Part shown: one piece after another, positions 1 through 35,143 of the stretch
How positions within the stretch are numbered: position 1 is the stretch's first letter
Layout: the number at the start of each line of letters is the position of its first letter
NCBI GenBank assembly: GCA_021604765.1
Contig: BQJP01000027.1
Span: forward strand, 1-35,143
Origin: Thermodesulfobacteriota bacterium
GTDB taxonomy: Bacteria > Desulfobacterota_D > UBA1144 > Nemesobacterales > UBA2774
Length of the DNA: 35,143 nucleotides
Direction of reading: 5' to 3'
Made by a program: the position numbers and the translations under genes
Notes under the pieces: model-generated
What the model was told of the DNA's origin: nothing
The model's database searches: none
Seen by the model: only the letters and a program-made list of their open reading frames with translations

Positions 1-40
1 GGGTTGGGTGATAGTTAATAATCTCTTAGGAGGTATAGGT

Positions 41-2143
41 ATGGTACTGAGGCGTTCTCTTCTTTTATTGATTGCACTTCTTCTTCCAGCAATTGCCTTT
101 GCGACTACGAAACATATTGTCAAAAAAGGGGACAATCTTTATGATTTATCTAGGAAGTATGGAGTATCGGTAGAAGATCTTAAAACATTTAACAAGCTTA
201 GTAATATTGATTTAGGAATTGGTGATGAACTACTTATTCCGGTTTCAAACAAAGATGGCAATAATAACTATGTAGTAAAAAGTGGAGACACAATTAGTCA
301 AATCGCCGAGAAATTCGGCATTAAAACCAAAGATTTAAAATCAGCAAATAAACTAAAAAATGATAATTTACGAATTGGTCAATCCCTTTACATTCCTCTC
401 CAAAAGAATGCAGCACCAGAAGTAGTTGTTTCTGAAAAAACAATTGAAATAGAATCAATTGAAAAAGAGACAATATCTTCTCCTGAAGTTAAAAAAGAAG
501 AAATATCTAATGTATATATTGTCAAAAAAGGCGATACTCTAGGAGAAATTGCCGAGAAACACAATGTTAAAACCAGCAATCTAAAAAAAGCCAACAATCT
601 TAAAAACCACAATTTGCAAATTGGGCAAAAGCTGGCCATACCTGGTCAAGAAGCTATACCCACTGAAGTATCTGCAACCAAGGAACTAGCAAAACCTTCC
701 AAATCTGATTTACCAACTAATAAAAAAAATACAAGTGAGTCAGCAACTGTATCGAATGTCTATGTAATCAAGAAAGGCGATACAATATATGACTTATCCA
801 ATAAGTTTAAAATTTCTAAAGATAATCTTAAGAAATGGAACAACCTGAGTAATAACAATTTAAATATTGGGAAAAAACTTTATCTAACACCTAATAAAGA
901 AGCGACAATTGCAGCAAAGAATAAATCCAAGCCAAAGTACACTGAAACTTATAAAGTTAAAGGTGGCGATACGTTAGGCCATATAGCTGAAAAATTCGAC
1001 ACATCTGTTTCTAATCTAAAAGCTGCAAACGACCTTAATAACAACAATTTATCTGTAGGAAAAGTATTAAAGGTTCCTACCATAGCTAAGCATAACTCTA
1101 AAACAGCTAAAAAGTCTGACCCAAAACACTCCAGAACAACCACAACAAAATATACTGTCAAAAAGGGTGACACACTTGGTGGAATAGCTAACCGCCATAA
1201 AGTGACGGTTGCTAAAATTAAAGAGTCAAGCTCTCTAAAGAACAACAATATAAAAGTTGGGCAGGTTCTTCTTATTCCCGGCAATAAAGTCGCGCCGGCA
1301 AAAAAGCTCTCAGGCTCGAAATATACTGTGGTCAGCGGAGACACTCTTGGGGGAATAGGGGACAAATTTGATGTTTCAGTAAAAGAATTAAAGAACGCAA
1401 ATAATTTGAGAAGCAACAACATTAGAGTTGGCATGAAGTTAGTAGTTCCAGGCTATACCAAAGTAGCCAGCACCCCGACTCAGAAAACTCAAAAATCATC
1501 CAAAACGATTAATTCAAAATATATTGTCAAGAAAGGCGATACTTTAGGACTAATTGCTCAAGGACATGGACTATCTATAAGCTCAATTAAAAGCGTGAAC
1601 AATATAAAAGGCAACAATATCAGAACAGGGCAGATCATTGTTCTTCCTGGGGTTAAGCCTAACTATAGCGAACAGCAAAACAAGACAGCAAGCAGATCAC
1701 AAAGCCCATCAAATTCTCACCCAAGCAAACTAAAAGCAAAAGAAAGCATAATTACTGTTGCAAAGCAATATCTTGGCGCTCCATATAAGTTTGGGGGCTA
1801 TTCCTTTAAAACCGGGATAGATTGTTCTGGTTATGTAAAGAAAATTTTCAGCAAATTCAATGTTGAACTACCAAGAACCGCAAGGGACATCTATTATAAC
1901 GCTGGAATCAGAGTTTCCAAAAGCCAGCTTCAGGTCGGCGATCTAGTGTTTTTTAGAACCTACGCAAGTTATCCTTCGCATGTCGGCATTTATATGGGAA
2001 ACAACTTATTTATACATGCTTCTTCAGGAGCTCGTAAGGTAGCAATAACTCGTCTAGATAAGAAGTACTACACAAAGAGATATATTGGGGCAAAGAGAAT
2101 ACAGCTTTCAGCTATATTCGAAAAAGAATACTCCCAAAGATAA
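41..2143 (+). CDS. LysM-repeat NlpC/P60 cell-wall hydrolase
   Basis: Likely secreted or periplasmic peptidoglycan endopeptidase of 700 residues. The start is ATG 41, seven bases after a perfect AGGAGG (28-33); a GTG at 8 in the same frame lacks this support. Residues 1-21 form a signal peptide (RR, a Leu-rich core, then AFA). Eight LysM modules follow (residues about 24-535), each with a KKGDT-like start and an N-N-L/I-x-x-G end, joined by Ser/Thr/Lys-rich linkers. The C-terminal NlpC/P60 domain (about 570-690) shows catalytic Cys595 in DCSGY, His647 in SHVGIY and a third polar residue in the IHASS stretch. LysM domains bind glycan chains and NlpC/P60 domains cut peptide stems; the family assignment is secure, while the exact bond cut is inferred. 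Eight LysM copies are many for this architecture. The promoter lies outside the window. Confidence 0.93.
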   Translation: MVLRRSLLLLIALLLPAIAFATTKHIVKKGDNLYDLSRKYGVSVEDLKTFNKLSNIDLGIGDELLIPVSNKDGNNNYVVKSGDTISQIAEKFGIKTKDLKSANKLKNDNLRIGQSLYIPLQKNAAPEVVVSEKTIEIESIEKETISSPEVKKEEISNVYIVKKGDTLGEIAEKHNVKTSNLKKANNLKNHNLQIGQKLAIPGQEAIPTEVSATKELAKPSKSDLPTNKKNTSESATVSNVYVIKKGDTIYDLSNKFKISKDNLKKWNNLSNNNLNIGKKLYLTPNKEATIAAKNKSKPKYTETYKVKGGDTLGHIAEKFDTSVSNLKAANDLNNNNLSVGKVLKVPTIAKHNSKTAKKSDPKHSRTTTTKYTVKKGDTLGGIANRHKVTVAKIKESSSLKNNNIKVGQVLLIPGNKVAPAKKLSGSKYTVVSGDTLGGIGDKFDVSVKELKNANNLRSNNIRVGMKLVVPGYTKVASTPTQKTQKSSKTINSKYIVKKGDTLGLIAQGHGLSISSIKSVNNIKGNNIRTGQIIVLPGVKPNYSEQQNKTASRSQSPSNSHPSKLKAKESIITVAKQYLGAPYKFGGYSFKTGIDCSGYVKKIFSKFNVELPRTARDIYYNAGIRVSKSQLQVGDLVFFRTYASYPSHVGIYMGNNLFIHASSGARKVAITRLDKKYYTKRYIGAKRIQLSAIFEKEYSQR
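107..1650 (+). repeat. Eight tandem LysM-coding repeats
   Basis: Eight copies of a roughly 130-base unit, each coding for a LysM module, are separated by variable linkers of low complexity. The copies are diverged at DNA level, and modules 5 to 8 look most alike (GDTLG core). They make long spurious open frames on the opposite strand. Confidence 0.85.
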
Positions 2144-2229
2144 GATCATTATCTCTAGTAACACAAACCATTTCGCTTTAAAAATACCACCCTTCGTTAG
2201 AGACAATTCTGGTATTATAAAATCCTTCA

Positions 2230-2257
2230 TTGAAAGATGTAGTGCAATGTTTATATT
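2230..2257 (+). promoter_or_regulatory. Predicted sigma-70 promoter of xerC
   Basis: The -35 box TTGAAA (2230-2235) and the -10 box TATATT (2252-2257) are separated by 16 bases. Transcription would start about 2264, only some 5 bases before the xerC ATG at 2269, giving a nearly leaderless message. The sequence before this ATG has only a weak purine stretch (AAAGAGAAG). Confidence 0.55.
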
Positions 2258-2268
2258 AAAGAGAAGCT

Positions 2269-3165
2269 ATGGATAAATACCTAGATAGTTTTGAAGAATT
2301 TCTAAGCTCCGAAAGAAACTACTCAAAACACACCCTGAAGGCCTATATAACAGATCTAAAAGAATTTGGTCTAGTTCTTAAGGATATGGGTCTAATTAAT
2401 TCAGAAAATGGCGACATAGACTTTGCTAATTTAGATGAAACACCAATAAGGGCATTCATAAGCAAGTTATATGCAAAGAATAAAAAGGTTTCTATATCAA
2501 GGAAAATTGCTTCAATCAGGACATTTTTTGAGTTTTTGATTCGTAGGGGAGATATGAAATCAAACTATGCAAAGTTAGTTCCTACACCAAAAGGAGAAAA
2601 AAGGCTTCCAACATTTTTAACAGTAGATGAAGTCATAAAACTTGTTGAAGCTCCGGGTTCAGATACTGCTTATGAATCAAGAGATAGAGCAATTTTAGAA
2701 CTCCTTTACTCTTGTGGATTAAGAGTAAGTGAACTCGTAGGCATTAACTTGCAGGACCTAGATTTAAAATCTATGAGTGTTAAGGTTCTTGGCAAGGGCA
2801 ATAAAGAAAGGCTGGTCCCACTTGGCTCTAAGGCTTCTTCTGCTATCACAACGTACTTAGAACAACGCTTGGATCTGAAACCTAAAGAAGATTATCTCTT
2901 TGTAAATTCCAGGGGAGGCAGACTGACCACAAGAAGCATAGACAGGATAATAAAAAAATATGCAGTAATAGCTGGAATACCCAAGAATATCAGCCCTCAT
3001 GTCCTAAGACACACCTTTGCAACACACCTGCTGGGTGGTGGAGCAGATTTAAGGGCTATTCAGGAAATGCTGGGACATCAGAGTTTATCTACAACACAGA
3101 GATATACTCACACATCAGTAGAAAAATTAATGGAGATTTACGATAAAACACACCCCCGGGCATAA
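2269..3165 (+). CDS. xerC: Tyrosine recombinase XerC/XerD family
   Basis: Site-specific recombinase of 298 residues, the usual Xer length, which resolves chromosome dimers at dif together with a partner. The N-terminal SAM-like core-binding domain (about 1-90) is followed by the catalytic domain. The full catalytic set is visible: Arg152 (LRVSEL), Lys176 (LGKGNKE), His244 and Arg247 ([12 protein letters not shown]), His270 (LGHQS) and the nucleophile Tyr279 (TQRYTH). It is followed 11 bases later by hslV, the classical xerC-hslV-hslU order, which favours the name XerC over XerD. The two paralogues cannot be told apart with certainty from one sequence. The start lies next to a predicted promoter and has no strong Shine-Dalgarno site. 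Confidence 0.92.
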
Positions 3166-3176
3166 AAGGAAACAAA

Positions 3177-3722
3177 ATGGAAAACTTTCATGGAACGACA
3201 ATAGTCTGTGTTAAGAAGAACAATCAAGTTGCTATGGCAGGAGATGGACAGGTAACACTTGGACACACCGCTATAAAGCACACGGCAAAAAAAGTAAGAA
3301 AGATTTATGGCGATAAAGTCATGGTAGGTTTTGCGGGAGCAACTGCCGACGCTATGACTCTGTTTGACAAGTTTGAGGCAAAATTGGAAGAGTTTAGGGG
3401 CAACTTAAGCAGAGCCTCTGTAGAGCTTGCCAGAGACTGGAGAACTGATAGGGTACTCAGAAGGCTTGAGGCACTACTTGCAGTAGCAGACAGTGAATCC
3501 ATGTTCCTCATATCCGGAAGCGGTGACGTGCTTGAGCCAGACGACAATGTCATTGCAATAGGATCAGGAGGCTCATTTGCCCAGGCTGCAGCTAAGGCGC
3601 TGTCTAAATATTCTGATTTAAGCGCTGAGGATGTAGTAAAAGAATCCATGAAAATTGCATCTGAGATTTGCATATATACAAATGAAAATACAACGGTCGA
3701 GGTACTTAACATAAATGAGTAA
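3177..3722 (+). CDS. hslV: ATP-dependent protease subunit HslV
   Basis: Proteolytic subunit of the HslVU (ClpQY) protease, a cytoplasmic double hexamer with a proteasome-beta fold. The product has 181 residues, the normal length. The sequence begins MENFHG followed by TTIVCVKK, so a six-residue propeptide is probably removed to expose Thr7 as the N-terminal nucleophile. The motifs GDGQVTLG and the glycine-rich [16 protein letters not shown] typical of the family are present. AAGGAAA lies seven bases before the ATG. Its last eight bases overlap the start of hslU (ATGAGTAA), so the two subunits are probably translationally coupled. Confidence 0.97.
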
Positions 3723-5052
3723 TGACATATTTTTCACACCAAGGGAAATAGTATCAGAACTAGATAGATATATAATAGGTCAGAACAAAGCCAAGAGAGC
3801 AGTTTCAATCGCGCTCAGAAACCGTTGGAGACGCCAACGCGTATCACCTGATCTAAAAGATGAAATCGCTCCAAAGAACATTCTAATGATTGGTCCTACA
3901 GGAGTTGGAAAAACAGAGATAGCAAGAAGGCTCGCCAAGCTTGCTCAGGCCCCATTTCTAAAAGTCGAAGCCTCAAAATTCACGGAGGTCGGTTACGTAG
4001 GAAGGGACGTCGAATCCATGATTAGGGATTTAACTGACATTGCCATAAAAATGGTAACTGATGAGGAGAAAACCTCAGTAAGAGTTAAAGCAGAAGAGCT
4101 TGCTGAGGAAAGAATGCTGGATTTGTTACTACCCAAACCAAGCACCAATCCCGAAGAACCAGAAGCGGATTCCAGTAGTGATACTAGACAGAAACTTAGA
4201 AAACTTTTAAGAGAAGGAAAGCTTGATGAGCGTTATGTTGATATTGAAGTAACATCTAAGAACCTACCTATACAGGTATTTTCACCTTCAGGAATGGATG
4301 AAATGGATATGAACATTTCGGACATGATTGGAAACCTGTTCCCTAAAAAAACCAAACAAAGAAAAGTAAATGTTCCCGAAGCAATGGAAATCCTTATTCA
4401 AGAAGAAGCCCAGAAGTTAGTGGACATGGATAATGTAATAAAACTTGCAATAGACAGAGTTGAACAGTCTGGAATCATATTCATAGATGAGATAGACAAG
4501 GTAGCCGGAAGAGAAAGCTCTGCCGGACCTGATGTATCTAGAGAGGGTGTTCAGAGAGATCTGCTGCCAATTATCGAAGGCTGCACAGTGAATACTAAAC
4601 ATGGCATGGTTAAAACAGACCATATTCTCTTTGTAGGTGCAGGCGCTTTTCATGTTTCAAAGCCCTCAGATTTAATACCGGAGCTTCAGGGAAGATTTCC
4701 AATTAGAGTTGAGCTTGAGCCTCTGACAAAAGATGATTTTGTAAATATCTTAACCAAGCCCAAGAATGCTCTAATAAAGCAATATATTGAGCTTCTTAAC
4801 ACCGAGGATATAGAGCTTGTTTTCGGTGATGATGCAATTACTGAAATTGCCGAGACAGCTCAGAATGTTAATGAATCGACTGAGAACATCGGCGCTAGAA
4901 GACTCCATACTATAATGGAGAGAATGCTGGACGACATCTCATTTGAGGCCCCGGATATGCAAGAAGAAAAGATTATTATAGATGCTAATTACGTCAAAGA
5001 AAAAATTGCTGATATTGTGAAAGACAGAGATTTGAGCAGATACATTCTCTAA
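3715..5052 (+). CDS. hslU: ATP-dependent protease ATPase subunit HslU
   Basis: AAA+ unfoldase that feeds substrates to HslV; 445 residues, as expected. Visible features are the N-terminal [16 protein letters not shown] segment, Walker A GPTGVGKT (60-67), the GYVG pore loop, a charged I-domain (about 110-245), Walker [10 protein letters not shown], sensor and arginine-finger sequence [12 protein letters not shown], and sensor 2 GARRLH. The C-terminus DLSRYIL matches the tail that inserts into HslV and activates it. The gene overlaps hslV by eight bases and is followed 17 bases later by a small ABM-fold gene, so all probably lie on one transcript with xerC. Confidence 0.97.
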
Positions 5053-5069
5053 GCAAAGGTGAGCCTGAT

Positions 5070-5363
5070 ATGTCTGTTTTTGCGATTACCAGATGTGTTT
5101 ATGACGATGACATAAAACAGGAGCTTCTCGACATAAAGAAGCTGTCTCTCAGAATCCTGGAGAAACAAAGAGGATTTGTCGGGGTTAAACAGTTCATCTG
5201 CGAAGAGATGAACGAGATGGTCTCAGTTATAGAATGGGAGACAAAAAAAGACCACGAAGCTTCAATGGAGAGCCTGGATTGGGACCCTGTTAACCCAACC
5301 TGGATGGCACTGACTAAAGGCGGTAAAATCACTTTTGAAGTAAATCTTTTCGAAGCACATTAG
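5070..5363 (+). CDS. Small ABM-like (dimeric alpha-beta barrel) protein
   Basis: A 97-residue protein that reads as a single ferredoxin-like domain of the antibiotic-biosynthesis-monooxygenase (ABM) or related dimeric alpha-beta barrel type: a strand with FAITRCV, a helix, the KQRGFVGVKQFI turn, a strand with MVSVIEWET and a second helix, ending in ITFEVNLF. No catalytic residue can be assigned. AAGGTGA lies eight bases before the ATG. It is 17 bases downstream of hslU on the same strand and ends only five bases before the convergent gene at 5369. Fold assignment is by pattern only; substrate and function are unknown. Confidence 0.6.
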   Translation: MSVFAITRCVYDDDIKQELLDIKKLSLRILEKQRGFVGVKQFICEEMNEMVSVIEWETKKDHEASMESLDWDPVNPTWMALTKGGKITFEVNLFEAH

Positions 5364-5368
5364 ATTTA

Positions 5369-6091
5369 CTATACTTTACTTTGCCATATTGCCTTACCTA
5401 CAAAAAACGGCCCCAAACTTTCTAAATGTTGAGAGGTTTGCTTAGTCTTACGCATTGCCTGAATTAGTGCTGATAGAGGGAACAACTCTTTGCCTAAAAC
5501 TCCAATCACAAAATCGTTATCATTTTTATCCAGTCCATGACAGGCAAGCCGAATATCTCGTCCTAGCCCGGCATGACCAAACTTAAAACCTAATTTGCCG
5601 TGCTCTCCTACTACTGCGCGCTGCTCATCTGATGTGAGTGTTTCAAAACTTTTTTCTCTCATGAGCGGATACCAAATCGCCCATGGCCACTCAGGGTCTA
5701 GTACTTTAGCTCGAGGAGCGGTCAAAAGCGTTTTCTCTAGATCCGGTTCATAGCCAAGCGCATATGTCCTCCCTAGCATGGTCATCTCAGGTTTTTGAGT
5801 GAGCTCCATAAAAGATGAGCTGTTTAAGAATTCTCTGAGTTCAGTAACAAAAAAATCTGGATCCTGACTTAGACTTAACAAACCAATACCATATGGATCA
5901 TTTATATCAGCATATAGCACAATATCCATATTAGCATTTTCAAGCTCGGTTATTATTTCATTTGTATTCCAACAGTCCCCAAAAGCTATAAACTGAAAGA
6001 ATAATCTCTTGTCCAAACTTGTTGCTGTGCCGTCTTTTGCACGGCCTTTTTCACTTAGATCTAATTTAGCTTCATTATTATCAGTAGACAT
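5369..6091 (-). CDS. Chlorite dismutase/HemQ-family protein
   Basis: A 240-residue protein with the tandem ferredoxin-like layout of the chlorite dismutase (Cld) family, which includes heme-binding Cld and HemQ (coproheme decarboxylase). Seen in the sequence: FFQFIAFGD near residue 31, the conserved WYPLM at 140-144, an LTSDEQR helix, EHGKLG with His164 (the position of the HemQ proximal heme ligand), Arg181, the HGLDKNDNDFVIG segment at 185, and the PLSALIQAMRKTKQT helix. A second histidine (His173) could also be the ligand. The first 25 residues are charged and nonconserved. AAGGAG lies nine bases before the ATG. It stands alone, divergent from the arg operon. Whether it decarboxylates coproheme, degrades chlorite or does neither cannot be decided; no other heme genes are nearby. 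Confidence 0.7.
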   Translation of the reverse strand: MSTDNNEAKLDLSEKGRAKDGTATSLDKRLFFQFIAFGDCWNTNEIITELENANMDIVLYADINDPYGIGLLSLSQDPDFFVTELREFLNSSSFMELTQKPEMTMLGRTYALGYEPDLEKTLLTAPRAKVLDPEWPWAIWYPLMREKSFETLTSDEQRAVVGEHGKLGFKFGHAGLGRDIRLACHGLDKNDNDFVIGVLGKELFPLSALIQAMRKTKQTSQHLESLGPFFVGKAIWQSKV

Positions 6092-6114
6092 TAAAAGAAT
6101 CTCCTTAGATAGAA

Positions 6115-6143
6115 AATATAACAGGATAAATTCTCATTGGCGA
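6115..6143 (-). promoter_or_regulatory. Predicted promoter of the Cld/HemQ-family gene
   Basis: Read on the minus strand: -35 TCGCCA (6138-6143), a 17-base spacer and an extended -10 TGT-TATATT (TATATT at 6115-6120). The start site would be near 6108, giving a 17-base leader containing the AAGGAG at 6101-6106. The -35 box overlaps the inverted repeat at 6139-6154. Confidence 0.5.
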
Positions 6144-6154
6144 TAAATATTGCC
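6139..6154. promoter_or_regulatory. Operator-like inverted repeat
   Basis: GGCGATA-AA-TATTGCC is a 7+2+7 inverted repeat with one mismatched pair. It overlaps the -35 box of the Cld/HemQ-family gene, where a bound repressor would block transcription. The regulator is unknown. Confidence 0.35.
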
Positions 6155-6219
6155 GTTTCTTAGCATGTAATGCAGAAGACTACTATCTTTATTGAATAAT
6201 GGGTTTTAGAAATAACTTG

Positions 6220-6248
6220 TTGGCAGAGTGAGTTATATCTTTTATAAT
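6220..6248 (+). promoter_or_regulatory. Predicted strong promoter of the arg operon
   Basis: TTGGCA (6220-6225), a 17-base spacer and a perfect TATAAT (6243-6248) predict transcription from about 6255. This puts the upstream in-frame GTG at 6250 at or before the transcript start, so translation must begin at ATG 6280. Confidence 0.8.
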
Positions 6249-6279
6249 AGTGAGCTTAATTTTAGGATGGAAATATGAC

Positions 6280-7161
6280 ATGGACAAATTTATACAAAAA
6301 GCACAGACACTCGTTGAAGCGCTGCCCTACATAAAAGAGTTTTACGGACAGACTATAGTCGTAAAATATGGGGGAAGTGTTGGAGATGAAGATCTTCACA
6401 ATTTCGCCCGCGATATTGTTCTTATGAAATATGTAGGCATGCATCCTGTAGTTGTGCACGGCGGTGGTCCGCAAATTGGAGAGCACCTTAAGAAGCTTGG
6501 AATAGAAACAGAATTCATTGCAGGCTTGCGAGTGACTGATGAGAGGACAATGGAAGTCGCCGAGATGGTACTGGTTGGAAAAATTAACCAGAAGATTATT
6601 GAGGCGATCCACTCTATGGGCGGCAAAGCCGTAGGAACATCCGGCAAAGAAGGAAAGATGATTCTAGCCAAGAAGCTTGACCTTAAAAAATTTGCTAAGG
6701 AAAACGGGCTTAAAGTTCCTAAAGGCGCAGACCTAGGAATGGTTGGGGAAGTTGATAGTGTTAATCCTGATCTTGTAAAAGTGTTAGAGAACTCAGGTTT
6801 CATACCGGTTATTGCTCCAGTGGGCTTTGATGATGAGGGCAGGACATTCAACATTAATGCTGATCATGTTGCGGGGGAAATTGCCGGAGCCCTTAATGCT
6901 GCAAAGCTTGTTCTACTAACAAATGTTGCTGGGATCATGGATAACAAGAAAAATCTAATCTCGACACTTACCGAAACTCAAGCGAAAAAATTAATCAAGA
7001 AAGAAATTATATCAAGCGGAATGATACCCAAAGTTATGTGCGCGATTGACGCCCTTCACGACGGAGTACAAAAAGTGCACATAATCGACGGCACCATTGA
7101 ACATGCTTTAATTCTGGAAATCTTCACCGACTCAGGAATTGGAACGGAGATTCTACTTTGA
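6280..7161 (+). CDS. argB: N-acetylglutamate kinase ArgB
   Basis: Phosphorylates N-acetyl-L-glutamate, the second step of the acetylated arginine pathway, in the cytoplasm. The start is ATG 6280: AGGATGG (6264-6270) lies nine bases upstream and the promoter predicts transcription from about 6255. The protein has 293 residues. Motifs: VKYGGS (28-33), VVHGGGPQIG (58-67), RVTD, the NINADHVAGEIAGAL segment and SSGMIPKV. An N-terminal helix of about 20 residues (KAQTLVEALPYI) precedes the first strand. In this family such an extension marks hexameric, arginine-inhibited enzymes, so feedback control at this step is likely. The stop overlaps the argD start by four bases. Confidence 0.97.
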   Translation: MDKFIQKAQTLVEALPYIKEFYGQTIVVKYGGSVGDEDLHNFARDIVLMKYVGMHPVVVHGGGPQIGEHLKKLGIETEFIAGLRVTDERTMEVAEMVLVGKINQKIIEAIHSMGGKAVGTSGKEGKMILAKKLDLKKFAKENGLKVPKGADLGMVGEVDSVNPDLVKVLENSGFIPVIAPVGFDDEGRTFNINADHVAGEIAGALNAAKLVLLTNVAGIMDNKKNLISTLTETQAKKLIKKEIISSGMIPKVMCAIDALHDGVQKVHIIDGTIEHALILEIFTDSGIGTEILL

Positions 7162-8357
7162 GCACCCAAGAAACAATTTCCAAAACTAAGAATTATGTAA
7201 TGAACACCTATGGCCGCTACCCTATTGCGATGGTCAAGGGAAAAGGTTCATGGGTATGGGACGCTGAGGGGAAAAAATATCTCGATTTTGTAACAGGTAT
7301 TGCTGTAAACAACTTGGGTCACTGTCATCCCAATATTACAAAAGCCATAAGGGAACAATCCAAGATCCTTGTTCAGCCATGCAATTTATTTCACATCGAT
7401 CAGCAGGGAGAATTTGCAAAACTCCTTGTAGAGAACTCATTTGCGGACAAGGTTTTCTTTTGTAATAGTGGCACAGAGGCAAATGAGGGCGCGATAAAAC
7501 TTGCCAGAGCATATGGCTCTAAGAATGGTAAATATAAAATAGTTCATGCTAAAGATTCATTTCACGGTAGAACCATGGGATCGCTAAGCGCTACGAGCAA
7601 AAATTATCAAGCCGGATTCAAGCCCCTTGTTCCGGGGTTTAAACCAATAGCATATGGGAAAATGGAAGCCTTAGAAAAAGCACTGCAGGATGAAAAAGTT
7701 TGCGCTGTAATACTAGAGCCGATTCAAGGTGAAAACGGTGTAATATTGCCACCTGACAACTATCTTAAGAAAGCTAGGGCACTTTGCACAAAGAAAAAAG
7801 CACTATTAATACTTGATGAAGTACAAGTTGGTATGGGAAGAACCGGGAAACTTTTTGCCTATGAACATTATGGAATCAAACCAGACATCATGACTCTATC
7901 TAAAGCTTTGGGTGGAGGAATACCATGTGGCGCGTTTTTAACCACTAATAAAGTTGCGAAATACCTAAGCCCTGGAATGCACGGCACAACTCTTGGCGGT
8001 AATCCACTTGCTATGAGTTCTGGAAAAGCAGTGCTTGATACCATTATGGACGAAGGTCTCCTGGATCAAACTACCAGCTCTGGAACTTATTTTTTAGAGA
8101 GCCTACAGAGATTAAAAGAAAAATACAAAAAGGAAATCAAAGATGTCAGGGCTAAGGGCCTTATTCTCGGAATGGAATTTAAAAACAAGGAAACAGCAAA
8201 AGCAGTAGTGGAAAAATGTATCCAAGAAGGGCTACTAACAATCCTGACAATACAAAAGGTTATGAGGATATTACCTCCTCTTAACGTTAAGCAAAAAGAG
8301 ATAGCCCGGGCTCTAAAAATTATTGATAAAGCACTACTAGAGGTGACAAATGCCTAG
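7158..8357 (+). CDS. argD: Acetylornithine aminotransferase ArgD
   Basis: PLP-dependent class III aminotransferase of 399 residues that converts N-acetylglutamate semialdehyde to N-acetylornithine. Seen: [16 protein letters not shown] (102-117), [19 protein letters not shown] with the cofactor-contacting Asp, the Schiff-base lysine Lys249 in LSKALGGG, and [10 protein letters not shown]. The chosen start is TTG 7158, which overlaps the argB stop (TTGA) and has CGGAG eight bases upstream. An ATG at 7200 (residue 15) would also leave the domain intact. The gene is translationally coupled on both sides, overlapping argF by eight bases. Confidence 0.96.
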
Positions 8358-9261
8358 ACATTTTCTAAGCATATTCGATTTATCAGCAAAAGAATTTAAA
8401 ACCCTTTTCAAAAGAGCTGCTGAGCTCAAGAAAGGTAAAAAAGCCGGTAAGAATCAGGAAGTTCTTAAGAGAAAGTCTATAGGAATGATATTTGAAAAGC
8501 TTTCTACAAGGACAAGAGTATCTTTTGAAGTTGCAATAAACGACTTGGGTGCCAGTTGTCTATATATGAATCCAAGTGACTTACAGCTTGGACGAGGAGA
8601 ATCAATTGCTGACACCGCCAAAATATTGTCCTCATATCTGGATGGCATCATTATTAGAACCTATGAGCAACATAGAATTGAAGAGTTTGCAGAAAACTCA
8701 ACAGTCCCAGTAATAAACGCACTTACTGATCTGGGTCACCCAACACAGATAGCCGCAGATCTCTTCACAATTGTTGAAACTGGAAAGAAACTAAATAAGA
8801 TCAAATTAGCATACGTTGGAGATGGCAATAACATCGTCAACTCTTTTATAGGAGCGGCTTCTATATTAGGTTTTCATCTTTCAATAGCTACACCAAAAGG
8901 ATACGAACCAGATAGTGAGTTCCTGAAGAAAGCTAAAGAAAGCGGGAAAGGATTTATAGAAATAGTTAATGACCCTAAGAATGCCGTAAAAAATGCAGAC
9001 GTTCTATATACAGACGTATGGGTGAGTATGGGACAAGAGAAAGAAACCAAGAAGAAGCAAAAAATATTTAAACCATTTCAAATAAATGAGGATCTCCTTT
9101 CACTGGCAAATCCTGATGCTATAGTAATGCATTGCCTCCCAGCTCATAAGGGTGAAGAAATCACTGAAGAGATATTAGAGGGCTCAAGTTCAGTAGTATA
9201 TGAGCAAGCTGAAAACAAACTACATATGGGAAAAGCTATACTGGAAATGTTCCTTAAATAA
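8350..9261 (+). CDS. argF: Ornithine carbamoyltransferase ArgF
   Basis: Carbamoylates ornithine to citrulline in arginine synthesis. The protein has 303 residues. The carbamoyl-phosphate motif STRTR (52-56), HPTQ, and the ornithine-side motif [11 protein letters not shown] near residue 259 identify OTCase rather than aspartate transcarbamoylase. GAGGTGA lies three bases before the ATG, and the start overlaps the argD stop by eight bases (ATGCCTAG). It is the last gene of argB-argD-argF; argG and argH are not in the window. No hairpin terminator is visible after it. Confidence 0.97.
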
Positions 9262-9342
9262 TAAAATTTTAAAGATTGCCCACTTTATTTCCCTAAGACA
9301 CTATTAACATAAAATATTTTAGCACTTGAAGTGTTGAGTTTA

Positions 9343-9372
9343 TTATCATATCTTTAATAAAAGTGTTAGAAT
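9343..9372 (+). promoter_or_regulatory. Possible promoter of the ClpX-like/rimO pair
   Basis: An extended -10 (TGT-TAGAAT, with TAGAAT at 9367-9372) and a poor -35 TTATCA (9343-9348) with an 18-base spacer. The leader would be about 25 bases. A small inverted repeat, AGCACTT-G-AAGTGTT, lies just upstream at 9321-9335. Confidence 0.4.
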
Positions 9373-9403
9373 TGTAAACATTAGCCCTTGGGGAGTTTTG
9401 CAC

Positions 9404-10522
9404 ATGAGACGAGGAGAAAAAGTTTATTATGTGAAGGACTTTATACAGACTGTCCCTCTTCCTTCGCCTAAGAAGATATTTAGCGAGCTTGATAAACTAG
9501 GTTATAAGGGACAGACGGACGCTAGACGCGCTGTATCACTTGCTGCCTATAGGCATGTAAAGAGATTAAAACAGATGCACTCTAACAATATCCCCAGAAC
9601 CGAGTTGATCCCAAGGCCTAATTCTATACTCATGGGTCCTACGGGTTGCGGCAAGACATATCTCATTGAACTACTTTTCGGCGAAATATTTAAACTACCC
9701 TTTGTCATAATCGACATGACCAAGTTCACTGAATCGGGTTATGTGGGGGATGATGTAGTAAATATATTGGTTCAGTTGGTTTATGCTGCAAATGAAAGCA
9801 TTGATATTGCTGAGTGCGGAATAATAGTTTTGGATGAATTTGATAAAATTGCCGGATCATACAGTAGCGCTAGATTTGCAGGGCAAGGCACCACAAAGGA
9901 TGTTTCAGGTTTTGGTGTACAAAGAGAGCTTCTTAAAATACTGGAAGGCACAGATGTACAGATACCATTGGATTTTGGGTTCTCTAGTAGGGGACCAAGA
10001 GCGCTTATATCCACGCGTGACATCTCCTTTTTTGCAGTAGGGGCATTTTCCGGCATAAAGAATTTATTCGGAAGCAATGAAGCAGGATTTCTCCAAGATA
10101 TTGATAAGAACAATATCCAAGATGATACAATAGCTTACAACATGAGTCAGGAAGAAGCTGACGATATTACAAAATTTCAGCTCTTTGGATTTTTACCTGA
10201 GCTTATTGCTAGATTTAACAGAATTGTTCCATTTTCGCCGCTTACCAAAGAAACACTACAGGAAATTATTCATCTTAAAATAATGAACTATCAAACTGAA
10301 TTTGAAGAGGAAGGGTTTCAGTTACAATTAGACCCTGTAATAGTGAGCCACATCATTGATGAAGCCAGAAGGAGACAGACTGGTGCTAGAGGGCTTGATG
10401 TAATCATATCAAAGCACCTTGAAGAAGTAGCTTTTGATTTATTCGGTAGAGGTGAGGAAGGCGAAATTACTCTTACTGTTAAGTCGGGCGAAGTTACTCA
10501 CACAGTTAAGAGACGTGCATGA
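9404..10522 (+). CDS. ClpX-like AAA+ ATPase lacking a zinc-binding domain
   Basis: A 372-residue AAA+ protein of the ClpX/HslU branch. The start is ATG 9404, eight bases after GGGGAG. Seen: a short N-terminal segment with no Cys4 zinc-binding domain, Walker A GPTGCGKT (78-85), pore loop GYVG (112-115), Walker B IIVLDEFDK (140-148), a GVQRELLKILEGT helix like ClpX, arginine finger Arg270 in PELIARF and sensor 2 GARG (327-330). The place where ClpX carries its ClpP-docking IGF loop has AGF (227-229), a weak match. It differs clearly from the true HslU at 3715. It may unfold proteins alone or with an unidentified peptidase, or be a remodelling factor. The stop overlaps the rimO start (ATGA), so the two are co-translated. 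No peptidase gene is next to it. Confidence 0.8.
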   Translation: MRRGEKVYYVKDFIQTVPLPSPKKIFSELDKLGYKGQTDARRAVSLAAYRHVKRLKQMHSNNIPRTELIPRPNSILMGPTGCGKTYLIELLFGEIFKLPFVIIDMTKFTESGYVGDDVVNILVQLVYAANESIDIAECGIIVLDEFDKIAGSYSSARFAGQGTTKDVSGFGVQRELLKILEGTDVQIPLDFGFSSRGPRALISTRDISFFAVGAFSGIKNLFGSNEAGFLQDIDKNNIQDDTIAYNMSQEEADDITKFQLFGFLPELIARFNRIVPFSPLTKETLQEIIHLKIMNYQTEFEEEGFQLQLDPVIVSHIIDEARRRQTGARGLDVIISKHLEEVAFDLFGRGEEGEITLTVKSGEVTHTVKRRA

Positions 10523-11823
10523 AAATATATATTGAGAGTTTGGGTTGCTCCAAGAACCTTGTAGATAGCGAGCTGATACTGGGTTCACTTACAAAATCCG
10601 GCCATCAAATATCATCCGAAGAAGAAGCTGAGGTAATTATTGTAAATACCTGTGGCTTTATAGGCGATGCCAAAAAAGAATCTCTTGACGCAATTCTTGA
10701 TCTTTCTGAGTACAAAAAAAGCGGTAGCTGCAAAAAATTAATAGTTACAGGCTGCATGGTTGAAAGATATTCAGAAGAGCTTAGCAAAGAAATACCTGAA
10801 GTCGACGCTTTTTGGGGAACTGGAAATATCTTCAAAATTGGAGATGCTCTAGAACAAGAAAAATCTGAGAAAATTCTTCACTACCCACCAGGCACGATTT
10901 ACGACCCCGATTCACCCCGCGTTATGCTTACACCTACTCACTCAGCATTTGTAAAAGTGTCTGAGGGTTGTTCCAGAACCTGTACTTTTTGCATAATTCC
11001 CAAGATGAGAGGACTTATGAAAAGCAGGACCATAGATTCTATAGTAGGTGAGATTGAGAGCCTTGCCACTCAAGGTGTAGGTGAAATAAACTTAATCGCG
11101 CAAGACATGACCAGTTATGGAAGAGATATAGGAACCAACCTTGAAACAATGCTTAGAGAAGCTTCCAAAGTAGAGGGAATAGACTGGATCAGAATTCATT
11201 ACTGGTATCCGTGGGGAATTTCAGATTCACTACTTGATCTCGTTGCCGAGGAAAACAACATTCTGCCATATGTAGATATGCCGCTTCAGCATATTAATGA
11301 TAGGATGCTTAAATTGATGGACAGAAAGACCACCAGCAAGCGCATTAGGGATATTATTAAGCAATTAAGAGAAGGTCTTGATCACGTTGTACTAAGAACA
11401 ACCTTTATTGTCGGATTCCCCGGAGAAACTGATGAGGAATTCGAAGAGCTTCTGGATTTTGTAGAAGAAACCAAGTTTGATAGAGCGGGAGCTTTTAAAT
11501 ACTCCCAGGAAGAAGGTACACCTGCTGGGATAATGGGTGAGCAAGTTCCCGAAGAAGTAAAAGAAGAACGCTTCGAAAGACTAATGGAAGCTCAATCTGA
11601 AGTCTCTTATGAGAAAAACAAATCGCTGATTGGAACAGTTCATCAAGGGTTTGTAGAAAGCGTGGAAGATAAAAATTATGTGGCACGCATCTCTTCTCAG
11701 GCTCCTGAGGTAGATGGGTATACGTTTATTAAAAGAGATGAAGAACTTATACTTGGAGAACTAGTAGACATAAGAATCACGGACGCTGATATTTATGATC
11801 TACACGGTGAAATTGCAGATTAA
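10519..11823 (+). CDS. rimO: Ribosomal protein uS12 methylthiotransferase RimO
   Basis: Radical SAM enzyme that adds a methylthio group to the beta carbon of a conserved Asp in ribosomal protein S12. It has 434 residues. The N-terminal MTTase domain has three cluster cysteines (Cys10 in SLGCSKNLVDSE, Cys45, Cys79). The radical SAM cluster motif is Cys151-x3-Cys155-x2-Cys158 (SEGCSRTCTFCIIP), and a TRAM domain lies at the C-terminus (about 370-434). SLGCSKN and the WYPWG stretch favour RimO over the tRNA enzyme MiaB. It overlaps the preceding ClpX-like gene by four bases and ends 60 bases before the convergent cofH. Confidence 0.95.
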   Translation: MKIYIESLGCSKNLVDSELILGSLTKSGHQISSEEEAEVIIVNTCGFIGDAKKESLDAILDLSEYKKSGSCKKLIVTGCMVERYSEELSKEIPEVDAFWGTGNIFKIGDALEQEKSEKILHYPPGTIYDPDSPRVMLTPTHSAFVKVSEGCSRTCTFCIIPKMRGLMKSRTIDSIVGEIESLATQGVGEINLIAQDMTSYGRDIGTNLETMLREASKVEGIDWIRIHYWYPWGISDSLLDLVAEENNILPYVDMPLQHINDRMLKLMDRKTTSKRIRDIIKQLREGLDHVVLRTTFIVGFPGETDEEFEELLDFVEETKFDRAGAFKYSQEEGTPAGIMGEQVPEEVKEERFERLMEAQSEVSYEKNKSLIGTVHQGFVESVEDKNYVARISSQAPEVDGYTFIKRDEELILGELVDIRITDADIYDLHGEIAD

Positions 11824-11883
11824 AATTATTTTCTGATTCCCTTCCAAAACTCCAGCACTTAAGAATCTCAGATCATGCTGATA

Positions 11884-13086
11884 CTAGTCAGTCCCGTTTG
11901 CGTCAAACATCTGACGGATTCCGTATGTTGTATTTCTTTCAGCTGGGATTCTTCCAATCTCTCTTGTGAGACGGCGAAATTCCTCGGGTGGGAAATACTG
12001 CCCGTAGCTTGCTCCTGCAGAACGGGATATCTGCTCTTCCATAAGTGTGCCGCCAAAATCGTTAGCTCCAGCAGTAAGTGAGAATTGTGCGAACTCAGGG
12101 CCCTGCTTTACCCAGGAAACTTGGATATTATTTATCCATCCCCTAAGCATAAGTCTTGAAACAGCATACATTTTTAGCTGATCTAAATCAGTGGGGCCTT
12201 CAGCAACTTTTCCCTTTGAGTGTTTAAACAGTCTGGTGTTCCATGGGATAAACCTTAGTGGAACAAACTCTGTAAATCCTCCGGTCTCTTTTTGAATATC
12301 ACGAAGGATACCAATGTGTATTGCCCAGTGCCTGGGCTCATCAACATGACCGTACATTATTGTTGAAGTTGTGTGCATACCGGAAAGATGTGCCTTTTTG
12401 ACAATTCTTATCCATGCCTCAGTAGGCATTTTACGAGGAGCAATAATTTTTCTAACTTCTTCTACAAGTATCTCGGCTGCAGTGCCCGGGAAGGTGTTAT
12501 GTCCTACATCTTTTAGTCTTTCTATGAACTCTTCTTCTGAAATTCCAAGTGATTCCGCTCCATAGAATATTTCAAATGGTGAAAACGCATGCGTATGCAT
12601 CTCGGGTACAGCTTTTTTAACTGCTTTAATCAATTCGATATAAAAATTACCATCTATATCAGGATGCATACCACCCTGCATACAAACCTCGGTAGCACCT
12701 ATGTCCCAAGCCTCTTTTACTCTGTCCGCAATTTCATCCATACTCAGAAAATATGCTCTTTCATCCCCTTCAGGAGCCATGAAGTTACAGAAACCGCAGT
12801 AAGTATTACAAATGTTAGTAAAATTAATGTTCCTGTTTACAACGTAAGTAATAACATCGCCAACATCCTGTTTTCGAATCTCATCAGCTGCAATTGCAAG
12901 AGCTGAGATCTCATCAAGATCTTCTAAACCAAATAAAGCCTCACCTTCTTCAACTGACACTTCATCACCAACAAGAGCTTTATTAACAATTTGCCCTGTT
13001 GTACCATTCACTTTTGATAAGAGACTATCAAGGCCCATTGCCCTATTCTCTTCAATTCTATATATTGCTTCTTTAATGTCAGCCAT
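11884..13086 (-). CDS. cofH: Fo synthase subunit 2, CofH
   Basis: Radical SAM enzyme that joins tyrosine-derived 4-hydroxybenzyl to 5-amino-6-ribitylaminouracil, the first step of deazaflavin (Fo) synthesis. It has 400 residues. The cluster motif is Cys93-x3-Cys97-x2-Cys100 (CNTYCGFC), followed by CMQGGMHP, the FSPFEI stretch, and NDFGGTLMEE near the C-terminus, all typical of CofH. The related menaquinone enzymes MqnC/MqnE were considered, but adjacent cofG and nearby cofD favour CofH. The ATG has GAGGTGA three bases upstream and overlaps the cofG stop by eight bases (ATGGCTGA). Confidence 0.93.
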   Translation of the reverse strand: MADIKEAIYRIEENRAMGLDSLLSKVNGTTGQIVNKALVGDEVSVEEGEALFGLEDLDEISALAIAADEIRKQDVGDVITYVVNRNINFTNICNTYCGFCNFMAPEGDERAYFLSMDEIADRVKEAWDIGATEVCMQGGMHPDIDGNFYIELIKAVKKAVPEMHTHAFSPFEIFYGAESLGISEEEFIERLKDVGHNTFPGTAAEILVEEVRKIIAPRKMPTEAWIRIVKKAHLSGMHTTSTIMYGHVDEPRHWAIHIGILRDIQKETGGFTEFVPLRFIPWNTRLFKHSKGKVAEGPTDLDQLKMYAVSRLMLRGWINNIQVSWVKQGPEFAQFSLTAGANDFGGTLMEEQISRSAGASYGQYFPPEEFRRLTREIGRIPAERNTTYGIRQMFDANGTD

Positions 13087-14323
13087 TTGTCACCTCTTCA
13101 AGTGGTACGTAGCCGTCTTTATCTACAAAGTTAACGACTCGTGTAAGTACATCTTTTTCAATAAACTCATTATCAATAAACTCAGGATATACAGGCAATC
13201 TTTCTCTCAATGTGAATCCGAGATCCTCTACCATATCCTGCATTATTTCAAGCTTTGGCCATGGAGCCTCAGGGTTTACATAATCAATTGTTACTGGAGA
13301 CACCCCGCCTAAATCGTTTATCCCAGCATGAATAAACATAGGATATGTCTCAGGATTTAAATTCGGTGGAATCTGAAGATTCATCCCTTCACCAAAGACA
13401 AGTCTTGAGATAGCCACCAATTTTAACATATCAACAACACTCGGTGGCGGATACTTCTCCATCATTATCCCAGGCTTAGGGCTAAAATTTTGTATTATTA
13501 GTTCTTGCAGATGCCCGTAATCATCGCTTAGCTTTTTGAGAGCAAGCAGTGAGTCAATCCTTTCTTCCCAGGTCTCTCCTATCCCTACTAGTATTCCCGA
13601 GGTCCAGGGAATTCTGTGCTCTCCAGCCAGCTCCATTGTGTTCATTCTCAGTTTTGGCACTTTATCAGGACATCCATGGTGCGCCTGCCCCTTTTTAAGC
13701 AACCTTGGACTAATATTTTCTAACATCAGCCCCATGCTAGGGTTGGATTGCTTAAATGCAAGTAATTCCTCACTTGTAGCGAGACCAAGATTGGTATGTG
13801 GGAAGATGTTTTCTTTAAGTCCTGCCTCTCCCATAGCTATCAAATAATCAGCAGTAGTTTCATAACCTAGTTTCTGAAGGGCTTCTTTATATACTGGGTA
13901 TTTTAATTCAGGTTTATCCCCTGTAACAAATAGTAGTTCGGTGCAGCCTAATTCAGCGCCTTTCTTTGCCAAATCCACCACTTCATCAGGACTCATAAAA
14001 AGAGCCCCCTCGCCAGGTTCGTATTTAAATGTGCAATAACCGCATCTGTTCCGGCATATTTGAGTTAGCGGGACAAATACATTCTTAGAATAGGTTAGTA
14101 TCTTACCCTTGCCAGAATCTCTTAATTTAGATGCTGTTAAAAGTAAGTAGGGAATTTCGTCTTTTTCTATATTAACTAGATATAGCGCCTCGTCTCGGTC
14201 TATGACTTCTCCAGACTCTGCTTTATTCAAAATTGCAGACAGTCTTTTTGAAGGACCATTCAACAACGATTCGCATTCTAGCGTGCCAAGCACATTTTCC
14301 CAATCTTTATCAATTAAAGCCAT
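13079..14323 (-). CDS. cofG: Fo synthase subunit 1, CofG
   Basis: Radical SAM enzyme that closes the deazaflavin ring of Fo, using the CofH product. It has 414 residues, with the cluster motif Cys90-x3-Cys94-x2-Cys97 (CRNRCGYCTF) and family signatures VTGDKPE, LENISPRL, IIQNFSPKPG and NDLGGVSPVT. CofG and CofH are separate genes here, as in archaea and cyanobacteria, not fused as the actinobacterial FbiC. There is no clear Shine-Dalgarno site before this ATG. A perfect GGTTA-A-TAACC palindrome lies at 14334-14344 in the leader. It is transcribed from its own predicted promoter at 14406-14435 or by read-through from cofD. Confidence 0.94.
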   Translation of the reverse strand: MALIDKDWENVLGTLECESLLNGPSKRLSAILNKAESGEVIDRDEALYLVNIEKDEIPYLLLTASKLRDSGKGKILTYSKNVFVPLTQICRNRCGYCTFKYEPGEGALFMSPDEVVDLAKKGAELGCTELLFVTGDKPELKYPVYKEALQKLGYETTADYLIAMGEAGLKENIFPHTNLGLATSEELLAFKQSNPSMGLMLENISPRLLKKGQAHHGCPDKVPKLRMNTMELAGEHRIPWTSGILVGIGETWEERIDSLLALKKLSDDYGHLQELIIQNFSPKPGIMMEKYPPPSVVDMLKLVAISRLVFGEGMNLQIPPNLNPETYPMFIHAGINDLGGVSPVTIDYVNPEAPWPKLEIMQDMVEDLGFTLRERLPVYPEFIDNEFIEKDVLTRVVNFVDKDGYVPLEEVTNG

Positions 14324-14405
14324 ATTAATTTTTGGTTAATAACCCCAGTAAATTAGAACAAATTAGATATGCAAATTATTCAATTCTCTAATTTGACTTC
14401 CCCCT

Positions 14406-14435
14406 ATATTCGCACAAAGGGCATAGTCTTGTCAA
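14406..14435 (-). promoter_or_regulatory. Predicted promoter of cofG-cofH
   Basis: On the minus strand there is a perfect -35 TTGACA (14430-14435), an 18-base spacer and an extended -10 TGC-GAATAT (GAATAT at 14406-14411). The leader would be about 75 bases. A small palindrome, GCATA-ATTAG-TATGC (14436-14450), abuts the -35 box and could be an operator. Confidence 0.5.
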
Positions 14436-14479
14436 GCATAATTAGTATGCAGTATATTGGGAGTTATTCAAATAAATTG

Positions 14480-15406
14480 TTAGATCAATTCAAGTACGGA
14501 AGAAGCTAATATTGAAGCCTTTTCTTTATCGGACATTACTGTATCAACAACCAAGGTCTTTAAACCTAGATCGACTATCGCCTGATTTTCGTGTGCATCT
14601 TCAAGATCGATAACCATTGTATCCAGGAACTCAGAGTAAAGTCTCGCTATTTGAGCCGACGAGACCTCAAGACCCAAACCCCTCATAAGCCTGTCTGCAG
14701 GACCTTTAAGCGGCACTCCGCCAACAAGAGGACTAATAGCAATGACTTGAGCTTTAGTCTTTTTAAGCGCGTCCCTAATTCCTTTAACTTGAAGTATAGG
14801 GCCAATGCTAATAATTGGATTACTTGGACAAACTATTATGGCTCGAGCATTTTCGATTGAATCAACAACGCCAGGGGCCGCACTAGCCTGATCTATATCT
14901 CGAACTGTAACTCGGCAAACCTCTGGCTTCATTTTCTTTTTTACTAAATACTCCTGGAAATGCATTTCTCCTTCATTAGTCTGAATCCAGGTCTCGACGT
15001 CATGATCTGTCATAGGGAGAACACTTATATTATCAGCTAAGCCAAAAGCCTTAGCTATCCTTGAAGCTATTTGTGTAGCTGAAAAGCCTTTGCTTTTTAA
15101 ATGAGTTCGGTATATATGTGTTGCAATATCTTGGTCACCAATATTAAACCAAGTTTCTAAACCGAATCTCTTCAGAGAATTTAAAAAATTAAATGTATCG
15201 CCTTCCAAACCCCACCCCTTTTTCCTATCTACAACACCTGACAGACGATAAATTATTGTATCAACATCAGGGGATATATTTAATCCCCCTAGCTTTATAT
15301 CATCACCTGTATTAACAATGACGTTTAATTGCTCATTTCCAATTACGTTTGAAAGGCCTTCTAAGAATTTAGCAGCCCCTACTCCGCCGCCAAGCGCAGT
15401 TAACAT
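14480..15406 (-). CDS. cofD: 2-phospho-L-lactate transferase family, CofD
   Basis: Transfers the phospholactyl (or phosphoenolpyruvyl/phosphoglyceryl) group from its guanylyl-activated donor to Fo, giving F420-0 or its dehydro form. It has 308 residues, the normal length. The N-terminal ALGGGVGAAKF loop, VNTGDD near residue 35, SPDVDTIIY, GDQDIATH and the VCPSNPIISIGPI segment are characteristic of CofD/FbiA. AAGGA lies nine bases before the ATG, inside a small inverted repeat (AGGAA-AAA-TTCCT) that could mask it. It is upstream of cofG-cofH with a 156-base gap. The donor used cannot be read from the sequence. Confidence 0.95.
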   Translation of the reverse strand: MLTALGGGVGAAKFLEGLSNVIGNEQLNVIVNTGDDIKLGGLNISPDVDTIIYRLSGVVDRKKGWGLEGDTFNFLNSLKRFGLETWFNIGDQDIATHIYRTHLKSKGFSATQIASRIAKAFGLADNISVLPMTDHDVETWIQTNEGEMHFQEYLVKKKMKPEVCRVTVRDIDQASAAPGVVDSIENARAIIVCPSNPIISIGPILQVKGIRDALKKTKAQVIAISPLVGGVPLKGPADRLMRGLGLEVSSAQIARLYSEFLDTMVIDLEDAHENQAIVDLGLKTLVVDTVMSDKEKASILASSVLELI

Positions 15407-15483
15407 AGGAATTTTTCCTTTTTAAAGGGTAGAATAAGAATATTAATTCTCTCTTTTGATTCAGTGAACAAACAGCGGTTTTT

Positions 15484-15512
15484 AGAATATTTGAGTGCTT
15501 TCATACTGTCAA
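15484..15512 (-). promoter_or_regulatory. Predicted promoter of cofD
   Basis: On the minus strand there is a perfect -35 TTGACA (15507-15512), a 17-base spacer and -10 TATTCT (15484-15489). The leader would be about 70 bases. The -35 box lies within the spacer of the opposing ppiD-like promoter. Confidence 0.6.
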
Positions 15513-15529
15513 GTTGGAGATCATATAAT
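15501..15529 (+). promoter_or_regulatory. Possible promoter of the PpiD-like gene
   Basis: A perfect TATAAT (15524-15529) stands 17 bases after a very poor -35 (TCATAC, 15501-15506). The leader would be about 120 bases. It overlaps the divergent cofD promoter. Confidence 0.4.
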
Positions 15530-15657
15530 ATAGAGGTTTCAGCCTAGCCGAATTAGAGGGTAATATAGTAACTTATTAACAACACAGGTTCTTGAAACTA
15601 CCCAACAAGTGGGATAGATTTTATGAAAATCAAAAACAACAAAGAGGAATACTAAAT

Positions 15658-17262
15658 ATGAATCTTGATATGATTAGAACAAGGCACAGATGGCTTACAT
15701 TAACCATACTGTTTTTTATCAGCGTAGCTTTCATTTTTGGAATTGGATCTTTTGTAACTGGCTTTGGTGATTTTACTGGCGGTACGGATGGCACAGCAGC
15801 TGAAGTTAACGGGGAAGAAATCAGTATGAGTGAGTATGCTTTGGAAAGAGACGGCATGAGGAGACAACTTGGTCAAGGACAGGAATTACCTCAAGCCGCA
15901 ATAGACATGATTAACATGAGAGCACTTAATCAGTTAATAGACTATAAATTGCTTGCTCAAAAAGCTAAAGAGATGGGATTTGTAGTTACAAATGAAGAGT
16001 TTAACAATAGAATACATTCCGACCCGGCTTTTCAGGTTGACGGCCAGTTTGTCGGAGTTGAAAGATATACAAATTTTATCGAACAAGGATTGAGACAGAA
16101 TTTAGCAGATTTTGAAAATTCCTATAAACAGAGAATGCTAGCCCAAAAATTAGCACGTTTTATAGGAGAGACTGTAGTTGTGACTGACGAGAAACTGTTC
16201 AATGTATATAACATACAAAACGAGACCGCAAATCTGTACTACATAGAGTTCTCTGCCTCTGATTTCTTAGATGAAGAAGCACCCTCAGATGAAGAAATAG
16301 AAAAGTATTACCAAAGCAACAAAGCTAATTTCAAAACAGATGAGCTCAGAAAAATCCGTTATGCGATCCTTGAACCAGAGAGCTTTCAAAATAATGTTCA
16401 GGTATCTGACGAGGAGCTAAACGCTTACTATAATGCATACCCTGAAGAATTCTTATCTGAAGATGGACAGACTCTTTCCTTTGAAGAGGCAAAAGAGAAT
16501 GTAGGCTCTAACCTAAAAAGCCAGCGAGCCGAGGTAATTCGCCAGGAGTTTTTAGATACCTTCGAGTTTTCACAAAATGCGGACAAGACTATTGATCAAA
16601 TAGTAAAAGAGTATTCAATTGAAACTATTAGTGAGAGCGCTCCATTTGCAAAATCAGAGAGAACAGGAGACGTTCCACCTCAAATAGTCGATAGAGCTTA
16701 TTCTTCAGAGCAAGGTTCTTTAATTATAATGCCCATAGGAACCTCAATATGGGTTGTAGAATTAAGCGAAGTTTCTACACCCAGAGAGAAAACACTTGAA
16801 GAGATCAAACCAGAAGTTATAGCAGCAATTAAAGATCAGCAATCTAAGAATAAGGCAAAAAAGAAAGCCAATGAAACATTCGCAAAGTTAAGATCAGTCA
16901 AGAAAGAGGATCTTGAGACAAAAGCCAAAGAACTTGACGTCAACTTGAAAGAAACCGGCCCTTTTACCAGAATAGAGTCCGTACCTGAGATCAATCTGGA
17001 TGAAGCAAAATCACAAGCATTTGATATGAAAGGTAATTCTATAGTCCTAAATAAAGTCTACGAAAACAACGATAGTTTTTATGTTGTAATATTTAAAGAA
17101 AAAGTTAGTGCTGATCCTGCAGAGTTTGAATTACAAAAAGCCCAGTTGGAAGAACAAGAGCTTCAGGCACAAAGAAACGCTTTATTGCAAGCATGGATAC
17201 AGAATTTAAGGCGGGAAGCGGATATAGTGCCAAACGACAATTTGTTTCCTGCGCAAGGATAG
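15658..17262 (+). CDS. PpiD-like membrane-anchored periplasmic chaperone
   Basis: A 534-residue protein with the PpiD/SurA N-terminal layout: a short cytoplasmic N-terminus, one membrane helix (about 12-33), then a SurA-N-like chaperone domain (about 45-180) opening with AAEVNGEEISMSEY. The start is ATG 15658, nine bases after AGAGGA; an in-frame TTG at 15592 has no such site. In PpiD the segment with YYQSNKANF and VSDEELNAYY leads into a parvulin isomerase domain. Here it runs directly into an Asp/Glu/Lys-rich helical region, and I see no GGDLGW-type parvulin core. It probably acts as a chaperone at the SecYEG exit rather than as an isomerase. The nearby smc and secA genes have their own promoters. 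Confidence 0.8.
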   Translation: MNLDMIRTRHRWLTLTILFFISVAFIFGIGSFVTGFGDFTGGTDGTAAEVNGEEISMSEYALERDGMRRQLGQGQELPQAAIDMINMRALNQLIDYKLLAQKAKEMGFVVTNEEFNNRIHSDPAFQVDGQFVGVERYTNFIEQGLRQNLADFENSYKQRMLAQKLARFIGETVVVTDEKLFNVYNIQNETANLYYIEFSASDFLDEEAPSDEEIEKYYQSNKANFKTDELRKIRYAILEPESFQNNVQVSDEELNAYYNAYPEEFLSEDGQTLSFEEAKENVGSNLKSQRAEVIRQEFLDTFEFSQNADKTIDQIVKEYSIETISESAPFAKSERTGDVPPQIVDRAYSSEQGSLIIMPIGTSIWVVELSEVSTPREKTLEEIKPEVIAAIKDQQSKNKAKKKANETFAKLRSVKKEDLETKAKELDVNLKETGPFTRIESVPEINLDEAKSQAFDMKGNSIVLNKVYENNDSFYVVIFKEKVSADPAEFELQKAQLEEQELQAQRNALLQAWIQNLRREADIVPNDNLFPAQG

Positions 17263-17328
17263 TTTGGTATATAGCGAGAAGGATAGTTTTAGATAAGTTG
17301 TCATAATTAAATTTACGTCAGATTAGAT

Positions 17329-17359
17329 TTGGCACGTTGATTCAATCTTTACTTATAAT
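17329..17359 (+). promoter_or_regulatory. Predicted promoter of smc
   Basis: TTGGCA (17329-17334) and a perfect TATAAT (17354-17359) are separated by 19 bases, slightly long. Transcription would start about 17366, leaving only about five bases before the ATG at 17371, and no Shine-Dalgarno site is present. Confidence 0.55.
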
Positions 17360-17370
17360 CTATTAAAAAC

Positions 17371-20300
17371 ATGAAAATAACATCACTTGAAATCAACGGT
17401 TTTAAGTCATTTTATAACAAAACCAAAATAAGATTTCATAATCAGCTAAGCGCAATTGTTGGACCCAACGGTTGTGGTAAATCAAATGTCATTGACGCTA
17501 TCAGGTGGATACTTGGAGAGCAAAACCCCAGGCTTCTTAGAGCAGAAGTCATGGAGCAGCTTATATCAAACGGTAGTGAACTTTTAAAACCTGTAGGTAT
17601 GGCTGAAGTCTCATTAGTGCTAGAGCAGGTTCCGAAATACAATTTTGAAGAAGTGGAAATTAAGCGCAGAGTATTTAGGTCAGGAGAAAGCGAATACTAC
17701 CTAAACGGAGTTTCCTGTAGGCTAAAAGACATTACAGACATTTTTATTGATACCGGTTCTGGTGCGCGGACCCATTCTATAATAGGGCAGGGAAGTGTAG
17801 ATAAACTTATAACAGCAAAACCAGAAGAAAAGAGAACATTAATTGAAGAAGTAGCAGGCATTAGAAAATATAAGATACGACGCCGAGAGACTGAAACCCG
17901 TATAAAAACGACAAAAGAAAATCTGAGCCGTGTTCAGGATATGGCAAATGAAGTTAAACGTCAGATGGACACACTGAGCCTACAGGCAAAACAGGCAGAG
18001 CAGTTTGGAGAACTTTCAGAAGAAGCGAGCAAACTCGAATCTATCATCCTAAATGCCAAATTATTTAAACTGGTAAAACGAAAAGACACTATACTGGACG
18101 AAAAAACAAAAATTGAAAAAAACATCTCGGACACTGAGAAAGAATCAATTCAAATTACGAACCATTTAAAAACTTTAAATGTCCAGTTCACAAACACAGA
18201 GGAATCTTTAAAAGAAACTGAACAAGAAACCAATATTACAAGGATAAACTTACAGACGAGACAATCCTCACAAGAACTTTTAAAGAATGAAGCCTCAAGC
18301 ATTGATAAATTCATTGAAAAAATCGAGAGCGAGGCGGTCCTGCTATCAAATGAAACAGGGAAAATTGCAGAGCAGTTTCAATCCAAAAGAGACATGTCTG
18401 AACATGTAAAAGAAGACCTGGAAAAAGAAGAAGCTGAAATAACGGAAAAAGAGAACATACTCATATCATTAAAATCCAAACATAGTGAATCTAGAGACAA
18501 TCTTAGGAACCTCCGAACTTCTTTGTTTAAAACCCTTAACGAATATAGCTCCTTGAAGGGCTCTGCGCTTGGACACGAAAAAGAACTCAACGAACTTATA
18601 TCCAGGAAGTCCCAAATTAAAAATGAACATGAGGAATTATTACAAGAAGAGAAAAGCGCCACAAGAGATATCTCAAATCTTGAAAATTTATCTAAGGAAA
18701 ATGAGTCTAGAAAACAAAATATAACAGAAACAAATGATAAGCTTGAAGTAAACCTTACCTCACTAAATGAGAAACAAAGATTGATCATTGAAAAAAGTGA
18801 TTCTCTAAAAGAAGAACTAAATGAACTTAACTCAAGATTAAACGCGCTTCTACAAATCCAATCCAACTATGAATGGCTGCCTGAGGGCATAAGAAATTTT
18901 ATATTAAAGAACAAAGGGCAAGGTGTTCTGGGCACTTTTTCAGATTTTATTTCAGTACCAGAGGGATATGAAAGAGCTGTGGAAACAGCACTAGGGGATA
19001 CGTTAAAGTGGATTTTAGTAGAAGAAAGTTCACAAGCCATTACGGCTATTGACTCGTTAAAACAAGACTCTATAGGACGAGGAACATTCATATCGGTTAA
19101 AGATGAAAGGATTCATACCGAGCTATACAAAAGCTCCGAGAATATGAAGTCCCTTTTCGACATTGTACAAATCGAAAATATTAGAAGCAATATTATTGAG
19201 AGAACGCTGAAAAAAGTATTCTTAGCACCTACCCTTGATGAAGCTCTAGAGGCCAGAAAAGGGGCAAACGACAGCTCTTCCTTTGTAACTATTGAGGGAG
19301 ATTGCCTTCATGCAAACGGAGCAATTTCGGGGGGTCCAACTCAACCGGGCGTATTAGAGAGAAAGAGAGAAATTGAAAATTTAAGAATAAAAATCAATGA
19401 ATTAAAAACTGAGATTGAAAAACTAGCTTCAGAAATTGAAAGCAATGAAAACGAAATTAAAACAATAAATGAGAGAATTACTGAGTATAAAAACCGATTA
19501 ATTGAAATTGACATCAAAGAGGCAGAGACGAGAAAGGATATAATTAATCTCAAAGGATATTTAGAGAAGATAGTAAAAAGAATTGAGCATGTAACTAAGA
19601 ACCTTGAGCAAATCAATAATGATACGAGTGAAAAAACCAGTTTAATTGAAGAATCAAAGTCCAAAATTCAACTGTTAGATGTAGAGAAAATTGACCTAGA
19701 ACAAAAATTAACGGCTATAGAGGAAAAGATACAACAAGAAGAGCAGGAAGAAAGAACATTTGAAAGAGACATATCTGATCGTAAAGTCACATGTGCCTCA
19801 CTTAGAGAGAAAGAAAGAAGTTTGTACGAGGACTTGGTTGAACTTGATATACGCCGAGCGGACATAAACAAAAGAATAGAGCTTGAATCTACAACTATAG
19901 AAGAGAAGAAACAGGAAAAACTAAACCTTATAGAAAAAGAAGGGAACACATTAATTGAGATTGAAGATCTAAATAACAAACTGCGGAAAAAAGAGGAAGA
20001 ACTAACATTAAAAAATAATGAGAGACGAAAATTTCAAGAAGAAATAACAATTACGAGCGAAAAAAGGGAAGCTCTCAACTCGCAGTTATCAGAGATTCGA
20101 CTAAAGAACAACTCTTTTGAATTAGATCTTAATACCGTGCAAATTGAGATTGAGAATATCACGGACACCCTTAGAAAGAATGACTTATACGATATGGACA
20201 ATAAAACTGAAATGAGTCCTGAAGAGGAAAAGGAACTTTTAGAAACTGATCTTAACATTGAAGGACCGAGACTTAGAAGACTTCAGCAAAAAATTGAGAG

Positions 20301-20895
20301 ATTTGGTCCTGTTAACCTCTTAGCGCCTCAGGAGTACAACAAGTTAGAAGAAAGATACACATTTTTAACTGAGCAGATGGACGATCTAACGCAGGCAATA
20401 GCTTCACTGGCAAAAGCTATCAGCAAGATCGACAAAGAATCTGAAAAAAGATTCAATGAGGCTTTTGAGGTTATGAATGAGAAATTTCAGGAAATATTTG
20501 CGCGCCTTTTCAGAGGAGGCGAAGGGAAATTAATTCTTACAGACGAGGACAACATATTAGAGACTGGAGTCGAAGTAATGGTAAGACCTAGGGGCAAGAA
20601 ATTTCAATCTATCAACTTGCTCTCGGGTGGAGAAAAGGCTCTTTCTGCTATAGCGCTAATAATATCGGCTTGCTTGATTAAGCCGGCACCATTTTTACTG
20701 TTTGATGAGATAGATGCGCCTCTGGACGATAAGAACACATCCTATTTTATGGAACTCATTAAGGAAATAGACAAGAATTCCCAAGTAGTGCTGATTACTC
20801 ATAACAAAAAAACAATGCAGGAAGTACAATCTCTCATAGGTATCACATCTAATAAATCAGGCACTTCTTCAGTGGTTGCTGTAGATCTTAATTGA
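17371..20895 (+). CDS. smc: Chromosome segregation protein SMC
   Basis: Condensin-type ATPase of 1174 residues, the usual bacterial length. The N-terminal head begins MKITSLEINGFKSF, the standard SMC start, with Walker A GPNGCGKS (31-38). Two long coiled coils (about 160-490 and 660-1000), very rich in Glu, Lys and Asn, flank a hinge at about 498-655 (NYEWLPEGIRNFI to the ISGGPTQPG segment). The C-terminal head has the signature LSGGEKAL (1084-1091) and Walker B FLLFDEIDAPLD (Asp1112, Glu1113). It organises and segregates DNA with ScpA/ScpB, which are not in the window. The start codon lacks a Shine-Dalgarno site and sits about five bases from the predicted transcript start. Confidence 0.98.
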   Translation: MKITSLEINGFKSFYNKTKIRFHNQLSAIVGPNGCGKSNVIDAIRWILGEQNPRLLRAEVMEQLISNGSELLKPVGMAEVSLVLEQVPKYNFEEVEIKRRVFRSGESEYYLNGVSCRLKDITDIFIDTGSGARTHSIIGQGSVDKLITAKPEEKRTLIEEVAGIRKYKIRRRETETRIKTTKENLSRVQDMANEVKRQMDTLSLQAKQAEQFGELSEEASKLESIILNAKLFKLVKRKDTILDEKTKIEKNISDTEKESIQITNHLKTLNVQFTNTEESLKETEQETNITRINLQTRQSSQELLKNEASSIDKFIEKIESEAVLLSNETGKIAEQFQSKRDMSEHVKEDLEKEEAEITEKENILISLKSKHSESRDNLRNLRTSLFKTLNEYSSLKGSALGHEKELNELISRKSQIKNEHEELLQEEKSATRDISNLENLSKENESRKQNITETNDKLEVNLTSLNEKQRLIIEKSDSLKEELNELNSRLNALLQIQSNYEWLPEGIRNFILKNKGQGVLGTFSDFISVPEGYERAVETALGDTLKWILVEESSQAITAIDSLKQDSIGRGTFISVKDERIHTELYKSSENMKSLFDIVQIENIRSNIIERTLKKVFLAPTLDEALEARKGANDSSSFVTIEGDCLHANGAISGGPTQPGVLERKREIENLRIKINELKTEIEKLASEIESNENEIKTINERITEYKNRLIEIDIKEAETRKDIINLKGYLEKIVKRIEHVTKNLEQINNDTSEKTSLIEESKSKIQLLDVEKIDLEQKLTAIEEKIQQEEQEERTFERDISDRKVTCASLREKERSLYEDLVELDIRRADINKRIELESTTIEEKKQEKLNLIEKEGNTLIEIEDLNNKLRKKEEELTLKNNERRKFQEEITITSEKREALNSQLSEIRLKNNSFELDLNTVQIEIENITDTLRKNDLYDMDNKTEMSPEEEKELLETDLNIEGPRLRRLQQKIERFGPVNLLAPQEYNKLEERYTFLTEQMDDLTQAIASLAKAISKIDKESEKRFNEAFEVMNEKFQEIFARLFRGGEGKLILTDEDNILETGVEVMVRPRGKKFQSINLLSGGEKALSAIALIISACLIKPAPFLLFDEIDAPLDDKNTSYFMELIKEIDKNSQVVLITHNKKTMQEVQSLIGITSNKSGTSSVVAVDLN

Positions 20896-21042
20896 ATTTT
20901 AGATACCAGTGATTAAGTTCAGATAGTACACACTCCTAGTATAAGTAATTTTTGGTATAGAATTATAAAGTCGCAAGTTCGTGTAGGTATTATGCCATTG
21001 TATTTATTAGAAATTAGTTGTAATCAAATAAGATAATTCAAT

Positions 21043-21071
21043 TTGTTATAGGTTTATTTTACACATATACT
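21043..21071 (+). promoter_or_regulatory. Predicted promoter of secA
   Basis: TTGTTA (21043-21048), a 17-base spacer and TATACT (21066-21071) give a start near 21078 and a leader of about 30 bases with GGAGG at 21092-21096. The 212-base gap between smc and secA holds no gene that I can see. Confidence 0.6.
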
Positions 21072-21107
21072 TTAGTCTGTTTTTATTTTTTGGAGGTTTA
21101 TTAGAAT

Positions 21108-23972
21108 ATGATTTCCTACATAATGAAAAAAATAGTGGGCTCTCAGAACGAAAGAGAGATAAAAAGACTAGGTTCTATTATTGATGTGGTTAATGAGCAT
21201 GAGAAAGACTTAATCAAACTTTCAAACACAGAACTCAAAGAAAAGACCGATTCGTTGATTGAGCATGTAAAGGGCGGTTTAAACGGAAATTCTGTGATTG
21301 ATGATGAAAAACAAGCTCAAATTTTAGAAAATACATTAGAAGATATTCTTCCCGAAGCCTTTGGTATTGTAAGGGAATCCGCCCGTAGAACTCTAGGAAT
21401 GAGGCCTTTTGATGTGCAGTTGATTGGAGGTTTAGTGCTTCACCAAGGCAAGATAGCAGAGATGAAAACTGGTGAAGGTAAGACACTTGTTGCAGCTTTA
21501 CCCCTATTTTTAAATGGACTTACCGGGCTAGGTGCGCATCTAGTTACAGTTAACGATTATCTGGCAAGACGTGACGCAACTTGGATGGCCTCTATTCATA
21601 AGTTCTTAGGTCTATCGGTTGGTGTTGTAAACCATGATATTTCTTACTTAATAGAGTGGGAAAACCCCGAAAGAGCCCAAAATGCAATTGAAAACAACCT
21701 AAGCGTATGGCCTAAAGAGTATGCTGAGATGGAAATCCCTCCGGAAAAGAACCTTGATGTTTTATCAGCGTTTAAGACAAAATTGGTTGAATGCTCAAGG
21801 AAAGAGGCTTATGGTGCTCACATAACTTACGGAACGAATAACGAGTTTGGCTTTGACTATCTCAGAGACAACATGAAATTCTCTTTAGAAGATTATGTTC
21901 AAAGAGACCACAATTTCGCAATTGTGGACGAGGTAGACAGCATATTAATTGACGAGGCGAGGACACCACTAATTATTTCAGGCCCTTCTGAGGATTCGAC
22001 GGAACGTTATTATGAAATCGACAAAATTGTAAGGCATCTAAAACCGGAAGTAGATTTTACTGCAGATGAAAAAACAAAGCAGGTTACACCAACTGAGGAG
22101 GGTTCTACAAAAGCTGAGGAGGCTCTTGGAGTAGGCAATCTTTATGACCCTGCAAATTTAGAACTACTTCATCATGTCATTCAAGGACTCAGAGCGCATC
22201 ATCTTTTCCATCGAGACGTGGAATATATGATCAAGGATGGCCAAGCAATAATTGTAGATGAATTTACCGGAAGATTAATGCCGGGAAGAAGATGGAGTGA
22301 CGGTTTGCACCAAGCAGTTGAAGCTAAAGAGGGAATAGAGATTGAAAATGAGAACCAGACAATGGCAACTATCACAATTCAAAACTATTTCCGTATGTAC
22401 AGGAAATTAGCAGGTATGACTGGTACTGCAGACACTGAAGCATTTGAGTTCAAAAATATTTACAAGCTTGATGTAAATGTAATCCCGACAAATAAACCAA
22501 TGATTAGGGATGATAGAAACGATCTGATCTACAAAACTGAAGATGAAAAATATAATGCTGTTGTGGAAGAAATAAGAGAGCTCAATGAGCAAGGGAGGCC
22601 AATTCTTGTGGGTACCACCTCGATTGAGAAATCTGAGACAATTCACAATATGCTGACAAAACATAAAATAAAACATCAAGTATTAAATGCAAAACAGCAC
22701 GAAGGCGAGGCAGGAGTTGTGGCGCAGGCTGGAAGAATCGGAGCAATTACAATCGCTACAAACATGGCTGGTAGAGGAACTGACATTATTCTAGGCGGAA
22801 ACCATGAGCATTTGGCGAATGAGATACTACAAAAAGAATATAAGGTAGACCCAACAGAGGCCGATCCGGAGCAATTTGAAGAGGCTATACTAGAAGCAAG
22901 AGCAATTTGTGATGAAGAGAAGAAAAAAGTTCTGGAAATGGGTGGTCTTCACATAATTGGTACTGAAAGACATGAATCCCGAAGAATTGATAATCAGCTA
23001 AGAGGTCGAGCCGGTAGACAGGGTGATCCGGGTTCTTCACGATTCTATGTATCACTCGAGGATGATTTAATGAGGATATTCGCCTCCGAAACAATAACAA
23101 AAATCATGGACAAACTGGGATGGGAAGAAGGCGAGCCTATAGAGCACAAAATGATAAGTAAGTCTATAGAAAACGCTCAGAAAAAAGTGGAGGGCCATAA
23201 TTTTGACATAAGAAAACATCTCCTGGATTACGATGATGTTTTAAACACCCAAAGAGATGTAATTTATAAGAAGAGAAAAGAATTCCTCGCTGGTGGAGAG
23301 AATTTAAAAGAAAACCTTTATGAAATGGCTGATGAGATTGCTGACGATCTCACAGAAGAAACCTTGCCTGAAAAAGTTAATGTGGACACGATTGATCTTG
23401 GCGAAATTAAAGAGTCTCTTCACGCGCAGTTTAATGTAGAAATAGACTTTGAAGATTTGCCTAAAGATGCTATTAAAAAAGAAGATATATCTGCTTACAT
23501 TCAGAATAAAGTGCATGAATATTATGAGCAAAAGGAACAAGATATCAGCTCAGATACCATGCGTCAGATAGAAAGATTTGTCATGCTTCAAACCATTGAT
23601 TACCTGTGGAAAGACCATCTACTCAATATGGACCATCTCAGAGAAGGTATCGGGCTAAGGGGTTATGCTCAAAAAAACCCGCTTCATGAATATAAGAGAG
23701 AGGGCTACGACATGTTTGGCTCACTTATGTACCGTTTAAGCAACGATGTATGCGAGAAACTCTTTAGAGTACAACCCGTAAGCGAGACAGACATGGAAAG
23801 GTTAGAAAAGCAGCGTAGAGCTGAGCAGCAGCGCATGGTATTAAGCAGAGGTGAATCCGAAGAGGAAGAAAAGAAAAAACCAATACGAAGACAAGAAAAA
23901 AAGATAGGGAGAAACGATCCTTGCCCATGCGGTAGCGGGAAAAAATATAAGAAATGCCACGGACAGGCATAA
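21108..23972 (+). CDS. secA: Preprotein translocase ATPase SecA
   Basis: Motor of Sec-dependent export, working at the inner membrane with SecYEG. It has 954 residues. GGAGG lies 11 bases before the ATG. Seen: Walker A in MKTGEGKT (119-126), [12 protein letters not shown], the DEAD-like [11 protein letters not shown] (274-284), [36 protein letters not shown] and [17 protein letters not shown]. The C-terminal zinc motif [13 protein letters not shown] binds SecB and phospholipids. Compared with E. coli SecA it carries about 46 extra residues in nucleotide-binding domain 1 (about 175-230), just before the [14 protein letters not shown] motif. It is monocistronic or runs into the small membrane gene 22 bases downstream. 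Confidence 0.98.
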
Positions 23973-23993
23973 GGAAGCAGCAAAGAGAATGAT

Positions 23994-24287
23994 ATGAACA
24001 ATAAACAAATAAACTTTTATCAATTTAAAGGAGGGAAACCGCCGTTCTACTTCTTCCCCCTTATGATCGTTTTGGTACTTCTAGTAATCGGCGTTTTGGC
24101 TGTGTTTGGACTATTTATAGGAATAGCTGTTGCGATTGGAGTCATTGTACTTACAGTGCTTAGGTTTATTAATTCTTTTGGCAGCAAGAAAAAAGAGCCT
24201 GTAACAAATAGAAAAGATAGTGTGACCACAACGATTACTTTAGATGAAAACGACTACGAAATAATTGAAAAGGATAATAAACCTTAA
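23994..24287 (+). CDS. Small membrane protein of unknown function
   Basis: A 97-residue protein. Residues 17-62 are strongly hydrophobic, long enough for two membrane helices joined by a short turn (around AVFGLFIGIAV). A basic stretch (GSKKKEPV) and a hydrophilic, acidic C-tail follow. I recognise no family. It starts 22 bases after the secA stop, with a weak AAAGAGA five bases before the ATG, and ends one base before the convergent phhB-like gene. A role linked to secretion is only suggested by position. Confidence 0.6.
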   Translation: MNNKQINFYQFKGGKPPFYFFPLMIVLVLLVIGVLAVFGLFIGIAVAIGVIVLTVLRFINSFGSKKKEPVTNRKDSVTTTITLDENDYEIIEKDNKP

Positions 24288-24288
24288 C

Positions 24289-24567
24289 TTAAGAGGCTTC
24301 CTGGATTTCAGTTGCCAGATTAAAATCTTTCTCCGTAAGCCCCCCTTCACTGTGAGTTGAAAGAGTTATAGTCACTTTACTGTATTCAATTAATATATCG
24401 GGATGATGATCAACTCTCTCTGCAAGTATCGCTACTTTAGTGACAAATCCCATTGATTCTACAAAGTTCTTAAATTTAAACTGTTTAACAATCTGGTTTT
24501 CTTTATGCTCCCAACCTTCTAAACCAGAAAGTCCGTCTTTTATTTCATTTTCCGACAATAGAGTCAT
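24289..24567 (-). CDS. Pterin-4a-carbinolamine dehydratase-like protein
   Basis: A 92-residue protein with the whole PCD (PhhB/DCoH) fold. The signature AERVDHHPDILIEY (His54, His55, Pro56) and LSTHSEGGLTEKD (His72) give the three active-site histidines. PCD dehydrates 4a-hydroxytetrahydropterin, and bacterial relatives also serve folate or molybdopterin metabolism. No phenylalanine hydroxylase gene is in the window. The divergent folK neighbour suggests a pterin or folate role, which is inference. AAGGGGG lies about eight bases before the ATG. Confidence 0.93.
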   Translation of the reverse strand: MTLLSENEIKDGLSGLEGWEHKENQIVKQFKFKNFVESMGFVTKVAILAERVDHHPDILIEYSKVTITLSTHSEGGLTEKDFNLATEIQEAS

Positions 24568-24644
24568 AATTTAACCCCCTTTTTATATAAATTAATGAAT
24601 GCCGACTGGATAGTCAAAGAATTCTAATTTAAGTTTAACTAATA

Positions 24645-25124
24645 ATGAATAGTATATTTATAAGCATAGGTTCTAACCTTGGAGATAAGATTGATAATTG
24701 CAAAACAGCAATAGAAGAAATTGCTGCTTTTGCTAAAATTGTTAAAGTCTCCTCCTATTATGAAACTGAACCAGTAGGCAAGGAAGATCAACCTAATTTT
24801 ATTAACTGTGCAGCCGAAATTTGTACAGACCTCTCTGCGAATGATTTGCTCACAAAACTCAACAAAATAGAAGATAAACTTGGGAGAGTGAGAAACGAAA
24901 AATGGGGCCCAAGAACAATTGACCTAGATATTATTTTTTATGGTGATTTGATTCTTAACGATGAGGATTTAATCATTCCACATCCAAGAGCGCATCTTCG
25001 AGGATTTGTGCTTAAGCCAATATGCGAGATTGACCCTGAGTTTATTCATCCTGAATATAACCTTTCAATTTATGAACTTCTTAAAGAAATCAAAGATGAG
25101 AAGAAGGTCATAAAACTAAACTAA
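24645..25124 (+). CDS. folK: HPPK, 6-hydroxymethyl-dihydropterin pyrophosphokinase FolK
   Basis: Transfers pyrophosphate from ATP to 6-hydroxymethyl-7,8-dihydropterin in folate synthesis. It has 159 residues, the usual size of a stand-alone HPPK. Seen: ISIGSNLGDK (7-15), SSYYETEPVG (36-45), QPNFINCA, and the magnesium-binding WGPRTIDLDIIFYG with Asp93 and Asp95, then IPHPRAHLRGFVLKP. The start ATG has no Shine-Dalgarno site (upstream bases are AAGTTTAACTAATA), and the next in-frame Met is not better. FolP and FolB are not nearby. Confidence 0.96.
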   Translation: MNSIFISIGSNLGDKIDNCKTAIEEIAAFAKIVKVSSYYETEPVGKEDQPNFINCAAEICTDLSANDLLTKLNKIEDKLGRVRNEKWGPRTIDLDIIFYGDLILNDEDLIIPHPRAHLRGFVLKPICEIDPEFIHPEYNLSIYELLKEIKDEKKVIKLN

Positions 25125-25129
25125 ATAAA

Positions 25130-25324
25130 CTATTCACAATTTCTCAACACTAATTCACAATTGATCCACAATATAATCACAAGAAATTAAGATATCCGTC
25201 CACATAAAACAGAGAATGTTATCAATCTAATGCTGCAATGATTAGAGGCGATTACAAAGGACTTGAGCAATTTTTGCAATAGTTGTGAACATCAAAGATC
25301 TCAAACTCGACGAGTTTATCCACA
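25130..25324. promoter_or_regulatory. Cluster of DnaA-box-like sites between folK and folD
   Basis: The 276-base gap between two convergent genes needs no promoter, yet holds one perfect DnaA box TTATCCACA (25316-25324) and three 9-mers one mismatch from TTATNCACA: CTATTCACA (25130-25138), TAATTCACA (25151-25159) and TGATCCACA (25162-25170). ATAATCACA (25173-25181) and, on the other strand, ATGTTCACA (25284-25292) have two mismatches. The DNA between is AT-rich. It could be a replication origin, a DnaA-titration site or a chance cluster. No dnaA, dnaN or gidA gene is nearby, which argues against a classical oriC. Confidence 0.4.
25303..25317. repeat. Perfect 15-base palindrome next to the DnaA box
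   Basis: AAACTCG-A-CGAGTTT has perfect 7-base arms around one central base and overlaps the perfect DnaA box by two bases. It has too small a loop and no T-run, so it is not a normal terminator; a protein-binding site is more likely. Confidence 0.5.
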
Positions 25325-25400
25325 GAGTGATGACATTGAAGTTACAGACTTATAGGCTTGCAGATTTTGTTTGTATCTACCGCTTTAGAGATAATATCTA

Positions 25401-26252
25401 TTACTCAGCAGTACCTTTTGCAGACTCAAGCGTATTCCATAGGAGCATGGAGATAGTCATCGGCCCTACCCCACCAGGCACTGGAGTTATGTATGAGGCT
25501 TTTTGTGAAACCGCTTCAAAATCCACATCCCCTGTTAGCTTGCCCTCTTCATTGCGGTTAATTCCCACGTCAATAACAACAGCTCCGTCCTTAACCATAT
25601 CTGCTGTGATAAAATTAGCCCGCCCAATTGCGGCAACTAGAATATCAGCTCTTCTCGTAACCTCATCAAGTGGTTTTGTACGTGAGTGACAAACTGTCAC
25701 AGTTGCGTGTCGGTGCAGTAAAAGCATAGATACAGGCTTCCCAACAATATTGCTTCTACCAACTATTACAGCTTCTTTACCGGTAATGTCTATATTGTAA
25801 AACTCAAGCATCTTAATAATTCCATGAGGGGTACACGATATAAACCTGGGGTTTCCTTCAACAAGCAAACCTACGTTGTATGGATGGAAACCATCGACAT
25901 CTTTAAGGGGAGTGACAGCCCTTAGGACTTTAGTTTCGTTAATATGGTCAGGAAGCGGTAGTTGCACCAATATCCCGTGAATATTTGGGTCGTTGTTGAG
26001 CCTATCTACTAAGTTAAGGAGCTCTTGTTCCGTAGTCTCAGCAAGAAGTTTGTGCTCCTCGGAATACATACCCGCATTAGCGCATGCTTTCCTTTTGTTT
26101 CTAACATAAATTTCAGAGGCTGGATCGTCTCCAACCAAAACTGCAGCAAGTCCAGGAGTAATATCGGTATCTGCTTTTAATTTTTCAACACCTTCTGCTA
26201 TCTGCGCTCTTATGTGTTCAGATACTTTTTTACCATCTATTATTTCAGCCAT
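25401..26252 (-). CDS. folD: Methylenetetrahydrofolate dehydrogenase/cyclohydrolase FolD
   Basis: Bifunctional enzyme that interconverts 5,10-methylene-, methenyl- and 10-formyl-tetrahydrofolate in the cytoplasm. It has 283 residues. The active-site segment ASEIYVRNKRKACANAGM carries the essential lysine, followed by HGILVQLPLPDHI, PLKDVDGFHP, the nucleotide-binding VIVGRSNIVGKPV, and TPVPGGVGPMTI near the C-terminus. AAGGAG lies seven bases before the ATG. It is 12 bases downstream of thiD on the same strand and is probably co-transcribed from the thiD promoter. Confidence 0.97.
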   Translation of the reverse strand: MAEIIDGKKVSEHIRAQIAEGVEKLKADTDITPGLAAVLVGDDPASEIYVRNKRKACANAGMYSEEHKLLAETTEQELLNLVDRLNNDPNIHGILVQLPLPDHINETKVLRAVTPLKDVDGFHPYNVGLLVEGNPRFISCTPHGIIKMLEFYNIDITGKEAVIVGRSNIVGKPVSMLLLHRHATVTVCHSRTKPLDEVTRRADILVAAIGRANFITADMVKDGAVVIDVGINRNEEGKLTGDVDFEAVSQKASYITPVPGGVGPMTISMLLWNTLESAKGTAE

Positions 26253-26264
26253 ATTTAACTCCTT

Positions 26265-27065
26265 CTAGTCAATTTTCCAAAAATGATTTAATGGACCATG
26301 TCCTTTACCTATATCAAATGAATTCTGAATACCAAATGTTACATACTCTTTTGCCTTTTTTACAGCATCGATAACTGAAAGTCCTTTGGCGAGCCCTGCA
26401 CATATCGCAGCTGAATAAGTACAACCGGTTCCATGCGTGTTTTTAGTATCTACTCTTAAAGACTTAAATTCAAAAAAATCTTTGCCGTCATATAAAACAT
26501 CAATTGCATCTGAGGAGTTATCAAGGTGCCCTCCTTTTAAAATAACATTCTCTGGGCCAAGTTTTCTAATTTTTTCTGCTGCCGTCTTCATATCTTCTAG
26601 ACATGAAATTTGCAAACCTGAAATTACTTCTGCTTCAGGGATATTTGGTGTAAGAACACTAGTATGCGGAAAAAGTTTATTGATTAAACTTTCTTGAGCA
26701 TCTGAATTCAATAGTGGATCTCCACTAGATGTCACCATAACCGGGTCCAATACAATATTTTTCAATCCATGCTCGACAATTTTATTAGCCACTGTCTCAA
26801 CTATATATTTATTTGAGAGCATACCAATTTTAACAGCATCCACTCCTAGATCCTTCACGACCGCGTCTATTTGAAGTCCTACAAATTCCGCAGGAAGGTC
26901 ACTAATGCCTAAAACAGAAGTTGTATTCTGTGCTGTAACAGAAGTAATGGCAGACATGCCAAAAACCTTAAAAGCGGTAAAGGTCTTCAAATCGGCCTGA
27001 ATCCCTGCGCCGCCCCCCGAATCTGAACCTGCAATTGTAAGTGCTCTAGCTACTGTTTGACTCAC
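26265..27065 (-). CDS. thiD: Hydroxymethylpyrimidine (phosphate) kinase ThiD
   Basis: Phosphorylates HMP and HMP-phosphate to HMP-pyrophosphate for thiamine synthesis. It has 266 residues and a ribokinase-like fold. Seen: ALTIAGSDSGGGAGIQADLKTF (from residue 8), MSAITSVTAQNT, LDPVMVTSSGDPLL, and the anion-hole GTGCTYSAAIC with the catalytic-base Asp position replaced by a Cys-bearing stretch common in ThiD. The start is GTG 27065, with no Shine-Dalgarno site. A predicted promoter ends eight bases upstream, so the message should be leaderless or nearly so. No other thiamine gene is in the window. Confidence 0.95.
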   Translation of the reverse strand: MSQTVARALTIAGSDSGGGAGIQADLKTFTAFKVFGMSAITSVTAQNTTSVLGISDLPAEFVGLQIDAVVKDLGVDAVKIGMLSNKYIVETVANKIVEHGLKNIVLDPVMVTSSGDPLLNSDAQESLINKLFPHTSVLTPNIPEAEVISGLQISCLEDMKTAAEKIRKLGPENVILKGGHLDNSSDAIDVLYDGKDFFEFKSLRVDTKNTHGTGCTYSAAICAGLAKGLSVIDAVKKAKEYVTFGIQNSFDIGKGHGPLNHFWKID

Positions 27066-27073
27066 GAGGTGTT

Positions 27074-27102
27074 ATTCTACAAACATTTTAAAACGTTTAC
27101 AA
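27074..27102 (-). promoter_or_regulatory. Predicted promoter of thiD-folD
   Basis: On the minus strand: -35 TTGTAA (27097-27102), a 17-base spacer and -10 TAGAAT (27074-27079). Only eight bases separate the -10 box from the GTG start, so the leader is at most one or two bases. I see no TPP riboswitch, and none would fit. Confidence 0.55.
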
Positions 27103-27121
27103 ACACAGCCTTCATGTGCTC

Positions 27122-27149
27122 TAGACTTAATTAAAAATGGATGTAATAT
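27122..27149 (+). promoter_or_regulatory. Possible promoter of the DUF35-type gene
   Basis: TAGACT (27122-27127) and TAATAT (27144-27149) have a 16-base spacer. The leader would be about 34 bases and includes AAGGAG near 27173. Both boxes match four of six positions. Confidence 0.4.
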
Positions 27150-27189
27150 ATATTCCACATTAAATTTCCCCCAAGGAGATATTGTAGTT

Positions 27190-27609
27190 ATGGCTCAGAA
27201 TTTAGAAAACGAAGAAGTTATGTTTCCCGAACTATTTGCGTTTGATGACGCCGGTAAAGTAAGGCTAGTTGGAGGATATTCAAAAGAAGCCGATAACTGG
27301 ACTTTCCCAAAATACATGGCTGACCCCGTAAGCTTTTCAGACGAAATTGAAGAGAAAATGATCAGTGCTGAAGGGGAACTTCATTCCTTTACAGTTGTAA
27401 GAAGAAGCATGCCAGAATTTCCTGTTCCTTACGCCCTAGCTTTAGTCGACTTTCCAGAAGGTGTAAGAGTTATGGCGCAAGTTGAAGTGGATGACCCTGA
27501 AAGTCTGGTAGTCGGTGAGAAAATGGGTGTCACCATAGGTACAGTTAAAAAGACTAAAGACGGGAAAGAAGTTAAATCTTACAAATTTTATCCTATTAAA
27601 AAGAAGTAG
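27190..27609 (+). CDS. DUF35-type OB-fold protein without zinc-ribbon cysteines
   Basis: A 139-residue protein that resembles the zinc-ribbon/OB-fold (DUF35) proteins which partner with thiolase or HMG-CoA synthase-like enzymes. The line LVGGYSKEADNWTFPKYMAD occupies the place of the usual zinc ribbon, but its four cysteines are gone; the Phe-Pro at the ribbon tip remains. The C-terminal OB domain (about 60-135) reads SFTVVRRS, PYALALVDFPEGVRVMAQV, then GEKMGVTIG and KSYKFYP. It is monocistronic, with a clear terminator behind it and AAGGAG about 12 bases before the ATG. The usual thiolase neighbour is absent. Family assignment is by pattern; the partner is unknown. Confidence 0.65.
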   Translation: MAQNLENEEVMFPELFAFDDAGKVRLVGGYSKEADNWTFPKYMADPVSFSDEIEEKMISAEGELHSFTVVRRSMPEFPVPYALALVDFPEGVRVMAQVEVDDPESLVVGEKMGVTIGTVKKTKDGKEVKSYKFYPIKKK

Positions 27610-27656
27610 AAAATTACAACTGATTAATAGACACTAAAAAATTAAGTCAAAAATAT

Positions 27657-27693
27657 GGGCTATGTGCTGATAAATCAGTCATGGCCCTTTTTT
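27657..27693 (+). terminator. Rho-independent terminator after the DUF35-type gene
   Basis: The stem GGGCTATG/CATGGCCC continues after a small internal loop into CTGAT/ATCAG, and a run of six T follows (27688-27693). It is the clearest terminator in the window, 48 bases after the stop codon. Confidence 0.9.
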
Positions 27694-27794
27694 ATTAAGA
27701 GATTGAAGTGAATCGTGCCATCAAATAATTATTGTTTACTTTTTAGGGTTAATCATATATTCTGAACTTATATCTATTTGAGTTGCAAGCCCAT

Positions 27795-28670
27795 ATGAAC
27801 AAAGACTTTTTGTTTATGCTGTTATTTCCACTTTTTTTCATAACCCAGACAGGGATATCATATTCTGTTGATACTTTCGGTTCATTCGCTGATGATGGCA
27901 CACTGCCGGAATATGCAACAGAAGAGAATAAATTACTATCAGTTGAGGTTTCTAAATCTAACTTGCAACTAGTTATTCTAGGAACAATAACAAATGGAAA
28001 AACAACTAAGGCGTTAATAAAAAACCCTGTTACGGGTGAGCTTGGAAAATATGTCGAAGGTGACAAACTTGATTTGGTAAAATCTGAAAATGTGAAAATT
28101 CTTGAGATTGCAAATTGCATGATACTAATTGAAAGATCAGGAACTCATGAAACTCTTGAGTGCAATAACAAAATGCCGACCGTAGTATTTAATCGTTCAT
28201 CTCTTGCAAAATTTAAAGTAAGACGACCAGGAAGCAATGTTAATTTATCAACTGGCTTTATTACAGAATACGATAGAGACATAATTTTAATTAGTGAAAA
28301 ACACAAAGTTGACCCATATCTTGTAAAAGCTGTTATTAAAACGGAATCAAACTTTAATCCAGATGCAGTGTCTCCAAAGAACGCCCAAGGAATGATGCAA
28401 TTAATACCTGAGACAGCAAGTGATTATGGAGTTGATGATCCGTTTGACGCTAAAGAGAATATGGAGGGCGGGGTTCAATACTTAAAAGATTTATTGGATT
28501 ATTTTGATGGAGACCTTAAATTGTCACTAGCCGCATATAATGCGGGCAAGGGATCTGTGATCAAACATGGGTTCACCATACCTCCCTATCCGGAGACAAC
28601 CGATTACATAGCTAAAGTTCTTGAGTATTATAAGCACCTTAAAGCAAAGAACTATGCCGCTCGTCGATAA
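27795..28670 (+). CDS. GspC-like domain fused to an SLT lytic transglycosylase
   Basis: A 291-residue exported protein. Residues 1-26 are a signal peptide or anchor (FMLLFPLFFITQTGIS). Residues about 52-120 (LVILGTITNGKTTKALI, a TGELGKYVEGD turn, VKILEIANCMILI) match the pattern of the GspC homology-region domain of type II secretion systems. The C-terminal SLT domain (about 150-285) has catalytic Glu184 in VIKTESNFNP, then GMMQLIPETASDYG, ENMEGGVQYLKDLL and LAAYNAGKGSV. It probably cleaves glycan strands, perhaps to seat an envelope complex. The ATG at 27795 lacks a Shine-Dalgarno site; an in-frame TTG at 27783 is not better. The SLT part is certain, the GspC-like part likely. Confidence 0.85.
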   Translation: MNKDFLFMLLFPLFFITQTGISYSVDTFGSFADDGTLPEYATEENKLLSVEVSKSNLQLVILGTITNGKTTKALIKNPVTGELGKYVEGDKLDLVKSENVKILEIANCMILIERSGTHETLECNNKMPTVVFNRSSLAKFKVRRPGSNVNLSTGFITEYDRDIILISEKHKVDPYLVKAVIKTESNFNPDAVSPKNAQGMMQLIPETASDYGVDDPFDAKENMEGGVQYLKDLLDYFDGDLKLSLAAYNAGKGSVIKHGFTIPPYPETTDYIAKVLEYYKHLKAKNYAARR

Positions 28671-28739
28671 AATTCATCTCATTTTTATTACAGAATCCAA
28701 ATGATTACTAACTATTTCACCTGATTTTCAATGAATTCA

Positions 28740-28768
28740 TTGACAAGGTCAGGATAGTTATCTACAAT
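28740..28768 (+). promoter_or_regulatory. Predicted promoter of tRNA-Ile(CAU)
   Basis: A perfect TTGACA (28740-28745), a 17-base spacer and TACAAT (28763-28768) give a start near 28775, about 22 bases before the mature tRNA. Confidence 0.75.
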
Positions 28769-28796
28769 AGTAAATTTGCTAAAATAATTATGCTGA

Positions 28797-28870
28797 GGGC
28801 CCATAGCTCAGTTGGTTAGAGCGGCGGACTCATAATCCGTTGGTCCCTGGTTCGAGTCCGGGTGGGCCCA
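28797..28870 (+). tRNA. tRNA-Ile (anticodon CAU, lysidine type)
   Basis: A complete 74-base cloverleaf: acceptor GGGCCCA/TGGGCCC (28797-28803 with 28863-28869), D stem GCTC/GAGC, anticodon stem GCGGA/TCCGT with loop CTCATAA (anticodon CAT at 28831-28833), a five-base variable loop, T stem CCTGG/CCGGG around TTCGAGT, and discriminator A. The GACTCATAATCC context is that of minor tRNA-Ile2, whose C34 is changed to lysidine by TilS so that it reads AUA, rather than an elongator tRNA-Met. The 3' CCA is not encoded (CAC follows) and must be added. Confidence 0.93.
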
Positions 28871-28894
28871 CACATTAAAGTTGTGAACTAGTTC

Positions 28895-29023
28895 ATGGAT
28901 ATAAAAGACGAGATAACAAATTACCCAATCAACCAAAACTTAGTAGCCTATAAGATACTAAGAAATCCTATTCAGTATAATCATTTAAAATTTATTGCAG
29001 ACGCAATATGGAGGGATAGATGA
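28895..29023 (+). CDS. Possible 42-residue small protein
   Basis: A short frame, ATG 28895 to TGA 29023, lies between the tRNA and the zinc-ribbon gene. It ends in an ATGA overlap with the next gene, as coupled genes do elsewhere in this window. The predicted peptide begins MDIKDEITNYPINQ and ends IADAIWRDR; it is mixed in character with no signal peptide. Its last codons contain the GGAGGG that serves the next gene. There is no clear Shine-Dalgarno site before its own ATG. I recognise no family. It may be a real leader peptide or small protein, or a chance frame. Confidence 0.35.
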   Translation: MDIKDEITNYPINQNLVAYKILRNPIQYNHLKFIADAIWRDR

Positions 29024-29751
29024 GAGAACAAATACTAGTTCTCGAGGCGCTTCAACAGATTGATTTGGAGCTCAGCGAATTAGAAATACACCTTATAGAA
29101 TATCCTAATAAAATCTCCAACTTAGAAGAAGAAATTAAATCTTCAAAAGAAACAATCCAAAACCTTACTGACCAGAAAGAAGACCTAGACAAAACAAGAG
29201 AAGAAATAGAGAATGAAATTAGCCAAAACGAGGAAAGCATAAAAAAATCCGAAGAAAAACTATTTGAAATCAAGACTCACAAGGAATACCAGGCTCTTCA
29301 GAAGGAAATTGCTGAAACAAAAAAAATGAATTCAGATCATGAAGAAAAACTCCTTGATGAAATGGAAAAAATAGAGACACTAGAAAAGGAAATTGCTGAA
29401 AAGAGTGAGAAGCTTGCTAGTATGGAATCAGGGAATCAGGAAAAGATTGCAGAGTACAAGTTAGAACTAGAAGACATAAAGGTTGCGTATGAGCCCAAGA
29501 AAAAACAGAAAGAAGAAGCTATTCAAAAATTAGATCCCGAAATTTTCCCACTTTACGAAAAGATATTCAAGAAGAACAATGGTGAAGTACTGGCTATTGC
29601 CAAGAATGAAGTGTGTACGGGTTGTTACATGAATGTGCCGGCACAGCTCTTTAATGAAATATTAACCTTCACAAGAATTATTCAATGCCCAAGCTGCCAG
29701 AAAATCCTCTACTGTGAAGAGGAAGAAAAGAGTGAAGCTCAAACAGGGTGA
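29020..29751 (+). CDS. Coiled-coil protein with C4 zinc ribbon
   Basis: A 243-residue protein of the bacterial C4-type zinc-ribbon (DUF164-like) group. Residues 1-170 are a long antiparallel coiled coil very rich in Glu and Lys, with a conserved-looking KTHKEYQALQKEI hairpin near 86-97. The C-terminal ribbon has Cys199-x2-Cys202 (CTGC) and Cys223-x2-Cys226 (CPSC). Such proteins are thought to bind nucleic acid or act in RNA metabolism, but no exact role is established. GGAGGG lies five bases before the ATG. The gene's end overlaps the RNase HI-family gene, and rnpB follows, a grouping around RNA processing. Confidence 0.85.
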   Translation: MREQILVLEALQQIDLELSELEIHLIEYPNKISNLEEEIKSSKETIQNLTDQKEDLDKTREEIENEISQNEESIKKSEEKLFEIKTHKEYQALQKEIAETKKMNSDHEEKLLDEMEKIETLEKEIAEKSEKLASMESGNQEKIAEYKLELEDIKVAYEPKKKQKEEAIQKLDPEIFPLYEKIFKKNNGEVLAIAKNEVCTGCYMNVPAQLFNEILTFTRIIQCPSCQKILYCEEEEKSEAQTG

Positions 29752-30175
29752 TTTGCCAATTCCTTCTGACAAAATACACCAAATAGAGATCTTTATTGAC
29801 GGAGCCGCAAGGGGAAACCCCGGAGAATCTGGAATAGGCGTACTCATAAAGAACTCTGAGCCAGACCGCGAAATCACAAAGTATCTTGGAACTAAAACTA
29901 ATAATCAGGCTGAGTATACGGCATTAATAACAGCACTAGAGTCTGCTCAAGATCTAAAAGACAAACCGATAAGAATATTTACCGATTCACTCCTAGTAGC
30001 AAATCAGATCAACGGACTATGGAAAGTTAAACATCCGGAAATAATACCCCTTAACAAGCAAGCAAAGACTCTATTTAAGAACTATAAAGATATTTCCATT
30101 CAACACATTCCGAGAGAAAAGAACAGCGAGGCGGATAGACTTGCAAACCTCGCAATCGATGAATATCCTTCATAG
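29732..30175 (+). CDS. RNase HI-family protein
   Basis: Ribonuclease H fold of about 147 residues, expected to cut RNA in RNA-DNA hybrids. Catalytic residues are visible: Asp in FIDGAARGNPG, Glu in NNQAEYTAL, Asp in IFTDSLLV and Asp in SEADRLANLA. The basic loop of E. coli RnhA is not obvious, and the short IDGAARGNPG-type proteins form a separate RnhA-like group, so I give no symbol. GTG 29732 is chosen because AGAGGA lies eight bases upstream, giving a 20-base overlap with the previous gene. GTG 29714 and TTG 29753 are alternatives. The stop codon is one base before the predicted 5' end of rnpB. Confidence 0.9.
   Translation: MKLKQGDLPIPSDKIHQIEIFIDGAARGNPGESGIGVLIKNSEPDREITKYLGTKTNNQAEYTALITALESAQDLKDKPIRIFTDSLLVANQINGLWKVKHPEIIPLNKQAKTLFKNYKDISIQHIPREKNSEADRLANLAIDEYPS
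30141..30169 (+). promoter_or_regulatory. Predicted promoter of rnpB inside the RNase H gene
   Basis: TTGCAA (30141-30146), a 17-base spacer and TATCCT (30164-30169) lie in the last codons of the RNase HI-family gene. The predicted start, about seven bases downstream, coincides with the 5' end of rnpB deduced from its P1 helix (30177). Confidence 0.55.
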
Positions 30176-30176
30176 T

Positions 30177-30567
30177 AGAAGCAAGTGAGCCGGGCAATCG
30201 CTGGTTTTTGCACTAGTTGCGAAAACTGGAGGAAAGTCCGAACTCCGCAGGGCGTAGCGCTGGGTAACACCCAGGTGTCGTGAGGCAATGGAAAGTGCCA
30301 CAGAAAACAAACCGCCTAAGTTCTTCATTTTTGGAGAGCCGGCAAGGGTGAAAAGGTAGTGTAAGAGACTACCGCGTACTTTGGTGACAAGGTGCGGCAC
30401 GGTAAACCCCGCTTGGAGAAAGACAAAATAGGGAAGTGCTTTTTCTTCGGAAAAACGAGGCTGCCCGTCTTGAGCTTCCGGGTATGTTGCTAGAGGCACT
30501 CAGTAATGAGTGTCCCAGATGAATGATTGTCCAAGACAGAATTCGGCTTATAGGCTAACTTGCTTCT
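30177..30567 (+). ncRNA. rnpB: RNase P RNA
   Basis: Catalytic RNA of ribonuclease P, about 391 bases, which trims the 5' ends of tRNA precursors. Seen: the universal GAGGAAAGTCCG-AACTCC segment (30229-30246), GGGTGAAAAGGTAGTG-like conserved stretches near 30348, GGTAAACCCC (30402-30411), and the 3' ACAGAATTCGGCTTA (30536-30550) that pairs with the 5' region to form P4. The ends pair as P1: AGAAGCAAGT (30177-30186) with ACTTGCTTCT (30558-30567), followed by a T-rich stretch. The length and motifs fit the ancestral class A type. The 3' end overlaps the convergent tyrS reading frame by 13 bases. Confidence 0.96.
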
Positions 30568-31763
30568 ATTTTTATTAATACAAATTCTTTTTTACCAATC
30601 TTAAGTTGATGAGTGCCGTCTTTTGGGGATAATTCGTTAATATCAGAGACTTTTTCCCCATCTATACTAAGTCCGCCCTGTATTATTAACCTTTTGGCTT
30701 CTCCCCTGCTTTTTAAACTTGCCGAGGATTCTACAACTAAATCAAGAACTGTTCTGCTTTCATTTTTTTCTAGCTCTACTTCTCGCGCATCTTCTGGAAA
30801 TTCTCTGTTTGAAAATTTTGTATCGAAATCTTCCCTGGCTTTATTTGCTTCATCATCTCCCTGTAGCCATGCTGTTATTTCATATGCCAAGGCCTTCTTT
30901 GCATCCATGGGATGAGCAGATTTAAGTTGGTTTATCTCGTCATCTGTCCTGTAAGTTAACAACTCATAATAACGCCACATCAGCTCATCGGACACTGACA
31001 TCACTTTACCAAAAATATCCATGGCGTTGTCCTCAATAGCAACATAATTATTAAGAGATTTGGACATTTTTCTTACACCATCAAGCCCTTCCAGTATAGG
31101 CAAAAGAATTGCTATCTGAGGCTGTTGATTGAAATGTCTTTGAACATCTCTGCCAAGCAAGATGTTAAATTTTTGATCTGTACCACCAAACTCAACATCT
31201 GCTTTCATTTCAGCTGAGTCATATGCTTGAATAAGTGGGTACAAGAATTCGTTAATCGAAATTGACACACCACTTTTATAGCGTTTTTCAAAATCATCCC
31301 TTTCAAGCATTCTGGCTACATTTTCAAGGGTTGATAGTTTTATCAAATCTGCTGCGCTCATGGTTCCAAGCCAGGCAGAATTAAAGACAACTTCCGTCTT
31401 TTCACGGTCTAATATCTTAAAGACTTGTTTTTCATAAGTCTCGGAATTCTCCTTTATCTGCAATTGTGTAAGTGGGGGTCGAGTTTCCGATCTTCCAGAA
31501 GGATCACCAATCATTGCTGTGAAGTCACCAATCAAAAACATGACAGTGTGACCTAGGTTCTGGAACTCTCTTAGCTTTTTTAGAAGCACACAATGACCTA
31601 GATGAAGGTCAGGCGCCGTAGGGTCAAAACCTGCTTTAATTCTTAAGGGTTTATTTGTGTCAGCAGACTTTTTTAGCTTCGCAAGAAGCTCTTCTTCTGA
31701 AATAATTTCAGCTGTGCCGCGCTTAATAATTTCTAGCTGCTCTTGTGGTTTTTTAAAACTCAA
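30555..31763 (-). CDS. tyrS: Tyrosyl-tRNA synthetase TyrS
   Basis: Charges tRNA-Tyr. It has 402 residues. The class I HIGH motif appears as HLGH (54-57) and the second motif as KMSKS (233-237) in [15 protein letters not shown], which is typical of the TyrZ-like bacterial subgroup. [12 protein letters not shown] and [13 protein letters not shown] form the tyrosine and ATP pocket. A C-terminal S4 RNA-binding domain starts near 345 ([17 protein letters not shown]). The start is TTG 31763 with AGGTG eight bases upstream. The final codons are the antisense of the 3' strand of rnpB helix P1. No terminator is seen before rnpB, so tyrS transcripts may run antisense into it. Confidence 0.97.
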
Positions 31764-31806
31764 TCTAAATACACCTCGTATTTATTAAGAAACTTTATCG
31801 CTCAAA

Positions 31807-31834
31807 AATATAGAATATCAGAGGCTTTAGTCAA
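31807..31834 (-). promoter_or_regulatory. Predicted promoter of tyrS
   Basis: On the minus strand: TTGACT (31829-31834), a 16-base spacer and TATATT (31807-31812). The leader would be about 37 bases; I see no T-box in it. Confidence 0.6.
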
Positions 31835-31904
31835 TGGCCTCTACACATATGAAGCCGGGTCTAACTATAATTGTCAGCTCTATATAATCATATAAACTAA
31901 ATCT

Positions 31905-32435
31905 ATGGCAAATGAAATAAAGGGACGAAAGCTCAATTTACTCATTAAATCACCCGAAATAAAACAAAAAGTCCACGATCTTGGAAAACAAATTACAAAC
32001 GACTATCAAAACAAGAATTTGCTAATTATAGGCATTTTAAAAGGAAGTTTCATATTTCTAGCCGACCTTATACGCAGTATTGATATAAATACCGAGATAG
32101 ATTTTATAAGGATTTCAAGTTATAAAAACGAAATGACTCCAGGCAATGTTGAACTTATTACAGATTTAGGAGTTCCAATTAAAGATAGGGATGTACTATT
32201 AGTCGAAGATTTATTAGATAACGGCGGAACTTTAAACTTTATTAGAGAGAAAATTCTATCTAACCAACCAGCATCATTTAAAACCTGCGTTTTGTTGAAC
32301 AAGAAGAAAACACGCCAATTTGATATACGAATTGACTATATTGGATTTCAAATTGATGACAAATTTGTAGTTGGATATGGAACTGATTTTGCGGAAGAGG
32401 GTCGTAATCTCCCTGACATTTATGTTGTTGAGTAG
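31905..32435 (+). CDS. hpt: Hypoxanthine phosphoribosyltransferase
   Basis: Salvages hypoxanthine (and often guanine) to IMP/GMP using PRPP. It has 176 residues, the usual bacterial length. Seen: GILKGSFIFLADL (43-55), the SSYKNEM flexible loop, the PRPP-binding VEDLLDNGGT (100-109; the family usually has DTGxT, so Asn replaces Thr), and a C-terminal DYIGFQIDDKFVVGYG. No Shine-Dalgarno site precedes the ATG; the upstream bases are AT-rich with TATAAT at 31883-31888 but no good -35 box, so a short leader is likely. Confidence 0.94.
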   Translation: MANEIKGRKLNLLIKSPEIKQKVHDLGKQITNDYQNKNLLIIGILKGSFIFLADLIRSIDINTEIDFIRISSYKNEMTPGNVELITDLGVPIKDRDVLLVEDLLDNGGTLNFIREKILSNQPASFKTCVLLNKKKTRQFDIRIDYIGFQIDDKFVVGYGTDFAEEGRNLPDIYVVE

Positions 32436-32500
32436 TAATTTATATTTAATAACGCTTGGTTCCAGTTAAACTTAAGAACAATTAAGATATGGAGAGTAAA

Positions 32501-32950
32501 ATGGGATTAAAAGAACAAATACCGGAAGATTTAAAAAATGCACTTAGAAACAAAAATGCTCTGGAGTTATCTGTTTTGCGGATGCTTCAAGCCGCTTTAA
32601 AGAATAAAGAGATCGACAAGAATAAAGAAGAACTTAAAGACGAAGATGTGGTTGCCGTTGTTGGAGCCGAAATTAAAAAGAGAAGAGATGCAGTTAAGGA
32701 ATATGAAAAAGTGAATAGACCTGATGCTGCAGATCAGGAAAAAGCTGAAATTGATATCCTAATGAAGTACATGCCTCAGCAAATGAATGAAGATGAAATA
32801 AGGGATATAGTAAAATCAGCAGTTGAAGAGACTCAAGCAGAAAGCATGAAAGATATTGGAAAAGTAATGAAAGTCTTAATGCCTAAGGTAAAAGGCAAAG
32901 CCGATGGATCCATAGTGAATAAAATTGTCAGAGAACTTCTAGAAGGTTAG
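32501..32950 (+). CDS. GatB/YqeY domain protein
   Basis: A 149-residue YqeY-family protein, which resembles the tRNA-binding tail of the amidotransferase subunit GatB. Seen: an N-terminal helical half with LSVLRMLQAALKNKEID, then VVGAEIKKRRDAVKEYEKVNRPD, IDILMKYMPQQMNEDEI, and the C-terminal MKDIGKVMKVLMPKVKGKADGS with VNKIVRELL. The start is ATG 32501, six bases after GGAG; the in-frame ATG 32489 has no such site. The biological role of stand-alone YqeY proteins is not well established. Here it follows hpt by 65 bases. Confidence 0.92.
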   Translation: MGLKEQIPEDLKNALRNKNALELSVLRMLQAALKNKEIDKNKEELKDEDVVAVVGAEIKKRRDAVKEYEKVNRPDAADQEKAEIDILMKYMPQQMNEDEIRDIVKSAVEETQAESMKDIGKVMKVLMPKVKGKADGSIVNKIVRELLEG

Positions 32951-33030
32951 TTATAAATCTAACGATTAATCAGAACACAATTAATATTATCTTAATATCT
33001 ATCATATCTAATATTAAAGAGGACATATAA

Positions 33031-34848
33031 ATGGCAAAAGCTGCTAGAGCAAAGAAATCAGGCGCTGAAGGAATAACTTGGGATTTATCTGATCTATATT
33101 CGGGACTCAAAGACAAAAAAATTGAGCGAGATATCAAGGATTTATTCAGCAAATCTGAAGCATTTGAGAAAAAATACCGAGGGAAAATCAACTCTACAAA
33201 GCTAACTCCCAGAACTCTACTTAGCGCAGTTAAGGATTTAGAGAAAATATCTGAGAAAATTGGCAGATTGCTTTCATTTGCCTATCTGGTTTTCGCTGGA
33301 GACACTGGGAACCCTGAAAACGGCGCTTTTCTTCAGATGATTCAAGAAAAGTCTACAGAGGCAAGAAAACATTTAATGTTTTTTGAGCTAGAGTGGATCA
33401 GACTTAGCAATAAAAAAGTAGATTCTCTTCTTAGCAATAAAACACTGGCTCCTTACAAACACTTTCTAGAGCAGGAAAGAATGTACAAACCACACAGACT
33501 GAGTGAGGCGGAAGAGAAGATACTAGATGAAAAAGCGAACACAGGATCACGAGCCTTTAAAAGACTATTTGATGAAGTTTTAAACAATGTTCGTTTTAGT
33601 ATCAAACTTGACGGGAAGCAACAATCCCTCTCTGAGACTGAAATCCTTGCATTACTCTATGATCCTGATCGCAACAAGAGAAAAGCCGGGGCAAAGAGCC
33701 TTACTGTTGGACTTAAAGAAAACGCACATGTACTAACTTTCATCTTTAATACACTAGTGCAGGACCATTCACTTAACGACCGTATAAGATCATTTAGAGA
33801 TCCTATGGACTCACGGAATCTGAGCAATGAAATAGACAAACAAACATTAAATTCACTTATGACTTCATGTGAGAAGAATTATGATATGGTCGACACCTAT
33901 TATGGTCTCAAGAAAAAGCTCCTAGGAATAAAGAAATTTTATGACTATGACCGCTATGCTCCGATTTTTGATGACACAGAAATTATTAATTACAAAAAGG
34001 GGAAAGAAATAATACTGGGGTCTTTTCATAATTTTTCGCCGAAGATGGCGAATATTGCTCAAAAATTCTTTGACAAGAATTGGATTGATGCTGAGGTTAG
34101 AGACGGCAAGCGTGGTGGGGCGTTTAGCCACGGGACAGTGCCGAGTGCTCATCCTTATGTATTTACCAATTACACAGGCAGAATGCGCGATGTAATGACC
34201 CTTGCCCATGAATTAGGACACGGAGTGCATCAGTACCTGTCTAGACAGCAGGGTTATTTCCAATCAGATACCCCTTTAACAACTGCCGAGACGGCAAGTG
34301 TGTTTGCTGAAATACTTGTTTTTCATAAGCTTATGGAGACAGAGAAAAATCCAAAGACTAAACTGGCACTTATTTGCGGGAAATTAGAAGATATATTTGC
34401 AACAGTTTTCAGGCAAGTGGTGCTAACTAGATTTGAAGAATCTTTACACCACGCGCGAAGAAACCAAGGTGAGCTTACCACTGAAAATATCAACGAGCTT
34501 TGGGCTCAGGCTAATAGTGCAATGTTCGGAAAATCGGTCGAAATGACAGATGATTATAGAAATTGGTGGATGTACATACCACACTTTATTCATTCCCCTT
34601 TTTACTGTTATGCCTATTCATTCGGCGAACTGCTAGTCTTATCTCTCTACAGTAAATACGTAAATGAAGGAAATGTATTTGTGCCGAGATATGTAGAGCT
34701 CCTTTCCTCAGGTGGGTGTGATGCACCCGATGTTTTACTCAAGCGAGTTGGCGTAAACATAAAAGATCCGGATTTCTGGCAGGGAGGTTTGAACTTACTT
34801 AGAGAAATGGTGGATGAAGCGCTTGCGCTAGCCAAAAGTATAAAATAA
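33031..34848 (+). CDS. M3-family oligoendopeptidase, PepF-like
   Basis: A zinc metallopeptidase of 605 residues that cleaves short peptides in the cytoplasm. The zinc motif HELGH (393-397) lies in TLAHELGHGVHQ, with the downstream glutamate ligand in TTAETASVFAEIL. The N-terminal TWDLSDLYSGLKD and the IPHFIHSPFYCYAYSFGELL stretch fit the oligoendopeptidase F branch of family M3. AGAGGA lies nine bases before the ATG, and no signal peptide is present. A short Lys/Ala-rich N-terminal tail precedes the conserved part. It is followed 23 bases later by the MscS-like gene, so the two may be co-transcribed. Confidence 0.94.
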   Translation: MAKAARAKKSGAEGITWDLSDLYSGLKDKKIERDIKDLFSKSEAFEKKYRGKINSTKLTPRTLLSAVKDLEKISEKIGRLLSFAYLVFAGDTGNPENGAFLQMIQEKSTEARKHLMFFELEWIRLSNKKVDSLLSNKTLAPYKHFLEQERMYKPHRLSEAEEKILDEKANTGSRAFKRLFDEVLNNVRFSIKLDGKQQSLSETEILALLYDPDRNKRKAGAKSLTVGLKENAHVLTFIFNTLVQDHSLNDRIRSFRDPMDSRNLSNEIDKQTLNSLMTSCEKNYDMVDTYYGLKKKLLGIKKFYDYDRYAPIFDDTEIINYKKGKEIILGSFHNFSPKMANIAQKFFDKNWIDAEVRDGKRGGAFSHGTVPSAHPYVFTNYTGRMRDVMTLAHELGHGVHQYLSRQQGYFQSDTPLTTAETASVFAEILVFHKLMETEKNPKTKLALICGKLEDIFATVFRQVVLTRFEESLHHARRNQGELTTENINELWAQANSAMFGKSVEMTDDYRNWWMYIPHFIHSPFYCYAYSFGELLVLSLYSKYVNEGNVFVPRYVELLSSGGCDAPDVLLKRVGVNIKDPDFWQGGLNLLREMVDEALALAKSIK

Positions 34849-34871
34849 ATTATCCGTAAAGGCAGATAAAA

Positions 34872-35143
34872 ATGAAGATTGATTTACTTAATTTAGAAAA
34901 TGTTACAAACACTTATTTAATCCCCTGGGGAATAAACATTGGCCTTGCTATATTGATATTCATAGTTGGGCGCATAGCTGTATCAATAATAAATAGAGTT
35001 GTAATAAAGTTATTAGAAAAAGCAGAGATGGAACAAATACTTGTAAATTTCATATCTGCCATAGTAAGGTGGTTATTATATCTCTTTGTTATAATAGCAG
35101 CGCTGAGCAAGCTAGGGATCAACACTACATCATTAATTGCTCT
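34872..35143 (+). CDS. MscS-family mechanosensitive channel, N-terminal part (runs off the end)
   Basis: An open frame from ATG 34872 continues past the window edge; 90 codons are visible. The first 90 residues show a helix with INIGLAILIFIVGRIAV, an IINRVVIKLLEKAEM linker and the second segment FISAIVRWLLYLFVIIAAL ending KLGINTTSLIA. This is the typical start of a small MscS channel, just before the pore-lining helix. Such channels open under membrane tension in osmotic downshock. AAGG lies about seven bases before the ATG. Only the N-terminus is seen, so conductance type and total length are unknown. Confidence 0.85.
   Translation, partial: MKIDLLNLENVTNTYLIPWGINIGLAILIFIVGRIAVSIINRVVIKLLEKAEMEQILVNFISAIVRWLLYLFVIIAALSKLGINTTSLIA

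Follow-up and report, generated by a model that had tools for sequence, protein, structure and literature searches.

A zinc-less ClpX paralogue encoded upstream of rimO in Candidatus Dadabacteria belongs to a separate clade of the ClpX family

Introduction

ClpXP is among the best-studied protein-degrading machines. Residues I268, F270 and V274 of ClpX pack into ClpP, and in E. coli even the I268L variant is severely defective in ClpP binding, while changes in the length of the loop lower the affinity (PMC7112951). Clp enzymes that are independent of ClpP (ClpB, ClpIb) do not possess the docking tripeptide (PMC10149685). More than one ClpX is found in M. xanthus, for which three are counted; of these, ClpX3 can be deleted, and normal growth at 36 C needs it (PMC11423568).

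Here we analyse a ClpX-like gene, which we name clpXL, on a 35,143-nucleotide stretch of DNA (the window) from the genome of a Candidatus Dadabacteria member (3.42 Mb in 173 contigs). Its product is a true ClpX paralogue from a deep, separate and previously unnamed clade of the ClpX family. "Unnamed" rests here on NCBIfam, which holds no curated family for the clade, and on searches of the open-licence literature, in which we found no paper on the clade and none on a ClpX paralogue in Dadabacteria.

Results

The following features of the window were considered:

9404..10522, plus strand: clpXL (name coined here), a zinc-less ClpX-type AAA+ unfoldase of 372 aa, ATG start
9635..9658, plus strand: Walker A motif GPTGCGKT, ClpXL residues 78-85
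9737..9748, plus strand: pore-1 loop GYVG, ClpXL residues 112-115
10082..10090, plus strand: AGF, ClpXL residues 227-229 (counted from the ATG), the counterpart of the ClpP-docking tripeptide IGF of ClpX
10519..11823, plus strand: rimO, ribosomal protein S12 methylthiotransferase (NCBIfam TIGR01125, 501.7 bits against a cut-off of 356.95)
3177..5052, plus strand: hslV-hslU, a separate unfoldase-peptidase pair, listed as context and outside the clpXL system

The ATG start of clpXL at 9404 is backed by the conserved MRRGEKVYYVKDFIQ N-terminus of its orthologues; the mechanical ORF has an alternative start at a TTG at 9398. The ATG of rimO sits in the stop codon of clpXL, within GCATGA, which confirms the ATGA overlap described in the initial annotation. 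Convergent with rimO, the minus strand at 11884-15406 carries cofH/cofG/cofD-like genes (F420 cofactor synthesis) that are conserved in the same family. The names fmt, gltB, tyrS, cofG/H/D and those of the arg genes were read off translations and do not come from family searches.

The initial annotation had described a complete ClpX/HslU motor without the N-terminal Cys4 zinc-binding domain, and both observations hold. Walker A is invariant in the family except at C82, where two distant members have S, and the intact motor core further comprises the GYVG pore-1 loop, Walker B (VLDEFDK), the DVSG pore-2 region, the Arg finger in LPELIARF and sensor 2 (TGARGL). The Cys4 domain is absent from the window protein and from every ClpXL member. 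The RKH substrate loop is missing as well: where the genome's own ClpX has GGRKHPQQEF, the alignment shows FGFSSRGPR in ClpXL. Compared with ClpX, ClpXL has one extra residue after the Walker A helix, and in Dadabacteria its docking loop is shorter by four residues.

ClpXL is 34-36% identical to the ClpX of its own genome and 33-38% identical to ClpX generally. Pfam recognises AAA_2 and ClpB_D2-small in it. The best NCBIfam matches are the ClpX models NF003745 and TIGR00382, both far under the curated thresholds (236.6 and 205.1 bits where 359 and 370.75 are required), and the hslU score is also below its cut-off (97.9 against 362.45 bits). An AlphaFold model with a mean pLDDT of 80.7 best matches the ClpX chains of solved ClpXP complexes; the docking loop is flexible in this model (residues 222-243, pLDDT < 50).

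Phylogenetic trees placed the ClpXL clade, with support of 100/100 and a stem of 2.7 changes per site, outside zinc ClpX, the sampled viral ClpX, the ClpX3-like proteins, which form their own clade (100/99), and HslU. The branching order of ClpXL, ClpX3 and ClpX at the deepest splits is not resolved (81/19). The protein is neither the cell's ClpX nor HslU, and the earlier suggestion of a ClpX paralogue is borne out. The genome does contain a normal clpX-clpP: on contig C1, clpP, a zinc-bearing clpX and a Lon-sized, lon-like AAA gene (819-residue frame) stand in a row. Genome-wide, a single ClpP and a single ClpX zinc domain (zf-C4_ClpX) are present, the latter in the clpX of C1, in addition to ClpA/ClpB-sized ORFs and HslUV.

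Three other identities or partners were considered and rejected. HslV, already dismissed as a partner in the initial annotation, adjoins its own HslU; ClpXL lies outside the HslU clade, possesses no I-domain and ends in VKRRA without an HslU-type tail. That ClpXL is the myxobacterial ClpX3 is ruled out by the tree and by the occurrence of both in the same genomes. A phage or defence origin was also rejected since, judged by similarity level, no clade member is present on viral contigs or in phage or plasmid records; viral relatives are at most 36% identical, and those sampled cluster with the zinc ClpX proteins in our trees. A PADLOC search returned only weak generic AAA matches and no strong match, and the PHROGs matches were to families with no stated ClpXL-like role.

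Orthologues of clpXL (72-92% identity) were found in 23 further Dadabacteria genomes, which belong to three families of the order (the G012 copy is a fragment), and were not found in the other families of the class. Among these orthologues dN/dS is 0.02-0.08, about 0.03, where dS can be estimated, and clpXL is therefore functional and under strong purifying selection. A wider sample of 387 genomes revealed a clean score gap between clade members, which score 361 bits or more, and the remaining ClpX proteins, none of which exceeds 237 bits, with eight genomes outside Dadabacteria falling in the clade. Carriers beyond Dadabacteria belong to WOR-3, Lentisphaerota, Myxococcota (including Anaeromyxobacter) and several unnamed families. 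In one family with large genomes (f36), probably Myxococcaceae judging from genome size and gene content, 15 of 39 genomes possess clpXL. Four ClpX-type genes each are found in G085, G406, G412, G423, G400, G426 and G404: two for zinc ClpX (62-67% identity), one ClpX3-like (42-45%) and one for ClpXL (34-36%). All 13 carriers tested (11 outside Dadabacteria, plus G022 and G028) encode a zinc ClpX together with one or more ClpP proteins.

Other clpXL architectures were also observed. An Anaeromyxobacter locus (L058) contains two tandem clpXL paralogues, at 4658-5983 and 5980-7038, with a four-base overlap. At locus L228 (G086, contig C35), a distant ClpXL homologue (4562-7126, minus strand) is fused to an FHIPEP domain, the soluble cytoplasmic domain of FlhA/SctV. 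The next gene (1645-4443, minus strand) combines an FlhB C-terminal domain, another FHIPEP domain and DUF6745, and a TPR gene adjoins. Export-gate domains are here joined to an unfoldase; the comparison set for this fusion consists of three genomes, one of them a carrier.

In line with the pairing seen in the window, rimO is directly downstream of clpXL in 19 of the 21 Dadabacteria carriers that can be assessed; in three more carriers the contig breaks off at this point. The genes upstream (argF, gltB, tyrS) and downstream (cofH, fmt) of this conserved pair change. Neither of the two outcomes named in the initial annotation as speaking against it, a lone clpX of canonical type or a rimO pairing that relatives do not share, was observed. 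Relatives without clpXL show the order rimO-fmt, which is the older arrangement. In G022 and G028, two sister lineages (SH-aLRT 99), clpXL is directly followed by fmt, and a genome-wide search gave no rimO match at E <= 1e-90. Their clpXL genes differ mainly at synonymous positions (pN 0.048; pS 0.82, a saturated value), and the C-terminal KRRA of ClpXL is kept though the rimO overlap is gone. Since clpXL is still selected in these lineages after the loss of rimO, ClpXL is useful without RimO and its function does not depend on it.

The two genes do not strictly co-occur in the other direction either, as G017 (only 74% complete), G021, G025 and G029 possess an ordinary rimO and no clpXL. Outside Dadabacteria clpXL is not beside rimO; it stands alone or has unrelated neighbours, with one case next to rsgA. 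In this case (L226; G160, contig C94), represented by one genome of its class, clpXL and an rsgA-type gene abut or overlap (6176-7321 and 7311-8612). RsgA is a GTPase of 30S maturation. The idea of a ribosome- or translation-linked unfoldase draws on the conserved Dadabacterial pair, but is weakened by the selection on clpXL without rimO in G022 and G028, by the four genomes with rimO only and by the missing pairing elsewhere.

Comparison of RimO between carriers and non-carriers showed no carrier-specific insert. In two genomes (loci L051 and L052), short TTCGACAAGCTCA-type repeats lie in the start region of rimO just past the end of clpXL (about 7123-7200) and lengthen the N-terminus of RimO.

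We also determined how the docking tripeptide varies. The initial annotation had reported that IGF is replaced by AGF; AGF is indeed present at residues 227-229, but it is not a family trait. Gly-Phe (G228-F229) is invariant in all 35 ClpXL members, in a loop that is otherwise hypervariable, with 2-3 bits of entropy at most other positions. Conversely, the first position of the tripeptide varies (V in 14 members, L in 8, M in 6, A in 4, I in the rest). Ala is found only in the window protein and in three further members from the same genus; the other 31 members have V, L, M or I. Position 233, which matches V274 of ClpX, is mostly L, I or V. Judging from the alignment, AGF in place of IGF probably reflects mostly drift at one position inside one genus. 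ClpP docking by ClpXL is more likely to have been kept than lost, because a loop that no longer docks ClpP should not retain exactly Gly-Phe. In the window genus, A227 and the shorter loop may weaken docking, or may mean that docking is weak or absent; docking by the protein of this species is not assured, since I268L and loop length affect binding in E. coli.

A second ClpP or another peptidase beside clpXL was considered and rejected, as none occurs in any neighbourhood of any lineage and the window genome has one ClpP. Together with the invariant Gly-Phe, this speaks against the different peptidase that had been suggested at first.

Discussion

On balance, we consider it somewhat probable that ClpXL is a second ClpX-type unfoldase that serves the housekeeping ClpP with clients of its own. 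ClpXL would form a hexameric ring, thread clients through its GYVG pore loops and hand them to the housekeeping ClpP, on which it would dock via the shortened hydrophobic-Gly-Phe loop. The client set would be distinct from that of ClpX because ClpXL has neither the zinc domain, linked to adaptors, nor the RKH loop, linked to ssrA-type tags. In Dadabacteria, clpXL would have come to sit upstream of rimO, translationally coupled to it. The physical interaction with ClpP is a prediction from sequence, and Gly-Phe could have been retained for another reason.

We regard it as unlikely that ClpXL works as a chaperone devoted to S12 modification or to 30S maturation, remodelling RimO, S12 or the 30S subunit by partial unfolding without degradation. 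The retention of the ATGA-coupled pair in 19 of 21 Dadabacteria while its flanks change, as well as the position of clpXL against rsgA in one other class, is consistent with such a role. YcaO was once proposed as a chaperone-like accessory factor of E. coli RimO (PMC3347575), and ClpX is able to activate an enzyme by partial unfolding (PMC7077987). However, clpXL is strongly selected in G022 and G028, which have no rimO, and four genomes manage an ordinary rimO without clpXL. Beyond Dadabacteria, clpXL mostly lacks a ribosomal neighbour, and with about eight contexts the single rsgA neighbour may be due to chance.

It is likewise improbable that ClpXL unfolds or remodels clients of its own independently of ClpP and without relation to rimO, its Gly-Phe loop being a relic or serving ring assembly. 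This would fit the short loop and A227 of the window genus, which in E. coli terms are harmful to ClpP binding, as well as the solitary position of clpXL, without a peptidase, in most lineages and the fusion of one distant member to a soluble FlhA-type domain. Conversely, a relic would not hold Gly-Phe invariant over several phyla in a freely varying loop, and ClpP is present in every carrier checked.

Little credence is given to the idea that ClpXL uses ATP to remodel the 30S subunit, S12 or RimO, and elsewhere acts near RsgA; if this were true, S12 methylthiolation in Dadabacteria would be an energy-dependent, unfoldase-assisted step. Finally, ClpXL is recognisably ClpX-like by profile and fold, but it can hardly be the cell's own ClpX after loss of the zinc domain, or a decaying duplicate, given the zinc ClpX by clpP and the lon-like gene on contig C1, the depth and separateness of the clade, a dN/dS of about 0.03 and a motor in which every residue is intact.

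ClpXL thus represents a deep ClpX-type clade that is present in several phyla and coexists with ordinary ClpX. Docking on ClpP, as the second-unfoldase reading predicts, would mean that in many bacteria one protease is served by a second front end for selecting clients; without docking, the invariant Gly-Phe loop must do something else. The two candidate functions are separated by the natural genomes that carry clpXL but lack rimO.

Comparison with known Clp systems

ClpXL resembles ClpX in its fold, its motor motifs, the GYVG pore-1 loop, the DVSG pore-2 region and the Gly-Phe of the docking loop. It differs in its identity of 33-38%, the absence of Cys4 and RKH, the shorter loop, the scores below the cut-offs and its own clade. 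HslU belongs to the same AAA+ superfamily branch and shares the GYVG pore; however, HslU has no Gly-Phe loop, whereas ClpXL has neither the I-domain nor the HslU-type C-terminus and falls in another clade. Mitochondrial ClpX acting on ALAS provides a model for the activation of an enzyme via partial unfolding (PMC7077987). An enzyme client of ClpXL is hypothetical.

ClpI of Actinomycetota is a precedent for an extra class of Clp unfoldases with and without the ClpP-docking tripeptide (PMC10149685), although it has two AAA+ modules and an M-domain and ClpXL has one module. Like ClpXL, M. xanthus ClpX3 (MXAN_2743) is an extra ClpX without zinc domain and RKH loop that exists beside zinc ClpX (PMC11423568). 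The ClpX3-like proteins of f36 (42-45% identical to zinc ClpX), which we liken to MXAN_2743 by identity and described features only, form a clade of their own, and the same genomes hold ClpXL (34-36%) as a fourth ClpX-type gene. The M. xanthus work sets an example of an additional ClpX that lacks the zinc domain and has a stress phenotype.
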